Assembly: GCF_024585285.1 (NCBI RefSeq)
Contig: NZ_CP040755.1
Location: 248,001-312,000, forward strand
Source of the DNA: Colwellia sp. M166
GTDB taxonomy: Bacteria > Pseudomonadota > Gammaproteobacteria > Enterobacterales > Alteromonadaceae
Reading direction: 5' to 3'
Length of the DNA: 64,000 nucleotides
Below, in pieces: positions 1 to 64,000 of this stretch. A model generated the notes under the pieces. It was not told where the DNA came from. It saw nothing but the letters and a program-made list of their open reading frames with translations, and made no database searches. Positions within the stretch are counted from its first letter, which is position 1, and every line of letters begins with the position of its first letter. A program made the position numbers and the translations under genes.

Positions 1-300
1 ATGGTGTAAAAATTGAGGCTTTCAAAGTGTTACTACGCACCATGTGTTGGTCGCAATAGCATTTTCAAAAGCACTAAAGCAATCACCTTCTGTGCCAGTG
101 AAAAATTCATAACCTGCTTGGCTTAACCCGTACTCTTTCATCATGTTGATAGAAAAATGAGTAATACCAGCACCGCGGTACTGAGTAAAAGTTGTTACGC
201 TTTCAAGTGGCCACACTTCTGCGGCATTAACACTTGTAAAAGCGCTTGCTACTAGTGAAAGTGTTGCTATGACTAAAATGCTTTTTAACGGTTTCATCAT
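1..300 (-). pseudogene. Broken OpuAC-type (glycine betaine/quaternary amine) ABC substrate-binding protein, runs off the left edge
   Basis: The reading frame starts at an ATG at 298-300 with a clear Sec signal peptide (cleavage near VNA-AEV). It then shows residues typical of the second half of an OpuAC domain (RGAGITHFS, KEYGL, AGYEFFTGTEGDCFSAFENAIA). A TGA at 22-24 stops it after 92 residues, but the same frame continues as KPQFLHH to the window edge. OpuAC proteins usually have a Trp in the PLWxPQ motif here, so the TGA most likely replaces TGG. The signal peptide also joins almost directly to mid-domain sequence, so roughly half of the N-lobe seems deleted. I read it as a decaying periplasmic osmolyte-binding protein. 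The rest of the gene lies outside the window. Confidence 0.6.
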
Positions 301-1220
301 TTGCTACTCACTGTGTTTATCTAAACTGAAAGTAAGGCCGTCCAAATCTTATGTTCATTTATGAGCAGCCTTATTGCTTGAAGGTATAGTAGGTGAGTAT
401 TGGTGTGTTATAAACAGTGTAATAATTGAATCTTTATCAAATAATAATAGATAATAAAAGTTAGCGATAAAAAACACCTATAATAAGTCGGGCTATTAAT
501 GCCAATTTTACTAAGCTCTGAGTGGGAACAAACTTAATAGACTTGGCATAAGTTAAACTGTAGCTACTCAAGTGATTTAGTAGCCATTTTCATTAATAGC
601 ACTGATAAATATAGGGCTTCAGCTTATCTGTTGTGGTCATAATTGTACGAGGACTTTTTATAAAACAATAGATTAGCATCCTATTTTAATGGTTTTTTGC
701 TGTACTGTGAGGTGGGGGAGTGTAGATGAATAATGAACCAATAGCCTCGCTAAACACTTGCTTAAGCCTACAAAAGGGCAATCTAGGGTCATTGATATTG
801 CTTGTACTAAATGTGTATGTGGGAATTCTACAAGTTCTGCTATTCAGACAACCTTTGAAGAGGGAAGCAAATCTCCAATAAAGAAGCTTACTTTGTTCGC
901 TATATAGACCTTAATGCTTATTTAGTTAAAGACTGCTGTTCCGGCATTGCGGTCAGTTATTTGCTCTTATTTGAAATGATTATTTTACAAATATCTACAT
1001 CCTCCTTTAGCGCAATTTAATCGCTAACAAATAAGCTTCTATTAAATAGTCCTATTATTGCCACTCTTGTACTTTTATCGGCAATAATTTGCCTACTTCT
1101 CTTAAAAAAAGAAGTGTTGATGAGCTATTTATGTCTAAAATCTAAGGTAAATTCTATGGCATATTCTTTGCTTTTTTTAAGGAACTATTCGTTGGCTCTT
1201 AATTTACATCAGAGAATATT
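301..1220. other. Long intergenic stretch, mostly no recognisable content
   Basis: About 920 bases without a convincing gene on either strand. It contains the short palindromic repeat at 499-549 (listed separately). I see no RNA gene. Short open stretches have no Shine-Dalgarno sequence and no recognisable protein. Given the broken genes on both sides, decayed sequence is plausible. Confidence 0.4.
499..549. repeat. 51-bp MITE-like palindromic repeat (short form)
   Basis: The ends ATGCCAA and TTGGCAT are perfect inverted repeats. The arms stay largely complementary for about 17 bases, with AGTGGGAACAA between the two arms. Nearly the same 51-bp unit occurs at 30051-30100, a partial one at 22071-22110, and single arms at 2779-2798 and 50445-50465. 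The long form is at 9376-9578. Confidence 0.7.
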
Positions 1221-1367
1221 ATGCAAATAAATGCTAGTAACCAAGTTAATCGTATCTATCAAATGGATAATACTATTGCCTCTAATATAACTAACGCCAA
1301 CATCACCACTCAACATGAAATTACTACAGATACAGTAACTAAATGTGAAATATTAAGGAAAATATGA
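1221..1367 (+). CDS. Small unrecognised protein (48 aa), first of three tandem ORFs
   Basis: ATG at 1221 is preceded by AGAGAA; the stop TGA overlaps the next start in an ATGATGA arrangement. The product begins MQINASNQVNRIYQ and is rich in Asn, Thr, Ile and Gln, with no membrane segment or signal peptide. The two following ORFs open in a similar way (MMINSVSSQSY and MEIKNTVFQSH), so the three may form one unit of related small proteins. I do not recognise the family. The coding call rests on the overlap with the next ORF, the weak ribosome site and the similar N-termini. Confidence 0.35.
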   Translation: MQINASNQVNRIYQMDNTIASNITNANITTQHEITTDTVTKCEILRKI

Positions 1368-1789
1368 TGATAAATTCAGTTAGCTCACAAAGTTATGCTG
1401 TGCAACAGACATCTACCAATAATAGTAAAACAGAGTCTATCGAAGCTCCTGCCTATAAAACGTCTCAAGGCATCAACAATATGGATACTCGAAAAAATGC
1501 TATGACGTTTATTGAAAATGCTACTTCTGAAGAGTTAGAACAACGAGTCAACTGACTCATTGGAAGAATGCCATCAATGGGCATGATTAACTTAAATGAA
1601 ATAATTTCACAAGGATGAGCTAATGGGCAGAGCGATAAAGATATTTTAATAAGTATTGTACCAATGCAGGATGAACAATCTGAGTTATATAAAATGTCTA
1701 TGAGTTGGGGCACTAAAGGACTTAGTTCACCTGAAAGTTATGACAAGTTGGTTGGGTTTACCTCAAATTATGTAAATTATTACGCTTAG
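1364..1789 (+). pseudogene. Unrecognised small protein gene interrupted by two in-frame TGA codons
   Basis: The open frame from ATG 1364 gives 63 residues up to TGA 1553-1555. The same frame then continues through a second TGA at 1616-1618 to TAG 1787-1789, and the later part still looks coding (LIGRMPSMGMINLNEI; DKDILISIVPMQDEQSELYK). Joined, it would be a protein of about 141 residues. It lies between two other small ORFs, overlaps the first by four bases, and the next starts 13 bases after it. Both TGAs could be former TGG (Trp) codons, like the one in the pseudogene at the left edge. Function unknown. Confidence 0.5.
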
Positions 1790-1802
1790 TAGCGAGGGTA
1801 AC

Positions 1803-2489
1803 ATGGAAATAAAAAATACAGTTTTTCAATCACATTCACAAGGTGTACAACAATCCGAACCATTGAACAGCAATAGTAATTTTTATGATATATTTGCTGC
1901 TTATCAAGAAAAGTATGCGGTTGAAGAAGTAGAAAAATCAAACGAGCATGCTGTATTTAACATGAATACAACACAAGGTGACCAACAAGAAATTAACCTT
2001 GATGAATACCTTACACCAGGACTACAATCTGGCTCGGTCAATTTGAATGATATACCGTTATTACTTCCTACTGCTCATAATATTGATACTTTATCTAAAT
2101 ATTCGCAAAAAGAGTTTAACGCATTATTAGCAAAATATGACATACCATCACCACCCGCGACGATTGAGTTTGATACAGAAGGAAAATTAGTTTTACCAAC
2201 AGATTATGCTTATGCAGCAGAGCTAAAACAGGCTTTTGCAGAAAATCCAAAAGTTGAAAATGCACTACGAACCACCGCCGCTTTAGCAAGTCATTATGCT
2301 GGCATTATGGAAGGTCAAGCTTTCCGTGATGAAATGTCGATTGCAAAAACTCAAGCAGATAGAGAAAGAATAGCTGATAAATACAGCTACTTATTTGACG
2401 ATAACCGCCAAGGTAAACATATTATTTTAAGATTTTTAGATGATGGCAGTATGTTGTTAGGTGAGAAGAACAATACTACGAATGCTTGA
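1803..2489 (+). CDS. Unrecognised 228-aa soluble protein
   Basis: Starts at ATG 1803 after GCGAGGGTAAC and ends in tandem stops (TGA then TAA). The N-terminal 40 residues are Gln/Asn/Ser-rich (MEIKNTVFQSHSQGVQQ). The middle and C-terminal parts look folded, with a segment KYDIPSPPATIEFDTEGKLV and a charged helical stretch (EMSIAKTQADRERIADKY). There is no signal peptide, no membrane segment and no motif I can name. It follows two smaller ORFs with similar openings and may belong with them. Its 3' end overlaps an unrelated protein fragment in another frame, suggesting a rearrangement just downstream, so the C-terminus may be altered. Confidence 0.6.
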   Translation: MEIKNTVFQSHSQGVQQSEPLNSNSNFYDIFAAYQEKYAVEEVEKSNEHAVFNMNTTQGDQQEINLDEYLTPGLQSGSVNLNDIPLLLPTAHNIDTLSKYSQKEFNALLAKYDIPSPPATIEFDTEGKLVLPTDYAYAAELKQAFAENPKVENALRTTAALASHYAGIMEGQAFRDEMSIAKTQADRERIADKYSYLFDDNRQGKHIILRFLDDGSMLLGEKNNTTNA

Positions 2490-2766
2490 TAAATATGTAT
2501 GTTTAATGACTGTTCAAGCGGGTAGGCTTAATATAAGTATATTTACACGCTATTTGAATCTAACAACATTATTTGCTAAAGGAATGATTGCACCTGATGG
2601 TATTCAATGGGATCGAACGTCTAAAGCACTTTATGGATCTGGAGACGTTATTGTTCGAGGTGATCAAGCATATGTAACTAACTTTGATGCCGCATTCGGT
2701 GTCCCAACAATGGTTAATACCAAACCTGATGCACCATCAACAATTTCAGTATTCAACCTCAAGTAA
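2461..2766 (+). pseudogene. C-terminal fragment of a probable beta-propeller (SMP-30/NHL-like) protein
   Basis: The frame overlaps the preceding gene without its own ribosome-binding site. From about residue 35 the sequence looks like the tail of a repeated beta-propeller protein (FAKGMIAPDGIQWD, GDVIVRGDQAYVTNFDA, ending PSTISVFNLK), with the APDGI and VYVTN-type strands of SMP-30/NHL-like propellers. The first 30 residues look unrelated. I infer a truncated gene remnant; family assignment is tentative. Confidence 0.4.
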
Positions 2767-2778
2767 GCTTTAAATCAT

Positions 2779-2798
2779 GCTTAATAGACTTGGTGTTA
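2779..2798 (+). repeat. Partial arm of the dispersed MITE-like repeat
   Basis: The stretch CTTAATAGACTTGGTGTTA matches the right arm of the 51-bp units at 499-549 and 30051-30100. No left arm is visible. It lies just before the palindromic operator of the next gene. Confidence 0.4.
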
Positions 2799-2815
2799 AA
2801 TGACAATGTTGTCAT
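2795..2815. promoter_or_regulatory. Palindromic operator upstream of the response regulator gene
   Basis: Inverted repeat TGACAA-TG-TTGTCA, 64 bases before the regulator start. A 21-base stretch here differs at one position from the one at 5046-5066 before the PEBP-macAB operon. The shared site implies one regulator for both units, most simply the encoded OmpR-family protein. Confidence 0.7.
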
Positions 2816-2878
2816 ACTTGTTGCGATAGCGATGCCTCAGGTGAGATACTTTGATGAGTTGTTTAAGGATACAATTCA

Positions 2879-3562
2879 ATGAAGATATTACTTGTTGAAG
2901 ACGAACAAAAAATTGCTGACTTTATCTGTGAAGGCATGCGAACAAAAAACTACACGATTACCCATTGTGTTGATGGTAACCAGGGCTATGAGATTGCGAG
3001 TAAAAACACTTTCGATATTATCATTCTCGATATTATGCTTCCGGGTCGCGATGGCTTAGATATTCTTCGCTCTATTCGTCAAATGGGTATCGATACGCCT
3101 GTTATTCTTCTGACTGCTCGTAATGAACTTGGTGATCGTGTTCAGGGCTTAGAAATGGGCGCTGACGATTACTTAGCAAAACCTTTCTATGTAGAAGAGC
3201 TTAATGCTCGTATCCAGGCATTACTTAGACGACATGCCGGCACGCAACAACATGTAATAGAAGTAGGTTCGTTGCAGCTTGATTGCATTAACCGCAGTAT
3301 TAATTGTCAGGGACAATCTATCGAACTCACTAGTCGTGAATTTAGCCTGTTGGAATATTTAATGCGCTCGCCAAATAAAGTCTTAACACGCGGACAATTA
3401 TTGGAGCATGTTTGGGGCTATGATTTTGATCCCTGCACCAATGTTGTCGATGTCTGCATTAAACGTATTCGCCGTAAACTTACCTCACTGGAAAGTGCAG
3501 GAAAAATGGTTGGTGCCATTGAGTCAGTGCGTGGTACAGGTTACCGTTTAAGCCCACGTTAA
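2879..3562 (+). CDS. OmpR/PhoB-family response regulator of the MacAB locus
   Basis: A 227-aa two-domain regulator. The receiver has the acidic pair ED at 7-8, phospho-acceptor Asp51 (IILDIMLPG), Thr79 and Lys101 (LAKPF). The C-terminal winged helix (about 125-225) has the usual LTSREFSLLEYL, and RxxLxxxVWGYDFDP followed by VDVCIKRIRRKL and the RGTGYRL end. It resembles the CusR/QseB-type branch. The sensor kinase follows 9 bases later. The palindrome upstream, repeated before the efflux operon, suggests autoregulation and control of PEBP-macAB. The inducing signal is unknown, and no name is given because the branch cannot be fixed by eye. Confidence 0.9.
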   Translation: MKILLVEDEQKIADFICEGMRTKNYTITHCVDGNQGYEIASKNTFDIIILDIMLPGRDGLDILRSIRQMGIDTPVILLTARNELGDRVQGLEMGADDYLAKPFYVEELNARIQALLRRHAGTQQHVIEVGSLQLDCINRSINCQGQSIELTSREFSLLEYLMRSPNKVLTRGQLLEHVWGYDFDPCTNVVDVCIKRIRRKLTSLESAGKMVGAIESVRGTGYRLSPR

Positions 3563-3571
3563 GGTGATAAA

Positions 3572-5014
3572 ATGAAGTTTCGTACGCGTATTTTTTCTAT
3601 ATCTATCTTAACGGTAAGTGCTGTGCTCGCGGTTATTGTTAGCTTAAGTTGGTCACGTATTATGAAAGTGGAGCTTGAGCAACTTGATGCCCGTCTTTGT
3701 ATGGAAGAAAAGCGCATAATGGACTTTTATTTGCGTAAAGAACGTCGTGGAAATAGTCCGTTGAGCACCTTTCCCATGGCAAGTAACACAGATAATGCTG
3801 ATGACTGGCTTATTAATGATTTAACGCAGAAGTTGCGTATTAACTCTGCTAGTCAACTGATGTTATTCGTTGAATCGAATGAGTCTGGTGTATTGACGCA
3901 ATCTGATGGTGTAGACGTTCAAGCAGTAATAAGTACGTTAAACAGTGAGAGTGAAGAGCAATTTACCTCAGCGGATAGAAATGGGGCAACGGTGCTTTGT
4001 CATCTTGTTTTCTTTGAACATAATAAAAGCCAATGGCGAGCAAGTTTTTATCACACTGGGGAAGCACAAAGCTTTATTGCTGTTGACGTTTCCGCAACTA
4101 CTAACCAACTAAAAAGTACCTTACGAGAGGCACTTATCGTTGTGATCCCTTTTTCTTTATTACTTTGTATTCTTGGTGCATGGTTTATTACGAGTAATAC
4201 CATACGACCGATAAACCGCTTACAAAAATCAATGAATATGGTGACAAAAAAAGACCTTAGCCACCGCTTGCCCGAGCATAAAGCAGATCAAGAGTTTAAA
4301 ATATTAATTGCTGCATACAATACGATGTTAGAGCGACTTGAAGATAGTTTTCAACAAATTTCTCGCTTTACCGCTGATGCGGCTCATGAACTTAAAACGC
4401 CATTGACGGTGCTAAGAGGCAAGCTTGAACAAGCCGTTATCAATGAAAATACCGAGCAATTAGACTTCAATGCCATTCTTGATGAAGTGGGGCATCTGTC
4501 GGCTATTACACGAAAATTGCTACTGTTGTCGCAGGCGGATGCTGGCTCGATGGCGCTACTTCTCGAAGCGATAAATATAACCGACTTATTAGATGAGTTA
4601 ACTGCCGATATGGAACTGTTGTCGGATGAGTTGGTACTACATTGTGCGATTGAACAAGCCTTAATCATCCAAGGTGATGCGGTATTACTAAGACAGCTGC
4701 TAAATAATGTGCTGGTTAACGTGATGCGCTACAGCCTGCATGAGAAAGGAGTCACTATTCAAGCTAAACAAAACGGCGGTCAAATAGACGTGCTTATCAG
4801 TAACTTTTGTCTGCCTATGTCAGATGCCGTGAGAGTTAAATTATTCGAACGTTTTTATCGTGGCGAGCCTGAGCACATGCAAGGACTGTCGGGCAGCGGC
4901 CTTGGGCTAAGTCTAGCGCGAGAAATTGCCCGAGCACATGATGGCGAGCTCATTATTGAAGCGAGCGATAAAGAGCTATTTACTCTGCGACTGTCGTTGC
5001 CGATAACTAAATAA
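3572..5014 (+). CDS. Sensor histidine kinase, partner of the preceding regulator
   Basis: A 480-aa membrane kinase with a transmembrane helix near residues 7-29, a periplasmic sensor region of about 155 residues, a second helix near 185-207, then a HAMP linker (STNTIRPINRL). The dimerisation box has the phospho-acceptor His272 (AADAAHELKTPL). The ATPase domain shows NNVLVNVMRYS (N box), a weakened G1 region (VLISNFC in place of DNGxG), FERFYRG, and GSGLGLSLAREIARAHDG (G2). The degenerate G1 box is unusual, though the rest looks complete. It is translationally close to the response regulator and lies upstream of a MacAB-type efflux operon. Ligand unknown. Confidence 0.88.
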   Translation: MKFRTRIFSISILTVSAVLAVIVSLSWSRIMKVELEQLDARLCMEEKRIMDFYLRKERRGNSPLSTFPMASNTDNADDWLINDLTQKLRINSASQLMLFVESNESGVLTQSDGVDVQAVISTLNSESEEQFTSADRNGATVLCHLVFFEHNKSQWRASFYHTGEAQSFIAVDVSATTNQLKSTLREALIVVIPFSLLLCILGAWFITSNTIRPINRLQKSMNMVTKKDLSHRLPEHKADQEFKILIAAYNTMLERLEDSFQQISRFTADAAHELKTPLTVLRGKLEQAVINENTEQLDFNAILDEVGHLSAITRKLLLLSQADAGSMALLLEAINITDLLDELTADMELLSDELVLHCAIEQALIIQGDAVLLRQLLNNVLVNVMRYSLHEKGVTIQAKQNGGQIDVLISNFCLPMSDAVRVKLFERFYRGEPEHMQGLSGSGLGLSLAREIARAHDGELIIEASDKELFTLRLSLPITK

Positions 5015-5040
5015 TAAGTTAGAAATAATAAGTTAGAAAT
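5013..5040 (+). repeat. Two perfect 14-bp tandem repeats after the kinase gene
   Basis: AATAAGTTAGAAAT occurs twice in direct tandem, followed by a degenerate third copy (GACAAGTTAAATGA) that runs into the palindrome at 5046. The repeat may be part of the operator region or simple replication slippage. Confidence 0.6.
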
Positions 5041-5045
5041 GACAA

Positions 5046-5066
5046 GTTAAATGACAATATTGTCAT
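5046..5066. promoter_or_regulatory. Palindromic operator upstream of the PEBP-macAB operon
   Basis: Contains the perfect 16-base palindrome ATGACAATATTGTCAT. It is nearly identical to the site at 2795-2815 and lies 73 bases before the ATG chosen for the next gene. It is the best candidate binding site for the adjacent OmpR-family regulator. Confidence 0.7.
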
Positions 5067-5139
5067 CCATAGCCAATGGCTAATCGTTAGAATTAGGGTA
5101 ACTCATAAATGGTTGCCTTAATTGCTAAAGAGATTGGTC

Positions 5140-5925
5140 ATGAAAATCAAAAATATTGCTTCCCTTATTCCTATTGTATCGATAGCAAGCTTGATACTAC
5201 TAATGTCAACGGCAGCTAAAGCCGATACAGCCCTTAAACTTTTCAGCCCTGCGTTTTTAGATAATCAAGTACTACCCGTTCAGTTTACCTGTGAAGGTGA
5301 CGGTATTTCGCCGCCATTGAATTGGCAAGGTGTGCCTGATGATGCGAAGTCTTTGGTGCTGATTATGGATCATATGCCCATAGATCATAGACCTAATAAA
5401 AATCCACCTCCTTTACGGCACAAAGAAGCTAAAACCAAAAAACCAGAAGGGTTACGTTGGTATTGGAGTGTTTACAATATTCCAGCGAGTGTCTCTGGTA
5501 TTGCATCGGGTGCTAACGTGGATGTTAGTTCTAACAAAGAAAACGAGCAGCCAGTCGGTACGTTTGGTAGCAATGTAGTCAATGATAATAATGAATATGC
5601 GCCACCTTGTTCAAAAGGTCCAGGCTTAAAAAACTACACATTTCATCTGTATGCACTTTCAAAAATGTTAGTGCTACCTGACTCAAAACATGTATCAGCA
5701 GAAACTTTACGAGCAAGTATGCATGGTGTTGTCTTAGCTTCTGACGCTTTAACCGTTAGTTTTGAGCGCAGTTGCCAATCGCGAGCAAAACCTCGCTTGG
5801 AACAAGGTAGTCAACAAGATAATCAGCAAGAAGAAAAAAGGCATCCACCATCAACATTACCATTGTGTGAGCAAGCTAAAAGTACAACCGATGAAGACGC
5901 TCACGCTAGTGCTTCTCAAAGGTAA
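5140..5925 (+). CDS. Exported PEBP-family (YbhB/YbcL, Raf-kinase-inhibitor-like) protein
   Basis: I choose ATG 5140 (AAGAGA 8-9 bases upstream) over an upstream TTG. It gives a signal peptide (MKIKNIASL...AAKA) and a mature domain of about 200 residues. PEBP motifs are visible: F-S-P-A-F, FTCEGDGISPPLNW, a DH-x-P segment, the YWSVYNIP strand and a late YTFHLYALS strand. It has an insertion after the DH motif (NKNPPPLRHKEAKTKKPEG) and a low-complexity, Gln/Ser/Lys-rich tail of about 50 residues that typical YbhB proteins (about 160 aa) lack. It is first in an operon with macA-macB, so a link to efflux or envelope stress is inferred from position only. Confidence 0.82.
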   Translation: MKIKNIASLIPIVSIASLILLMSTAAKADTALKLFSPAFLDNQVLPVQFTCEGDGISPPLNWQGVPDDAKSLVLIMDHMPIDHRPNKNPPPLRHKEAKTKKPEGLRWYWSVYNIPASVSGIASGANVDVSSNKENEQPVGTFGSNVVNDNNEYAPPCSKGPGLKNYTFHLYALSKMLVLPDSKHVSAETLRASMHGVVLASDALTVSFERSCQSRAKPRLEQGSQQDNQQEEKRHPPSTLPLCEQAKSTTDEDAHASASQR

Positions 5926-5990
5926 GCTGCTTTGAAGCTCTAGTTAAGCACCGTTATAAAATATATCTGTACAGAAATTGAGAGAATGAC

Positions 5991-7232
5991 ATGAAAAAAA
6001 ACATTAAAAAGACCTTGCTATTAGTCCTTTTTATCGCCGTTATCATCGCAGGTGCAGGCTACAAATACAGCTTGTCACAGCAGGTACAAACGGTATTTAT
6101 CACCGATAGTGTTACGCGAGGTAATATTGAGAGTGTGGTACTCACAAACGGTGTGTTATATCCGTCTAAATTGGTTAGTGTCGGTGCTCAAATTTCAGGG
6201 CTGATTGAAAAAATTGGTGTTCAGTTGGGCGATGAAATTAAGCAAGGTGATTTTATTGCTCAAATCGATAATTTGACCCAAAAAAATGCTTTAAAAGAAG
6301 CCGAAGCTTTACTCAAGAGCATTGATGCTCAGTTACGGGCAAAGCAAGCTCAAATAAAAGTGGCGACAGCTGAGTTTACGCGAAGCAAAAAGATGCTGGC
6401 GACTAGCGCGAGTTCACAAGCGGACTATGACACTGCTGAATCTGTACTGGCAGTTTATCGAGCAGAGCTAGATCAATTAAATGCTGAGAAAGAGAAATCT
6501 ATTATCAGTGTCGATAATGCTCAGGTTAATTTAGGTTACACCCTTATTGAGTCGCCTATCGATGGCACAGTCATCTATGTTTCGGTGGAAGAGGGGCAAA
6601 CGGTCAATAACAATCAAGGTACGCCGAGTATTATTGAACTGGCACAACTTGATGTCATGACCATTAAGGCACAGGTTTCAGAGGCCGATATTATAAACGT
6701 TAGTGCAGGGCAAAAAGTTTATTTCACTATTTTGGGTGCTACAGGTAAGAAATATTACGGTGTTTTACGCGCCATTGAGCCAGGCCCAACATTACTTAGC
6801 GGTGACGATAGCTCGTTGAAAATTGGTGACGATGAAGCGATTTATTACAATGCGCTGTTTGATGTTGAAAACCCAGATAAGTTATTGCGCTTTGGCATGA
6901 CAACACAAGTTTCTATTATTCTTGAAAAAGCAGAAAACGCCTTACTGGTACCATCACAAGTGTTAGTTAAAAGATCTGGCCTAAAGGCTTCTTATCAGGT
7001 GCTAGTGAAAAATGGCGACCAAGCTGAATATCGAAATGTCGACGTTGGCATTAATAATAAAATATACGCACAGATATTATCAGGGCTGAACGAAGGTGAT
7101 GAGATAGTGATTAGTCAATCTTCAGGTCTTAACAGTACTGCTTCCTCTAATGCTATAGGCAGCCCAATGGCTGGGCTTGCAGGTGGCAGCATGCGTGGTC
7201 AAGGTGGTCCGGGTTCAGGCCGAGGGTTATAA
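5991..7232 (+). CDS. macA: MacA-type periplasmic adaptor (membrane fusion protein)
   Basis: A 413-aa protein with one N-terminal membrane anchor (residues 7-26), then a split lipoyl/hairpin arrangement: VSVGAQISGLIEKIGVQLGDEIKQGDFIAQID, an alpha-helical hairpin with Gln/Ala-rich helices (about 105-180), and NLGYTLIESPIDGTVIY returning to the lipoyl half. A beta-barrel and membrane-proximal domain follow. The C-terminal 30 residues are Gly/Ser-rich. In the MacAB-TolC family this subunit links the inner-membrane ABC transporter to TolC. macB starts one base after its stop, so the pair is co-translated. GAGAG precedes the start. Confidence 0.92.
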   Translation: MKKNIKKTLLLVLFIAVIIAGAGYKYSLSQQVQTVFITDSVTRGNIESVVLTNGVLYPSKLVSVGAQISGLIEKIGVQLGDEIKQGDFIAQIDNLTQKNALKEAEALLKSIDAQLRAKQAQIKVATAEFTRSKKMLATSASSQADYDTAESVLAVYRAELDQLNAEKEKSIISVDNAQVNLGYTLIESPIDGTVIYVSVEEGQTVNNNQGTPSIIELAQLDVMTIKAQVSEADIINVSAGQKVYFTILGATGKKYYGVLRAIEPGPTLLSGDDSSLKIGDDEAIYYNALFDVENPDKLLRFGMTTQVSIILEKAENALLVPSQVLVKRSGLKASYQVLVKNGDQAEYRNVDVGINNKIYAQILSGLNEGDEIVISQSSGLNSTASSNAIGSPMAGLAGGSMRGQGGPGSGRGL

Positions 7233-9278
7233 ATGATGACTGATACACTGATAAAACTTGTCGATGTGAGCCGTAGTTTTACTGCGGGGGATAATGAACT
7301 TACGGTTTTAAAAAATATTAACTTGCAGATTAATCGCGGAGAAATGATCGCTATTATCGGCGCATCTGGCTCAGGAAAGTCGACACTAATGAACATTCTT
7401 GGCTGTCTGGATAAACCAAACAAAGGCAGTTATTTTATCAATGGACAAGATACCTCCACTATGGGGGAAGATGAACTTGCTGCATTACGACGTGAATACT
7501 TTGGTTTTATTTTTCAACGTTATCATCTCTTAAGTGATTTAAGTGCACTGGGCAATGTCGAAGTGCCAGCATTGTATGCCAATGAAGATAAACACTCTCG
7601 ACAAGCAAAAGCGAAGCAACTGCTTACCCGCCTTGGCTTGGGCGATCGTTTAGATCATAAACCAAACCAACTGAGTGGTGGTCAGCAGCAACGCGTGAGT
7701 GTCGCCAGAGCTTTAGTTAATGGTGGCGACGTTATTCTTGCCGATGAGCCAACTGGAGCATTAGATAGCACCAGTGGCGATGAGATGATGAAGTTGCTTC
7801 AGGAGCTACATGGCGATGGTCATACCATTATTTTGGTAACACACGATCCTAATATCGCAGAGTTTGCTGATCGCGTTATTGAGATAAAAGATGGAGAAAT
7901 TATTAGCGATAAAGCTAATGGCAATAACCCTAGCAACATTGAACAAGAAACTTATAGAGTCGTCAATGAAGGCAAAGTAGTTGAAGGCAAAATAGTTGCA
8001 GGTAAAGCACCTGAAAGTGCTAATAACAAAGCTAAGAAAAAACCTAATAAAAAAGCTAAGAACAAAGTTCGCGAGCGTATTAACTGGTCGCGTTATTTTG
8101 AAGCCTTGAAAATGGCTATTATTGCCATGTCCAATAACCGTTTGCGTACATTTCTTACCATGCTGGGGATCATCATTGGTATTGCTTCAGTGGTGTCAGT
8201 AGTCGCATTAGGCGCGGGATCGCAGCAAACAATTATGGATAACATTGCCTCAATGGGGACCAATACCATAGAGATAAAACCAGGAACAGGTCGTGGAGAC
8301 CGTCGCTCTGGTCGCGTGCATTCACTCACGGCTGAGGATGCCAAGGCGCTTAAAACATTATCATTTGTCGATAGCGCTACGCCAACAGTTAGAGCGAATG
8401 TCGCTATTCGTTATTCAAGTGAAACCGTTACCGGCTCTGTTCAAGGTGTTGGCACTGAGTATTTCCGTGTACGGGGTTATGACTTAGCAAAAGGACAATA
8501 CTTTGGCGAAGACAGCATCGATGCACTAGAACAAGTTGCGGTCATTGACGTGAACACCGAACAAGCACTTTTTTCAGGCGGTAATGCACTCGGTAATGTT
8601 ATTTTTCTAGGTCGACTGCCGGTACGCGTTATTGGTGTGACCAAGCCAATTGAAAGTATGTCAGGCAATAGTGATGAATTGAATGTTTGGTTACCTTATA
8701 CCACCGTATCCGGACGAATATTCAGGCAAGATTATGTCAATGACATCACCGTAAGGGTTGACGCAAATGTATCAAGTGAGATGGCAGAACAAGGAATTAT
8801 TAAGTTATTGACCATGCGGCATGACACGGTGGATTTTTTTACTATCAACACTGACACCATACGAAAAAGTATAGAAAAAACATCTGAAACCATGACGTTA
8901 CTCATTTCTGCTATTGCGTTCATTTCGTTGTTAGTTGGTGGGATTGGCGTCATGAATATCATGTTGGTTTCAGTAACTGAGCGCACCAAGGAAATAGGTA
9001 TACGCATAGCCGTTGGCGCCAGGCAGATGGATATTTTACGTCAATTTTTGATTGAAGCCGTATTGGTCTGCTTCTGTGGTGGCGCACTAGGTATAGGGCT
9101 AGCTTATTTGGTCGGGGTGCTCTTCATCTATACAGGTAGTGAGTTTCAAATGATATATTCTAGTGTATCTATCATTGCCGCTTTTGTTTGCTCGACACTC
9201 ATTGGCATTCTATTTGGTTATCTTCCAGCCCGTAATGCGGCAAAACTGAACCCTATTGAGGCTCTATCAAGAGATTAG
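7233..9278 (+). CDS. macB: MacB-type ABC transporter (ATPase fused to FtsX-like permease)
   Basis: A 681-aa protein. The ATPase (1-225) has Walker A GASGSGKST, Q-loop, signature LSGGQQQRVSVARAL, Walker B VILADEPTGALDS and H-loop THD. A Lys/Ala-rich linker of about 60 residues (around 230-290) is longer than usual for MacB (about 650 aa). The permease half has one helix near 300-325, a large periplasmic domain (about 330-555), and three C-terminal helices with MTLLISAIAFISLLVGGIGVMNIMLVSVTERTKEIG-type motif elements and PARNAAKLNPIEALSRD at the end. It exports macrolides, peptides or toxins in known members; the substrate here is unknown. Confidence 0.94.
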   Translation: MMTDTLIKLVDVSRSFTAGDNELTVLKNINLQINRGEMIAIIGASGSGKSTLMNILGCLDKPNKGSYFINGQDTSTMGEDELAALRREYFGFIFQRYHLLSDLSALGNVEVPALYANEDKHSRQAKAKQLLTRLGLGDRLDHKPNQLSGGQQQRVSVARALVNGGDVILADEPTGALDSTSGDEMMKLLQELHGDGHTIILVTHDPNIAEFADRVIEIKDGEIISDKANGNNPSNIEQETYRVVNEGKVVEGKIVAGKAPESANNKAKKKPNKKAKNKVRERINWSRYFEALKMAIIAMSNNRLRTFLTMLGIIIGIASVVSVVALGAGSQQTIMDNIASMGTNTIEIKPGTGRGDRRSGRVHSLTAEDAKALKTLSFVDSATPTVRANVAIRYSSETVTGSVQGVGTEYFRVRGYDLAKGQYFGEDSIDALEQVAVIDVNTEQALFSGGNALGNVIFLGRLPVRVIGVTKPIESMSGNSDELNVWLPYTTVSGRIFRQDYVNDITVRVDANVSSEMAEQGIIKLLTMRHDTVDFFTINTDTIRKSIEKTSETMTLLISAIAFISLLVGGIGVMNIMLVSVTERTKEIGIRIAVGARQMDILRQFLIEAVLVCFCGGALGIGLAYLVGVLFIYTGSEFQMIYSSVSIIAAFVCSTLIGILFGYLPARNAAKLNPIEALSRD

Positions 9279-9375
9279 GGGGGAGTGTGACAGTAGGTAA
9301 GTGTTATGGAAATGTTTTTTTTAGGGGCTGTTGATCTTTCATTTTAGTCTCTGCTATTAGCTAATTTTTGAGGTA

Positions 9376-9578
9376 ATAGCAAGTCTATTAAGTTTGTTCT
9401 CGAAGGTTGATTTTAAAAGCCTTACGGGCCGCGTTATTAATTTCGATAAGGTTCTCACAGGGATGTGAGTCATTAGAACAACGCAGGAGCAGTTGTCGAG
9501 AATAACCATTCTCGTCAATCAATGCCTCTAAAGCTTTTAAATTTCACTGACTGGGAAGAAACTTAGTCGAATTGGTAT
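9376..9578. repeat. 203-bp MITE-like element (long form) with 24-bp terminal inverted repeats
   Basis: The ends ATAGCAAGTCTATTAAG and, on the other strand, ATACCAATTCGACTAAG pair over 24 bases with 19 matches. The right half of the 51-bp units elsewhere in the window matches one end and the left half matches the other, so the short units look like internal deletions of this one. Inside are smaller hairpins (GAGAAT/ATTCTC; CTCACA/TGTGAG) and, on the minus strand, an open stretch of 51 codons (9388-9543) without a start codon. No transposase is encoded. Confidence 0.6.
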
Positions 9579-9676
9579 AACAAGGCGAAAAATATTCATT
9601 AATTAACGTGCCTTTTACTCAGGCATCACTAAATACAGTTAGGTTATGTATTTTTGGAAATTTAAAGGTATGGCTC

Positions 9677-9747
9677 GTATTAATGAAGATATACCCGCTC
9701 GACTCCATGACATTGCATCATAGAGTCGAGCAGGTATGCGTTAATAC
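9677..9747 (-). terminator. Long hairpin downstream of the iron permease gene
   Basis: The 15-base arms at 9691-9705 and 9723-9737 (ATACCCGCTCGACTC pairing with GAGTCGAGCAGGTAT) match at 14 positions. Outer arms GTATTAA/TTAATAC extend the structure. It starts right after the stop codon of the minus-strand gene. There is no T-run, so it may stabilise the 3' end or be an element end rather than an intrinsic terminator. Confidence 0.4.
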
Positions 9748-9755
9748 AACAAGAT

Positions 9756-11714
9756 TTACTTAGCTGTTAACGGTTGCTCTTTGGTTTTCATGCGATAGAA
9801 CACAAAAAACAATACAATAGCCGTTTGTGCAAGCACACCTTGCCACGTTGAACCGACACCAATCCATGGCAGGTCAATGCGAACTGGCAATGCTGAAATG
9901 CCGATCACAGCCGCTTCTTGTAACGCTGATATCGCCTTGCCCATTAAAATAAACGCTAAAGCGAGCAATAAATAGGTTGTCATAGAGAAGAAACGAGCAA
10001 TAGGCAGCTTTATTGAGTATTTTAAAATAGCCCAAGCAACAACCGCTAAAATCACAATGCCTGCGGCAAAACCTGACACTGCGACAGAGTATTGGCTTGG
10101 TATCGCTTGAGTTAATAATGATTGATAAAACAGCACGGTTTCAAATACTTCACGATAGACAGCGATAAACGACAGTAAGGTTAATCCCCATAAAGTGCCC
10201 GCGCGCAATTGCGTGTTAATGTGTTTTTGAATATATGCTTGCCATTGCTGAGCATTGGTTTTGCTGTGCATCCATATACCGACATACAACAACATAACTG
10301 CCGCAAGTAAAGCCGCAACACCTTCCATCACTTCTCGACTCGCACCGCTAATATCAATAATTGATTGTGCTACTGCCCAAGTCGCTATGCCGGCAATTAA
10401 CGCTAACACCCAACCTGCATGGACATATTTAAGCGCATCTTTGCGATTTGTTTTAATTAACACCGTCATTAGTGCAATAACCACTAATAATGCTTCAAGT
10501 CCTTCTCGCAATAAAATAACTAAACTTGCACTAAATAATGCACTACTTGATAAAGCCGACCCGGTTAACAATTGCTCGGCTTCGTTGAGCTGACTAAACA
10601 CGTCTGCTGACAAGGCAATTAAACGCGCTTCTTCACCACCAGTGCTAATAACTTTTCTTAGATTAATCAGGTTTTCTTCAATAGCCTTGCGTAAATCTGC
10701 ATCTCTAGCGTCTAAGCTATTTTCTATTAATTCAAAACCATCAAGATAAGCGCTTACCGCTAAGGTATTCGCTTTTTCATAGTCTTTTTTATGATAAGCA
10801 TCTAAGGCCGCATTTAACTGACTTTTTGTGGTGTTTATTGGGCTTTGTTTTTCACTAAATAATAGCTTAGGCGTTGCTCTGTAAGCATCAATAAAATCAG
10901 CATTAATATTTTTATCACTATTAATTAGCTGAGATGGATTAAAGTTAATCCAGTTTTGCAAAGCAAGATCTTTGGGTTTTTCAGCACTGTCGTCTGCATT
11001 AAAGGCAAGGCTACCGGCATAAAAAGCTAACGACCAACGTTCTTGCTCTTTAAGCTGAGTAAAAGCTGGCATAGCTGTATCGTCTAAGCCATTAGAAATA
11101 GCATCGAACAAGCCGAGCAATGAGCGATTCATTGCTCGCTCTCTATCAGTGAAGTTTGTTGGCTCTGGCGATAGGCCTTTTGCTAAAATGCCATCACCTT
11201 GCCCTGACGGACCATGACAACTAGAACAATTTTCTTGGAATAATTGCTGTGTGCTTTGAGCTGATAACAGCTGCTCAGGAAGCAGTGAATCAGGTAAAAT
11301 AGCGAGGAACTGGCCACGCATATCAGCACTTAATTGACGAATATGACTGACTGTCGACTTGTCTTTAATTGCTTGTTGTAACGCTAATGACTGTTGATAA
11401 ATTGCTGCTTTATTTTCGTGCTCAAATTGCGTAGAAATTCTTTTAGCAATAATGGCTGAGAATTCAAGCATTTCATGATATTCATCTTCATTAACGACCT
11501 GACCTTCTTCTACCGCCGAAGCATAGTCAACGCCAATATACTCTGCCAATTGCGCCAACTGACGTAACTGAGATGTTTGATCACTTTGCGCAGCACTCGC
11601 TTGTGAAAACAAAGCAAGCGACAGTACAATAACAGTGACTAAATTCAGTAACTTTTGCTGAACTTTATTGGAAAAAGTATTCGGATACCCAAAGTGGGCA
11701 GATCTCTTATTCAT
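9756..11714 (-). CDS. Cytochrome c-FTR1 fusion, iron permease
   Basis: A 652-aa protein. It has a signal peptide (to about residue 42), a helical periplasmic region, a class I c-type heme site CSSCHG near residue 163 with a Met/Pro-rich distal segment (DTAMPAFTQL), another helical stretch, then a C-terminal FTR1 domain (about 390-645) with seven predicted helices. Both iron-channel motifs are present: REGLEALLV near 405 and REVFETVLF near 525. FTR1 proteins take up ferrous iron coupled to its oxidation; in fused forms the heme domain may take the electron, which is inference. A Fur-like box lies just upstream. The gene stands alone, with no EfeO/EfeB neighbour. Confidence 0.88.
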   Translation of the reverse strand: MNKRSAHFGYPNTFSNKVQQKLLNLVTVIVLSLALFSQASAAQSDQTSQLRQLAQLAEYIGVDYASAVEEGQVVNEDEYHEMLEFSAIIAKRISTQFEHENKAAIYQQSLALQQAIKDKSTVSHIRQLSADMRGQFLAILPDSLLPEQLLSAQSTQQLFQENCSSCHGPSGQGDGILAKGLSPEPTNFTDRERAMNRSLLGLFDAISNGLDDTAMPAFTQLKEQERWSLAFYAGSLAFNADDSAEKPKDLALQNWINFNPSQLINSDKNINADFIDAYRATPKLLFSEKQSPINTTKSQLNAALDAYHKKDYEKANTLAVSAYLDGFELIENSLDARDADLRKAIEENLINLRKVISTGGEEARLIALSADVFSQLNEAEQLLTGSALSSSALFSASLVILLREGLEALLVVIALMTVLIKTNRKDALKYVHAGWVLALIAGIATWAVAQSIIDISGASREVMEGVAALLAAVMLLYVGIWMHSKTNAQQWQAYIQKHINTQLRAGTLWGLTLLSFIAVYREVFETVLFYQSLLTQAIPSQYSVAVSGFAAGIVILAVVAWAILKYSIKLPIARFFSMTTYLLLALAFILMGKAISALQEAAVIGISALPVRIDLPWIGVGSTWQGVLAQTAIVLFFVFYRMKTKEQPLTAK

Positions 11715-11739
11715 TCTAAACAGCCTTTAAAAGTATTTC

Positions 11740-11758
11740 GTAATGATAACTATTATTA
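11740..11758 (-). promoter_or_regulatory. Putative Fur box
   Basis: GTAATGATAACTATTATT matches the Fur consensus (GATAATGATAATCATTATC) at about 15 of 18 positions. It lies about 26-44 bases upstream of the iron permease start, where a repressor would block its promoter. This supports iron-dependent repression. Confidence 0.6.
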
Positions 11759-11793
11759 ATTGTAAACTATCTGCTTAGCAATGTAATCACCAT

Positions 11794-12091
11794 TCACGGC
11801 CTAATAAGTAACATTACGTAATTAATGTTAGTTTCACAGGCATTGGCAATGAGACGACTGTTGATAAAACCACGAGAATAACCAAAGAGGATTATTTTTA
11901 GCATCACAGACGGTGAATAGGCGGCTGTGCCGCCTTTATCGTTAATACCATTGTTTAAAGCTCGATAAATTAAGGTGATTATCAACAATATGCGTAAGCG
12001 CATATTCAAAGGTGCCGGGGATTATTTGCTGTTAAAAATCAATGGGGGTGAACTTACTTTGACAGGATAAATCAGGTTTATAGTTAGCCAT
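11794..12091 (-). pseudogene. Degraded N-terminal part of an IS1182-type (DUF772) transposase
   Basis: Starting from an ATG at 12089-12091 the minus strand reads MANYKPDLSCQSKFTPIDF, a TAA stop, then QQIIPGTFEYALTHIVDN and HLNLSSFKQWY, a second stop, and after a frameshift NDKGGTAAYSPSVMLKIILFGYSRG. These pieces in this order match the N-terminus of IS1182-family transposases (PGTFE, ALxxxID, GxxAYxPxMLLKxxxFGYSxGxxSSR). The catalytic DDE part is missing. It is an inactive relic, next to the integron cassette scar. Confidence 0.8.
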
Positions 12092-12225
12092 GTGAATTCA
12101 CTTTCGCCGGATAATATCTATTAGATCACAGACAAGAATATCGTACAAGGTTAAAAAACATACAATTTAAAAATAATAAAAGAAACGTGAAAATCTTCCT
12201 TATTGGAGAAATTCTACAGCCTCAA

Positions 12226-12284
12226 CGCCTTACACAGTGGAAAACGACGAGCGCGAGCGAGTTGGTTTTCCAATGCTGTAACTT
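12226..12284 (-). repeat. Partial attC site interrupted by a group II intron
   Basis: On the minus strand the stretch ends in GGCG|TTGAGGC, close to the integron core GTTRRRY. Its arms are imperfectly palindromic: TTACAGCATTGGAAAAC against the complement TTACACAGTGGAAAAC, with a GC-rich loop CTCGCTCGCGCTCG. The outer R'' end is missing because the intron begins right beside the stem. It would be the attC of the truncated cassette that starts at 13235. Confidence 0.6.
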
Positions 12285-13040
12285 GTGTACGCCCAGCATG
12301 GGCATGAACTAATGAGGTGAAAGTCCTCTGTAGGAAGATCACCGTTTATTTAACTTATTGTTATTAAACGCTAACTACTAGTGAATGGCAAGGGCTTTTC
12401 CGTGAGGAATGGTTTGAAGGAAGCCGCTAGCCTTGTCTATTTACAAAGCAGGCGAGCTGATGAACAAGAACATCATATGAGGCGTAGGCTAGAGGTGAGT
12501 TGGCACAAGACGACGAAACCATGTGATCTTATGGCCACCGTAAATGATGCAGCAGTGCAAAGAAAGTACATGTCCTTATCTGGGGAGATCTGCTTAACAA
12601 GCAATCGACCTGTCACCAGTAAGACTCTGGTATACAAATGTCTTGGCTTCTCAGTGTCATCAACCCAAAAGAGCGAATAGATGAAATCGATAGCGCGTAT
12701 CTGGGTAACCAACTACGTGATTAAGAAGTCAGCAGACGGCATAGTAGCCCAATGCCCATCGTAATGGTTGGGACATGGTGAAGGCCTGAACATTAACTAT
12801 AGGAGGAACATTTATGCATTTTGATAGGTCTTTATTGCCGCCAGGCTTTGCCGCTATCGGGCATGACATAATAACACCAACCTTACATGAGAACTTATTT
12901 GAACAAGTTCTATCTCCAACAAATCTCGACTCAGCCTACAAGCGTGTAAAAGCGAACAAAGGCAGTGCGGGAGTTGATGGGATGAGCATCGATGACTTTC
13001 CAACATATGCGCGAGCAAATTGGGAGGCTATCATTAACAA
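12285..13040 (+). mobile_element. 3'-truncated group II intron (probable group IIC-attC type)
   Basis: The sequence opens GTGTACGCCCAGCATGGGCATG and continues with GAGGTGAAAGTCCTC, typical of bacterial group II intron 5' ends. Later it has AGAAGTCAGCAGACGGCATAGTA, GGTGAAGGCCTGAACAT and a strong ribosome site before an intron-encoded reverse transcriptase. About 530 bases of ribozyme domains I-IV come before the ORF. The element stops near 13040, 76 codons into the RT. No domain V or VI is seen after that, so it cannot splice or move by itself. It sits against an attC stem in the opposite orientation to the cassette genes, as group IIC-attC introns do. The exact 5' end could be 12285 or 12287. 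Confidence 0.75.
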
Positions 13041-13044
13041 ATGA
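12814..13044 (+). pseudogene. Truncated group II intron reverse transcriptase/maturase
   Basis: The first 75 residues of an intron-encoded RT are clear: ENLFEQVLSPTNLDSAYKRV, KANKGSAGVDGMSIDDFPTY, WEAI. A perfect AGGAGG site precedes the ATG. Full-length proteins have about 400-470 residues, so the RT palm (YADD), thumb and maturase domains are lost. The frame closes with a chance TGA after the junction with unrelated cassette DNA. Confidence 0.85.
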
Positions 13045-13218
13045 AATTGGTATAACAAAACCAGTAGACGTTCCTGTTTCATAATCATGATGATAGACAT
13101 CAAAATCAGGACCTAAAATAGCATCTATTTTTGCTTTGCGAAGATGCGAAAAGTATAAAGCAGCACCAGCTACGAGTAGACTAATAAATGAGATGATCAA
13201 ACTTGTAACTAACACCAT
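13041..13218 (-). pseudogene. Truncated integron-cassette ORF, small membrane protein
   Basis: From ATG 13218 (TAGGAG upstream) the product has an N-terminal membrane helix (MVLVTSLIISFISLLVAGAALYF), then KAKIDAILGPDFDVYHHDYE, SGFVIPISFVN-type strands. This looks like the start of a small membrane-anchored protein with a beta-rich domain. After about 59 residues the frame runs into the group II intron remnant, so its C-terminus is lost. It is the second cassette of the array, beginning right after the attC at 13236-13329. Family not recognised. Confidence 0.55.
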
Positions 13219-13235
13219 ACTCTCCTAGATACCAA

Positions 13236-13329
13236 CGCCTCATTCAGAGGCTTAAAATTGTTGGCCAAAATAGCGAGGCACGAGCACGGCCAGCTGTTTT
13301 TAGTCCTTTGAAATGACTTGTTATAGCGC
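13236..13329 (-). repeat. attC recombination site of an integron cassette
   Basis: Directly after the TAA of the 216-aa ORF, the minus strand reads GCGCTATAACAAGTC and ends GAATGAGGCG|TTGGTATC. The two halves form a long imperfect palindrome (TAACAAGTCATTTCAAAGGACT against TAACAACGCCTCATTCAGAGG-type complement) converging on GGCC arms. The first 12 bases are the exact reverse complement of the cassette start (TTGTTATAGCGC at 13993-14004), which is the signature of a cassette that once circularised. Confidence 0.8.
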
Positions 13330-13980
13330 TTACCCGTGAAGGTATTTTGCTTTAGATAATAATGCAGCAAAACGTTGTAATGTTGGGCTAATAGCAAAAC
13401 AAATAGACCAATCACTACTTTTGGGTGAATGAAAATTAGCACCAAATTCAGATCTAGGATCTTTCAAAATCAAACCTTGCTTCAAAAAATACTCTGTATA
13501 TGAAAAAAGCTCATCTAACTCCACCTTTAAATTTAATTCTGAAAAATTCACATGGTTTATAACATATATAGGATAAACAGTTTCGATGTCAATTTTGGGC
13601 AAAGAAGCTAATTTTATAAACAGCTCTACTTTCAAATCATCTATGCCATTAGTACAAGAAACAAATCTAATTTTTTGTTGTTCGGAAAATTCAAAAAAAT
13701 TTACATCAATGAATAACAAAGCCAATGCGCGAAGTAAAATTTCACTTGAAGTGTTACTAATTGCAGAAGCATAATCAGCTAGAACTTTTTTAGTTTTACT
13801 ACAACCGACAAAATCATTAAATTCGCGTTGGCTTTCAACTGACATTGTTTCTATTTCAGTATCTATAGTGGAAAGGAAAACACCTATTCTATAAGCGCCA
13901 TATACTTGGTGTGCTTCACTCAGAGCATTAAACAATGGCCTTACTGCGACACTAGCAGTTTTTACTGTGACTAATTCCAA
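13330..13980 (-). CDS. Cassette-encoded protein of unknown function (216 aa)
   Basis: ATG 13980 is preceded by AAGGAG, 21 bases into the cassette, and TAA directly abuts the attC, as usual for cassette ORFs. The product is soluble with no signal peptide. It begins MELVTVKTASVAVRPLFNAL, is mostly helical, and ends in FAISPTLQRFAALLSKAKYL, which looks like a winged-helix-like or helical C-terminal segment (SPTLQRFAALL occurs near the end of some restriction/Abi-associated helical proteins). I do not recognise the family. Cassette proteins are often unique; defence or stress functions are common but nothing here proves one. Confidence 0.75.
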   Translation of the reverse strand: MELVTVKTASVAVRPLFNALSEAHQVYGAYRIGVFLSTIDTEIETMSVESQREFNDFVGCSKTKKVLADYASAISNTSSEILLRALALLFIDVNFFEFSEQQKIRFVSCTNGIDDLKVELFIKLASLPKIDIETVYPIYVINHVNFSELNLKVELDELFSYTEYFLKQGLILKDPRSEFGANFHSPKSSDWSICFAISPTLQRFAALLSKAKYLHG

Positions 13981-14135
13981 CGAATACTCCTTGCGCTATA
14001 ACAACTTTATCAGAGGACACTTTCCTTTTTTCCTACCAGAAAGTTTCCTCTTTATTTATTTAACCTATTAATAACAAATCTTTGCAGCTATTACTACTTC
14101 TTGCTTACAGATAAAGTACATGACTTGGGTTTTGG

Positions 14136-14164
14136 ACGAAATGAGGAAGGTTTCCTCATTTCGT
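14136..14164. repeat. Perfect 13-bp stem hairpin flanked by direct repeats
   Basis: ACGAAATGAGGAA and TTCCTCATTTCGT pair perfectly around the 3-base loop GGT. The 9-mer TGACTTGGG flanks it on both sides (14121-14129 and 14164-14172). There is no gene and no T-run next to it. Confidence 0.6.
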
Positions 14165-14677
14165 GACTTGGGAGGAAAAGCCACAATTCTATATAAGCAG
14201 TCGCCTCTGTTTTGTAAAATAAGGCATTAGAAAATACAGGGCAAATGCTTTAAGACTAAAGTCAGCAAGGTTATGCCAATGCAATTATGTGAAAGGCGGG
14301 TAGGGGCCAGACATTATGCTATTTAATCAGGCTTGGTTGCTATGACTCTTGTAAACTTATAATACTGCCGTTGGCCTTGCATCACTCAGTGTTATAACAA
14401 GGTTATACATGTCAGTACTTAAAAATTTAATCAGTGAACTTTAAAGTTTAGTCGCGCTTTAGAAAATGCTAAACGAGTAAATAGGGGCTGGCTAAGCCAC
14501 TTGCGCTATTATTTTTTCAATTTCGGTACATTTTCTCATTATCATCTGAAAGTATTCCAGCAGCACTTAGTTACTATCTATGCTAGCCCAGTATTATAAA
14601 GAATCCCTAATGTATGTTTTATTCCATATATGTTAGAATTTAACAATATTATTATTTAAAATTATTAGGCGTATTTC
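14165..14677. other. Intergenic region between the cassette scar and the S4 gene
   Basis: About 510 bases with no ORF that I can support. It presumably carries the promoter of the S4-domain gene. I see no tRNA and no further attC. Confidence 0.4.
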
Positions 14678-15025
14678 ATGTCTGAACACTCAACTTTCGA
14701 CATTTGTGTTGAACCTATAGAACTTTGTAAGTTACTCAAAATTGCCAATATGGTCGGCGGTGGCGGCGAAGCTAAAACCATGATCAGTGAAGGTCATGTT
14801 TTAGTAAATAATGAAGTTGTCGTTCAAAAACGCAAAAAAATTCGCCACGGCGATATTATCGAATATAACGGTAAAATTATTAAGCTCGCTTATAATCCCA
14901 CCAAAGAATCAGCAGAGTTTATTAGTACTGTAGTTTTAGCGAGTAAAAATTCAAAGAAGAAAAAAAGAGCTAAAAGTAAAGCGCGTGTTATTGCATCAGA
15001 AACGATTACTAAGCCATCGTTGTAA
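14678..15025 (+). CDS. S4-domain RNA-binding protein (YbcJ-like)
   Basis: A 115-aa protein whose first 75 residues are one S4 domain: IELCKLLKIANMVGGGGEAK, TMISEGHVLVNNEVVVQKRKKI and RHGDIIEYNG. The GGG-EAK turn and the VNxExxxxRxxKI-x-GD pattern are those of the YbcJ/YaaA small S4 proteins. A Lys/Arg-rich tail (KNSKKKKRAKSKAR) of about 35 residues would add RNA affinity. Known relatives bind structured RNA, probably rRNA; the exact role is unsettled. It stands alone, downstream of the mobile-element region. Confidence 0.85.
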   Translation: MSEHSTFDICVEPIELCKLLKIANMVGGGGEAKTMISEGHVLVNNEVVVQKRKKIRHGDIIEYNGKIIKLAYNPTKESAEFISTVVLASKNSKKKKRAKSKARVIASETITKPSL

Positions 15026-15282
15026 CGCTAAAAGATCATATTTGCAGAGCTTTTCAAGCGCTGAATAGTTCAGTAAAGTAAGACAAGCTTATGTGCAATA
15101 GAGTACTTTAGCTTTACAGCGTAAAATCACGCTGGTGCGAAAATCGCATTACGCGACTTTACTGTTGTCAGCTTTGATTTAACGTTATAAGTTCAAAGTA
15201 CAAGGCCCAAGTTTTAGTCCCTAAGGGTTAGCGTAGCCAGTTGATATGACAGCTCTCGATAATAAAAATTCTTGAAAACGAC

Positions 15283-15320
15283 AAAAGTGATGATGATTAA
15301 ATAAAATCACCATCACTTTT
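15283..15320. terminator. Bidirectional hairpin terminator
   Basis: AAAAGTGATGATGATT at 15283-15298 pairs with AATCACCATCACTTTT at 15305-15320 (15 of 16 bases), with a 6-base loop and T/A runs at both feet. It is 18 bases past the stop of the minus-strand lipoprotein gene. Confidence 0.75.
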
Positions 15321-15338
15321 GACAATACTTATTTAGCG

Positions 15339-17288
15339 TTAACTTTTGTTTTTGTTTTGGGGTATAGGCTTTTCATAAAATATCTTACCATCGCTATTGA
15401 TCCGATGTTTTTTACCTTGAGATAAACTTACAACTTCCTGAACTATATTTTTAGTTTGCTCAACTACCGGACTAATCGCTAAGTTTTCTGCCCACGTTTT
15501 TCCTTGTTGCATTGCGATAGGTGCCGCCAAATTATTTATAACTTCGCTAGCGTTATTGAACTCAGGCAATATTCGCAGAGTAACATATTCAGCTCTAGGC
15601 TTGATATTAGCCTCACCTATACGACCACGTTGTCCCCAAGTTACGATATATTCTTCACCCGCATTGCTAGGTTGATTAGTGACGGCAATATCTCTGTCGA
15701 CATTGTAACGTGCTTTCATCATTACCTCATCGAACAGCATGGCATAATCTTCTCGCTTACTTGAGTAGTTGTAAAAGTGTGGTGCATGCTCAGGGCTAAA
15801 AAATCCTGAAACATCGCTTGGGCTATAATTTTTTTCGCTGTCAGTTGCGGTTTCACCTAGATAACGTACTTGCGCTAAGCGGTACATTTCAGCTCCATTT
15901 AATGGCATTGCCGTGCTTAGTCTATCTGAAACGATACCTGTGTCTTTTAGCCGCTGGTTAACATTGTCTAATATGCGCTGGTTTTGGTTGATGCTAGCCC
16001 ATTCACTTTGTGGAAAATAATCATTTGCGTGCGCTAATTCATGATACATCAAAGCGGCAAGTTCATAGATACCGTCACTGGCATCGCGTGTTACTCGTGA
16101 CGAAATAGGGTAGGAGAAATTTGCATAACTATTATTTTTTACATAACGCCATGGCATAACAAAGTTTAATTCGTCACCAAATGATGCCCGAAAGTCTGGT
16201 GTTTGATTAATGGTGTCTCTTTCATCAGGTGTTAACCATAAATCATTAGGATCAAGGTGTATTGCACCGGTTACGGCCCAGTAATAGGAAGGGCGAACGT
16301 CATATGAAATAACAATGGCTGTTGTGGCACGCAGTAAGTTTTTAAAATCGCCATGCTGATCGCTATTTTGCAAAAACTCTTTGAATCTTTGTCCCATCCA
16401 CTGATGAGATACGACTACGCGATCCATGATATCTTCAACATTAGGTGTTGTGGTGTCATGTGCTATTAGCGGCAATTCATTGAAACGACAAGTTTCTCTT
16501 AAATCAATGGTATTACTATAAACGCAATTGACTAAGACATCAGCATAAGGGGAGTTGGTATTAAAAGGGAATACAGTTGCTAAACGCGTATCATAAGCAA
16601 TGTTATCATTACTGCTAATGTTGGCGGCATCTTCAATTAATATCGTTACGCTATCTTGGTAGCGGGTTGCGCCATCTGAAGCACTGACCGTGAAAGTTAA
16701 TAAGCTATCTGCGCTGACATTTGGTGCTTTGAAAAATACTGCGCTTTTGCCGGCTGTTGATTCACTAAAGGTTACGCTTGGCCCTGAATTTTGCTGCCAT
16801 TGAATACTACTGCTCGTTATTCCTGTAGCTTCTATGTAAGCGCTTAAAGAGACATCACTTCCTTCTAGTACCGCATGACCTAACCTAGCAGAAATCTGAT
16901 TGTTTTCATCAGAGATGATAACCGTATGGGTTAACATCTCATTAGTGCCATTACGGTTAAAAGTCACTTCAAAGCTATATGCGCCAGCGACGTTAGGCGT
17001 AAAGGCAATCGCTTTTGAGTTGCTTGCATGAAAAGTTACATCGCTACCAGCGGTTTGCTGCCAGTTGATATTAGTTAAGGTATCGTCAGGAAAATAAATA
17101 AAGAGCTCAACAGGTTGCGCAATTTTATTCGCATCATCAAAGGTAATAATACCTGTTTGAGTGACAATGGGGGTAAAATCATTAACGCTTTTCTTACTTG
17201 AACCATCAGAGCCACCACAACCTTGTATGGCTAGCGCGGCTAATAGCATTATGTTTGAAAGCCATTTTTGCTTAAGTAAAATATCCAT
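15339..17288 (-). CDS. Surface lipoprotein with Ig/PKD-like repeats and a zinc metallopeptidase motif (HExxH)
   Basis: A 649-aa protein. The N-terminus has a lipoprotein signal (LAALAIQGCGG, lipidated Cys near residue 24). Residues about 40-220 look like two PKD/cadherin-like beta-sandwiches (QQTAGSDVTFHASNSKAIAF; WQQNSGPSVTFSEST, then SVSASDG-type strands). The C-terminal part contains YHELAHANDYF, an HExxH zinc site, near residue 417, inside a domain with several Trp/Tyr-rich segments. This suggests an outer-membrane-anchored metallopeptidase. I do not recognise a named family. It is monocistronic with its own terminator. Confidence 0.75.
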   Translation of the reverse strand: MDILLKQKWLSNIMLLAALAIQGCGGSDGSSKKSVNDFTPIVTQTGIITFDDANKIAQPVELFIYFPDDTLTNINWQQTAGSDVTFHASNSKAIAFTPNVAGAYSFEVTFNRNGTNEMLTHTVIISDENNQISARLGHAVLEGSDVSLSAYIEATGITSSSIQWQQNSGPSVTFSESTAGKSAVFFKAPNVSADSLLTFTVSASDGATRYQDSVTILIEDAANISSNDNIAYDTRLATVFPFNTNSPYADVLVNCVYSNTIDLRETCRFNELPLIAHDTTTPNVEDIMDRVVVSHQWMGQRFKEFLQNSDQHGDFKNLLRATTAIVISYDVRPSYYWAVTGAIHLDPNDLWLTPDERDTINQTPDFRASFGDELNFVMPWRYVKNNSYANFSYPISSRVTRDASDGIYELAALMYHELAHANDYFPQSEWASINQNQRILDNVNQRLKDTGIVSDRLSTAMPLNGAEMYRLAQVRYLGETATDSEKNYSPSDVSGFFSPEHAPHFYNYSSKREDYAMLFDEVMMKARYNVDRDIAVTNQPSNAGEEYIVTWGQRGRIGEANIKPRAEYVTLRILPEFNNASEVINNLAAPIAMQQGKTWAENLAISPVVEQTKNIVQEVVSLSQGKKHRINSDGKIFYEKPIPQNKNKS

Positions 17289-17626
17289 TTACGCCTCTAT
17301 TTATATGCGTTATTAATTAACAGACCCGATAAAGTCTAATTAAATTCATACCAGTTTGTGGCTGCAATTAGCTAGAAAATCGTCTTTGACTTATTCAAAG
17401 CTGCTGACATTGCTCTCAAATTATATGGTGATATTTAATAATATTACAAACAAGCCATGTTAAATCAAGTGTATAACTTATACCAAATCTTAACTATCAA
17501 GGATTTCAGGATTGAATTAAATGATTATTGCTATTAAGGTGAGAAGTTAGCACTAAGTTAGCTGATATAGCTGTGCTTAGTGCTAATGCGAATTAGGATA
17601 TTTAGCTTGTTATAAAGTAATTTAAA
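17289..17626. other. Intergenic region, nothing recognised
   Basis: About 340 AT-rich bases between two minus-strand genes. It presumably holds the promoter of the lipoprotein gene. A loose TATACCAAA resembles a MITE arm, but no second arm is present. Confidence 0.35.
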
Positions 17627-18022
17627 CTACTCTGCTTTCTTTTTACGAATACTTAAGCCTAACTCTTGGCCACGATATTTTGCATAGTAGCTGCCCGCGA
17701 TAAACATAATGCTAGCTAAGACAAACTCTCCTAATGCCCACAACTTTTCATCTGCTGATACCCATAATGTGGTTAAGCTATGCAGAAAATAAATCATTAC
17801 TATAAAGTTTGACCAAGCATAAGTATAAGGGTTGCCTTGCACTAAGCCCTTTAATGGAAAGAGTAAAGGTAAGATAAACATGGCAAAAATTAACGGCACC
17901 GATAGTGCGCTATCATCACTGGCAAAAATCAACCAAAATGGCATATAAAAAAGTAGTGAAAAATAACCCAATAGAGTAATTTTTTTCAGTGTGGCCGTTG
18001 AGAAACGAGGTTTATTGGTCAT
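17627..18022 (-). CDS. DUF2069 inner-membrane protein
   Basis: A 131-aa protein with four hydrophobic segments (about 14-34, 41-58, 70-87, 95-113) and a basic C-terminus (SIRKKKAE). The pattern LPLLFPLKGLVQGNPYTYAWSNFI, with the conserved GxxYTY-W motif, is that of DUF2069 proteins. Function unknown. It starts 5 bases after the arsC-like gene, and the same gene pair is common in gammaproteobacteria, so the two form an operon. Confidence 0.85.
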   Translation of the reverse strand: MTNKPRFSTATLKKITLLGYFSLLFYMPFWLIFASDDSALSVPLIFAMFILPLLFPLKGLVQGNPYTYAWSNFIVMIYFLHSLTTLWVSADEKLWALGEFVLASIMFIAGSYYAKYRGQELGLSIRKKKAE

Positions 18023-18027
18023 TTTAA

Positions 18028-18378
18028 TTAATCGTTTACTTGTATAAGTGAAAGAACATTTTCAGGAGGGCGGCCAATAATCGCACGGGTATTATCCGTT
18101 ACTATTGGGCGTTCAATTAATTTAGGTGTTGTAGCCATAGCAGCGATTAACGTTGCATCATCAGCATTAGCTAAATTTTGCTCTTTAAATTCAGCCTCTT
18201 TTGTTCGCATCATGTCACGTGGAGAAACATTAAGTAAGGTCATTAACTGCGATATTTCGGCTGTATTTAGCGGCGTTTTTAAATATTCAACAATAGTGAC
18301 TGGCTGATTCTTTTCTTCGATAAGTGCTAAGGTTTGTCGGCTTTTTGAGCAGCGAGGGTTGTGATAAATAGTTAACAT
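18028..18378 (-). CDS. ArsC-family reductase-like protein (YfgD type)
   Basis: A 116-aa thioredoxin-fold protein. It has the N-terminal YHNPRCSKSRQTL motif with the active Cys10, and the later LIERPIV and RPPE segments of the arsenate reductase (glutaredoxin) branch. Similar genes beside bepA are named yfgD or arsC; true arsenate reduction is unproven for this chromosomal branch and no ars genes are nearby. It lies between bepA and the DUF2069 gene, all on the minus strand. Confidence 0.88.
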   Translation of the reverse strand: MLTIYHNPRCSKSRQTLALIEEKNQPVTIVEYLKTPLNTAEISQLMTLLNVSPRDMMRTKEAEFKEQNLANADDATLIAAMATTPKLIERPIVTDNTRAIIGRPPENVLSLIQVND

Positions 18379-18429
18379 GTTTTTCTCTTAAATAAATATA
18401 AATGGCTTGGTGTTATTTTAACTGATTTT

Positions 18430-19887
18430 TTATAGGCGCTTCAGTTTTTCTTGCTGTTCTTGTAACTGCAAGATGCGACCTTTCATTCTTTTTTTCAATA
18501 ACGGATTATCTTCAACAAAGTTATAGCCTGTTTGCAGTTCATCTACAGCCTTAGGATAAGCACCAAGTAAGGCATAAACCTCAGCTTTAGTGGCGTGCAT
18601 TAATGCCATTTTATCTTGTCTTCTATATATTTGAGTAAGTAAGTCGTTGGCAATAAAATTGCCAGGGCTTACGACTAAAAAGTCCTGCAGTAGTACTTCG
18701 GCTTTCTCATATTGCTTAGCTTCTGTCAAAGCATTAGCTAAGTTTAAGGTTACCACTTGATTATTTGGCATTAACAGCTTTAGCTCAGTAAGCATTGTTA
18801 TGGCTTTGTCATAAGCTTTTACTGCAATATAAGCATCGGTGAGCGCATCAACATAAAATAGATTTCTGCTGTCGTCATTCAATAGTGCTTCAAGTTGATT
18901 GACCGCTATTTGGTAATCTTTATTTTCATAATGTGCTAGGGCAAGGCCGTATTTTGCTGCCGCCTCAATGGCGTAATGCTTTTTATCTAACATTTGTTGA
19001 AAGTTAATCACATGATCTTTGGCATTACCTTCATAGCGCGCAGTAATACGTGCTTTAGCTAATTCAAACTGTAAACTCGGTGCTAATGGACGTGGTGAAT
19101 AATTCTGTGCTCTTATTCTCGCGTCAGAAATTCTTGATTCTGGTAATGGGTGAGTTAATAGCATGGCTGGCGGTTTTGATTTATAACGATATTTTTCTGC
19201 CATTGTCGAGAAAAAATCAGGGGCGCCCTGTGGGTTAAAGCCACTGTTTGCCAGTAGAGATATGCCAACACGGTCGGCTTCTTTTTCATTGCCTCGCGTG
19301 TAATTTATACCAGCCTGTTGTGATGCCGCCATCGTGGTACTCAGTGCTGCTATACCCATACTTGGATTAATTAAGGTCAGCAAAATACTCGAAATCATGC
19401 TTGCCATTGCTATCGGTTGTGATTTGTCTTGTGATTCTAACCTTCTGGCTAAATGGCGCTGGGTTACATGTGAAATTTCGTGAGCAACAACCGAGGCAAG
19501 TTCACTTTCAGTGCTTGCTGTTGTGATCAAGCCACTGTGAATAGCAATATGGCCGCCAAAAAAGGCAAAAGCATTTAATTCTTCATTGCGTATCACAAAG
19601 AATTCAAAACTATAATTGACGTCTTTGGCATTGCGCACCATGCGATTGCCCAAATCATTGATATACTCGGTTAAAACGGGATCATTGAGTATGGGTTGCG
19701 AGGCACGAATTTGGCGCATCATTTCGCCACCAATTTGGCGTTCTTTTTCGATGGACAGCACGCTAAAGCCCGCTGAACCTATTTCAGGAAGTTTATTTTT
19801 ATTACTGTCTGTATTCGCGGCAAATACATTGCTAGTTAACGATGTCGCTAAGGCAAGTGAGATGATAAGCGGCTTTAATTTAAACAA
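18430..19887 (-). CDS. bepA: BepA-like periplasmic M48 metalloprotease/chaperone with TPR domain
   Basis: A 485-aa protein with a signal peptide (cleavage after VFA). The M48 domain includes SELASVVAHEISHVTQRH (HExxH near residue 136), the downstream glutamate in NEKEADRVG, and a THPLPESRI element. From about residue 270 onward a series of TPR helices follows, as in BepA (YfgC, 487 aa). BepA helps assemble or degrade LptD and other outer-membrane proteins. It sits 2 bases downstream of the 211-aa ORF on the same strand and upstream of the ArsC-like gene. Confidence 0.93.
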   Translation of the reverse strand: MFKLKPLIISLALATSLTSNVFAANTDSNKNKLPEIGSAGFSVLSIEKERQIGGEMMRQIRASQPILNDPVLTEYINDLGNRMVRNAKDVNYSFEFFVIRNEELNAFAFFGGHIAIHSGLITTASTESELASVVAHEISHVTQRHLARRLESQDKSQPIAMASMISSILLTLINPSMGIAALSTTMAASQQAGINYTRGNEKEADRVGISLLANSGFNPQGAPDFFSTMAEKYRYKSKPPAMLLTHPLPESRISDARIRAQNYSPRPLAPSLQFELAKARITARYEGNAKDHVINFQQMLDKKHYAIEAAAKYGLALAHYENKDYQIAVNQLEALLNDDSRNLFYVDALTDAYIAVKAYDKAITMLTELKLLMPNNQVVTLNLANALTEAKQYEKAEVLLQDFLVVSPGNFIANDLLTQIYRRQDKMALMHATKAEVYALLGAYPKAVDELQTGYNFVEDNPLLKKRMKGRILQLQEQQEKLKRL

Positions 19888-19889
19888 AT

Positions 19890-20525
19890 TTAATTTTCCA
19901 TGTTATCAGGCTGTTCAAAGCTATCTGTTGATTGAGACCGTGCATGTTTACGATAAATTTCTTTACAAAACTCGGCAATTGAATAGCCTTTGATGTCAAT
20001 AATATCAAATGATTCCCTAAGTAAGGTAATTAACTCTTCAACACGTTGATTAGCGTAGCGTAGTAGAGCGTAATCAGCCTTATCACCTTGTTGAAAAGTA
20101 TAGGCAATAAAAGGAATTAATGAGTTCAATCTAAACAACATTTGCATCGTTTCAGGTGTCCATTTTATAAAGGGACAGTCAGGATTATTAAGCTGTGCTT
20201 GTAGTATACGTTCATTGTCGATAATTGGATAACAATGTAATTCATAGTGCTGTTCAGTCATACTATGATAAAGGATTATTTTCGGTTTACTTATCACAAC
20301 TCTGTTGCCCGCTCGATCTTTTCTCTCGCCTAATAAACTGAGATTCCAATTATTATGATCAAGTAATTGTTTAAAGGCACTATCAAAGCCATGACTTAAA
20401 ATACCATCTATATCACTAATTGAACTCATCGTTAATTGATAAATAGTGGGTATATCCCCCCAGTTTATCTTTTTTTTGTAGGCGGTGATTTCTTTAAGAT
20501 TCGGATTTTCAGGAAGCTCGCTCAT
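19890..20525 (-). CDS. Unrecognised 211-aa cytoplasmic protein upstream of bepA
   Basis: No signal peptide, membrane helix or motif I can name. The central part has alternating strands (NRVVISKPKIILYHSMTEQHYELHCYPII), the C-terminal half is helical with a Ser/Gln-rich acidic end. It is two bases from the bepA start, so very likely co-transcribed with it. The start (ATG 20525) is divergent from the TusA-like gene. Function unknown. Confidence 0.7.
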   Translation of the reverse strand: MSELPENPNLKEITAYKKKINWGDIPTIYQLTMSSISDIDGILSHGFDSAFKQLLDHNNWNLSLLGERKDRAGNRVVISKPKIILYHSMTEQHYELHCYPIIDNERILQAQLNNPDCPFIKWTPETMQMLFRLNSLIPFIAYTFQQGDKADYALLRYANQRVEELITLLRESFDIIDIKGYSIAEFCKEIYRKHARSQSTDSFEQPDNMEN

Positions 20526-20636
20526 TTAACCTCTTTACATTATTTAAAAAATACATCAAAAGAATGCATCAATGTCATTGTAATCAATTGTCGCAAATTA
20601 GATAATCAAACTAAAGCACTGGCCATATTTTTATTT

Positions 20637-20861
20637 ATGATATACGAATACGATGCTACACAAGATAAATGTCCAGTTCCACTGGTTAATTTACGCTTGA
20701 TACTAAGAAAATTAACCTCTTTTGATGGTTGTTTGATACGCATTTGCGATAATGGTTCTAAAAAAGATATTCCTAAATTGTTAATCAAACAAGGGTTTTA
20801 TTTTGAACAACGTAACGTTGATGAGCATATTGTTGAATTAATAATAAGAATGGAAAAATAA
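20637..20861 (+). CDS. TusA-family sulfurtransferase-like protein
   Basis: I choose ATG 20637 over an upstream alternative because it gives a 74-aa protein of the right size and the extra N-terminus has no family resemblance. MIYEYDATQDKCPVPLVNLR holds the conserved CPxP motif with the Cys at residue 12. The rest follows the beta-alpha-beta fold of the SirA/TusA family. TusA relays persulfide sulfur in tRNA thiolation and molybdenum-cofactor work; small paralogues like this one have undefined partners. It lies 5 bases before perM. Confidence 0.82.
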   Translation: MIYEYDATQDKCPVPLVNLRLILRKLTSFDGCLIRICDNGSKKDIPKLLIKQGFYFEQRNVDEHIVELIIRMEK

Positions 20862-20866
20862 ATATT

Positions 20867-21937
20867 ATGGTTTCACTATTTAGCGATTGGTACAAAAGAA
20901 ATTTTTCAGATCCGAGTGCGGTAACCTTGTTGGTTATTTTAATTTGTACTTTTTTGTTTGTTTACTTTTTTAGTAATTTATTAATGCCGGTATTTGTTGC
21001 GGTGGCGATTGCATTTTTATTAGATTTACCGGTCAATAAACTCTCGCAGCTAGGATTATCCCGCGCCTTAGCGGTGATCATTGTGGTGACTGCCTTTGTG
21101 GGATTGTCACTAATAGGGGTTTTAGGGTTAATGCCGGTTATTTGGCAACAAAGTAGTAACTTATTACAAGAAGTACCGCAAATGGTTGGGCAAGGACACA
21201 CTTATCTATTAGCCTTACCCGAACAGTATCCTGATTTGGTTAGTGCTGAGCAAATTGGTAATGTGATTACTTTAGTCAATGATAAGTTAATTGAATGGGG
21301 ACAAGTAGCTTTGAAAGCGTCGCTTAACTCAATTTCTAATGTTGTTGCGCTGTTGATTTATCTTATTTTAGTGCCTTTGATGGTTTTTTTCTTTCTTAAA
21401 GATAAAAGTGTGTTATTTAATAGTTTACGACAGTTTTTGCCAAATGATCGTCGTATGGCAAAACAGGTGGGTAATGAAATGAATCAACAAATTATGAATT
21501 ATATTCGTGGTAAGTTGATTGAAATTATTATTATCGGCGCTGCATCGACCATTTCATTTATAGCGCTAGGGCTTAACTATCCGGTATTACTTGGGGTATT
21601 AGTCGGTTTATCAGTACTTGTGCCTTATGTGGGTGCGACAATCGTAACCTTGCCGGTACTACTTGTGGCTTTATTTCAGTTTGGCACCAGTGCTGAATTT
21701 GGCTATGTCATGATTGCTTATGGCATTATTCAAGCTTTAGATGGTAATTTACTTGTGCCTTTGCTTTTTTCTGAAGCGGTAAACCTTCATCCGGTTACCA
21801 TTATCATTGCAGTAATATTATTTGGTGGTTTGTGGGGCTTTTGGGGCGTATTTTTTGCTATTCCATTAGCAACACTGGTTAAAGCGGTACTCAATGCGTG
21901 GTCAACAACGACGCAGCATGAGATCAAAGCTGATTAG
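20867..21937 (+). CDS. perM: PerM-type AI-2E family membrane transporter
   Basis: A 356-aa integral membrane protein with two N-terminal helices, a soluble amphipathic region (about 90-150), and five or six more helices. Landmarks are LIYLILVPLMVFFFLKDK, NYIRGKLIEIIIIG, and GVLVGLSVLVPYVGAT followed by GIIQALDGNLLVPLLFSEAVNLHPV. The family was named after AI-2 export, and other members are Na+/H+ antiporters, so the substrate is open. It is second in a two-gene unit with the TusA-like gene, beside bepA as in other gammaproteobacteria. Confidence 0.9.
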   Translation: MVSLFSDWYKRNFSDPSAVTLLVILICTFLFVYFFSNLLMPVFVAVAIAFLLDLPVNKLSQLGLSRALAVIIVVTAFVGLSLIGVLGLMPVIWQQSSNLLQEVPQMVGQGHTYLLALPEQYPDLVSAEQIGNVITLVNDKLIEWGQVALKASLNSISNVVALLIYLILVPLMVFFFLKDKSVLFNSLRQFLPNDRRMAKQVGNEMNQQIMNYIRGKLIEIIIIGAASTISFIALGLNYPVLLGVLVGLSVLVPYVGATIVTLPVLLVALFQFGTSAEFGYVMIAYGIIQALDGNLLVPLLFSEAVNLHPVTIIIAVILFGGLWGFWGVFFAIPLATLVKAVLNAWSTTTQHEIKAD

Positions 21938-21946
21938 TTTAATATT

Positions 21947-21976
21947 AACAGATCAAAACAAATGCTTTGATCTGTT
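21947..21976 (+). terminator. Hairpin after perM
   Basis: AACAGATCAAA and TTTGATCTGTT form a perfect 11-base stem with an 8-base loop, 10 bases after the perM stop. The following T-run is weak (GCTAAATTT). Confidence 0.55.
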
Positions 21977-22070
21977 GCTAAATTTAAGCTCTGCTCAAAT
22001 TAACTATTCATACTTGCCTTTATACAGCATAACTATATTCACAAAATGATCGTTGTTCTCAAAACGCTGG

Positions 22071-22110
22071 TAAGCGCTGAGTGGGGACAAACTTAATAGA
22101 CTTAGTATAA
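22071..22110 (+). repeat. Partial copy of the MITE-like repeat
   Basis: CTGAGTGGGGACAAACTTAA followed by TAGACTTAGTAT matches the centre and right arm of the 51-bp unit. The left arm is missing. It sits in the gap between perM and the nir operon. Confidence 0.5.
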
Positions 22111-22306
22111 TACCTCTCTCTTTTTATTTTATTAATCATACTCACTATTCTTTTTAAATTCCTATAGCGACGTTAATCTAAATGCCCACTTTTGTTGACT
22201 ATTGCTTTGCGATATACCGTCGACTTACTGGCTGTCTGCCCCTGATTTAATAAGCACTTACGATTTTATTATTCGTTGATCATGAACGTTTCAATATGGC
22301 TATTGT

Positions 22307-22320
22307 GTGATTTAAATCAA
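22307..22320. promoter_or_regulatory. FNR/DNR-type box upstream of the nir operon
   Basis: GTGATTTAAATCAA matches the FNR/DNR consensus TTGAT-N4-ATCAA at 9 of 10 defined bases. It lies 62-75 bases upstream of the nirC start. It fits activation by an FNR- or DNR-like protein under low oxygen or nitric oxide. Confidence 0.65.
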
Positions 22321-22381
22321 AGCAAAATATTATGTCTATGCCAATATTACCCAGAAATTTATGTGCTGATAAGGGCAAACA

Positions 22382-22726
22382 ATGACAGCGTTTATACGAG
22401 GTTTAACGGCATTAGTAACTACGAGTATATTACTCAGTAGTCACTTTAGTGTGATGGCCGCTGAATTGACGATAACAAGGCAAAAACAACTTATCCATAT
22501 GGTAAAACAAGATTGTGGATCTTGTCATGGTATGAGCCTAAAAGGAGGGTTAGGTCCTACACTCCTACCCAATACGATGAATAAACTACCGCTAGACGTA
22601 ATACAACATACTATTCTATTTGGTCGACCTGGGACGGCAATGCCGCCATGGAAATCTCTTTTAACCGAGCAAGAAGCTTTGTGGATCAGTCAACAATTAC
22701 AACAAGGTATAGAAAACCATGACTAA
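22382..22726 (+). CDS. nirC: NirC-like small c-type cytochrome
   Basis: A 114-aa protein with a signal peptide (cleavage after VMA-AEL) and one c-heme motif, CGSCHG, near residues 49-54, with distal Met in TAMPPWKSLL. The size and its position before nirF match NirC (cytochrome c55X) of P. aeruginosa. NirC is thought to exchange electrons during heme d1 maturation or with NirS. It is the first gene of the operon, and its 3' end overlaps nirF by 8 bases. Confidence 0.88.
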   Translation: MTAFIRGLTALVTTSILLSSHFSVMAAELTITRQKQLIHMVKQDCGSCHGMSLKGGLGPTLLPNTMNKLPLDVIQHTILFGRPGTAMPPWKSLLTEQEALWISQQLQQGIENHD

Positions 22727-23963
22727 TATAAATAAGGTGCTAGGGGTAATGTTTTTGTTTTTACTTACTAGTGCATGTACGCAATCAGTAACAAATCAAC
22801 AAAATGAAATCCAGCCATCTGTCACAACACCATTAAGAGCTACTGGAGATCTAGGGGTTGTAATTGAAAGGGCAACATCGCAAGTACAGATTGTTAATCA
22901 CAGTAGCAATACCATGTTAAGTGAAATAGATGGTTTAGGTGACTTATCTCATGCTTCTATTGTTTACTCTCGCGATCAGCGCTTTGCCTACGTTTTTGCC
23001 CGTGATGGCGGCTTAACTAAAATTGACATGTTAAAAGATAAAATAGCGAAGCGTATTATTCAATCTGGTAATAGTATTGGTGGCGCTATTAGCCAAGACG
23101 GCAAGCTTATTGCCGTATCAAATTATACCCCAGGTGGCGTTAAGGTTTTTAATAGTGAAACACTAGAGCTGGTTGCAACCATTGACAGTAGTGTGCTCGT
23201 TAATAAGCCTAAAAATGATGATGGTAGTCCAGTACGCTCTAAAGTTGTCGGTTTAGTCGATGCCCCCGGCCAAAAATTTGTCTTTAGTTTATTTGACAGC
23301 CATGAAATTTGGATTGCTGATTTTTCGCAAGATGAAATGAAATTAACTAAATTTGAAGCTATTGGTTTATATCCTTATGACGCTTTGATCAGCCCTGATG
23401 GTCGCTATTATATTGCTGGCTTATTTGGTGAAGATGGCTTGGCATTACTTGACTTGTGGCATACAGAACAAGGTGTTCGTCGTATTTTACCTGGCTATGG
23501 TAAAGGTGATGAAAAACTACCGGTGTATAAAATGCCGCACCTTGAAGGTTGGGCAATGGCTGGTGACTATGCTTTTTTACCTGCAGTAGGTAAGCACAGT
23601 GTTTTGGTAGTAGATACAAAAACATGGTTACAAGTTGCTGAAATACCAGCACATAGTCAGCCAATATTTGTAATGTCACAACCGGACAATCGCCAAATTT
23701 GGGTAAACTTTGCTTTTCCAGATAACAACACTATTCAAGTGTTTAACACTGAGACTTTTGATTTAGTGAAAACCTTAACCCCTGGGCCTGCTGTGCTGCA
23801 TATGGAGTTTACTCCTCGAGGCGAAAATGTTTGGATTTCAGTGCGAGACAGTAATGAAGTGCACGTTTATGACACAGCAACACAAACACTAATCGACAAA
23901 TTATCAGTAAAAAGCCCAAGCGGTATCTTCTTTACTAATCGTGCACATCAAATAGGGTTGTAA
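22719..23963 (+). CDS. nirF: NirF heme d1 biosynthesis lipoprotein
   Basis: A 414-aa protein with a lipobox (LLTSAC, Cys near residue 20), then a d1-like eight-bladed beta-propeller: RATGDLGVVIERATSQVQIV, YVFARDGGLTKIDM, AISQDGKLIAVSNY, ALISPDGRYYIAG, HMEFTPRGENVWIS. It is shorter than NirS/NirN because it has no cytochrome domain. NirF is essential for heme d1 production and binds d1-type hemes; its exact reaction is still debated. The lipoprotein signal places it on the periplasmic side of the inner membrane. Overlap with nirC means translational coupling. Confidence 0.93.
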   Translation: MTNINKVLGVMFLFLLTSACTQSVTNQQNEIQPSVTTPLRATGDLGVVIERATSQVQIVNHSSNTMLSEIDGLGDLSHASIVYSRDQRFAYVFARDGGLTKIDMLKDKIAKRIIQSGNSIGGAISQDGKLIAVSNYTPGGVKVFNSETLELVATIDSSVLVNKPKNDDGSPVRSKVVGLVDAPGQKFVFSLFDSHEIWIADFSQDEMKLTKFEAIGLYPYDALISPDGRYYIAGLFGEDGLALLDLWHTEQGVRRILPGYGKGDEKLPVYKMPHLEGWAMAGDYAFLPAVGKHSVLVVDTKTWLQVAEIPAHSQPIFVMSQPDNRQIWVNFAFPDNNTIQVFNTETFDLVKTLTPGPAVLHMEFTPRGENVWISVRDSNEVHVYDTATQTLIDKLSVKSPSGIFFTNRAHQIGL

Positions 23964-23965
23964 TT

Positions 23966-24448
23966 ATGGCAATGCTACTTAGCCAATTAGAGCAAGATAT
24001 TATTAACCGATATCAGAAAGGTTTTCCGCTTTGTTCGCAACCTTACAGAGCTATTGCTGATGAACTTAATAGCTCTGAGGATGAAGTGATATCAGCAATC
24101 TTAACACTTGATAAGGCAGGCATGCTGTCGAGAATTGGTGCAGTATTCAACCATAAGCAAGCGGGTTCAAGTACACTAGCTGCTTTAGCTGTACCTGAAT
24201 GTGACCTAGATGACATTGCTGAAATTATCAATCAATTCGAGCAAGTCAATCATAACTATGGCCGAGAGCATCACTATAATTTGTGGTTTGTTGTCACCGC
24301 TCATGATGATCAAGCGCTGACAGACGTTATAGCAAATATAGAACATCTTACCGGTTATCAAGTGTTAATTTTACCGATGGAAACGTCGTATCACATTGAT
24401 TTAGCATTTAATATCGACTTTGCTAAATCGCAACTAAGTAGCCATTAA
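23966..24448 (+). CDS. nirD: NirD-like subunit of siroheme decarboxylase (Lrp/AsnC fold)
   Basis: A 160-aa protein with an N-terminal winged helix (DIINRYQKGFPLCSQPYRAIA) and a C-terminal ferredoxin-like domain holding NYGREHHYNLWFVVTA, the substrate-binding signature of NirD/G and AhbA-type proteins. With NirL, G and H it decarboxylates siroheme to 12,18-didecarboxysiroheme. It starts 2 bases after nirF and 1 base before nirL. Assigned as D by position and length. Confidence 0.88.
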   Translation: MAMLLSQLEQDIINRYQKGFPLCSQPYRAIADELNSSEDEVISAILTLDKAGMLSRIGAVFNHKQAGSSTLAALAVPECDLDDIAEIINQFEQVNHNYGREHHYNLWFVVTAHDDQALTDVIANIEHLTGYQVLILPMETSYHIDLAFNIDFAKSQLSSH

Positions 24449-24449
24449 T

Positions 24450-25043
24450 ATGAGTCAATTATTGAGTAAAGAACAAGGTGAGAGAGTCCATAATGTAGTG
24501 GGGAACACTCAATATAACGCAGTCGCTAAAGCGTTTAATACTGAACCCTTATCACCAGAGCAACAGCAAGCATTACGAGCGATATTAGAGTGTGGTTTAC
24601 CACATGTCGCGCAACCTTACCTTGCTATTGCCAAGCAAATTTCGGCCACGCAAGCACAAGTCTTAGCCCAAATATCTTACTGGCAAGAAGATGGTTTAGT
24701 TAAACGTTTTGGCTTAGTGGTTAAACACCGCAAGCTAGGATTTAAAGCCAATGCTATGGTGGTGTGGAATATTGCTGATGATAAAGTTAATGAGGTTGCG
24801 GCCTTATTATCGAGTTGCCCTGAAGTGTCTTTATGCTATCGGCGCCCTCGTAGGCTACCCGATTGGCCTTATAATTTATTTTGTATGATCCATGGTACAG
24901 ACCGAGCGATTGTTATTGCACAAATTACCGCCATGACTCAGCAGTTTGGCCTAGAAGATGTAGCAAAGGATATTTTATTTAGTTTTAAAGCCTATAAGCA
25001 ACAAGGTGCTCGCTATGGAAAAAAAGGAGATGCAAATGGATAA
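24450..25043 (+). CDS. nirL: NirL-like subunit of siroheme decarboxylase
   Basis: A 197-aa protein with an N-terminal extension of about 30 residues, then the winged helix (AILECGLPHVAQPYLAIAKQ) and the ferredoxin-like half with CYRRPRRLPDWPYNLFCMIHG, typical of the NirL/NirH branch (AhbB-like). It pairs with NirD in the decarboxylase. The 3' end overlaps nirG by 8 bases. Confidence 0.87.
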   Translation: MSQLLSKEQGERVHNVVGNTQYNAVAKAFNTEPLSPEQQQALRAILECGLPHVAQPYLAIAKQISATQAQVLAQISYWQEDGLVKRFGLVVKHRKLGFKANAMVVWNIADDKVNEVAALLSSCPEVSLCYRRPRRLPDWPYNLFCMIHGTDRAIVIAQITAMTQQFGLEDVAKDILFSFKAYKQQGARYGKKGDANG

Positions 25044-25521
25044 GTTATCTCGCCATGCGCAGACTGAGTTAGCTGAACTGAGTTTATTCGATAAGCGACT
25101 CATCAACCTATTGCAGCGTGGTTTCCCTATTGTAGAACGACCATTTTTAGAGATTGCTGAACAGTTAGATTGCAGTGAAGATGAAGTGCTTGAACGCTTA
25201 AATCATTTAATGGCAAACAAGGTTTTGACTCGGTTTGGTCCAATGTTTGACGCGGTTTGCTTAGGCGGCGCGTTTACATTAGCGGCGTTAGCTGTACCAG
25301 AAGACAGGTTTGAAGAAGTGACTGAACAAGTGAACAGCTTTGAGCAAGTTGCGCACAACTATCGAAGAACGCATGACTTTAATATGTGGTTTGTGGTTGG
25401 TGCAGAATCTGAAACAGAAGTTAATCAAGTGATTAGTGACATTGAAGAGAAAACCTCACTATCGGTACTTAATACGCCAAAATTAGAAGAATTTTATGTC
25501 CAATTATACCTCCCAGCCTAA
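25036..25521 (+). CDS. nirG: NirG-like subunit of siroheme decarboxylase
   Basis: ATG 25036 is preferred to an upstream ATG at 25006, because AAAGGAG stands right before it. It gives 161 residues. The winged helix reads LINLLQRGFPIVERPFLEIA, and the C-terminal half has NYRRTHDFNMWFVVGA, the NirD/NirG-type signature. It overlaps nirL by 8 bases and nirH by 26 bases, so these are tightly coupled. Confidence 0.87.
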   Translation: MDKLSRHAQTELAELSLFDKRLINLLQRGFPIVERPFLEIAEQLDCSEDEVLERLNHLMANKVLTRFGPMFDAVCLGGAFTLAALAVPEDRFEEVTEQVNSFEQVAHNYRRTHDFNMWFVVGAESETEVNQVISDIEEKTSLSVLNTPKLEEFYVQLYLPA

Positions 25522-26041
25522 CATACCGTTATCGGCTTTAGAGCGTCAGTTTGTGCTATTGACTCAGTCAGGGTTACCTATTGTTTCTCAACCATATCAA
25601 CATGTTGCAGAACAATTACAAATATCAGTGGCAGAAGTCTTAGCCATGACTACTGATTTAAAAGAGCGCGGTATTATTCGTCGTATAGCGGCGGTGCCAA
25701 ATCATTACAAATTAGGTTACCGATACAATGGTATGACCGTTTGGGATGTGAAAGATGAAGATGTTAGCGAGTTTGGTCAAGCGGTAGGGCGCTTGCCTTT
25801 TGTCAGTCACTGCTACTTACGTCCACGACATTTACCACAGTGGAACTACAACTTATTTGCCATGGTACATGGAAAAACAGTGGCAGAAGTCCAGCAATAC
25901 CGAACCCAAATCAAAGATTTACTGATTAATGTTTTACAGGTCAGAAATGATGATTCAGATCATGGGGTAAAGTTTCAGACTAATGATATGTTGACTAGTA
26001 CAGAGATACTGAAGAAAACGGGCTTGCGTTTAAAGCGCTAG
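25496..26041 (+). CDS. nirH: NirH-like subunit of siroheme decarboxylase
   Basis: A 181-aa protein of the NirL/NirH branch: winged helix with LLTQSGLPIVSQPYQHVAEQ and ferredoxin-like half with CYLRPRHLPQWNYNLFAMVHG. The last 30 residues (KFQTNDMLTSTEILKKTGLR) are helical. Having four separate subunits D, L, G and H resembles the pseudomonad layout rather than the fused NirDL of Paracoccus. nirJ begins 76 bases downstream. Confidence 0.87.
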   Translation: MSNYTSQPNIPLSALERQFVLLTQSGLPIVSQPYQHVAEQLQISVAEVLAMTTDLKERGIIRRIAAVPNHYKLGYRYNGMTVWDVKDEDVSEFGQAVGRLPFVSHCYLRPRHLPQWNYNLFAMVHGKTVAEVQQYRTQIKDLLINVLQVRNDDSDHGVKFQTNDMLTSTEILKKTGLRLKR

Positions 26042-26117
26042 CAACAATAAAAGCTTAATAATTGTTGAGTTCGATTGAATAACTTAGACGATTTTATATT
26101 TAGAAGGATCAACACAA

Positions 26118-27314
26118 ATGTTTAGAATTTCCCAACTATTAAAAACATTTTATGATGATTTACCGGCTAACAAGGCCCAAAAAATGCCTGGTCCTGTGGT
26201 TATTTGGAACCTGATCCGACGTTGCAATTTACGTTGTAAGCATTGCTACTCAACGTCGCTTGATATGGATTTCAATGATGAACTCTCTACTGAACAAGTC
26301 AAAGCAACGATTGATGATTTGAAAGTAGCGCATGTGCCGGTGTTGATATTTTCGGGCGGCGAGCCATTATTACGTCCAGATATTTATGAAATAACTGCTT
26401 ATGCTAAAGCCAAAGGTTTTTATGTTGCCTTATCAACCAATGGTACACTAATTAATGAAGATAATATTGAGCAAATAAAAGCGGCTGATTATCAATATGT
26501 TGGTATTAGTATTGATGGTTTAGAAGATTTTCATGATGACTTTCGTCGTCAAGAAGGCTGTTTTCAAGAATCAATGAAAGCGATTGATTTATGTAAAGAA
26601 GCCGGTATTAAAATTGGTATGCGGTTATGTTTAACACGCGATAATTTTGCCGATTTACCAAAAGTACTCGATTTAATGGAAGAGAAAAAAGTCGATAAAT
26701 TTTATTTGTCACATTTAAACTATTCAGGCCGCGGTAAACGCAGTGCTGAAAATGATGCCATGTTTAAGATGACTAAAGACGCTATGATAATGCTTTATGA
26801 ACGCGCTTGGTCCCATATTAACCAAGGCATCGAAACTGATTTTGTCACCGGTAATAATGATGCCGATGGGGCTTTTTTATTGCAATGGGTTGAAAGTAAA
26901 TTTGCTGATCAATACCCAGAAAGAATAGCCAATTTAAAACAACGTTTAGTTAACTGGGGTGGCAACGCTAGTGGTGTTAATGTTGCTAATATCGATAATA
27001 CTGGCACCATCCATCCTGATACTTATTGGTGGGGACATCCGATTGGTAATGTTAAAACTGAAAAGTTTTCTGAGGTTTGGAAAAACACTAAAGACCCATT
27101 AATGCTGGGGTTTCGGCAACAACCACGTCCAGTGAAAGGACGTTGTAGTGTATGTCAATATCTGGCGATTTGTGGTGGTAATACTCGTACACGAGCATTT
27201 GCACAAAGTGGTGATGTTTGGGCTGAAGACCCAGGTTGTTATTTAACGGATGCTGAAATAGGTGTCGAAAGCAAACATCAGCAATGTGACGATATTCCAT
27301 TTTTAGCGGTTTAG
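26118..27314 (+). CDS. nirJ: NirJ radical SAM enzyme of heme d1 synthesis
   Basis: A 398-aa radical SAM protein. The first cluster motif is C36-N-L-R-C40-K-H-C43 after IWNLIRR, followed by FSGGEPLL (SAM binding). The C-terminal SPASM-type region has GRCSVCQYLAICGGN and a last DPGCYL for the auxiliary cluster. NirJ replaces two propionate side chains of didecarboxysiroheme by oxo groups. AGAAGGA precedes the start, spacing fine. Length agrees with NirJ of P. aeruginosa (about 387 aa). Confidence 0.93.
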   Translation: MFRISQLLKTFYDDLPANKAQKMPGPVVIWNLIRRCNLRCKHCYSTSLDMDFNDELSTEQVKATIDDLKVAHVPVLIFSGGEPLLRPDIYEITAYAKAKGFYVALSTNGTLINEDNIEQIKAADYQYVGISIDGLEDFHDDFRRQEGCFQESMKAIDLCKEAGIKIGMRLCLTRDNFADLPKVLDLMEEKKVDKFYLSHLNYSGRGKRSAENDAMFKMTKDAMIMLYERAWSHINQGIETDFVTGNNDADGAFLLQWVESKFADQYPERIANLKQRLVNWGGNASGVNVANIDNTGTIHPDTYWWGHPIGNVKTEKFSEVWKNTKDPLMLGFRQQPRPVKGRCSVCQYLAICGGNTRTRAFAQSGDVWAEDPGCYLTDAEIGVESKHQQCDDIPFLAV

Positions 27315-27425
27315 AGCATTTAGCAGAACTTAGGTTAATTAACACTAAGATATTAAAATATAATTTTATAAGGTTAGCGATTTTTATTCTATAATCGAAT
27401 AAAGATCGATAAGGTAATGTATACC

Positions 27426-28298
27426 ATGACACAGTTATCTACAGAAAATTCATTGAGTAAAAATGTTTTGAATAACATAAATAGAAAGTCGACTTTACAA
27501 CCCGGTGAAGTGGCACTGGTTGGCTCAGGGCCAGGAGATGCAGAGTTGTTAACTATTCGAGCACTGCGTTTTATTGAGCAGGCCGATGTTGCTATTTATG
27601 ATCGCTTAGTTAGCGATGAAATTATGGCGCTTTTACCGCAAGATTGTGAGCGTTTTTATGTTGGTAAAGAGCAAGCAAAACATTGTGTGCCACAAGGTAA
27701 AATTAATGAAATGCTCGTGCAGTATGCACAACAAGGTCGAAAGGTCTTGCGTTTAAAAGGCGGCGATCCCTTTATATTTGGCCGTGGTGGTGAAGAAGCT
27801 GAATTTTTGTTAGAGAATGGTATCAGTTGTCATGTTTGTCCAGGTATTACTGCCGCATCTGGCTGTACCACTTACGCGGGTATTCCGTTAACACATCGTG
27901 GCGTTGCACAAGGCTGTACTTTTATTACCGGCCATATGCAAAACGATGGTCAACTAAACTTACCTTGGCAGAGCTTAAGCTGTAGCACACAAACCGTTGT
28001 ATTTTATATGGGCATTAATACCTTACCCAGTATCACTGAGCAACTAATAAACCATGGCCGTGATGCTAACACACCTGCAGCGCTTATTCGTAAAGGTACG
28101 CAGCCTGATCAACAAATTTTTCGAGGTAATCTCTCAACGTTAGCTGACTTAGTTAAACAGCACAATATTACCCCGCCGACACTGATCGTGATTGGTGATG
28201 TGGTTAACCAACTGACAGATACCGCACTGGCAAAACCGGGTTTTTTAGATGCAAAAGACTACCAGGTTAAAATACCGCTAGTAGTAAAAGCCGGTTAA
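27426..28298 (+). CDS. nirE: NirE: uroporphyrinogen-III C-methyltransferase (SUMT)
   Basis: A 290-aa protein. I prefer ATG 27426 over ATG 27417, because AAGGT at 27411 gives good spacing only for the later one. Motifs: VALVGSGPGDAELLTIRAL, VYDRLV-type IYDRLVSDEI, VLRLKGGDPFIFGRGGEEAEFL, CPGITAASGCTTYAGIPLTHR. SUMT makes precorrin-2, the entry point to siroheme and heme d1. In this context nirE is the dedicated copy; a cobA or cysG elsewhere is likely. Separated from nirJ by about 110 bases, still probably the same operon. Confidence 0.9.
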   Translation: MTQLSTENSLSKNVLNNINRKSTLQPGEVALVGSGPGDAELLTIRALRFIEQADVAIYDRLVSDEIMALLPQDCERFYVGKEQAKHCVPQGKINEMLVQYAQQGRKVLRLKGGDPFIFGRGGEEAEFLLENGISCHVCPGITAASGCTTYAGIPLTHRGVAQGCTFITGHMQNDGQLNLPWQSLSCSTQTVVFYMGINTLPSITEQLINHGRDANTPAALIRKGTQPDQQIFRGNLSTLADLVKQHNITPPTLIVIGDVVNQLTDTALAKPGFLDAKDYQVKIPLVVKAG

Positions 28299-28350
28299 AT
28301 TTTAGCAATTTAACGCATTTACTTATTCATTTATAACGTGTGAAGTCATT

Positions 28351-29973
28351 ATGGAAAATAAATTTAAGCTATTAAAGCAATGCTCAGGTCTGGTGAAAGC
28401 TTTATTTTGCTCATCCTTATTGCTTGTTGCTGTGTCTGGTCATACACAAGAGACAAATAAACAAGAAAAAGGCGCTGAAGCGCTTTATCAAGAGCATTGT
28501 CAAAGTTGCCATGGTGTTGACAGAATGGGCAGTATGGGCCCGGCACTGTTCCCAGAAAACTTATCAAGATTACGTAAAAATAAAGCTATTGAAGTGATCC
28601 AACAGGGGCGTGTAGCGACACAAATGCCAGCGTTTGCTCAACAATTAAACGTTCAGCAAACTCAATTGTTAGTTGATTATATTTATACGAAGCCGACAAC
28701 ACAGCCACAGTGGACAATGGCGGATATTCAAGCAAGCAATGTACAGCATTTTGATCAGAATAAATTAGGTGACAAACCGCTGTTTGATGCTGATTTAATG
28801 AATTTATTTATTGTTGTCGAACTTGGTGATCACTCGGCAACCTTGTTAAATGGCGATACTTTTGAACCGATAACACGTTTTAAAACCCGCTTTGCTTTGC
28901 ACGGAGGACCAAAATATTCTCCTGATGGCCGTTATGTATATTTTGCCTCTCGTGATGGTTGGATAAGTAAATACGATATTTATAATATGAAAATAGTCTC
29001 AGAAGTGCGCGCAGGTATTAATACCCGCAATTTAGCGATTTCTTCGGACGGCAAATACGCTATTGTCGGTAATTACTTACCACATAATGTCGTTATTCTT
29101 GATACTCAAGATTTATCGCCGATTAAAAGTATCGACGCTATTGATAGTGAAGGGGTAAGTTCACGTGTTAGTGCGGTATATAACGCACCTCCACGTCATA
29201 GCTTTATCGTCGCGTTAAAAGACGTCAAAGAAGTATGGGAAATTCCTTACAGTGATAAAGGTGGGGTTGAAGTTTATAAAGGTTGGGCACACGATTATCG
29301 CAAAGACGGCGGTGAGGGCAAAGTGGAGAATTGGCAAGTTTCTGATAACTTTCCTATTAGACGTATTAGAACCGCAGACTATCTAGATGACTTCTTTTTT
29401 GATCCACAATATATTAATTTAATTGGCGCATCCCGAGATAGCCATAACGGCCAAGTGATCAATCTTGATGCTAAGAAAAAAGTAGCAACTATTGCTATGG
29501 CGGGTATGCCACATCTAGGCTCTGGTATAACTTGGGATTATCAAGGTAAAACTGTTTTTGCATCACCCAATATCAAAGAAGGCCGAGTTTCTGTTATTGA
29601 TATGGACAACTGGCAGGTGATTAAAGAAATTGAAACTCAAGGACCGGGATTTTTTATGCGCAGTCATAGTAACTCGCCTTACGCTTGGGTTGATGTGTTT
29701 TTTGGACCAAATAAAGATAAAGTACATGTCATTAATAAAAGTACGTTAGAGATTGTAAAAACCTTAACGCCTGTGCCGGGGAAAACTGCTGCCCATGTTG
29801 AGTTTACCAAAGATGGTAAATACGTTTTATTAAGTATTTGGGATAATGATGGCGCTTTAATTGTTTATGATGCCAATACACTGGAAGAAATTAAACGTTT
29901 ACCGATGAAGAAACCATCAGGAAAATATAATGTTTTTAATAAAATTAATTATGAGAAGGGTACTAGTCACTAA
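28351..29973 (+). CDS. nirN: NirN: heme d1-binding c-type cytochrome, late heme d1 dehydrogenase
   Basis: A 540-aa protein with a signal peptide (to about VSGHTQE), a cytochrome c domain with CQSCHG near residue 51 and distal Met in ATQMPAFAQ, then an eight-bladed d1-type propeller (about 115-530). NirN introduces the last double bond into the d1 propionate side chain. NirS would look similar, so the choice rests on position after nirE, on the operon order, and on length below NirS (about 560-570 aa). NirS is not excluded with certainty. A strong terminator follows. Confidence 0.85.
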   Translation: MENKFKLLKQCSGLVKALFCSSLLLVAVSGHTQETNKQEKGAEALYQEHCQSCHGVDRMGSMGPALFPENLSRLRKNKAIEVIQQGRVATQMPAFAQQLNVQQTQLLVDYIYTKPTTQPQWTMADIQASNVQHFDQNKLGDKPLFDADLMNLFIVVELGDHSATLLNGDTFEPITRFKTRFALHGGPKYSPDGRYVYFASRDGWISKYDIYNMKIVSEVRAGINTRNLAISSDGKYAIVGNYLPHNVVILDTQDLSPIKSIDAIDSEGVSSRVSAVYNAPPRHSFIVALKDVKEVWEIPYSDKGGVEVYKGWAHDYRKDGGEGKVENWQVSDNFPIRRIRTADYLDDFFFDPQYINLIGASRDSHNGQVINLDAKKKVATIAMAGMPHLGSGITWDYQGKTVFASPNIKEGRVSVIDMDNWQVIKEIETQGPGFFMRSHSNSPYAWVDVFFGPNKDKVHVINKSTLEIVKTLTPVPGKTAAHVEFTKDGKYVLLSIWDNDGALIVYDANTLEEIKRLPMKKPSGKYNVFNKINYEKGTSH

Positions 29974-30006
29974 TTTACATTAAATTAGATAAGTGAACGA
30001 TAATAA

Positions 30007-30036
30007 AAGCTTAACACTCAAGTGTTAAGCTTTTTT
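30007..30036 (+). terminator. Intrinsic terminator of the nir operon
   Basis: AAGCTTAACACT and AGTGTTAAGCTT form a perfect 12-base stem with loop CA, followed by a T-run at 30031-30036. It lies 34 bases past the nirN stop. Confidence 0.9.
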
Positions 30037-30050
30037 AGTTTTGGGATTTA

Positions 30051-30100
30051 GACCAATTTTACTAAGCTTTGAGTGGGAACAAACTTATTAGACTTGGTAT
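30051..30100. repeat. 51-bp MITE-like palindromic repeat
   Basis: Nearly the same unit as at 499-549: arms GACCAATTTTACTAAG and CTTATTAGACTTGGTAT around TGAGTGGGAACAAA. It sits directly behind the nir terminator, a typical intergenic location for such elements. Confidence 0.7.
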
Positions 30101-30117
30101 TACTTATAAAATTAACA

Positions 30118-30582
30118 TTAAAGCGTCTTTAAAAAATCTAATACGACTTGGTGATGATCTTTAGTTTTGAACTTATTGAATACATGTTCAATGTTACCAT
30201 TTTCATCAATCAGGAAGCTTGTGCGAACAACCCCCATATTTTCCTTACCCATGAATTTTTTCAATTGCCATACATGGTACTTTTCACAAACAGCGTGGTC
30301 TTCATCAGCGAGTAAAGTAAAATTAAGCTCTTGCTTATTAATGAAGTTTGTTAGTTTTTTTGGTGTATCAGGACTAATACCAAGCACGACAACATTAAGT
30401 GCATCAAGCTCTACCTTAGAGTCACGTAGACCTTTAGCCTGTATAGTGCAGCCTGGTGTGCTTGCTCTAGGGTAAAAATAAAGTAGTGCCTTTTTCCCTT
30501 TTAGTTCAGATAAAGTAACAGGGTTACTGTCTTGATCTAAGAGTGTAAAGTCAGGTGCTACTTGGCCAACGTCGATTGCCAT
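30118..30582 (-). CDS. bcp: Bcp-type peroxiredoxin (thioredoxin-dependent thiol peroxidase)
   Basis: A 154-aa AhpC/TSA-family protein. The peroxidatic site is YPRASTPGC45, with Thr43 and Pro44. The usual E. coli resolving Cys five residues later is replaced by Lys (CTIQAKGLRD), so the enzyme is of the one-Cys Bcp subtype or uses the Cys in HAVCEKYHV. It reduces peroxides with thioredoxin. Its order bcp-gcvR is conserved in gammaproteobacteria. Confidence 0.9.
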   Translation of the reverse strand: MAIDVGQVAPDFTLLDQDSNPVTLSELKGKKALLYFYPRASTPGCTIQAKGLRDSKVELDALNVVVLGISPDTPKKLTNFINKQELNFTLLADEDHAVCEKYHVWQLKKFMGKENMGVVRTSFLIDENGNIEHVFNKFKTKDHHQVVLDFLKTL

Positions 30583-30773
30583 TTTATTTTCCTTATGATT
30601 ATGATTATGAATACAGTGAGGCTTATGGCTGCTCTGCTTAGTATTTTTTGAATGCGTTATAATGTTAGAGATGTTAAACCATACTGTCTAGCGTAAACAC
30701 TTCATAGAATAGCTTTATCTGAATTTACCATCAGTAAGATTGGCTGGTGTTAAATTGTAACGTTACATTCTCT

Positions 30774-31304
30774 TTAAAATAAGTTTGATTGAATTTTCTT
30801 GATACAACCTTGCACATCAAATTGTTCACACAATTGGACAAAATCACTTTCAAGTTGTTCGATACTGGTTTCTTCCATCAGTGCAATTAATAATGAAGCA
30901 CTCATGTGATTATTTTTCTGATTAATTTCAGATTTTAATGACGAGACATCAATATTACGGGTGGCAAAGAAAGCGGTAACGGCTTTTAAAACACCGGGTT
31001 GATCGATACCGGCGTAATCAACTTGATAATGATGTACGAAATCTTGCTCCCGATAACCTGAGGTTCTTTTCATCATGGTAATAAGTTCAAGCTCATGAGC
31101 AACCGCGGGTAGTTTACTCTCTAATTGATAAATTGCTTTATTAGTACCAGTAAGCAGCATGATCAAGGTAAATTCTAAGCCAAATATCGCCATTCTGCTG
31201 TCAATAATATTACAACCACATTCACTAGCTAACTTAGTTAAATCGCTGACACTGCCGGTGCGATCGGGACCCATTGCCGTTAATACCAAATACTCACTCA
31301 TCAA
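30774..31304 (-). CDS. gcvR: GcvR glycine cleavage regulator (two ACT domains)
   Basis: A 176-aa protein with two ACT domains: residues 4-75 (LVLTAMGPDRTGSVSDLTKLASECGCNII) and about 92-170 (VDYAGIDQPGVLKAVTAFF). The pattern MGPDRTG is typical of GcvR. In E. coli GcvR binds GcvA and blocks activation of gcvTHP. bcp follows 190 bases downstream. The start may be either of two adjacent Met codons. dapA, the usual divergent neighbour, is not found here. Confidence 0.85.
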   Translation of the reverse strand: MMSEYLVLTAMGPDRTGSVSDLTKLASECGCNIIDSRMAIFGLEFTLIMLLTGTNKAIYQLESKLPAVAHELELITMMKRTSGYREQDFVHHYQVDYAGIDQPGVLKAVTAFFATRNIDVSSLKSEINQKNNHMSASLLIALMEETSIEQLESDFVQLCEQFDVQGCIKKIQSNLF

Positions 31305-31443
31305 TAAACCTAGCTGTTATGAAAAAACGCTATTGTAACGCATGTCAGGGTACTAAAGCTAACGAGGAGCTGAAAGCGCCGCACAATGTACAATAATTAA
31401 CCTCTGGGCTCACCAGTTTATGGGTAAGCAATAAAATCACAAG

Positions 31444-31528
31444 AAGATACATTTAATATGCACTTATTGGTTGCTAGTTTGCCTTAAAACACATAAGATG
31501 CTTTTAAAATGTATCTTATGTGTTTTTT
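31444..31528 (+). promoter_or_regulatory. Possible attenuator: two mutually exclusive hairpins before the EAL/MCP cluster
   Basis: A perfect 14-base stem (31486-31499 with 31513-31526, loop of 13) is followed by T residues, an intrinsic terminator, yet it ends just 12 bases before the next ATG. An upstream AAGATACATTT at 31444-31454 pairs perfectly with AAATGTATCTT at 31507-31517, using part of the same 3' arm. The two pairings exclude each other, as in antitermination leaders. Confidence 0.5.
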
Positions 31529-31540
31529 ATGAGTCACTGA

Positions 31541-32026
31541 ATGAATTTTACAAGTAATGATAATAACTGGCAGGCGTTAGGCCCAAGTGAACAATTTGCA
31601 AAAGATTGGTCTAAAGTGCTGATAAAACAGCATATACAGATAAATCAAGAAATTAAAAATATCACCTTAATGTTGTCTCAATCGCTATATTGCGTACTTC
31701 AACTTGATGCTAAAATAAAACGTTTAATTCAAGCGGTAAAAGTTCATCTGCAGTTAGAGCAAACATTTTTAAATCCTGCGCTTAAGCATAAATATGAAAG
31801 TCAGCATCAAAAGCAGCGGCTTGATCAAAGTTACAGCATGCTCCATCAAGCTTGCTTTAAAATTAATGAGATCATCAGTGCATTGATGCTTTTCCCTCAT
31901 AATACGGTGCTTAGAGCAAAGCATACGGATCATATCAAACAGTTTTTAAATGAAATGACGACTCGCCTCGCTGAGGAAGATATTTTTTATGCTCAACTTG
32001 AACATGTTGAGCATGCTTATGTTTGA
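31541..32026 (+). CDS. Helical protein, possibly hemerythrin-like (HHE)
   Basis: A 161-aa all-helical protein, soluble. Segments VHLQLEQTFLNPALKHKY, MLHQACFKINEI and MTTRLAEEDIFYAQLEHVEH resemble the H/E-rich helices of HHE cation-binding proteins, but several metal His positions are not evident, so metal binding is doubtful. TGA stop in ATGTTTGA overlaps the EAL gene's start by 8 bases, so the two are coupled. It could be an oxygen/NO-responsive partner of the EAL protein; this is inference from context. Confidence 0.6.
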   Translation: MNFTSNDNNWQALGPSEQFAKDWSKVLIKQHIQINQEIKNITLMLSQSLYCVLQLDAKIKRLIQAVKVHLQLEQTFLNPALKHKYESQHQKQRLDQSYSMLHQACFKINEIISALMLFPHNTVLRAKHTDHIKQFLNEMTTRLAEEDIFYAQLEHVEHAYV

Positions 32027-32747
32027 GTTTCAATATCATGGCCAGCAGGCAAAATTAGCATGGTACGTACAAGATTTAGTTGTTGCTTCTTTAGACGCTA
32101 TCTACGGTCAAGAATTACTAACGCGTGGTTCAATCAAAGGCACAAAAACAAAAATAACTACACAAGTCTTATTTGAGTATTTAAATAAAAATGCTGATTT
32201 ATTATTGGCAATGACCTGTCAGCAATTAGACGATTTATTTATTAACCAAAAGCTCAAGTCGGCCATAAAAAACAGCATATGGATTAACATTTCAGGCAAG
32301 CTTTTAACCGATGATGCAATGTTTACTCATCTGTGGGAAACAACATTAAAGCATATAAGTCAGATGGATAAGCAAAAATTAGTGCTTGAAATTTGTGAGG
32401 ATACTATTGCCATTAACGATAATATCGTCATTGAACGTATCAAAAACTTACAGCGCGAAGGCTTTAAAATCGCCATTGATGACTTTGGCTCAGGACATTC
32501 AAATTTAATTCGTTTAAGCCAAGTTAATTTTGACTTTATCAAATTAGACTTACAATTGATTAAAAATGTACCTGAAGATTTATGGGCCACAAGTTTATAT
32601 AAAGGCATCATTGAATTATGTTCTTCAAAAGGTAGCTTGATTGTTGCTGAGGGAGTCGAAACTAAAGCGCAATCAGATTATATTCGCTGGGCAGGGGTAA
32701 ACATAATTCAAGGTTTTCTGTACTCAAAACCTTATGCAATGATGTAA
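32019..32747 (+). CDS. EAL-domain protein (probable c-di-GMP phosphodiesterase)
   Basis: I choose ATG 32019 ([10 protein letters not shown]), which fits the EAL family start and overlaps the upstream gene by 8 bases. The 242 residues are a single EAL domain: GQELLTRG in place of ExLxR, INISGKLL (Asn ligand), [15 protein letters not shown] (DDFGTG), FDFIKLD, VAEGVET and [10 protein letters not shown]. The metal ligands seem present, so it may be active, although ELL replaces the EAL triad. It has no sensor domain of its own. Confidence 0.88.
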
Positions 32748-32797
32748 AAATTATAGCAAACACTTTTACTTTTCACACATTAATAACGAGATCACCA

Positions 32798-33964
32798 ATG
32801 CGTTCATTATTTTTTAGAATGAGATTTATTCACTGGTTGGGTGCAATAGCATTATTTGTCAATGCGACACTTTTTACCCAAGCGCTATTTTCACAAATCA
32901 CGCAACTTATTGTCGTTGTACTGTTAATTATTCATGATATTGATGAGAAGTTTTGGGGCGTTGACTCATTAAAAAGTGTCACTAATTATATGAAAAATTT
33001 TGAAAAGAAAGACCTTTCTGTACCTTGTGAAATTAATAGTCAATATAATAGTGAAATAAGCAAGGTATTAAATGTTATTAATGGCTTTAGACAGAATGTT
33101 CAAGGCGCTTTAGTCGATATTCAGCAGCAGGCAAGTAATTCTGATGAAATTTCCGAACGATTAAAAGCTAAAACCCAAAACATTGCGATTAGAATTAAAG
33201 AGCAAGACAGTCGAGTTGGGTTTTTGACGATTCAAGTTGAAAAATTAGATAAAACATCGATTACTTTACAAGCTAAAGCGGAAGAAACTCGTTCACAAGT
33301 GGAAGTCACACAACAAGGCTTACTTCGTTCCAATAGTACCATGGGCGTAATGGTTAAAGATTTAGGCTCATATATAGAAAATAATGATAGGCTGCAAAAT
33401 AAGTTTCAAACCTTATCTGAGCAAACCAAGTCTATTGTCAATGTGGTCTCTGTTATTGACAACCTTGCCGACCAAACCAACTTATTAGCGTTAAATGCTG
33501 CGATTGAAGCGGCTCGAGCAGGTGAACATGGTCGAGGATTTGCTGTTGTTGCTGATGAAGTGAGGAATTTGGCCAAGTCTACGCAGGAGAGTTTGGATGA
33601 AATCAACCAGATTATATTAGGTATATCTGACGCTGTACTTGATGCTGAGCAGCAGATGAAATTACAATCGCTAGCGATCACCTCTTTATCCAAGCACACA
33701 ACAGCGAGTCAAACAGAACTTGAGCTTGCCTGTGAAAATATCACTGGGATTTTAGCGCTGATTGGTCAGGAGAATAAAGATGATAGTGTTGATATTCAAT
33801 ATATTAATCAGCTGGTCAGTAACGTAGCCAAAGAAATTGAGCAGCTGAAAGCGCTTTCTAGTTCAAATTCAAATGACTGCTCTGAACTACAGCAGCAGGG
33901 ACACTACCTGAGTGAAGTGACAGAAAAAATCGTTAATCAATTGGCAATGTTTAAAACGCGTTAA
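32798..33964 (+). CDS. Methyl-accepting chemotaxis protein-like transducer
   Basis: A 388-aa protein with two short hydrophobic N-terminal helices (about 10-45) but no periplasmic sensor domain. A HAMP-like coiled coil follows, then the signalling tip [28 protein letters not shown] hairpin with [18 protein letters not shown]. The C-terminus lacks a CheR pentapeptide (ends QLAMFKTR). It would signal membrane or cytoplasmic cues to CheA, or in this context together with EAL/GGDEF proteins. Third in the cluster, 50 bases after the EAL gene. Confidence 0.88.
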
Positions 33965-34121
33965 ATTTTATTTCCTCTAACTGTAGCTTTGCTAAATACC
34001 GTGCGGATTATTTTTTAAGCCAATTTAAATATATACATCAACAGTAGTTGTTGAATTTTATGGCCTTCGCGGTTAATCTCTTAGTTTATTTATTATCATG
34101 ATTGGATAATCACTCTCTCGT

Positions 34122-35330
34122 ATGGAAGTACTTGATATTAAAACTTTAGTGTTTATTTTTTTAACACTGAATGTCTTAGGCTTTTTAGCGTATATTTATA
34201 TGCGTTTTTCTATTTTACGTATTCCAGGTATGGGACTTTGGGCTGGAGCGCATCTTTCCATAGCTTTGTGCTTTTTGTTTGTCTTACTCAATATTAGCTC
34301 TGCAGAACCGCGTTTTTTATTACTTGTCATCGGTTTTATTATGTTGACCCATGTCATGTGGTTAAGCGCTTCTAGGTACTTTTTTAATAGAGATAGGCTA
34401 TCGCCATTCTTCGTTTTTTTACCTGCTTTGATTGTTATTCTTGTTGCTATTTCTAGTAGAGCGGCTGTCGCCTTGCAGTGGATTGAAGATGGCGCTTTAT
34501 TTCGTCTAAATTATACTATGATCTTTACAACCTGTGCATTTTATCAGCTGGCCATTGCTAAAGAGTTTATCAGTTATCGTTCACCACGATTAATCACATC
34601 CGTGTCCGTTGGTTATGCTTTTGCACTACTAGCGGTGTTATCTATTCTTAAAACGATCACTGTGCCAAATAGTTTGCCGCCACTTGTTGTAAGTTCAAGT
34701 GCTTATAGTATTACTACTTTTGTTATGATTGCTTTCATTCAAGTTATCTCCATGTTCGGTTTAGTGCTGATTTCTGCTGAGCGACTGCAGTATAAATTAA
34801 ATGCGCTTGCTCAGAGCGACCCATTGACCGGGCTACTTAATCGCCGTGGTTTTCAATTACTGTCAGAACAAGCGTTCAAACGCAGAAGGCAAGGTAAAAA
34901 TATTAGTATGCTGATGGCATTTGATCTAGATCATTTTAAAGCTATCAATGACACCTATGGTCATGCGACAGGTGATGAGACGTTAATCGCCTTTGCTAAT
35001 TGTTTGACGGAAAACACCCGAGCAGAAGATATTGTCTCAAGGGTCGGTGGCGAGGAATTTGTCGTATTATGTCTTGATGTTGACCGTATTGATGCCGAGA
35101 ATACCGCTAAGCGCGTCAGTGCATTTATGGCCGGCCTCACTATGGAGTCAAAGGCCGGGGAAAGTTTCTCTATTACGGTCAGTATTGGTCTTGTCATCAT
35201 TGAAGAAGAAAGCCCAGATCTTAGTTGTTATTTAGCGGCAGCTGATGACGCTTTATATGATGCTAAAGCGAAAGGGAGAAATAAAGTGGTTATGGTCGAT
35301 TCATCGTCAAACTTTAGCGTTGTAACATAA
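34122..35330 (+). CDS. Membrane-bound diguanylate cyclase (GGDEF)
   Basis: A 402-aa protein with six to seven transmembrane helices (about 8-220), then a GGDEF domain: DPLTGLLNRRGF, AFDLDHFKAINDTYGHATGD, and VGGEEF at the active site. An inhibitory RxxD site (RAED) stands five residues before GGEEF, so product inhibition is expected. It makes c-di-GMP while the nearby EAL protein would degrade it. It starts 157 bases after the MCP-like gene, so may have its own promoter. Confidence 0.92.
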   Translation: MEVLDIKTLVFIFLTLNVLGFLAYIYMRFSILRIPGMGLWAGAHLSIALCFLFVLLNISSAEPRFLLLVIGFIMLTHVMWLSASRYFFNRDRLSPFFVFLPALIVILVAISSRAAVALQWIEDGALFRLNYTMIFTTCAFYQLAIAKEFISYRSPRLITSVSVGYAFALLAVLSILKTITVPNSLPPLVVSSSAYSITTFVMIAFIQVISMFGLVLISAERLQYKLNALAQSDPLTGLLNRRGFQLLSEQAFKRRRQGKNISMLMAFDLDHFKAINDTYGHATGDETLIAFANCLTENTRAEDIVSRVGGEEFVVLCLDVDRIDAENTAKRVSAFMAGLTMESKAGESFSITVSIGLVIIEEESPDLSCYLAAADDALYDAKAKGRNKVVMVDSSSNFSVVT

Positions 35331-35710
35331 CAACAGCATGCTGAGATAATAGTTTACCAAAGTAAGCTAGCCTTTTGATTTGAATTTAACGACTGGCTTT
35401 AATCTGCTTTTATTTTGTTATTTTTATGATAAATATGCTGCAGTATCTTGTGTTTGCATTTTCAGGCAAGTACCATGGTGCGCGGCTGTATTTGGCGCTA
35501 TTGACAATAATTTACGTGTTTTAAATAAAAGAGATGATTCTGAGGGAACTTAGCTCAGATTCAGTAATCAAAACGACGTTATTGATGTATTGCTTGAACG
35601 TTAGACACACATTTCTTGGTGCTGTCATCATAACTAAAATGTTAATTATAAATAATCAACAAGCAAAATTAAATTTAGAAAGATTCAGATTTTTATCCTC
35701 GGGAGTGTTA
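35331..35710. other. Gap upstream of bamC with no dapA
   Basis: About 380 bases with no ORF that I can support. In most relatives dapA directly precedes bamC. Nothing here resembles DapA, so dapA is elsewhere or was lost when the signalling genes were inserted. Confidence 0.4.
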
Positions 35711-36797
35711 ATGAATCGCAAGATATTTTATTTTTCATTATTGAGTGTCGCTGTTGCTAGCTGCGGTACTGCAAATAATAAACAAGACGGTAGGCGATTT
35801 TGAATACGCGCACAAAAAAGAAGCAAAAGCGTTAAAAGTACCTGCGGGATTAGATAAACCGACCAATTTTGACACCTATTTTGTCAGTAATAAAATAAAT
35901 CATCAGGGCCCTGTTGGCGTTGATGTTGATGTACGTGCACCGTCACTTGTGCTACCGATTGCCGCATCTACTCGAACAGAGGGCAACTCAGCAGCCTCAA
36001 CCGTTTGGTTTGACCAAGTACTTGATGACAGTGATTTACAAGCTTTTGTGCTACAGGCATTAAAAGATCAGTTAGCGACAGCTGATGTTGAATTAAAGCA
36101 AGTTGATGATAGCGGTTTAGTGTTTGAATCTGATTGGTTCAACAATGAAACCGAAGACGGCTCTTGGCTCTTTAAGTCAATAGCAAGCTCTGAGAGTATT
36201 CGCTATCGCTATAGCTTTGAAAGCAAGCCTCATGGTCGAAGTGTTGCGTTAACTGTTGAGCTTATTGATTACCTTAAAACGGATAAAGCAGGTGGTAGCA
36301 AGCGCATAGATATTATTGATCAACAGCGTGCTGAAATGAACATGCTTAATGAAGTGATAGGACAAGTTGATTATCAATATCGGTTAAAACAGCAAGAAAA
36401 TCGTTTAATGCGTGCCAATCAGAAGTTCGTTAGTTTAGGTGAAAATAGTGTCGGTGAAGCGGCATATGTTATTGAGATAGCTGTTGATTTATTATGGTCT
36501 AATTTGCCACTATTCTTTGAAGATCATGGTTTTATAATCACAGATCTGAATGAAACCACTAAAATTTATTATGTTGATTATCTCCAACCTGAATTTAGCC
36601 TTTGGGACCGAATTTGGGGAGATACTTTACCCGTTGTAGATCTACCTAATGGTAAGTACCAGTTTAAGTTAGAAGGCAAGGCTGAAAAATCTACCGTTAC
36701 ATTATATGATGAGCAAGGCACAGCACTATCTGCTCAAGCATTAGAGAAAACATTTAATGTCATGGAATCCGGTTTATCATTTAAAGACGCTTTCTAA
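35711..36797 (+). pseudogene. bamC: bamC (nlpB) with a one-base frameshift near the lipid attachment site
   Basis: The first 30 codons from ATG 35711 make a lipoprotein signal (MNRKIFYFSLLSVAVASCGT, Cys18) and stop at TGA. The remaining protein (about 325 aa) continues in another frame from VGDFEYAHKKEAKALKVPAG and has both BamC helix-grip domains. Removing one G in the stretch GACGG near 35790 restores KQDVGDFEYAH. BamC is an accessory lipoprotein of the outer-membrane protein assembly complex and dispensable in E. coli. A true mutation or a sequencing/assembly error are equally possible; the rest of the gene looks under selection. Confidence 0.85.
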
Positions 36798-36820
36798 AGC
36801 TCGTTAAGTTTGCTGTTAAT

Positions 36821-36847
36821 AAAAAACTCCGTTAATCGGAGTTTTTT
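36821..36847. terminator. Bidirectional terminator between bamC and the DUF2897 gene
   Basis: AAAAAACTCCG and CGGAGTTTTTT pair perfectly (11 bases) with loop TTAAT. The stop codon of the minus-strand small gene is in the loop, so the terminator overlaps its coding end. Confidence 0.9.
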
Positions 36848-37062
36848 GCTTTATGGTTAGTATCAGAGGGGGTAGAAAAGCTTGGCATTTTATGTGCAGA
36901 CTTTTGTGTTCGTGGCAAGGTTTCTTTTAAATCATTCAGACCCTTCTTACGTAAAGGGGTTTTAGCACTTTTTTGAAAGGTACTTAAGTTGCCAATCAAA
37001 ATAACTAAAGCAATGATCACGATAGTTGGGGCAACCCAGCTTTCAGTTAGTATGCTGGTCAT
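36832..37062 (-). CDS. DUF2897-like small membrane protein
   Basis: A 76-aa protein with one N-terminal transmembrane helix (VAPTIVIIALVILIGNLSTF), followed by a Lys-rich region with KSAKTPLRKKGLNDLKETLP. The helix plus the basic P-x-x-K-x-L motif fits DUF2897. Function unknown. It stands between bamC and the M15 peptidase gene, its stop codon lying inside the terminator loop. Confidence 0.7.
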   Translation of the reverse strand: MTSILTESWVAPTIVIIALVILIGNLSTFQKSAKTPLRKKGLNDLKETLPRTQKSAHKMPSFSTPSDTNHKAKNSD

Positions 37063-37111
37063 ATATTATCGCTCCGATAAATGGTCTTCATATGTATTTC
37101 TCACCAAGTGA

Positions 37112-37798
37112 TTAGGTGTTGGCTATATTAACAATATAACGCTGATAGAGTTCAGGTAATATTGCCATTAATTGTGTTTTACCTTGAATATCGCAATTGG
37201 CTAACGTTTTTGCCAATAGAGCTTGGCTATATGCCTGCTGATAGTGTTGAGATAAGGGCAAATATGAAAGGTGCCAAGGCTCTTGAGCTACACCACCGCG
37301 AAATTTATCATAAGGTAAAAAGAAACCAAAGCGTTGCGCATGTTTAGCTAACCAAAGAGTTAACGGATAAAAATGCCCCGATGCTTGGTATTCCCAAGGC
37401 TCTAATGCTAAAGATTGCCCTGTTGGTAGTAAATTTTTTGCATAAACGTCAATGTCACAACCCCAATGATGACGACTAGCGCCAGGCAGCGCAGAGAATA
37501 GCATAATAGCGTGTATCTTTTCATCGATACTCAGTTGTTCAAGAGCAACCGTTTGGTTACTGGCATCTTTTATTGGTGTTTGACCTGAAAACTTATTTTG
37601 CCAAATGGCTAATTGACGTTCAAAGCTACGAAAACCACTGGCAATCGTTAATTCTATGCCAGCAAGTTTTGCCTCAGCTTGCAGTTTACTAAAGCCAGCT
37701 ACCATCTCATGATGAATACCAATATTTGCACTTAGCCAATGTATATGCTGTGCAGTTTGTCCGGTTAACATTAACTCGAGCTCGCTCATATTACCCAT
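37112..37798 (-). CDS. M15-family D-alanyl-D-alanine carboxypeptidase-like protein
   Basis: A 228-aa VanY/LdcB-type zinc peptidase: [25 protein letters not shown] (Zn His and Asp) and [12 protein letters not shown] (catalytic and Zn His). There is no evident signal peptide, which is odd for a peptidoglycan enzyme; many homologues next to dapE also lack one. Its 5' end overlaps dapE by 8 bases, implying co-translation. The start may alternatively be the Met three codons later. Substrate probably cell-wall peptides. Confidence 0.85.
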
Positions 37799-38939
37799 GA
37801 TTGGCTAGCACATTAACCAAAGTGTGATAGTAAACATCGGTAAGTTTTATAAGATCAGGCACTGAAACAGACTCGTTCACTTGATGAATAGTGGCATTAC
37901 ATGGGCCAAGCTCAATAACTTGGGCCCCGGTTGGGGCAATAAAGCGTCCGTCCGAGGTGCCGCCACTAGTAGAAAGTTCAGGACTGATCTGACAACAGGT
38001 TTCAATCGCCTGTACAACCGAGTCAACCAGTGTGCTTGGCTCAGTAATAAAAGGTTGGCCGTTAAATACCCAGTTTATTTCAAAGTCTAATTGATGTTGA
38101 GTTAATAAAGCTTCTACTTTATCAACAATCATCTCTGCAGTTAATTCAGTACTATAACGTAAGTTAAATAAGGCTGTTAAATGGCCTGGTACAACATTGG
38201 TAGCACCGGTACCCGATTGAATATTTGACAGTTGAAAACTGGTCGGAGGAAAATACTCATTACCATTATCCCAATGCATTTGGCTTAATTCAGCTAAGAC
38301 AGGCATAGCCAGATGAATGGGGTTGATCACGTGCTCAGGGTAAGCAACATGACCTTGTTTACCGTGAATGTGTAGCTCAGCAGATATTGAACCACGGCGA
38401 CCATTTTTAACCACATCACCTAATTGCTTGCTACTTGATGGTTCACCAACAATACAATAAGTAATTTTTTCATTTCGCGCTTCAAGGGTATCAATAACCC
38501 GTGTGGTGCCATTAATAAAAGGGCCTTCTTCATCGCTGGTGATTAAAAATGCAATAGAGCCTTGGTGATCGGGGTGGTCAGTAATGAAACGTTCAGTGGC
38601 AACGATCATCGCTGCTAAACTGCCTTTCATATCTGCAGCCCCACGACCATAAAGCATATTATCGATAATAACGGGCTCAAAAGGTGGAGTATGCCAAAGC
38701 TCTAAATTGCCAGCGGGTACAACATCCGTATGACCAGCAAAGCAGAAAACCGGTCCTGATGCGCCTTTTCTTGACCATAAATTAGTGGTGTCTTCAAACA
38801 GCATACTCTCATTATTAAAGCCCAATTTAGCTAATCTTTCAGCCATTAACTGCTGACAGCCAAAATCTTCAGGGGTGACTGATGGGCGCTCAATAAGCGC
38901 TTGTGCTAATGAAACTGTGCTGTTGCTGTGCTTTTGCAT
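37791..38939 (-). CDS. dapE: Succinyl-diaminopimelate desuccinylase
   Basis: A 382-aa M20-family enzyme. Metal ligands and catalytic residues are seen in [36 protein letters not shown], and the late GTSDGRFI with [11 protein letters not shown]. It makes L,L-diaminopimelate for lysine and peptidoglycan. Length matches DapE (about 375 aa). The unit here is ACT gene, yffB-like gene, dapE, M15 peptidase, all on the minus strand. Confidence 0.95.
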
Positions 38940-38953
38940 AATGTCACTAACCT

Positions 38954-39298
38954 CTAAATAAATGCTTGTTGATATTGGCTATCTTTAAAACCAACTAAAA
39001 GTGCTTGGTTATGTTTTAGTAAAGGGCGTTTTATTAACGTCGGTTGCGCGAGAATAATTTCAGTTATAACCTCGTCAGTCAGGTTGCTTTTAATTTCATC
39101 TGATAAGTTTCTAAATGTCGTGCTGCGCTTATTTAACAGTGCGCTTAGGTCGGTAAAGGTCAGCAACTCTTGTAATAGTTCTGCACTGAAGCCATCGCTA
39201 CGAAAGTCGTGAAATTGATAAGGGATATTTGCTTGTTCTAACCATTTTTTGGCTTTTTTTACGCTATCGCAATTTTTTATGCCATAAAGTATTGTCAT
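38954..39298 (-). CDS. yffB: ArsC/Spx-family protein (YffB type)
   Basis: A 114-aa thioredoxin-like protein with [16 protein letters not shown] (Cys10), FHDFRSDG, then RSTTFRNL and IKRPLL. This is the YffB/Spx branch that commonly precedes dapE. It may reduce glutathione-linked substrates; physiological role is not settled. It begins 14 bases after the ACT-domain gene's stop. Confidence 0.88.
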
Positions 39299-39311
39299 GA
39301 TATTTCCTGAA

Positions 39312-39692
39312 TTAGATCACTTGATAGTTTTGTTTTATAAGGGCAGCTTTAGCCGCTTCAAATTTATCTGATTTTACGAGAATGTAGTCAGTATCGAAGG
39401 TTGAAATGGCAAAAATACTAATTTTTTCATTCGCCAAAACCGTTGATATATTTGACATGATGCCGGTTAAACTAAAATCCAATGGCCTGACAACTTCAAA
39501 TGCCTGCCAACCAAGCTCAACTTCTTCACTGTCAATTTCAATATGCTCTGGAATGACGATTGAGATCTCATCATAAGTTTTTGCCAAGAAAAATATTGGC
39601 GCATTAAAAACAACATCGGGAATTGAGCTTTCACGGCGTAAACTATGAATAGCAAATGTTTCAGATAAGCGACGTAAAGTTAAATGACTCAT
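39312..39692 (-). CDS. ACT-domain protein
   Basis: A 126-aa protein with two ACT-like halves: the second, RPLDFSLTGIMSNISTVLAN and SIFAISTFDTDYILVKSDKF, is clear and matches the ACT_7 type seen in CASTOR-like amino-acid sensors. The first half (FAIHSLRRESSIPDV) is degenerate. It may sense an amino acid. First gene of the dapE unit. Confidence 0.8.
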   Translation of the reverse strand: MSHLTLRRLSETFAIHSLRRESSIPDVVFNAPIFFLAKTYDEISIVIPEHIEIDSEEVELGWQAFEVVRPLDFSLTGIMSNISTVLANEKISIFAISTFDTDYILVKSDKFEAAKAALIKQNYQVI

Positions 39693-40085
39693 AAATCAAT
39701 TTTGTTTAGGTAGTTTGTTAATACTATAGCGGTTAATAGCAGGGAACTCTAGAGGCTATAGTATTGATGGTTTGATTTTTGTAATGAATTATTTTTATAA
39801 ACAACACTGGTTAACCTGTGTTTAGTCGCTATTAGGGGAGTTATTGCTATGAAGTGAGTGTATTTGTAGTTCTATTGAGCTATATAAAGCCAATTTAAGC
39901 CACTAATTATAATATTAGCTTTAAATGATATCCACATAAGCTGTGGATATCATTGTGTGCAACTATTGTTTAACTACTCAATCTTATGTTTTATATGAAT
40001 TTAATTAGTTGGTTAAAAAATATCAGGTAATCTTGTTAAGTTAAGATTTAAGATAAGTTAGCAAAATCTTGTACTAATGAATAAA
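39693..40085. other. Intergenic region with a perfect hairpin
   Basis: No gene. TGATATCCACA at 39926-39936 and TGTGGATATCA at 39942-39952 form a perfect 11-base stem with loop TAAGC. There is no T-run. The region also carries the promoter of the ACT-yffB-dapE unit. Confidence 0.5.
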
Positions 40086-40127
40086 GCAGCTAAAGATCTA
40101 GTTATTTCTACTATAGATCTTAGCTGC
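40086..40127 (-). terminator. Hairpin after pta
   Basis: GCAGCTAAAGATCTA pairs with TAGATCTTAGCTGC apart from one bulged A. It is 23 bases past the pta stop; a short T-rich tract follows on the minus strand. Confidence 0.65.
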
Positions 40128-40149
40128 AAGCATTTTTTTCGTTATAAGA

Positions 40150-42261
40150 CTACAATTGTGCTTGAATTGCAGTCAATGCAATGGTGTAAACAATATCATC
40201 AACTAAAGCGCCACGGGATAAATCGTTAACCGGTTTTCTCATTCCTTGTAACATTGGGCCAATACTGACTAAATCTGCTGAACGTTGTACGGCTTTATAA
40301 GTGGTATTACCGGTGTTAAGATCTGGAAAAATAAAGACATTAGCTTGGCCAGCAACCGGACTATTTGGGGCTTTTTTGCGAGCAACATTTTCCATAATAG
40401 CGGCATCATATTGCAGAGGTCCGTCAATAATGAGATCTGGACGTTTTTCTTGAGCAATTTTTGTAGCGGCAGCCACTTTTTCAACATCAGCACCAAAACC
40501 TGATGTACCTGTGCTATAGCTGATCATGGCCACTTTCGGTTTAATACCGAATTGTATTGCTGAATCAGCTGATTGAATGGCGATATCGGCCAATTGCTCA
40601 GCGTTCGGCTCTGGGTTGATAGCACAATCGCCATAGATAAGTACTTGGTCGGGGAGCAACATAAAGAAAATCGATGAAACCAGTGAGCTACCTTCGGCGG
40701 TTTTAATTAATTGTAATGCCGGTCGAATAGTATTGGCTGTGGTACTCACTGCACCAGATACTAAGCCGTCAACTTGACCAAGTTGTAACATCATGGTCGC
40801 TAGTACGACATTATCTTGTAATTCTTGTTTGGCAACTACTTCGGTCAAGCCTTTGGCCTTACGTAGCTCAACCATGGGCGCGATATAATTATCACGAATA
40901 TTTTCAGGATCGGTAATTAATAAACCTGTTGGTAGATTAATCCCTTGCTGCTCCGCAATACGTAAAATGGTTTCCCTATCACCGATTAATTGACAGCGAG
41001 CAATATTACGCTCAACACAAATAGCAGCAGCTTTAATGGTACGTATATCTGTACCTTCTGGCAATACGATAAGCTTATTGGCGTGACGAGCTAGTTCGGT
41101 GAGTTTGTGTCTAAAGGCAGGTGGCGACATTTTATCGCTAATAGTGGCCTTGTTACTGAGTTGTGTTAACCAATCCTCAGCAAGATTATCGGCAACAAAC
41201 TCTTTTACTTTTTCTTGTCGTTGTAAATCATCTTCAGGAATATCAGGGTTGAAATTCATTAAATATCGTGAGGTTTGCCAAGTATCCCAAGGTACTGAAA
41301 GCACCGGTAAGCCGGCATCAAGTGCTTGTTGGCATAGGCTAAGAATTTCTTTATTAGGCACATAGCCATTGGTCAGTACCAGTGCTGAAACTTTTGTACC
41401 ATTGAGTGCCGACAGGCAGGTAGCAATAATGATATCGGTCCGATCGCCTGGCGTGACAATTAAACGACTGGGTTGTAAGTGGCTCATTAAATTATCGACA
41501 CTACGGGCACAAAAACTGATACTGCGAATACGACGGTGCGCCATATCGCCACTATTAATAATGTCGGCGTTGAGGTAGCTGGCAACGTCGAGCACTCTTG
41601 GCGCGATCAGATCCATTTCCCACGGTACGGTACCTAATAATTCAAAGTGACGATTTTTAAATATCGACAAGTTAATTAATGGTGCAAGATCTAAGTGCTG
41701 GTTAAATTCATGCTCACGGGGCAATAAACCAAATTCGTCTTTATCAGGCGAGTTGATTTTATTGATGATACAGCCGATTAATTTCGAGTTTTTAATACCA
41801 CCAAATGTTTCAGCACTCATTTCTATGCGATCTTCAAATTCTTCTACTGAGTCATTGTCTTGTGCGGCAACTAACACTATTTCAGCAGAAAGTGCTCGAG
41901 CAACATCGCGGTTAACTCTTCCGGCATAGGGCTGACGTGTTGTTGGGATCAAACCTTCAATAATCACCACATCATGCGCTTTGTCTATAGCATTAAATTT
42001 TTCTACAATTTGTTCTAATACAATGTCGTTACGTCCATCGCCCATTTGCTGTTCAACATAAGAAAGGGCAATGGAGCCTGATGCTTCAATGTCAACTAAC
42101 TGACTGTTGTTTTTTGCTCTAGCGTTACGTGATGGTTGTGATATCGGTTTAAAGTGGCCAACATTAATACCTTGTTGTTGGCAGGCATGAATTAAGCCTA
42201 AAGTTACACTACTGAGCCCAACACCAAAACCGGCAGGTATTAACATAATACGATGTGCCAT
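40150..42261 (-). CDS. pta: Phosphate acetyltransferase
   Basis: A 703-aa long-form Pta. It has an N-terminal P-loop-like cobyric-type domain (LIPAGFGVGLSSVTLGLIHA), a central DRTGG domain (about 215-330) and the C-terminal transferase (about 375-700) with KLIVLPEGTDIRT, DGLVSGAVSTTANTIRPALQ and SYSTGTSGFGADVEKV. It converts acetyl-CoA to acetyl phosphate. ackA ends 2 bases before it, so ackA-pta form an operon as in other gammaproteobacteria. Confidence 0.96.
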   Translation of the reverse strand: MAHRIMLIPAGFGVGLSSVTLGLIHACQQQGINVGHFKPISQPSRNARAKNNSQLVDIEASGSIALSYVEQQMGDGRNDIVLEQIVEKFNAIDKAHDVVIIEGLIPTTRQPYAGRVNRDVARALSAEIVLVAAQDNDSVEEFEDRIEMSAETFGGIKNSKLIGCIINKINSPDKDEFGLLPREHEFNQHLDLAPLINLSIFKNRHFELLGTVPWEMDLIAPRVLDVASYLNADIINSGDMAHRRIRSISFCARSVDNLMSHLQPSRLIVTPGDRTDIIIATCLSALNGTKVSALVLTNGYVPNKEILSLCQQALDAGLPVLSVPWDTWQTSRYLMNFNPDIPEDDLQRQEKVKEFVADNLAEDWLTQLSNKATISDKMSPPAFRHKLTELARHANKLIVLPEGTDIRTIKAAAICVERNIARCQLIGDRETILRIAEQQGINLPTGLLITDPENIRDNYIAPMVELRKAKGLTEVVAKQELQDNVVLATMMLQLGQVDGLVSGAVSTTANTIRPALQLIKTAEGSSLVSSIFFMLLPDQVLIYGDCAINPEPNAEQLADIAIQSADSAIQFGIKPKVAMISYSTGTSGFGADVEKVAAATKIAQEKRPDLIIDGPLQYDAAIMENVARKKAPNSPVAGQANVFIFPDLNTGNTTYKAVQRSADLVSIGPMLQGMRKPVNDLSRGALVDDIVYTIALTAIQAQL

Positions 42262-42263
42262 GA

Positions 42264-43466
42264 TTAAGACTCCTGATTAAGTAATTGAAAAGTTTGTTCA
42301 GCAATAACCCATTCTTCATTGGTGGCGATGACCCATGCTGAACGAGAGCCTTCACTGCTGATAAGTCCTGATTTGCCAAAGCGCATGGCTAAGTTGGCCT
42401 CGTCATCGACTGTAAAGTTTAATAGACTCAATTGAGCGAGAATTTTTTCTCGGATAATATCAGAGTTTTCGCCAATACCGCCGGTGAAAATAATACCATC
42501 AAGTACAGTTAAACTGGCTGTGAATGAGGCGATAGCTTTGGCAATACGATAGCAAAACACCTCAAGTGCCAATGCTGCTTGTACGTTGTGATCTTCAATG
42601 TAAGCGGTTTCTATAGTACGACAATCGTTACTTATGCCTGACACACCAAGTAAGCCACTTTGTTTATTTAGCATATTATCAACATCTTGCACACTGTAAT
42701 TCAATTGATTAATCAAATGAAAAATAATACCGGGGTCGATGTCGCCGCTACGTGTTCCCATCATAACGCCTTCTAAAGGTGTCATGCCTAAACTGGTATC
42801 AACACTTTTACCATCTTTGATTGCCGCTATGCTGCAACCATTGCCCAAATGGGCACTAATAAAGCTGCACTGCGCTAAGGGTTTGTTGAGAATGTTGGCG
42901 GCTTGTTGAGCAACAAAATAATGGCTGGTGCCATGAAAACCATAGCGTCGGATGCCATGTTGCTTATATAAAGCATAAGGAATGCCATAAATATAAGCTT
43001 TTTCTGGCATCGTTTGATGAAAAGCGGTATCGAATATAGCCACTTGTTTTAATGTTGGAAATGCAGCTTCAGCGGCAATGATACCAGTTAAATTAGCCGG
43101 GTTATGTAAAGGAGCTAAGCGTGCCAATTTCTCGATTGCTGTTTTGACATCATCATTAATTAGCGTCGGTTGGCAATAATTTTCTCCGCCATGAACCACA
43201 CGGTGACCAATGGCAGTGATGCAATCGATTAAGTGCAATTGTTTGAGGTGTTCAACTAAGCACAATACGGCACTTTGATGATCAAAGGGAACGGGAATAA
43301 GATGTTGCTCTTTTTCGCCGTTGTATTTAATTTTGATGATAGCTTGTTCAGATAATAATCGCTCTGCTAATCCCGATAATAATGTTGCGCCATTTTTTGG
43401 GTTGATTAGGGAAAATTTTAACGATGAACTACCGCAATTTAAAACTAAAATAAAATTATTATTCAT
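42264..43466 (-). CDS. ackA: Acetate kinase
   Basis: A 400-aa protein with the acetokinase family signatures: LVLNCGSSSLKFSL at the N-terminus, HRVVHGGE, FDTAFHQTMPEKAYIYGIP, YGFHGTSH, AHLGNGCSIAAI, and FTGGIGENS. It makes ATP and acetate from acetyl phosphate. First gene of the ackA-pta unit and divergent from yfbV. Confidence 0.96.
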   Translation of the reverse strand: MNNNFILVLNCGSSSLKFSLINPKNGATLLSGLAERLLSEQAIIKIKYNGEKEQHLIPVPFDHQSAVLCLVEHLKQLHLIDCITAIGHRVVHGGENYCQPTLINDDVKTAIEKLARLAPLHNPANLTGIIAAEAAFPTLKQVAIFDTAFHQTMPEKAYIYGIPYALYKQHGIRRYGFHGTSHYFVAQQAANILNKPLAQCSFISAHLGNGCSIAAIKDGKSVDTSLGMTPLEGVMMGTRSGDIDPGIIFHLINQLNYSVQDVDNMLNKQSGLLGVSGISNDCRTIETAYIEDHNVQAALALEVFCYRIAKAIASFTASLTVLDGIIFTGGIGENSDIIREKILAQLSLLNFTVDDEANLAMRFGKSGLISSEGSRSAWVIATNEEWVIAEQTFQLLNQES

Positions 43467-43636
43467 AATTAACCAAGCGCCATTTCTACAATATTTTAAT
43501 GAGGTTTATTATAGTGCCATAAATTATGAAAAATGTTGATGTTATACAATAAAATGTTATTAAACGAGTTTTTACCGTACTAAAGGCTACAACTTTGTAC
43601 TATCTTTTAATGAAACCTTGTTGTAGTGTGTGCTCT

Positions 43637-44068
43637 ATGAAGCTATCAGTATTAGAAATTATATCGCTTGGCCGAAAGTACATGAACTTATGGCCAGAAC
43701 GCGCAGAACTCAATGAATATTTTGCTGAATATCGCGTGGTTAAATTTAGTCGCTTGGTATGTAAAGTTATTCCAGGGTTAGCGTTGTTCTGTCTGATTAT
43801 GCAGCTCTACTTCGGCTCAATGCTTGTGTTGCCGCAAGCATTATTATACAGCTTGTTTTTATTAAGCTTTCCACTACAAGCGTTGATCTTTATGGGCATT
43901 AAAGCCGATAAATTTTTACCTCCAACATTGGCAAGTTGGTACAAAGAAAGTGTTGCCCGTGTTAATCAAAGTGGTGGTGATATTAAGTTATCAACCCAAC
44001 GTCCACGTTACCTCGATCTAGCGCAGTTATTAAACTTAACCTTTAATAACCGTTACAGCTCTCAATAA
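43637..44068 (+). CDS. yfbV: YfbV (UPF0208) inner-membrane protein
   Basis: ATG 43637 is chosen because the family starts near here (MKLSVLEIISLGRKYMNLWP); an upstream in-frame start would add 14 residues of no similarity. The product has 143 residues and two hydrophobic segments (VCKVIPGLALFCLIMQLYFG and ALLYSLFLLSFPLQALIFMG), and the motifs GRKYMxxWP and LPPxLxxWY. E. coli YfbV sits beside ackA, as here, and affects chromosome terminus positioning. The Shine-Dalgarno sequence is weak. Confidence 0.85.
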   Translation: MKLSVLEIISLGRKYMNLWPERAELNEYFAEYRVVKFSRLVCKVIPGLALFCLIMQLYFGSMLVLPQALLYSLFLLSFPLQALIFMGIKADKFLPPTLASWYKESVARVNQSGGDIKLSTQRPRYLDLAQLLNLTFNNRYSSQ

Positions 44069-44069
44069 A

Positions 44070-44096
44070 CCGGCCCGATAAACTGATTCAGGCCGG
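44070..44096 (+). terminator. GC-rich hairpin after yfbV
   Basis: CCGGCC and GGCCGG pair across a 15-base loop directly after the yfbV stop. No T-run follows, so this is only a weak terminator candidate. Confidence 0.35.
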
Positions 44097-44159
44097 CACT
44101 ATTTCTGACAATGCTTGGGGTTTCTAAGCAATTATGTTCTAAAAGTGCGTGACTTTCTC

Positions 44160-44984
44160 TTACGGCGCCTTTTGATAAAGACGAATAAGAAAATCAGCCT
44201 GACAAGTAAAATCTTCCATGCTGAGTAAGGTTTTTTTGACTTGCTCTCCGGCTTTAAACGCGAAGGGGGTCATCGACAGTAAATTGAGCGTGTCTTGACC
44301 GGTTTTTAAATGCATTGGATAAGAGATGCTTTCTTGATGCACTAGTGTTAAATGCTCAACCGGTAGTTTTTCTTCGTCATGTTCTTTAGCTTCGTTATAA
44401 ATATGCTGCTTTAATTGCATTAAATGTTGCTTTGCCGGTGTTACGGTCAACAAAAATCCACCGTTTGATAATACTCGGGTAAACTCTTGCTCTAAAATTG
44501 GCGCATAAACAGAGACGAGCCATGAAAACAAGTTATCTGCAAACGGTAATTTGGATAATGTTGCAACGCTAAAGTGACATTGTGGGTATTTCTTGCCTGC
44601 TTTTTTGATTGCTTCTTTTGCAATATCGACACCATAAACAGTATTTTCTGAAGTTTTATGTTGATGGGTATAAAAACCCTCACCACAACCCGCATCAAGG
44701 ATCGGTGCGGTTTTATTTACTTCAAGTACGATTTTTTCGTGATATAAAGCCACTAATCGATCAACTAAGGGTTGATAATAGCCTTGCTGTAAAAATTCAC
44801 GCCTTGCATTGACCATTGCTTTGTTATCACCAGGATTTTTTGAATGTTTAAATTGTACAGGTAATAAGTTTAAGTAGTTCTCTTTCGCACGATCAAAGCT
44901 ATGGTTGTTTTCACAACGATAAAGCTTTTCTTGACCAACGAGTGGTAAATTACAAAGAGGGCAGGTGTAATGCAAAGCAGTCAT
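44160..44984 (-). CDS. rlmA: 23S rRNA (guanine-N1) methyltransferase RlmA type
   Basis: A 274-aa enzyme with the N-terminal zinc finger CPLCNLPLV...YRCENNHSFD (C9, C12, C25, H29 or nearby) followed by the FDRAKENYLNLLPVQ motif of RlmA. The class I SAM site is ILDAGCGEGFYT, and the downstream PLxPV-x-APILEQE part fits the family. It methylates G745 of 23S rRNA. Monocistronic, with the xthA terminator upstream. Confidence 0.92.
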   Translation of the reverse strand: MTALHYTCPLCNLPLVGQEKLYRCENNHSFDRAKENYLNLLPVQFKHSKNPGDNKAMVNARREFLQQGYYQPLVDRLVALYHEKIVLEVNKTAPILDAGCGEGFYTHQHKTSENTVYGVDIAKEAIKKAGKKYPQCHFSVATLSKLPFADNLFSWLVSVYAPILEQEFTRVLSNGGFLLTVTPAKQHLMQLKQHIYNEAKEHDEEKLPVEHLTLVHQESISYPMHLKTGQDTLNLLSMTPFAFKAGEQVKKTLLSMEDFTCQADFLIRLYQKAP

Positions 44985-45013
44985 AATATCAGTAATTTTA
45001 TTGAGTTAAAGTG

Positions 45014-45033
45014 AAAAGGGCATAAGCCCTTTT
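45014..45033. terminator. Bidirectional terminator between xthA and rlmA
   Basis: AAAAGGGC and GCCCTTTT pair perfectly with loop ATAA and flanking T/A runs. It lies 22 bases after the xthA stop. Confidence 0.85.
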
Positions 45034-45055
45034 TATGTGCGCTTGAATAGGCATA

Positions 45056-45865
45056 TTATTGACTAAATGTTGACCAAATCGGGGCGTGATCAGACGGCTT
45101 TTCGATGCCTCTGAGTTCATAATCTATATCGGATTCAAGGCAACGACCGGCAAATTTTTCTGTTGCTAATACCACATCAATACGTAAGCCTCGATTATCA
45201 TCAAAGCCACGAGAGCGATAGTCAAACCATGAATATCTTTCTGCTCGGCTAGGGTGTAGTTCTCTAAAGGTATCTTTAAAGCCCCAATTCATTAAGGTAG
45301 CTAACCATTCACGCTCTTCAGGTTGGAAACTACATTTACCGGTTTTTAACCAACGCTTACGGTTTGGCTCACCAATGCCAATATCTAAATCTGTTGGTGA
45401 AATATTAATATCACCGATCACCACAATATTGTCTTCTGGTGTGTGATTTTCATTTAGGTATTGCATTAGATCTTTATAAAATTGACGTTTGTATGGGTAC
45501 TTAGTTTCGTGAGCAATATTATCGCCTTGTGGAAAATAGCCATTTAATACCGTAACTTTTTCGCCATTTTCGTCGGTTGTTTGTACCATAATCATACGTT
45601 TTTGGGCTTCTTCATCATCAGAAGGAAAACCTTTAATGACCACGTCGGCAGGTTTTTTACAAAGCATGGCAACGCCATAATGAGCTTTTTGACCATGAAA
45701 ATAAACTTGATAGCCCATCGCTTCAACATCAGCCAACGGAAAAGCGTCGTTATGGACCTTGATTTCTTGTAGACCAATAATATCCGGTTGATGTTTATCT
45801 ATGATTGCTTGTAGTTGATGCAAGCGAGCACGTAGGCCATTAATATTAAAAGAGATGATTTTCAT
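45056..45865 (-). CDS. xthA: Exodeoxyribonuclease III
   Basis: A 269-aa AP endonuclease. Motifs: [21 protein letters not shown] (Glu metal ligand), [27 protein letters not shown] (Asp/Asn), [21 protein letters not shown] and the C-terminal SDHAPIW with catalytic His. It cleaves abasic sites and has 3'-5' exonuclease activity. Length matches E. coli XthA (268 aa). It has its own terminator. Confidence 0.95.
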
Positions 45866-46027
45866 ATGTTAACTCAGTAATTATTTTGCGCTAATGCTAC
45901 CAGAAGTTGTAAATAAGCGCGAAAGAGAATTCACATTTATAGCGGCTTCATTTATTAATACATACTTTGTTATGTATTATTAACAAAGCATAGTCGTATT
46001 TTTTTTAGTCTTTGTTATAAACTGCCA

Positions 46028-46522
46028 AAACCTTTTTTTGTTTTAGCTACTCAAAACTCGGTAGAGCAAGCGGGTACGTATCCGTTACCAGAAGCTCAAC
46101 TGGATCATTTTTTAATGTTTATTCGTGTCGGTTACCCTAGTGAGCAAGAAGAGATAGAAATTATTAAGCGTACAACGGATAATAATCACAGCGAATTTAA
46201 TGTCATTCTCAGTGCTGAAGATACTATCGCGCTACAAGACTTAGTGCGCAGTGTTACGGTTTCAGATGAGTTGCTGGGCTATGCCGCAAGCTTAGCGCGA
46301 GCGACACGTCCAGAGAGTAACAAGCAAACAGATAGCGCGCGTGCCCATAACTGTCAGAGTGTTATCGAGCATGTGCGTTGGGGCGCAGGTCCCAGAGCAA
46401 GACAAGCTTTAATATTATGCGCCAAAGCGCGCGCATTAATGTCAGGGCGTTATGCCATCCATCTAGATGACATACAATTTGTTGCCCCTGCGGTATTAAG
46501 GCAATGTCTGGCTAGAGCCTAA
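46028..46522 (+). pseudogene. Central/C-terminal fragment of a MoxR-family AAA+ ATPase
   Basis: In-frame sequence upstream of the first ATG already reads [20 protein letters not shown], then [18 protein letters not shown], the sensor-1/arginine-finger part of MoxR proteins. The segment goes on through AAxLxRATRP and [20 protein letters not shown] (sensor 2) to [13 protein letters not shown], where it stops about 25 residues early. Walker A and B motifs are missing, so it cannot hydrolyse ATP. No von Willebrand or DUF58 partner genes remain. A decayed relic of a moxR operon. Confidence 0.85.
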
Positions 46523-46564
46523 GTGGCAATCAGGCTAAATTTTTAGCAATATTTACCGTTAAAC

Positions 46565-47821
46565 TTAGCGAATATCTGCTTGACTATAATTAAAATCAAC
46601 GGCGGCAATAATCAGTAAAATAGCACCAAAAATAATGGCCCAATGAGCACCAAATAACGCTAATACACTACCGATAAGGGCAATAAGTACATTAGCTAAA
46701 CTAAAAATGGTGGTAATTAATCCCATTAGTTGGCCTTGTTCTATGTTGTGGTATTGCTCGGAAATATACACAGGTAATAGGCCATTGAAAATGGCGATAG
46801 CGACACCTGTCATGGCATAAACCGGCCAAACGCTGGTGGCTGATAATAGCGGATGTAAACAAAACAGTAGCGCCATTAATACCATTCCAACCATCGCTCC
46901 AAACTTTAACCCTAATAGATATTTCAACTGCTTGACGAAAAAGACACTGGTGATGGTCATAAATAAGGTTAAGACTACGGTTATATAGCCAATGTCGGGA
47001 CTTGAAAAATCGAATTGTTCAACCAACCAAACCGGATAAAATTCATAGTAAGCATTGAGACCGAGTGTCGCGAGCAAATAAATTAAAAATATGCGCCTAA
47101 TTTGCTTATTGGCCAATAAGGCAAATGAATTTTGCTTACTAAAAAGTTGTTTAAACTTAATTGTGATGTCTTTGGTTTTTAACTCATCTGCAGGTAAAAC
47201 ACTGGCAACACTGAATAATGCAATAACCAGTACGACGGCAGCGAAGTAGAACACCATATCTAAGCCATATATCGCTAATAATCCCCCTGCTAGCGGGCCG
47301 AGTAACCAGCCTAAATAACTCGTGGCATTAACCAAGTTGAATGTATAGGTTTTATCTAATGTCGGCGATAAATCAACCGCGACAGCTTTGGCGATACTGA
47401 TATTGCCAGAAAAAATACCGGTAATAAATCGCGCCAGCACTAATAATAAGAAGCTTTCAGCAATAACCGCAAGTGCTGATAGTACATAACTGATAACCGT
47501 TAATAGTAAGGTGATGATCAGGGTTTTTTTTCGACCGTATATACCCGACGCTGCACCTAAAACTGAACTGCCAAAAATCACACCTAATGGGTATATTGCT
47601 AATATGATGCCTAAGAGGATTTTACTGGGTAAATCAGCAAATGTGGTCAACGGACTTATTTCATTAAGAAACAGCGGCGCTAATATTGGGTAAGGCAAAG
47701 CAATGCCGGCACTACTAAATAGCACCACCAGCATAACGGAAAATAAAGACTTTTTTGCTTTTATTTCATCTGCATTTTGCTTGTCGCTTGGTGAGTTTTT
47801 CAATTTGGCAGCGTGATTCAT
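46565..47821 (-). CDS. Major facilitator superfamily transporter
   Basis: A 418-aa protein with 12 predicted helices and a longer cytoplasmic loop (about 205-235). Motif A is seen as LGAASGIYGRKKTL, and motif C-like glycines as ITGIFSGNISIAKA and LGWLLGPLAGGL. These suggest a drug/proton antiporter-type MFS (TetA-like), but substrate cannot be read. No operon partner; its 5' neighbour region (47822-48186) holds a divergent response regulator. Confidence 0.85.
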   Translation of the reverse strand: MNHAAKLKNSPSDKQNADEIKAKKSLFSVMLVVLFSSAGIALPYPILAPLFLNEISPLTTFADLPSKILLGIILAIYPLGVIFGSSVLGAASGIYGRKKTLIITLLLTVISYVLSALAVIAESFLLLVLARFITGIFSGNISIAKAVAVDLSPTLDKTYTFNLVNATSYLGWLLGPLAGGLLAIYGLDMVFYFAAVVLVIALFSVASVLPADELKTKDITIKFKQLFSKQNSFALLANKQIRRIFLIYLLATLGLNAYYEFYPVWLVEQFDFSSPDIGYITVVLTLFMTITSVFFVKQLKYLLGLKFGAMVGMVLMALLFCLHPLLSATSVWPVYAMTGVAIAIFNGLLPVYISEQYHNIEQGQLMGLITTIFSLANVLIALIGSVLALFGAHWAIIFGAILLIIAAVDFNYSQADIR

Positions 47822-48186
47822 AACAGTTTATAGTTAAGTTTTGTTTATAATCGATATAGTAAATCTAGCTTATTTTTAAGTAAAGTTTTATGTTTATATA
47901 GTGAGTTTGAATTAAGCTATTATTAGCCGTTTTAAGAAAAAGGTAATAAAACTCAAGTCGTTAGTACTAGTGTAATTAAGTGTAATCGCTGGGTAATAAG
48001 TTGTACTATTGCAGTAACACCTTGTACATAGCGTTGTTAATTAATAATAAACATTTTAAGCTAATGTCATTAGAGTCATTCATACTTTCAGTGGTCGTTA
48101 TTTATTGGCTAAAGTAAGCGTTGAACTGTGTTAAGCATACGACCATAAAATTGTGTTAAAACAGCATAATAAAGTAGGAGAAATTA
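47822..48186. other. Divergent promoter region with a direct repeat
   Basis: About 365 AT-rich bases between the MFS gene and the regulator. GTGTAAT at 47970-47976 is repeated at 47980-47986, a 10-base spacing typical of OmpR-family binding sites, so this may be an autoregulatory site. No gene. Confidence 0.4.
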
Positions 48187-48903
48187 ATGTCAGATAATAA
48201 TTCGTCAGTAAAAAAGATATTACTCGTTGAAGATGACCGCCAGTTGTCAGATCTCGTCACTGAGTTTTTAGAAAGTGAAGGCTATCACGTTAAGCAAGAG
48301 TTTAGAGGTGATACAGTTGAAAAGCGAGTTGATAAATTTGTTCCAGACTTGATCATTTTAGACATCATGTTACCCGGTAAAGATGGTTTTGCTGTTTGTA
48401 AAGATCTGCGCCCTGACTTTAAAGGACCAATTTTAATGTTAACCGCGAAAGGCACTGATTTTGATCAGGTCTTAGGCTTAGAAATTGGTGCTGATGATTA
48501 TGTCATTAAGCCGGTAGAACCGAGAGTACTTCTCGCTCGTGTTAATGCCTTATTACGTCGTGGTCAATTACCTGCAGACGGTAAGGAAAATGCTGAGATA
48601 AATTGCGGTAATTTACATATTAGCCGCGGCTCAAGACAAGTTAAGTTACATGGTGAAAATATTGACCTTACGAGTCAAGAATTTGATTTATTGTGGTTAT
48701 TAGCAAGTCGCTCAGGTGAAGTACAAAATCGTGATTATATTTACAAGTCAGTTGTTGGTCGTGAATATGATGGTATGGATCGCAGTGTTGATGTACGTAT
48801 CTCACGTTTACGAAAAAAATTACATGATAGTAACGAAACGCCATTTCGTATCAAAACTATTTGGGGGCAAGGTTATTTATTTGTACCAGATGCATGGAGT
48901 TAA
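48187..48903 (+). CDS. rstA: OmpR-family response regulator, RstA-like
   Basis: A 238-aa regulator with receiver Asp59 (LIILDIMLPGKDGF), acidic pair EDD at 15-17, Thr and Lys (VIKP) in place, and a winged-helix C-terminus with LTSQEFDLLWLLASRSGEV and VDVRISRLRKKL. The linker and SRGSRQVKLHGENIDLT resemble RstA. The rstB-like kinase follows after 76 bases. GTAGGAG precedes the start. The RstA name rests on domain style and pairing. Confidence 0.8.
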   Translation: MSDNNSSVKKILLVEDDRQLSDLVTEFLESEGYHVKQEFRGDTVEKRVDKFVPDLIILDIMLPGKDGFAVCKDLRPDFKGPILMLTAKGTDFDQVLGLEIGADDYVIKPVEPRVLLARVNALLRRGQLPADGKENAEINCGNLHISRGSRQVKLHGENIDLTSQEFDLLWLLASRSGEVQNRDYIYKSVVGREYDGMDRSVDVRISRLRKKLHDSNETPFRIKTIWGQGYLFVPDAWS

Positions 48904-48979
48904 TCACAATTACTATGTATAAACTGATGGGTTGTTATAGCAACTCATCGGCCTTTATTTCTTCTTTTTAGGCACTTTA

Positions 48980-50272
48980 ATGAAACTCGGTCGCTCATTT
49001 TTCAGCTTATACTTTCTGATCATCTCTATTTTTATTATCTTTTCTTGGATGCTTGATGAAGTTTGGAGTTCTTATCTCGAACAAGATATAGAATCTTATA
49101 CGGGTTATAAAACTATGTTGTTAGCACTGTCTAATTATGTAGAGAAACACCCTCGAGATGAATGGCAAGAAATTGTTGCCGGTGCTGCAGAACAATGGCG
49201 ATTACCATTAAAGTTGATTTCTGAACAACAAATGGTAGAGAGCAGTCATCAAAAGCGTGATGTCATTAGCGAAAATAATACTCATATCTATTATGATAAT
49301 GATGCGGTAGAAATTCATCACCTGATTAACCATACGGCAATGGTGATAGTGTTAGGGCCGGCAAAAATGCCAACTAGACCCCGCATGGAAGCGTTAATTC
49401 GTGTTATTTTACTGGCTACTTTAGCTTGTTTATTATTCTTTTGGTTACGACCGCTTTCTCGTGATTTAGATCAATTGCGAAAAACTGCTATTGAATTTGG
49501 TCAAGATAGCTTTGATGTTGTCGCACCACAAGCAAGATCGACAATGACAGAGCCAATGGTGACAGCCTTTAATACCATGGCTAGTCGCATTAAGCGCTTA
49601 ATTGATGCCCACAAAGAATTGTCAACAGCGGTAGCGCATGAACTGCGCACGCCATTAGCACGCTCCAAGTTTGCTTTACAGATGTTGGCGTGTACAGATG
49701 ATAAAGCTAAGCAGGAAAAATATCGCACAGCAATTAGCAAAGATATTTGTGAGTTAGAGCAATTAATTAGTGAGATGCTAATTTATGCTAGTTTTGATAA
49801 TGAAAAACCAACGCTGAATTTCTTTGCAGAATCGCTGGTTGAAATTGTTGAAAAACAGGTCTGTAATTATCAACAATTTGAGCAAAAATTTACCGTCAAT
49901 AATCTTCTGGGCAATATAAAAGTAGAAGCCGATCGACACTTTATTAGTCGCGCCCTGAATAATTATATTTCTAATGCAATAAAATATGGCAATGGTGAAA
50001 TTGATATCACTATTATGCAACATCAAGATCATTGCCAGATACGTGTCACTGATAATGGTGGTGGTGTCAGTGATGATTTCAAACGCACTATCTTTGATGC
50101 TTTTTCACGCGGTGATACTTCACGTAATAGAGAAACAGGGGGCTTTGGCTTAGGTTTAGCTATTGTTTGTCGAATTATGGAATGGCACGGTGGTAGTGCT
50201 TCAGTGATCGATAGTGAACAGGGTGGAGCAAGCTTTATTCTTAGTTGGCCAATGAAGCATGTGACTGTTTAA
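48980..50272 (+). CDS. rstB: Sensor histidine kinase, RstB-like
   Basis: A 430-aa membrane kinase: helix at 7-25, periplasmic region to about 135, helix 136-155, HAMP, then HisKA with His220 (STAVAHELRTPLARSKFAL). The ATPase has ALNNYISNAIKYG (N box), RVTDNGGGV (G1), IFDAFSRGD (F) and GGFGLGLAIVCRIMEWHGG (G2). The small periplasmic domain and R-S-K-F-A-L after the H box match RstB. It would phosphorylate the preceding regulator. Signal unknown. Confidence 0.85.
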   Translation: MKLGRSFFSLYFLIISIFIIFSWMLDEVWSSYLEQDIESYTGYKTMLLALSNYVEKHPRDEWQEIVAGAAEQWRLPLKLISEQQMVESSHQKRDVISENNTHIYYDNDAVEIHHLINHTAMVIVLGPAKMPTRPRMEALIRVILLATLACLLFFWLRPLSRDLDQLRKTAIEFGQDSFDVVAPQARSTMTEPMVTAFNTMASRIKRLIDAHKELSTAVAHELRTPLARSKFALQMLACTDDKAKQEKYRTAISKDICELEQLISEMLIYASFDNEKPTLNFFAESLVEIVEKQVCNYQQFEQKFTVNNLLGNIKVEADRHFISRALNNYISNAIKYGNGEIDITIMQHQDHCQIRVTDNGGGVSDDFKRTIFDAFSRGDTSRNRETGGFGLGLAIVCRIMEWHGGSASVIDSEQGGASFILSWPMKHVTV

Positions 50273-50444
50273 TCTTAGGTGTGTTGAGTTTTTGGTTTAT
50301 AGCGCTGTACGCTTGAAAAATCTGCTAATCAAAGCCGAGAATGTCCACAGAATCCTTGTTTCGCCTTACAGTCTTAAAAATTAGCCTATAGCAGAGGCTA
50401 ATGTGAATGGGTAACTTACCTTAGGCAATATTCTGTATTCATTA

Positions 50445-50465
50445 GAAACTTAGTAAAATTGGTAT
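50445..50465. repeat. Single arm of the dispersed MITE-like repeat
   Basis: The arm AAACTTAGTAAAATTGGTAT is the reverse complement of the left arm of the 51-bp units. The other arm is not seen. It lies between the rstB-like gene and the VC2046-like gene. Confidence 0.45.
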
Positions 50466-50539
50466 AACTGCGATTAACACTAAAGTAATTTATCGTCCTG
50501 CCGATATTAATATTATCGGTAGTAAAACAGTAGATTATT

Positions 50540-51073
50540 TTGAAATCAAACGTGTTATCAAATGACATATTAGTTCATGAACTTCAGTTAGGCGAACAGC
50601 TTAATGAGAGTGTTCATCATGAACGTCGTTCTGATTTTTCGTTAATGCTCGCCATGTTAACTGACGATGTTCGAGCACACAGTCAGTTCAAATTACCGGT
50701 AACCACATCAGCAGAAAAAACCACCACATCAGAACAACTAAGAAAACATTTCCAATTACCTGATGAAGCGCCGTTAGCATTAAAAAATATTGAAGCGTTG
50801 GAAGAATTTAACCAAGCAAGTTTGGTTGAAAACCAGCAATTAGATCAACTACGTTTAGCTAATACACTGAAACCAAAACCATTGGCATTTCGTGATGATG
50901 TAAAGTATATAAATCAGCAAGTTATGGATAACACTAGTTTATATTGTCAACAAAAACATCAACAAAAATCTTCAACGCAAACACAGCAGCGAGCTGAATT
51001 TAATGTTAATGCTTGGCTTACTGCTGTACAAACAACCATTGTTAAATCACCACTTATGGAAGTTTATGCTTAA
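50540..51073 (+). CDS. VC2046/SO_2500-like conserved protein
   Basis: A 177-aa soluble protein starting with TTG (50540); an in-frame TAG nine bases upstream rules out a longer form. Its LVHELQLGEQLNESVHHERR and DFSLMLAMLTDDVRAHSQF resemble the VC2046/SO_2500 family from Vibrio and Shewanella, from memory. Function unknown. The C-terminal Ala codon overlaps the convergent ychJ-like gene by 4 bases. Confidence 0.65.
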   Translation: MKSNVLSNDILVHELQLGEQLNESVHHERRSDFSLMLAMLTDDVRAHSQFKLPVTTSAEKTTTSEQLRKHFQLPDEAPLALKNIEALEEFNQASLVENQQLDQLRLANTLKPKPLAFRDDVKYINQQVMDNTSLYCQQKHQQKSSTQTQQRAEFNVNAWLTAVQTTIVKSPLMEVYA

Positions 51074-51558
51074 AGGCTTTTAGCACAACAGTGTTTGAAT
51101 TTTTTTTCGCTACCACAAAAGCAATGGTCATTACGTTTAGGTTTTTGTACCACTTGATTGTCAGATACTGCACCATCAAGATAGCGCCATAGGCCCTGCT
51201 CAATAATAAAGTGAGACTTTTCTCGCATTTGCCAAATTTGACCTTGATGTCGATAAAAGGCTGAAAACTCTACTTGGGCACTATTATGGCTCGCTAAGTC
51301 TTTCTGATAATCACTGACTTGATGAATAATGAGTTTTAACCAGTGAGTTTGTTTAGACCACTGAGCAATATCTTCAATAGACTGTTCAACTTGGCTAGCA
51401 CTCGCATAAGTCAGGAAAATATACTCAAATTGCTCGGTTGCGTAGGCACTATAGCGAGACCGCATGAGTTGTTCAGGAGATGAGGCTGATTTTTTTGCCA
51501 AGATAATCGCTTGGCAACAAAGAGAATAGGCTCGCTCGGAGCCGCATGGACATAACAT
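51070..51558 (-). CDS. ychJ: YchJ-family SEC-C motif protein
   Basis: A 162-aa protein with SEC-C zinc motifs at both ends: CPCGSERAYSLCC at the N-terminus and CFCGSEKKFKHCC at the C-terminus. The middle is a cystatin/NTF2-like fold (LMRSRYSAYATEQFEYIFLTY, and the VEFSAFYRHQG strand) as in YchJ (UPF0225). Zinc binding is likely; role unknown. Convergent and slightly overlapping with the VC2046-like gene. Confidence 0.88.
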   Translation of the reverse strand: MLCPCGSERAYSLCCQAIILAKKSASSPEQLMRSRYSAYATEQFEYIFLTYASASQVEQSIEDIAQWSKQTHWLKLIIHQVSDYQKDLASHNSAQVEFSAFYRHQGQIWQMREKSHFIIEQGLWRYLDGAVSDNQVVQKPKRNDHCFCGSEKKFKHCCAKSL

Positions 51559-51700
51559 TCAGGTTACCAATTAAAAACAATAACCTAGTTTATCATAAAT
51601 GCAGTTAGCCATTGAAGAGTTTGCTTGACGCGAGCTTGTTTAGCGTTCTAGCTATGTAATCATTTTACCTAAATAATGACAGTGTTTAAACAAAGCCGCT

Positions 51701-52168
51701 TTAGTGTAATTGACTTATTTGTTCAGTTGTTGTTTGCAACAAAATACAGTGAGTTTCTCCTAAAGCAGCGCAATGAGATATTTCCTTTAGTTGCGCTTGA
51801 TTATAATGTGCGTTGGATAAAATCATTGCTGAACAAGTCCCTTTGAGCAAAGTATTTTTAATCTGCTCTAAACTAACATTAACCTTGCTAGCGTTCACTT
51901 TTAAGATCCTTTCAGGGTTAATTTTACCCATAGTGGATAGTTGTTCTAATGAGTCATTTTCAGGGTTTATCATTAAAATCCACTTATGTTCATTGTGATG
52001 ATTTTGACAAATATCTTGATAATGTGCAGATAAATCATAGGCATTATTTACTTCAATAATATTACACCAAGCACTAAATACAGCCCTTTGGCTAGGTTTT
52101 TTAAGCCTAGAACTCATAGCTAAGTTATTGTTATCTAATTTTAAATTTAGTTTATTGATGTTAATCAT
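51701..52168 (-). CDS. sulA: SulA-like cell division inhibitor
   Basis: I choose ATG 52168, because GAGGTA is just upstream and a LexA box covers the longer upstream frame. The product has 155 residues with a variable N-terminus and a conserved SulA core: HKWILMINPENDSLEQLSTM, NPERILKVNASKVNVSLEQI, TLLKGTCSAMILSN. It would bind FtsZ monomers during the SOS response and halt division until repaired DNA allows it. The LexA site is a strong support. Sequence is divergent from E. coli SulA. Confidence 0.82.
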   Translation of the reverse strand: MININKLNLKLDNNNLAMSSRLKKPSQRAVFSAWCNIIEVNNAYDLSAHYQDICQNHHNEHKWILMINPENDSLEQLSTMGKINPERILKVNASKVNVSLEQIKNTLLKGTCSAMILSNAHYNQAQLKEISHCAALGETHCILLQTTTEQISQLH

Positions 52169-52184
52169 TGTATCTACCTCGATA

Positions 52185-52204
52185 TACTGTATAAATGTAC
52201 AGTA
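52185..52204. promoter_or_regulatory. LexA (SOS) box
   Basis: TACTGTATAAATGTACAGTA holds the perfect CTGT-N8-ACAG core. It lies 17 bases upstream of the sulA-like ATG, where LexA would block transcription. Confidence 0.85.
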
Positions 52205-52575
52205 TATCGGTTTTGTTACTATTTCAAGCATTATTTCATTATTTTTATCTCTGCAGCTAAATTGAGAGGGCTTAATAAAGTCTTTAATTTATAGACAGCT
52301 AATAGATAACTTTATTTGCTAATTCATAACGAGCTGTTGTTTGAGGCGCGCGTCAGTTGATATTTTTTAGACGTTAAAGAAAGTGTTACTCCACTTAGCT
52401 GACTTAAGTAAATGTTAAGAATTAACGGTTATCTTGATGAGTACTCTAACCGTTGATAATGGTCTATCATCCACAGAGCTATGTAATAGTTAAATATTTG
52501 TTGAACACGAATATTTCGGCATTAGCGCCGGCTAATTAGCGCTATAAATTTGAAATTTCCATGATAGAGATAGCG

Positions 52576-53292
52576 ATGAAAAATTTACCGCAGCATTTAA
52601 CGCTTAAGGCTAAAAGCATTAAAAAGCTCCTAGCCAGTGTCGGTTGCTTAGTGATTTTAACCAGTTTTATTTTTTGCCAATCAGTCAAAGCAATGAATAT
52701 CGAGGTACAGCTGCAACAACTAAGTGAGCACTGGGCACATACTAACTTTGAGTTAAATGGCGAGAGCCAAGAAAATGCTTTTGTTGAGCTTATTGGTCAA
52801 GTAGAAATGCTGACATTTAACTACCCAATGCAAGCTGATGCTTGGGCCTGGAGTGGTATCATCAAATCGACTTTTGCACAGGTAAGTAGTAGTTTATCTG
52901 CTTTATCATATATAAAAGCGGCTAAAAAAGATTTTGAACACGCCATTGAGTTAAATTCCAATGCGCTGACAGGAGCAGCGTATAGCAATTTAGGTATGCT
53001 ATACCATAAAGCCCCAATTTGGCCTATAGCTTTTGGTGACGATGATATTGCCGAAGCTTTGTTGAAACAAGCGCTAGTAAGTTCACCCGATAATAAACTT
53101 AATAATTTTTTCTATGCTCAATATCTTTTTAATGAGCGGCGTTACCATCATGCTAAAAAACATTTATTAATTGCTAAACAAGTGCCGCTGCGAGCAGCTT
53201 GCTTAATTGAAGATAAGTATCGCCAAGTTGATATCGAGTTATTGTTAGTACAGGTCGAGAAAATAATAGCTAAGGAGAGCAGCAAACGCTAG
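52576..53292 (+). CDS. Exported TPR-containing protein
   Basis: ATG 52576 is preferred over 52561 because AGAG stands 7 bases before it. The product has 238 residues with a signal peptide (MKNLPQHL...SVKA) and helical repeats: AWAWSGIIKSTFAQVSSSLS, AKKDFEHAIELNSNALTGAA, YSNLGMLYHKAPIWPIAFGD. This matches a small TPR protein that scaffolds other periplasmic proteins. No operon partner. It precedes the two-component/FTR1 region by 440 bases. Confidence 0.75.
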   Translation: MKNLPQHLTLKAKSIKKLLASVGCLVILTSFIFCQSVKAMNIEVQLQQLSEHWAHTNFELNGESQENAFVELIGQVEMLTFNYPMQADAWAWSGIIKSTFAQVSSSLSALSYIKAAKKDFEHAIELNSNALTGAAYSNLGMLYHKAPIWPIAFGDDDIAEALLKQALVSSPDNKLNNFFYAQYLFNERRYHHAKKHLLIAKQVPLRAACLIEDKYRQVDIELLLVQVEKIIAKESSKR

Positions 53293-53734
53293 ATTTTTAG
53301 CGCTAGACGCTAGATAAGTTATCTAAGTAAATATCAGCATTTTGGTTGTTAGCATGATTGCTAATATTTGTTATTTTTCTTGAACTAACCGCGATTATTT
53401 TGCTTAGTTTGCAGATAACTAATGACATTGCTTTAAAATATTAGCTGGGCGTTTAATAAATAGACCCCTGAAAATTAAGGCTTTATAGAGCTTGATTTTG
53501 CATCTATTATTCTGATTTGAGGTTATAATATCTTTAATGCCGCTAGCTTTACTGATTTGCTTTGTCGTGGGAGTAAATATGACAAAGTAACGTTCATAAA
53601 GCTTAGCTTTGTCAAAGGTTATGTCAGCGTTAGGTGTTTTATCTATTGTTTAGCGATACAGGAAAGCCAGCTAAGACAAGCAAATTAAGTAAATTACGTA
53701 AGTTAAATAGTTACCGAGGTTTTGAAGTAACAAT
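53293..53734. other. Intergenic promoter region of the two-component/FTR1 operon
   Basis: About 440 AT-rich bases with no gene. TTAAGTAAATTACGTAAGTT near 53684-53703 has repeated GTAA elements at 9-base spacing and could be the autoregulatory site of the response regulator. This is weak evidence. Confidence 0.35.
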
Positions 53735-54394
53735 ATGAGAATTTTACTCGTTGAAGATGATTTGCCATTAGCACAAGCACTGCAGCAGTCATTACGTCAT
53801 GAAGGTTTCGTTGTTGACCATGTAGCATCAGGAAATGATGCTGTAACAGCATTAGCTGTTAATGAGCATGATATGGCAATTTTAGATCTAGGTTTGCCTG
53901 ATATGGATGGTTTATTAGTGCTGAAAAAGCTCCGAGCTAAAAAGCAAGCAACACCGGTGATTATTCTTACCGCACGAGATACTATCGAGCAGCGTGTACA
54001 AGGGCTTGATTTTGGCGCAGATGATTACTTAGTTAAACCGTTCGATATTAATGAACTGCTTGCACGGTTGCGCGTTATAGAACGCCGATTAGGCACTGCA
54101 GATAGTGCTATTATCGCTATATCAACAGTCAAACTGGACAGTGCAGCCCATAAGGTTTTTATTGCAGAGCAAATGCTTAATTGTTCGAAAAAAGAGTATA
54201 TGGTGTTAAAAGCGTTAATGGAGAACGCCGGACGTATTCAATCTAGAGAGCAAATAGAATCACGCCTGTATGAATGGGGTGAAGAAGTTATGAGTAATGC
54301 TGTTGAAGTACATATTCATAATTTACGGAAAAAATTACCTGAAAAATTTATCCAAACGGTGCGTGGTGTTGGTTACACCATCAATAAGGCGTAA
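53735..54394 (+). CDS. OmpR-family response regulator (QseB/PmrA-like)
   Basis: A 219-aa protein with receiver Asp51 (MAILDLGLPDMDG), acidic pair EDD at 7-9, Thr and Lys (VKPFD) in place, and a winged-helix end with CSKKEYMVLKALMENAGRI, VEVHIHNLRKKL, and RGVGYTI. Typical of the QseB/PmrA/BasR group. The kinase gene follows after 8 bases, then the cupredoxin/FTR1 genes overlap, so this regulator probably controls the operon it belongs to. Confidence 0.9.
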   Translation: MRILLVEDDLPLAQALQQSLRHEGFVVDHVASGNDAVTALAVNEHDMAILDLGLPDMDGLLVLKKLRAKKQATPVIILTARDTIEQRVQGLDFGADDYLVKPFDINELLARLRVIERRLGTADSAIIAISTVKLDSAAHKVFIAEQMLNCSKKEYMVLKALMENAGRIQSREQIESRLYEWGEEVMSNAVEVHIHNLRKKLPEKFIQTVRGVGYTINKA

Positions 54395-54402
54395 AGCTGA
54401 AT

Positions 54403-55842
54403 ATGTCTATTCGCCGTTACTTGGTGTTGATGTTGCTATCCATTATTACCTTAGTGATCTTTGTTTCTGCGATTGAGGGCTATAAAGCTAGCATGAATAA
54501 AGCAGAGAGCTTATTCGACGACGAACTCGTTTCGTTAGCACAAGTTATTAGCGCTATTGAGCTACCTAAAGGCATTATTAAGCATAAAATAACCAGTAAC
54601 TTTGCTTATCAAGTTATTGTGGATAATCAGGTTGTCAGTCATAGTGAAAATGCGCCGAAGACGCTGATTAATGAGCTCAGTAATGGCTTTAAAAAAGTCA
54701 ACTTTTTAGGTAAACGTTGGCGAACTTATAGCGAAAAAGTTAGTGATAAATCAACAGCAGATTATTGGGTTATTATTGCGCAGCCGTTAAAACAACGCTT
54801 TGACTTAGCTGAAAGTATTATTTTATCTGCCGTTACGCCGATTATATTGGTGATGCCGCTGCTAGCGCTTATTATTTCATTGGCAGTTCGCCAAGGCTTG
54901 AAACCATTAACATTACTAACGCGAGCATTAAAAAACAAAAAGGCAAATGATCTTAGTCAGTTATCGATAAAGTCCAGTAATGAACTTACGCCCGTTATTG
55001 CGACATTAAATGAATTGTTTTTACGACTTTCATTAGCATTTGAACGAGAAAAACAGTTTGCTTCAGATGCTGCACACGAGCTGAGAACGCCGCTCAGTGT
55101 GTTAAAAATCAATCTGCATAATCTACAGCAAAGCTATCTCGATGCGATGCTTATTGCTAATGACAGCAACTCAACAACGTTACAAGCCTTACCCTTTGAG
55201 CAATTAGAGCACAGTGTAGAACGTATGGCGCATGTGGTTGACCAAATTCTAACCTTGAATCGAACTAACCCCGAACAGGTTTTAGCTGAAAGTGAGCGAC
55301 TTAATTTACAAACACTATCACAAGAGTGCATTAGCGAACTCTATCCTTATATTGCTAGTCGTGGCCATGATATTGAACTTAGAAGTGAAGCTAGCATTAT
55401 TTTTGGTAATCGCTTCGCCATAAGTATTTTATTGAAAAATTTGATTGCTAATGCCGCTAAATATACTCCAGACCATGGCAAAATATTAGTTTCTTGTCAG
55501 CAAGGTAGCCGTCATAGCGTAATTCTGCGGATTGAGGACTCAGGACCGGGTATTGCCCCAACAGAATATCAGCGAGTATTTGACCGTTTTTATCGTATTG
55601 GTGGTGATAGTCATAATTCAAAAATTATTGGCTGTGGTTTAGGCTTGTCGATTGTTAAGCATATTGTACAATTGCACCAAGCAAGTATTAGCCTGAGTGT
55701 ATCTGAGGCCTTAGCAGGATTATGTGTTGAAGTGGTATTTAGTCATAAAGAAAATATGCGTGAGGGTAAAATTGAAATAAAAACTCAAAACAATGACTAC
55801 GCTCATAACAGCAAAGTACCTCAGTCAGTAGGGCATGTTTAA
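54403..55842 (+). CDS. Sensor histidine kinase (QseC/PmrB-like)
   Basis: A 479-aa kinase: helix at about 5-25, periplasmic domain of about 115 residues, second helix near 145-168, HAMP-like segment, H box with His225 (FASDAAHELRTPLSVLKIN), ILLKNLIANAAKYTP (N), RIEDSGPGI (G1), VFDRFYRIGG (F), GCGLGLSIVKHI (G2). Its last 35 residues are a charged tail. The stop TAATG overlaps the next start by one base. The small sensor domain could bind metal or a metal-dependent signal, which is inference from context. Confidence 0.88.
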   Translation: MSIRRYLVLMLLSIITLVIFVSAIEGYKASMNKAESLFDDELVSLAQVISAIELPKGIIKHKITSNFAYQVIVDNQVVSHSENAPKTLINELSNGFKKVNFLGKRWRTYSEKVSDKSTADYWVIIAQPLKQRFDLAESIILSAVTPIILVMPLLALIISLAVRQGLKPLTLLTRALKNKKANDLSQLSIKSSNELTPVIATLNELFLRLSLAFEREKQFASDAAHELRTPLSVLKINLHNLQQSYLDAMLIANDSNSTTLQALPFEQLEHSVERMAHVVDQILTLNRTNPEQVLAESERLNLQTLSQECISELYPYIASRGHDIELRSEASIIFGNRFAISILLKNLIANAAKYTPDHGKILVSCQQGSRHSVILRIEDSGPGIAPTEYQRVFDRFYRIGGDSHNSKIIGCGLGLSIVKHIVQLHQASISLSVSEALAGLCVEVVFSHKENMREGKIEIKTQNNDYAHNSKVPQSVGHV

Positions 55843-56306
55843 TGGTTAACGTGCGAGCTAAATTCGTACAGAGCGTGATTGTCGCTTGTATGCTGTTGTC
55901 ATTACCGAGCTTAGCCAAGCGAGCAGAATTTCAACTGATCCTTAAAAATCATCTATTTTACCCGGCAGAAATAGAAATCCCTGCCAATACCAAAGTGAAA
56001 TTGATTATTCATAATCAAGATCAGACACCTGAAGAATTTGACAGTTTTGATCTTAATAGAGAAAAAGTTATTTTTCCGCATAAAAAAGCGGTTATTTTTA
56101 TTGGTCCGTTATTGCCTGGACGCTATGAATTTTTTGGTGAATTTAATCCTAATAGTGCTCAAGGCGCCATTATAGTTAAACCTAACAAGCTAAGCTCTAA
56201 TATTAAAACACGTGCAGCTAGTGATGTGAATATTTTAGCCTTAAATACTGCTCAGAAACGCGTTACACATCGGGTGCTGGTTAAGGAGCTTTATCGTGCT
56301 GATTAA
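55842..56306 (+). CDS. Cupredoxin-like periplasmic protein linked to FTR1
   Basis: A 154-aa protein with a signal peptide (cleavage after SLA) and one cupredoxin-type beta-sandwich: FQLILKNHLFYPAEIEIPAN, KVKLIIHNQDQTPEEFDSFD, then EKVIFPHKKAVIFIGPLLPG, YEFFGEFNPNSAQGAIIV. This pattern (EEFDS, GPLxPGxYxFFGEFxxxxAxG) is the one of cupredoxins encoded beside FTR1 permeases. No Cys is present in the mature part, so a classic type 1 copper site is not expected. Overlaps the FTR1-like gene by 11 bases. Confidence 0.8.
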   Translation: MVNVRAKFVQSVIVACMLLSLPSLAKRAEFQLILKNHLFYPAEIEIPANTKVKLIIHNQDQTPEEFDSFDLNREKVIFPHKKAVIFIGPLLPGRYEFFGEFNPNSAQGAIIVKPNKLSSNIKTRAASDVNILALNTAQKRVTHRVLVKELYRAD

Positions 56307-57108
56307 TACTATTATTTTGTTTCTACGAGATGCTTTACCGGTATTTGTGATCAGCACTATTTTAATTTCCTTGCTGCAACAACAAGGTATAAAGCAACTG
56401 TGGTATTTTTTGGCTGCATGTTCGAGCGTGATACTAAGCTTGTTCTTATTAACCGCCATTGATGATATTTCGCATACCTTTGATAGTACTGGTCGAGAAT
56501 GGCTTTATGCTTGTTTTTATATTGTTTGTTATTTTATCACATTATTATTACTGACTCAGTTACCCGTAGTGCAAGGGCACTTAAGTATGCGAAGACATTT
56601 CGTTATTCTCCTTTGTGCTAGCAGCTTAATGGTGATAGTAATGACACTTAATAGTGCAAATTTTTTAATTTATATTACCGGTTTTTGGTATCAAAATAAC
56701 GCCTCTAATGTGCTCGTTGCTGGTGTTATTCTGGGTGTTGGCATTTGCGCGAGTATTGCCGTGTTATTGTACTTTTTGATGACCTTTATTGAGCGCTATT
56801 GTCGAATTATCTGTCAAATATTGCTGATATTTTTTAGTGCAGGCTTATTAATGAAAGCGACTAATTTACTGATACAAATTGATGTGTTATCGAGTGAACG
56901 TTTCTTATGGGACTCGAATCATTTAATTATCGAAAATTCAGAATTAGGGCAATTGTTAACCGTTTTCGTCGGCTATGATGCCACGCCAACAATGCTGCAA
57001 TTTTCGCTTTATTTATCAGCCATTTTAATAGCATTTAGCTTGATGCTTTCTCGCGCTATTTTTAGTAAACCAAGTCCCACCATAACTCTATCTAAGGAGG
57101 CTGCGTAA
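56296..57108 (+). CDS. Divergent FTR1-family membrane protein lacking REXXE motifs
   Basis: GTG start at 56296 with AAGGAG 7 bases upstream; 270 residues, about seven helices. The C-terminus (ENSELGQLLTVFVGYDATPT, then a final helix) and overall plan match the EfeU/FTR1 family. The channel motif in helix 1 is RDALP (R11-D12-x-x-P15) instead of REGLE. The counterpart in helix 4 reads NSANF instead of REGxE. Loss of both iron-oxidation motifs means that it probably does not move iron as FTR1 does; another metal, or a non-transport role, is possible. Overlaps both neighbours. Confidence 0.75.
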   Translation: MLINTIILFLRDALPVFVISTILISLLQQQGIKQLWYFLAACSSVILSLFLLTAIDDISHTFDSTGREWLYACFYIVCYFITLLLLTQLPVVQGHLSMRRHFVILLCASSLMVIVMTLNSANFLIYITGFWYQNNASNVLVAGVILGVGICASIAVLLYFLMTFIERYCRIICQILLIFFSAGLLMKATNLLIQIDVLSSERFLWDSNHLIIENSELGQLLTVFVGYDATPTMLQFSLYLSAILIAFSLMLSRAIFSKPSPTITLSKEAA

Positions 57109-57827
57109 TGCGCTGTCAAATGTTAATAAGTCTGCTTCGGATTATTTCCTTCAGCCTTGTCATCGTTATCAGTCATGTCGTTGTCGCTGATGGCGTTGTC
57201 GTTGATAAGGTTTATCATCCTTATGTGTTGCCTAACGAACGTGAATTTGAATGGCGCATGTTGTCGCATCAAAATGATGCTGGTAATAGCTTAGCGCAGC
57301 GGCTAGCTTACGGACAGTCGTTAACTGAGTATATTATGGTTGAAGTTTATGTCGTTGGTGAACGAGACCGCAGTGGTGATTTTGGCTTGTCAGCTTATGA
57401 AGTTGAAACACGCTGGATGCTAACCGAGCAAGGAGAGTATTGGGCAGATTGGGGTATGTTACTTGAAGTTGAAAAAGAGCATAAACGTGATATTTGGGAA
57501 GTCACTACCGGGATATTATTTGAAAAAGAATTTGGTCGTAATAGCTTAGCGCTAAATGCCTTCTTAATTTATGAAATGGGTAGTGATATTCAAAGTGAAT
57601 TTGAACGCGAGTTTCGCTTGCAATATCGCTATCGTTGGTTACCGCAAGTTCAGCCGGCTATTGAAGTTTATATTGGTGAGGATTACACCGGCATCGGACC
57701 TGCCTTTATGGGCATACAAAGATTTGAGGGACAAAAACAATTGAAATGGGAGGCGGGCTTTATTACCGGGCTAAACGGTGACAGTAAAGATCATATTTTG
57801 CGTGTTGCCATTGAATATGAGTTTTAA
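57108..57827 (+). CDS. Putative outer-membrane or periplasmic beta-rich protein
   Basis: ATG overlaps the previous TAA by two bases (TAATG) after AAGGAGG. The 239-aa product has a signal peptide (to VVA-DGV), then repeated amphipathic strands ending in Tyr/Trp/Phe: EFEWRMLSHQND, YIMVEVYVVGERDR, VETRWMLTEQG, YWADWGMLLEVEKE, and the last strand ends IEYEF with a terminal Phe, as in outer-membrane beta-barrels. This suggests an 8-10 strand barrel. Not recognised as a named family. It is the fifth gene of the operon. Confidence 0.65.
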   Translation: MRCQMLISLLRIISFSLVIVISHVVVADGVVVDKVYHPYVLPNEREFEWRMLSHQNDAGNSLAQRLAYGQSLTEYIMVEVYVVGERDRSGDFGLSAYEVETRWMLTEQGEYWADWGMLLEVEKEHKRDIWEVTTGILFEKEFGRNSLALNAFLIYEMGSDIQSEFEREFRLQYRYRWLPQVQPAIEVYIGEDYTGIGPAFMGIQRFEGQKQLKWEAGFITGLNGDSKDHILRVAIEYEF

Positions 57828-57831
57828 GCAT

Positions 57832-58626
57832 ATGATGTTTAAAAAGCAAATAGTTCGACAACTATTTTGGGGTTTGTTTGCGCTGTCAGTACTGACTTTT
57901 TCGTTAGGTATTAGTTGGCAAGTGAGTAAAGTGAATAACTTCTTTTATAGCTTCTGGTACCAAACATTAGATATTCATCAAATTATTGATAAAAGTGTGC
58001 CAAGAAATACCCAAGGAAAAGGTGATTTTCCGATTAATGATATTGAGTTACACGAAAAAAAATTTGCTGACATTGTTGATGCTATTCACCAACACGGTGT
58101 CGGCTTAGCGGAAATTACTTACGTAAATAAACAGTTGAACTCACGAAAACTCCTGACTATCAGTGAAGTTCAGCATCTGCAAGATGTTGCTAATTTGCTT
58201 GATAACATCAGCCATTATTGGTGGGGAAATTTATTTTTTCTCCTCAGTTTGGCTATATTTTATTGTTGGCAAGTTAAGAACCATGCTGGCTCGCCAGTTC
58301 AGCAGTTAAGAATAGCGTCCTTCAGAGAGATGCCAACATCTAAGCAGAAAGTTATCACTGTGCTAGCATTGATGCTATCCGTGGTGGTGTTACTTGCAAG
58401 CTTAGGTTTTACGCAAATTTTTTATTATTTGCATACAGTTGTATTTCCACTCGATCATCAATGGTTCTTCTATTATAAAGAATCGTTAATGGCAACGCTG
58501 ATGAAAGCGCCAGATATTTTTGCCGCTATCGCACTACAGCTGTTGCTCGTTGCGTTGGTCATTGCCGTCAGTATTGACGCCGTTATTAGCCGTTATCAGC
58601 GCAAAAACAAAGCTAAGTTGGCTTAA
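57832..58626 (+). CDS. DUF1461-like integral membrane protein
   Basis: I choose ATG 57832, 4 bases after the previous stop; upstream in-frame ATGs lie inside that gene. The product (264 residues) has a helix near 10-30, a periplasmic region with LHEKKFADIVDAIHQHG, then helices about 125-145, 170-195 and 225-250. The pattern FYSFWYQ, and LHTVVFPLDHQWFFYYKESL near the end, follows DUF1461/TIGR01906 membrane proteins. Function unknown. It ends the operon. Confidence 0.65.
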   Translation: MMFKKQIVRQLFWGLFALSVLTFSLGISWQVSKVNNFFYSFWYQTLDIHQIIDKSVPRNTQGKGDFPINDIELHEKKFADIVDAIHQHGVGLAEITYVNKQLNSRKLLTISEVQHLQDVANLLDNISHYWWGNLFFLLSLAIFYCWQVKNHAGSPVQQLRIASFREMPTSKQKVITVLALMLSVVVLLASLGFTQIFYYLHTVVFPLDHQWFFYYKESLMATLMKAPDIFAAIALQLLLVALVIAVSIDAVISRYQRKNKAKLA

Positions 58627-58674
58627 TTATCACGGCAGAGAATATCAATTAACTACCGCTTATTCAGCCTTAAA

Positions 58675-59079
58675 CTACTTATTAAGACTGGCAAGCTCTT
58701 CAATACGGTATTGCGTTAAGGTGATATAACATTTTTTAAAGGCGGCAGCTGCACGGGGATCTGGCGCAAGCACTAAATACTGCCAACGACAGTTATTTTC
58801 TCGATAACTGATAAAGTTACGTTGTGAGCGTTTAAACATATTAAGTGAAGCATGACGGCCGTTATTAGCCGCTAACTCTTCTAATATAAAGCTTTGATTG
58901 TTTACCCACGTTTGTAGTTCACGATCTTTTTTTTCTTTGACGCTATCGAAGCACCTTGAAATATCGTCAGTGGCAGTCATTTTTTCTTCACAGCTTGCTA
59001 TGGTATCTTTCGCCATAGCATTACTAGACAATAGTAAACTGCTGAGCAATATATAGTTATTAAGTGCTTTATGATTCAT
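58675..59079 (-). CDS. DUF1311/LprI-like small exported protein
   Basis: A 134-aa protein with signal peptide (cleavage after AMA-KDT). Motif ASCEEKMTATDDISRCFDSV and the late FISYRENNCRWQYLV with KKCYITLTQYRIEEL: Cys positions and YRxxxCxxx match DUF1311 (lysozyme inhibitor LprI-like). Probably periplasmic with disulfide bonds. Convergent with the FTR1 operon. Role unknown. Confidence 0.75.
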   Translation of the reverse strand: MNHKALNNYILLSSLLLSSNAMAKDTIASCEEKMTATDDISRCFDSVKEKKDRELQTWVNNQSFILEELAANNGRHASLNMFKRSQRNFISYRENNCRWQYLVLAPDPRAAAAFKKCYITLTQYRIEELASLNK

Positions 59080-59096
59080 GAATAAAAATTTAATAC

Positions 59097-59399
59097 TTAT
59101 GCTGGAAGTACTTTTTTGTACGGTTTAACGGTAACGTTTTTATAAACACCCGCGGCTATGTAGGGGTCTTGATCTGCCCATTGTTGAGCAGCAACTAAAC
59201 TGTCAAATTCGGCAATAATCAGCGAGCCAGTAAAGCCAGCATCACCAGGGTTTTCACTGTCAATTGCAGGACAAGGACCAGCTACAAGAAGCTTTCCTTG
59301 TGCTTGTAATGTCCGTAATCGCTCTAAATGCTCTTCACGTACCGACAAACGCAAGGCTAAACTATTTTCAACATCTTCACTATAGATAATATAAAACAT
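59097..59399 (-). CDS. yciI: YciI-family protein
   Basis: The start ATG 59399 is chosen over one 12 bases upstream because GGATGG is just before it and YciI proteins begin M(L/F)YxIY. The 100 residues read [20 protein letters not shown] and [44 protein letters not shown]. YciI is a small ferredoxin-like-fold protein with a conserved His/Asp pair; its enzyme activity is unknown. It lies 46 bases after yciB, as in other gammaproteobacteria. Confidence 0.92.
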
Positions 59400-59444
59400 T
59401 TTTCCATCCAAAATTATTGTTTAATTAACAGCGATCAATAATCG

Positions 59445-59996
59445 CTATTCTTTTTTTTCTTCTGCTTGCTCATCCGGCATATATTTATATAAAGACAACA
59501 CTGAGCCGATAGCAAAAACAAAGGTTAATGCGGTTAAACCAAATACTTTAAAATTAACCCAAGTTTCCAAACTAAAGTTGAAAGCCACATACCAATTGAG
59601 TAGACCACAGGTCGCGAAAAATATTGCCCAAGCAAGGTTTAATTTATTCCAAATACTTTCAGGCAAAGTTAATGCCTCGCCTAAAAATTCTTTGATAATA
59701 TTTTTATTGAAGACTTTCTGGCTGACAATAAGCGCGATAGCAAAAATAGCTTGGATAATAGTAACCTTCCATTTTAAGAAGGTATCGTCATGCATATAAA
59801 TAGTCAGGCCGCCAAAAATGGCAATTAAACCAAAGAAAACTAAATTTCTTTTCGGTATTGGCTGTTTTTTTATTAAGAAATAGCCGATTTGAATGGCAGA
59901 TGCGACAATTAATGAGCCTGTGGCCCAATAAATATCAGCAAATTTATAGAAAACGAAAAAAATAACTAGTGGAATATATTCTAAAAATGCGTGCAT
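59445..59996 (-). CDS. yciB: YciB/IspZ inner-membrane septation protein
   Basis: A 183-aa protein with five or six helices (MHAFLEYIPLVIFFVFYKFADIYWATGSLI at the start, typical of YciB). Other landmarks: KWKVTIIQAIFAIALIVSQ and PESIWNKLNLAWAIFFATCG, WVNFKVFGLTALTF. YciB acts in envelope integrity and septum formation. It is upstream of yciI on the same strand, probably an operon. Confidence 0.94.
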   Translation of the reverse strand: MHAFLEYIPLVIFFVFYKFADIYWATGSLIVASAIQIGYFLIKKQPIPKRNLVFFGLIAIFGGLTIYMHDDTFLKWKVTIIQAIFAIALIVSQKVFNKNIIKEFLGEALTLPESIWNKLNLAWAIFFATCGLLNWYVAFNFSLETWVNFKVFGLTALTFVFAIGSVLSLYKYMPDEQAEEKKE

Positions 59997-60095
59997 AAGC
60001 TCGGTATCAAAAATTACAATGCGCCAATTCTATCCAAAGCTAAGCCATACGCCAAACTATTTAACGATCTAAAATAGAATAGTCGGTAAATATTA

Positions 60096-60132
60096 GTGTT
60101 TTTCCAAACTAAAAATAAGTTTGAAAAAACAC
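60096..60132 (-). terminator. Terminator of the M24 peptidase gene
   Basis: GTGTTTTTCCAAACT and AGTTTGAAAAAACAC pair at 14 of 15 positions with loop AAAAATA. It lies 13 bases past the peptidase stop. Confidence 0.65.
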
Positions 60133-60145
60133 TGCCGTTAGGCCT

Positions 60146-61366
60146 TTAAGCTTGTTGGTAACCAAAAGGGTCGTCTATTGAATAAGACGGCTCAGTAAAC
60201 CATTTTGCGCCGCTATCGGTCATGTAAAAGTGATCTTCTAAACGCACACCAAATTCATGGGGTAGCACTAACATTGGCTCGTTTGAAAAACACATACCTT
60301 TAGTTAATGGTGTTCTATCACTGCGTATTAGGTAAGGCCATTCGTGAATATCTAAACCAATGCCATGACCTGTTCTGTGTGGGCAACCCGGAGTTTCATA
60401 GTCTGGGCCCATATTATGACTGGCGATATAATCTCTTGCAGCGACATCAACATCGCCACACGGTACACCAATGTGAGCTGCATCGAAAGCAGCTTTTTGT
60501 GCTAACTTTTCGACTAGCCACATTTCACGTTGGCGCTGAGTTGGCTCACCAAAAACATAAGTACGAGTAATATCTGAATTGTAACCTTCAACCTGGCAGC
60601 CGGTATCAATTAATACCATGTCATTTTTTTCCAGCGTTTTAGGTGATTTTACCCCATGAGGGTAAGAGGAGTCTTCACCAAACAATACAATACAAAAGTA
60701 CGACCCGGCAGTAGCACCTAGCTTACGATGTGCTTGATCGATAAAATCGGTCACTTCTTGGGTAGAAATACCAACGCGTAAAATACGTGCGGCGGCTTTA
60801 TGAACCTCAAGTGTCATATTTTTTGCTTGTTGTAATAAGGCTATTTCAGTATCTGACTTTTCTGCTCGACAGCCAGCTGTTACACATTTTGCATCAATAA
60901 GTGTTAATTCAGGCGCTGCTTTTTTGATGCCGTTGGCAATAAAGAACGCCGTTGATTCATCTATGGCTACTCGACCGCTATTAACACCTAATTCTGCTAA
61001 GGTTTTTTGAAATAAAATATAAGGGCTCTCATGCTCTTGCCAGCCTTTTATTTCGCCTTTAACCGTCATATATTGGCTTAAGGTATTCACTTCAAAGAAA
61101 GGCGTGATATATTTAATCTCACCTTGTTGAGGAATAATGGCGCCAACCATACGTTCGCTGGCGTACCATCGAGTACCTGTGAAGTAATATAAATTTGTAC
61201 CAGCATTAACATAAGTAGCTGCAATATCATTTTCAACCATAATAGCTTGTGCTTTAGCTATACGCTGGTTTAATTCAGCTGCTGTTATTGCTTGAACTGT
61301 GCTCGTCATATTGACCAATTTTTCTAGTTCAACTTTTGCGGAAGAGCCGCCAACACCAATGGTCAT
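60146..61366 (-). CDS. M24-family metallopeptidase (Xaa-Pro aminopeptidase-like)
   Basis: A 406-aa pita-bread-fold enzyme. Metal ligands are visible in order: VLIDTGC (Asp), NSDITRT (Asp), GHGIGLDIHE (His), SNEPML (Glu), RLEDHFY (Glu). An N-terminal creatinase-like domain has YVNAGTNLYYFTGTRWYASERM. It may cleave Xaa-Pro dipeptides or peptides. The first 20 residues before MTSTVQA look weakly conserved, so the true start could be that inner Met, but AAGG precedes the first ATG. Confidence 0.88.
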   Translation of the reverse strand: MTIGVGGSSAKVELEKLVNMTSTVQAITAAELNQRIAKAQAIMVENDIAATYVNAGTNLYYFTGTRWYASERMVGAIIPQQGEIKYITPFFEVNTLSQYMTVKGEIKGWQEHESPYILFQKTLAELGVNSGRVAIDESTAFFIANGIKKAAPELTLIDAKCVTAGCRAEKSDTEIALLQQAKNMTLEVHKAAARILRVGISTQEVTDFIDQAHRKLGATAGSYFCIVLFGEDSSYPHGVKSPKTLEKNDMVLIDTGCQVEGYNSDITRTYVFGEPTQRQREMWLVEKLAQKAAFDAAHIGVPCGDVDVAARDYIASHNMGPDYETPGCPHRTGHGIGLDIHEWPYLIRSDRTPLTKGMCFSNEPMLVLPHEFGVRLEDHFYMTDSGAKWFTEPSYSIDDPFGYQQA

Positions 61367-61532
61367 ATTTATGCCTTATAAAATTTACTTAATTTAGGTA
61401 TATTTTATACAATAACTGATGAGATGTATCGTATTAAATTGGCGAGAATTAACAGATAAGAAATTTATTTTAAGCCGCAGCGGTCAACTTTAATGGCCCT
61501 ATGATGATAATCGAATAACAACAGGAGCATCT

Positions 61533-62771
61533 ATGCGTAAAAAAGTACAATTTATAAGTGGTAAGCATAAACTCAGTGGTTTGCTGGAAAGCCCAGAATC
61601 TGAGGTTAAGTTTTATGCCTTATTTGCTCATTGTTTTACCTGTGGTAAAGATATTGCTGCCGCCTCACGTATTAGCCGTGCTTTAGTTAGCAAAGGTATT
61701 GCGGTATTAAGGTTTGATTTTACCGGTTTAGGTAACAGTGATGGTGATTTTGCCAACAGTAATTTTTCCTCTAATATACAAGACCTAATTGCCGCCGCAG
61801 ACTTTCTTCGAGCACAATATCAAGCGCCGCGCCTGTTAATTGGTCATAGTTTAGGTGGCGCCGCTGTATTGGGTGTTGCTCAACATGTTACAGAAGCCGC
61901 AGCGGTGGTTACTATTGGTGCGCCATCAGATGCAGCGCATGTCGCGCATAATTTTGCTTTGCAACTTGATGATATTGAACAGTATGGTAAAGCAGAGGTC
62001 AATTTAGCGGGCCGTGTTTTTACCATAGAAAAACAATTCTTGGATGATATTAAGCGTTATGACACCAGTCATATTAGTCAATTACGAAAAGCGTTACTGG
62101 TTATGCACTCACCCATAGATACGACTGTCAACATTAGTGAAGCTGAAAAAATATATCAAACAGCATTGCACCCGAAAAGTTTTGTTAGTTTAGATGATGC
62201 CGACCATCTGTTAACCAATAAACGTGATGCTGAATATGCTGCAGATGTGATTGCTGCTTGGGCGGGGCGTTACATTAGTCATGACACTAGTGAACTTAGA
62301 AACAATGATGTTAAGGGTAATCATATTAACAGTCAGGTCAGTAAAGGCCACGTTATTGTTGAAGAAAAAAATCATAAATTTACCCAACATATCAGTACCA
62401 ATAGTCACTATTGGCTGGCTGATGAGCCAGAAAGTGTTGGCGGCAATAATATGGGGCCAGATCCCTACGAGCACATACTGGCAGGCCTAGGTGCTTGCAC
62501 GGCAATGACCTTACGCATGTACGCGGTGCGTAAAGGTTTAGCGATTAAACATATTAAAGTTGAGCTAAGGCATGATCGTAATTATCAACAAGATTGCCAA
62601 CAATGTGAGAATAAAACTCAAGGTATTGAAGCGATAGTGCGAGAGATTAGTTTTGTTGGCGAGCTTGATACGGAACAACAAGCTCGATTTTTAGAAATTG
62701 CCGATAAATGTCCCGTGCATAAAACACTGCATAGTAAGGTTGAGGTAATTAGTCAATTGCGCGCTGAATAA
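61533..62771 (+). CDS. Bifunctional alpha/beta hydrolase-OsmC fusion protein
   Basis: A 412-aa two-domain protein. Residues 1-250 form an alpha/beta hydrolase: [29 protein letters not shown], nucleophile [14 protein letters not shown] (GHSLGG), late Asp (SPIDTTVN) and His (DADHLL). Residues about 270-412 are an OsmC domain: [23 protein letters not shown] (peroxidatic Cys) and [10 protein letters not shown] (resolving Cys). OsmC proteins reduce organic hydroperoxides; the hydrolase could release ester-linked peroxides. Such fusions are known in proteobacteria. GGAG precedes the start. Confidence 0.9.
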
Positions 62772-62793
62772 GCGATCACTATTGCAAATGAAA

Positions 62794-62837
62794 TTTGTAC
62801 CTAAACTTGTTGATAACGATCAGCTTTTAGGTACAAA
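62794..62837 (+). terminator. Hairpin between the OsmC fusion gene and gabD
   Basis: TTTGTACCTAAA and TTTAGGTACAAA pair perfectly (12 bases) across a 20-base loop, 22 bases past the stop of the hydrolase-OsmC gene. The T-run is weak. It may also serve the convergent gabD gene. Confidence 0.6.
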
Positions 62838-62900
62838 CTTTATTCAAACACTACAACTTGTTGTCACCGGCCCAACGTTGATTGCGACGTGACGCAGCCG

Positions 62901-64000
62901 TTAATCATTAATCCCCCCTATACAGAGGTATTTAAGCTCTAAATAATCATCTAAGCCATATTTAGAGCCTTCACGGCCGCTACCTGATTGCTTTACACCA
63001 CCAAATGGCGCTGCAACATTGGAAATTAAGCCTTCATTAATACCCACCATGCCATAGTCTAATGCTTCAGCAACACGCCAAACACGACCAATATCACGAG
63101 CATAAAAGTAAGCGGCTAAACCGTATTCTGTATCGTTCGCCATGGCAATAACATCACTTTCATTATCAAAAGCAATAATGGGTGAAACAGGGCCAAATAC
63201 CTCATTGTATGCCACGGGCATATCTGGTGTTACTTGGGTCAAAATGGTTGGTTGAAAAAAGTGACTGCCGGCTTGATGGCGTTTACCACCGGTATTTAAT
63301 ATCGCGCCTTGTTGTATTGATTCCTCGACTAATTTGGCGACATTATCAACGGCTTCAACCGAGATCATCGGGCCAATTTCTATGTTGTCATCAATACCGT
63401 TGCCAACATGTAAGTTATTAACCGCATCAGTGAATTTTTCAGTAAAACTGGCTAGTACCTCTTTTTGAACAAAAATACGGTTTGTACAGACACAAGTTTG
63501 ACCTGCATTTCTGTACTTCGAGTTGATCGCGCCTTTGACAGCTTCGGCAATATCGGCATCATTAAAGACAATAAAGGGCGCATTACCGCCAAGCTCCATT
63601 GAGACCTTTTTAACGGTTGATGCGCATTGTTTTATCAGGCTTTTCCCGACCACTGTTGAGCCAGTAAAAGTAAACTTGGCCACATCAGTATGCGTGGTAA
63701 ACACTTCACCAATGCCTCGAGCATCTTGCCCAACAATGACGTTAAATACGCCAGCAGGAATACCCGCTTGCTCAGCTAATTCAGCCATTGCTAGTGCTGA
63801 TAAGGGGGTTTGTGCCGCAGGGCGAACAACAAAGGTGCAACCAGCAGCAAGCGCTGCCGAAGCTTTGCGGGCAATCATTGCATTAGGGAAGTTCCACGGT
63901 GTGATCGCGGCAACAACACCCACTGCTTGCTTGATAACAACGATTTTTTGTTTTGCTGATAAACTCGGGATGGTATCGCCGTATACACGCTTGCCTTCTT
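62901..64000 (-). CDS. gabD: Succinate-semialdehyde dehydrogenase (NAD(P)+), 5' end beyond the window
   Basis: The frame is open to the right edge, so the GTG at 63923 is internal ([20 protein letters not shown] stands before it). The visible 366 residues contain ITPWNFP, [19 protein letters not shown], the catalytic [11 protein letters not shown]lu region, [11 protein letters not shown] (catalytic Cys) and EVFGPVSPI. The C-terminal [22 protein letters not shown] is typical of GabD. It oxidises succinate semialdehyde to succinate in GABA use. About 115 N-terminal residues lie outside. Confidence 0.92.

Follow-up and report, generated by a model that had tools for sequence, protein, structure and literature searches.

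The window, i.e. the whole stretch of 64,000 nucleotides that was analysed, contains at 53735-58626 six open reading frames (ORFs), all on the + strand, as confirmed by an ORF check. The coordinates agree with the six same-direction genes and overlapping junctions described in the initial annotation: TAATG forms two junctions (kinase/cupredoxin and FTR1-like/barrel), and the cupredoxin and FTR1-like ORFs overlap by 11 bases. The genes and sites discussed below, including one upstream gene, are:

52561..53292, + strand: TPR protein with a signal-like N-terminus, 39% to a Pseudoalteromonas carrageenovora gene
53735-54394, + strand: response regulator, OmpR-type; Pfam PF00072 and PF00486 above cut-off
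54403-55842, + strand: sensor histidine kinase; HisKA and HATPase above cut-off
55842-56306, + strand: cupredoxin; PF13473 E 4e-29, 8vuk E 4e-14
56296-57108, + strand: FTR1/EfeU-derived, seven-helix permease-like protein without REXXE (FTR1-like)
56326..56340, + strand: site of REXXE motif 1, R11-P15 (RDALP), helix 1, by alignment to intact relatives
56647..56661, + strand: site of REXXE motif 2, L118-N122 (LNSAN), helix 4, by alignment to intact relatives
56941..56943, + strand: E216, an acidic residue that the REXXE-less clade has gained (67 of 75 rows)
57108-57827, + strand: predicted 12-strand outer-membrane barrel with Phe at the end
57108..57188, + strand: putative barrel signal peptide, residues 1-27 (...VVVA before DG); model helix 2-21, low confidence 25-27
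57189..57827, + strand: mature Phe-terminated 12-strand outer-membrane barrel, from the structure model
57817-58626 (alternative GTG start 57778), + strand: Lit-like membrane protein; PF07314 above cut-off
58174..58176, + strand: H120 (Lit-like protein), which aligns with one His of 7b0o
58432..58434, + strand: H206 of the Lit-like protein, aligned to the second His of 7b0o

The response regulator scored under the cut-offs of the PmrA, QseB and CopR-type models (best PmrA, 230.8 of 330). The kinase, a membrane protein with a short periplasmic domain, scored under those of the QseC, PmrB and CopS-type models (QseC 200.5 of 475) and slightly below that of 2CSK_N. Neither protein thus reaches the curated-model cut-offs for membership in QseBC, PmrAB or CopRS. 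The cupredoxin is periplasmic, and its sole Cys lies within the signal peptide. The earlier observation that the mature part has no Cys stands, but this is not a peculiarity here, since the nearest solved relative is the EfeO-type cupredoxin 8vuk. An EfeO-type protein is indicated by PF13473 above cut-off and by the EFES/EFDS..L..EKV stretch, which aligns to 8vuk; the PEEFDSFDLNREKV motif is conserved across the family.

The FTR1-like protein (structure model with seven helices, pLDDT 92.9) shares common descent with FTR1/EfeU: hhalign to 17 relatives, all of which match the EfeU model, gave probability 100 and E 4e-47. Its own EfeU model score is 41.3 bits (cut-off 255), and Pfam FTR1 was not reported for it; 5 of 75 members of the REXXE-less clade match FTR1. 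Foldseek with the model gave no PDB match at E <0.001 and a profile search of PDB sequences gave none up to E 10, so solved structures tell nothing about this protein. The initial annotation had claimed the loss of both REXXE motifs, helix 1 carrying RDALP and helix 4 NSANF instead. Both motifs are indeed lost: D12 and P15 align with the two Glu of the first motif, N119 and N122 with those of the second, and neither Glu pair is kept in any of the 89 family rows. The four Glu are present in 26 of 26 rows of relatives outside the family (all four in 17 of 17 unfused relatives, the Arg being replaced in 1 and 2 of these 17), and the unit therefore descends from an ordinary FTR1 permease system. 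In a tree using 23 of the 89 family rows the REXXE-less rows form one clade (support 100/99); both motifs were lost once, in the window's family. The REXXE residues are considered essential for iron transport by FTR1. A plain EfeU-like ferrous iron importer was not accepted, because both motifs are gone.

The fifth protein, previously called a putative barrel, gave a confident structure model of 12 strands (pLDDT 93.9). It passes no Pfam or NCBIfam cut-off, and is a predicted outer-membrane barrel on the basis of its signal peptide (A27 in 79 of 89 family rows), an even number of amphipathic strands and a C-terminal aromatic residue (Phe in 87 of 89). The polar strand face carries about 21 acids versus 10 bases, with the face assigned by alternation and no control set.

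Response regulator, kinase, cupredoxin, FTR1-like and barrel genes were found in the same order on one strand in all 89 loci of the family, from 88 genomes, so the operon is not due to chance. One genome (G056) contributes two loci, and the contig-end or contig-cut hits of two others (G073, with two FTR hits, and G057) were left out. The cupredoxin and FTR1 frames overlap in 88 of the 89 loci (by 11 nt in 69) and the FTR1 and barrel frames in 87. Near-full-length ORFs for each of the five genes are present in nearly all loci; one response regulator ORF (L062) is short. With the barrel as seed, 92 of 196 genomes matched, one by a 53-residue remnant. Two full-length barrels missed by the FTR seed have the identical five-slot order; in one, the FTR slot holds a 248-aa ORF that was not recognised. 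The upstream DNA of seven loci, two of which (L006 and L040) are identical, contains weakly conserved TTAA-type repeats. No PHROGs match up to E 0.1 was obtained for the cupredoxin, FTR1-like, barrel or Lit proteins. The idea of a conserved unit that spans the envelope and has a sensor kinase of its own is thus upheld by the constant gene order and by the barrel. The conserved order comprises five genes and not the sixth.

This sixth gene, the Lit-like one, occurs in only 8 of the 89 loci. Across whole genomes its presence is not associated with that of the FTR1-like gene (Fisher p 0.68), and one genome retains it after losing the operon. It is a lineage-specific addition outside the conserved unit, and the six genes do not form one unit. 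Its identification as DUF1461-like held: Pfam PF07314 (DUF1461, now Lit) matches with 38 bits (cut-off 24), and H120 and H206, presumably equivalent to the catalytic His of Lit, are invariant in 19 Lit-like rows, so that by sequence it can be placed in the Lit family. Lit2 is said to take over lipoprotein N-acylation under copper in Listeria. A role of the operon in copper defence, with the Lit-like protein assuming this function, would fit the family match and the invariant His, but is very improbable: the gene is rare at these loci, and both response regulator and kinase remain under the cut-offs of the copper-system models. As the main reading it was rejected on the distribution of Lit.

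By tblastn, the upstream TPR gene has a counterpart close to the unit at 40 of the 89 loci. It closes a larger conserved gene cluster (T_hemolysin, AMP-binding, haem-oxygenase-like iron enzyme, SDR, TPR); no other member of that cluster was seen in the window. T_hemolysin is present in 49 of 89 FTR1-like-positive versus 12 of 107 negative genomes (p 3e-11), and the fetched flanks include the four enzyme genes at 29-38 of the 89 loci; these genes also lie beside intact two-component loci. The counts of linked genes are lower bounds, since the flanks are mostly 4-7 kb, shorter at contig ends, and 1.5 kb only at several phylum loci. These associations favor a unit serving the T_hemolysin/AMP-ligase/iron-dependent oxidase/SDR pathway, either by supplying iron to the enzyme or by exporting a product via the barrel. 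Such a service is quite unlikely, as the operon is kept in the window's genome, where T_hemolysin is absent (the same search being positive for 61 of the 196 relatives) and where a search without positive control gave no hit for the iron enzyme. Nor were the enzyme genes found near cupredoxin-FTR1-barrel loci outside the two-component clade, save for one weak SDR-like hit (L182).

Within the REXXE-less clade the FTR-like protein is less conserved (median identity 0.28) than either the cupredoxin (0.46) or the barrel (0.55), and the FTR1-like/barrel identity ratio is 0.50 in the REXXE-less family versus 0.90 in 11 intact loci. P15 is fixed at the second Glu of helix 1 in 73 of 75 clade rows; at the position of E216, 22 of 26 intact rows have Leu, Val or Ile. 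E68, Q194, G218 and G226 are invariant. After REXXE loss the permease thus evolved faster than the barrel, yet acquired new conserved residues, and it is under purifying selection (dN/dS 0.14, one pair of species). The faster divergence could also point to a decaying remnant of an iron importer, in line with one genome holding only a barrel remnant, a broken second barrel copy in another (G140), and stops within the matched stretches of one FTR1-like gene (G127) and one barrel (G105). The near-complete ORFs, the dN/dS value and the newly fixed residues make decay barely credible; the selection data largely refute it, and a pseudogene was rejected on this dN/dS and on P15 and E216.

The same observations were weighed for a REXXE-less protein that is no longer a transporter and, together with barrel and cupredoxin, forms an envelope sensor informing the adjacently encoded kinase. 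The complete lack of REXXE motifs, the fast divergence relative to the barrel and the strict linkage to response regulator and kinase in the family would suit such a sensor, which is nevertheless unlikely: the same two-component system adjoins intact-REXXE versions at 10 loci (L157-L166), so the kinase did not come with REXXE loss, and the four invariant residues persist.

Outside the family, all 34 class genomes were fetched (two have no barrel ORF); a barrel hit was obtained in 54 phylum genomes, comprising 10 family members, 25 further genomes that were examined and 19 that were left out, for the most part with weaker or fragmentary hits. In the 55 outside genomes with an intact barrel ORF, FTR1 is nearby in 43 and FTR1 plus cupredoxin in 41. 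FTR1 and barrel share one reading frame in 21 of the 55, with a signal-peptide-like segment between them; as read from these frames, a single chain would contain both the inner-membrane permease and the outer-membrane barrel, and is presumably cleaved. Two apparent fusions (L164, L165) were dropped, as their long ORFs cross FTR1 out of frame, FTR1 itself being encoded there by a separate ORF. The fetched stretches of 12 of the 55 genomes contain no FTR1, and 8 of these 12 also lack the cupredoxin; the barrel is therefore not always a partner of FTR1. Among these FTR1-less loci, a cupredoxin-barrel pair lies divergent beside FeoB (L257) and another upstream of Nramp (L190). No other iron or manganese transporter was recognised in the scanned neighbours (L188 and L236 left out). 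A TonB receptor adjoins the barrel of L189, and Na+/H+ exchangers adjoin those of L248 and L260.

The unit is best read, with about even confidence, as a trans-envelope metal-acquisition module descended from the FTR1 iron permease system. The barrel would pass a metal, most likely ferrous iron, across the outer membrane, the EfeO-type cupredoxin would take it up in the periplasm, and the FTR1-derived protein would move it over the inner membrane; in the window's family the module would be run by a two-component system of its own. Substrate, direction and the feeding of the permease by the barrel are what we infer. The permease would have been rebuilt: the REXXE motifs are gone, a Pro is conserved where helix 1 had its second Glu, and so is E216 close to the C-terminal end. 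Because of this loss and gain, it probably carries iron in another form, or a different divalent metal, by a mechanism that does not involve REXXE. REXXE loss together with the low conservation of the FTR-like protein, the 12 barrels without FTR1, the family's link to the enzyme cluster, and two other FTR1 genes in the genome (one in the window, with a cytochrome c domain) were counted against an uptake module. Counted for it were the constant gene order and overlapping frames, the FTR1 and cupredoxin neighbours and one-frame fusions outside the family, the FeoB and Nramp neighbours, the acid excess of the barrel, and the single REXXE-less clade with its gained residues and low dN/dS. A broader proposal, held with somewhat less than even confidence, is that cupredoxin-FTR1-barrel represents an undescribed system for iron uptake across the envelope, equipped with its own outer-membrane channel. 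In many lineages its permease and barrel would be made as a polyprotein, which signal peptidase would cut at the internal signal peptide so that the two parts reach different membranes. In marine Alteromonadales its permease would have been rebuilt without REXXE, with a new substrate or mechanism and a dedicated two-component system.

Among known systems, EfeUOB/Ftr1p-type permeases (EfeU NF041756; PF03239) belong to a common family by profile and have an EfeO-type cupredoxin partner, and relatives with the window's gene order hold all four REXXE Glu. The window's family differs in lacking REXXE and in having an outer-membrane barrel and a two-component system; no EfeO peptidase-like domain or EfeB peroxidase was recognised in eight scanned window proteins. 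In the FtrABCD ferrous iron system of Bordetella and Brucella the cupredoxin FtrB works with the FTR1 permease FtrC. The pairing is alike, but the window's unit has the barrel in place of FtrA/FtrD, and neither a P19-like FtrA nor a ferredoxin-like FtrD was recognised in the same eight proteins. The Lit lipoprotein intramolecular transacylase (7b0o) resembles the Lit-like protein in PF07314 and both aligned His; it differs in that the host here is Gram-negative and that the match is weak and limited to the second half (profile search E 0.015). Intact and REXXE-less members with the same partners form a natural series for probing the role of REXXE. The closest known systems of the barrel include 12-strand outer-membrane channels, namely the COG4313 channel (4rl8), FapF, KdgM and NanC; the copper outer-membrane protein PcoB (7pge) matched below many unrelated barrels, with 6% identity. 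Passage of ferrous iron across the outer membrane is usually ascribed to general porins. A barrel regularly paired with cupredoxin and FTR1, in 21 genomes in the same frame as FTR1, provides a concrete candidate for a dedicated channel, and a single chain of inner-membrane permease and outer-membrane barrel, if true, would be a striking case of protein sorting.

The operon consists of the following parts.

53735-57827, forward strand: response regulator, histidine kinase, cupredoxin, FTR1-like protein and barrel
57817-58626: Lit-like gene

Re-reading of the sequence confirmed the six ORFs, their overlaps and both altered FTR1 motifs as described in the initial annotation. The host is a relative of Cognaticolwellia/Colwellia, and the closest named locus, that of Cognaticolwellia aestuarii, has an identical gene order, with 82% identity in the FTR1-like protein. 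A domain scan recognised the response regulator and the histidine kinase and assigned the cupredoxin gene product to Cupredoxin_1 (E 4e-29). The FTR1-like protein matched EfeU only below threshold (41 bits, cut-off 255), and the Lit-like protein matched the Lit family (38 bits, cut-off 24). The barrel was below the cut-off of every Pfam and NCBIfam model and had no match in PHROGs. Tandem TTA/TTAA-like repeats, weakly conserved among relatives, lie 5' of the response regulator (53690-53734) and are a possible operator. Further FTR1 proteins are encoded at 9756-11714 on the reverse strand of the window (652 aa, with a cytochrome c domain) and at about 3.50 Mb of the same genome (in a 664-aa frame). 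The stretch 2879-9278 of the window encodes another two-component pair and, behind it, a PEBP-like protein, an HlyD-type adaptor and a MacB-type ABC exporter.

A search seeded with the FTR1-like protein was positive in 89 of 196 family genomes and 32 of 52 genera. The 89 loci fetched come from 88 genomes, one genome supplying two and one with contig-cut hits being excluded. The proposed six-gene order held for response regulator, histidine kinase, cupredoxin, FTR1-like protein and barrel, which follow each other on a single strand in all 89 loci, but not for the Lit-like gene, found 3' of the barrel in eight. Frames overlap between cupredoxin and FTR1-like protein in 88 of the 89 loci (by exactly 11 nt in 69), and between FTR1-like protein and barrel in 87 (by 4 nt in 55). 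With the barrel as seed, 92 of the 196 genomes were positive; the additions were two full-length barrels and one 53-residue remnant. Both full-length barrels are in loci of the same order; in one of these the FTR1 slot is taken by a 248-aa ORF that was not recognised. Damaged-looking copies, with a stop within the matched stretch, were seen for the FTR1-like gene in genome G127 and for the barrel in G105. The second barrel copy of G140 is broken. In a congener (G056, locus L088) the whole five-gene unit is present again as a diverged second copy.

The Lit-like gene is thus an add-on to the conserved unit. The Pfam Lit family is present in 27 of the 196 genomes, and no genome-wide association with the FTR1-like gene was found (11/89 vs 16/107, p 0.68). 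In genome G169 (L245, approximately 7080-7981) an intact Lit-like gene directly follows a barrel remnant and the remainder of the unit is missing; here the unit decayed while Lit stayed. The Lit-like protein may be active, because H120 and H206, which do not vary among 19 rows, both align to 7b0o. Lit-family proteins are spread across this Gram-negative family; among 20 Lit loci fetched (L194-L213), the barrel adjoins in seven and not in 13.

The reported loss of REXXE extends to the whole family, either Glu pair being kept in none of the 89 rows. At position 12 the FTR1-like protein has D in 61 rows and E in another 12, and at position 15 it has P in 86. In a barrel-only tree, which samples 23 of the 89 family rows, the REXXE-less rows form one clade (support 100/99), adjoined by intact members with the same two-component system (nine rows, 98/77). 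The median FTR1/barrel identity ratio per pair is 0.50 in this clade vs 0.90 in 11 intact unfused loci; FTR1 divergence is faster after REXXE loss. The FTR1-like protein is under purifying selection, with dN/dS to C. aestuarii of 0.14 (barrel 0.06). P15 occurs in 73 of 75 clade rows, where all 26 intact rows have E; E216 in 67 of 75, where 22 of 26 intact rows have Leu, Val or Ile; and N4 in 68 of 75. These three residues have become fixed at positions that were formerly variable or different. E68 is retained in 75/75 clade and 23/26 intact rows, and Q194, G218 and G226 in all rows of both. The REXXE-less permease looks like a case of re-specialisation rather than decay. A purely sensory role of the REXXE-less unit, which includes its own two-component system, is unlikely in our view; the same two-component system also accompanies intact members.

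Outside the family, the barrel profile matched 36 of 369 class genomes. At phylum level a broader profile matched 54 of 398 genomes, 28 of them from one family (f207) of another class. The 57 non-family genomes examined (the class search contributed all 34 and the phylum search 25 of 44, with two common to both) yielded a barrel ORF in 55. The fetched stretch contains FTR1 in 43 of these 55 and both FTR1 and cupredoxin in 41; in 21, FTR1 and barrel form a single ORF. All four REXXE Glu are kept in 17/17 unfused rows, with the Arg replaced in helix 1 in one and in helix 4 in two, and in 9/9 fused rows from the class search. The EfeU model matches all 17 unfused relatives (E < 0.001). These are ordinary FTR1 proteins. 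FTR1 is missing from the fetched stretch in 12 of the 55 genomes, eight of which also lack cupredoxin there; the barrel-FTR1 pairing is therefore strong, yet not universal. Among these loci, a cupredoxin-barrel pair is divergent to FeoB in L257 and lies 0.76 kb upstream of Nramp on the same strand in L190. The others scanned (all but L188 and L236) have no iron or manganese transporter among the neighbours covered; a TonB receptor is near L189 and Na+/H+ exchangers are near L248 and L260. In L193 (Hydrogenophaga plasmid) and L179 an in-frame stop splits the barrel gene behind FTR1.

The loci with a fused FTR1-barrel ORF are as follows.

L171, L174, L177, L178, L180-L182, L185, L186
L226, L227, L230, L232-L235, L237, L239, L240, L242, L258

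The first 20 fused ORFs are 486-526 aa long, the shortest truncated by a contig end, and each has both REXXE motifs by pattern. The junction typically consists of a basic stretch, a hydrophobic stretch and Ala, which immediately precedes the barrel (-1) in 21/21 fusions; position -3 is Ala in 16 of the first 20, otherwise Ser, Thr, Gly or Leu. This signal-peptide-like segment is a putative internal signal peptide. It would be correctly placed for signal peptidase, because FTR1 ends on the cytoplasmic side, and the fused chains would be cleaved there. Such a fused inner/outer-membrane form would, if so processed, be unusual.

An enzyme cluster lies near the unit on Alteromonas macleodii pBGP9 and Pseudoalteromonas carrageenovora pKCTC22325, encoding on both plasmids a thermostable hemolysin, an AMP-binding enzyme, an iron-containing redox enzyme (Haem_oxygenas_2 family in L158), an SDR and a TPR/hypothetical protein. 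The fetched flanks of the 89 family loci contain T_hemolysin in 29, AMP-binding in 38, redox enzyme in 35, SDR in 34 and TPR in 40, and the same five genes also occur beside intact two-component loci. Across genomes T_hemolysin accompanies the FTR1-like gene in 49/89 vs 12/107 FTR1-like-negative genomes (p 3e-11). The congeners L041 and L042 still hold part of the cluster, and the TPR gene (52561-53292) is the only cluster gene left in the window. T_hemolysin is absent from this genome by a search positive in 61/196, and the iron enzyme was not found in it by a search without positive control. That the unit serves these enzymes is quite improbable.

The ancestral unit is most likely a ferrous iron uptake line of barrel, cupredoxin and FTR1, because of the company kept (FTR1, FeoB once, Nramp once) and because of the overlapping frames, the fusion and the acid-rich barrel face. 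In this three-part line the barrel would be the outer-membrane, the cupredoxin the periplasmic and FTR1 the inner-membrane part; in the window's family it would be controlled by the two-component system, with a REXXE-independent permease. The chance that the family permease has changed its substrate or mechanism is about even, higher than that of a purely sensory role or of service to the enzyme cluster. We know of no description of such a system, and do not claim that it is unpublished. The system would be a form of FTR1-type uptake, including a fused inner/outer-membrane version.
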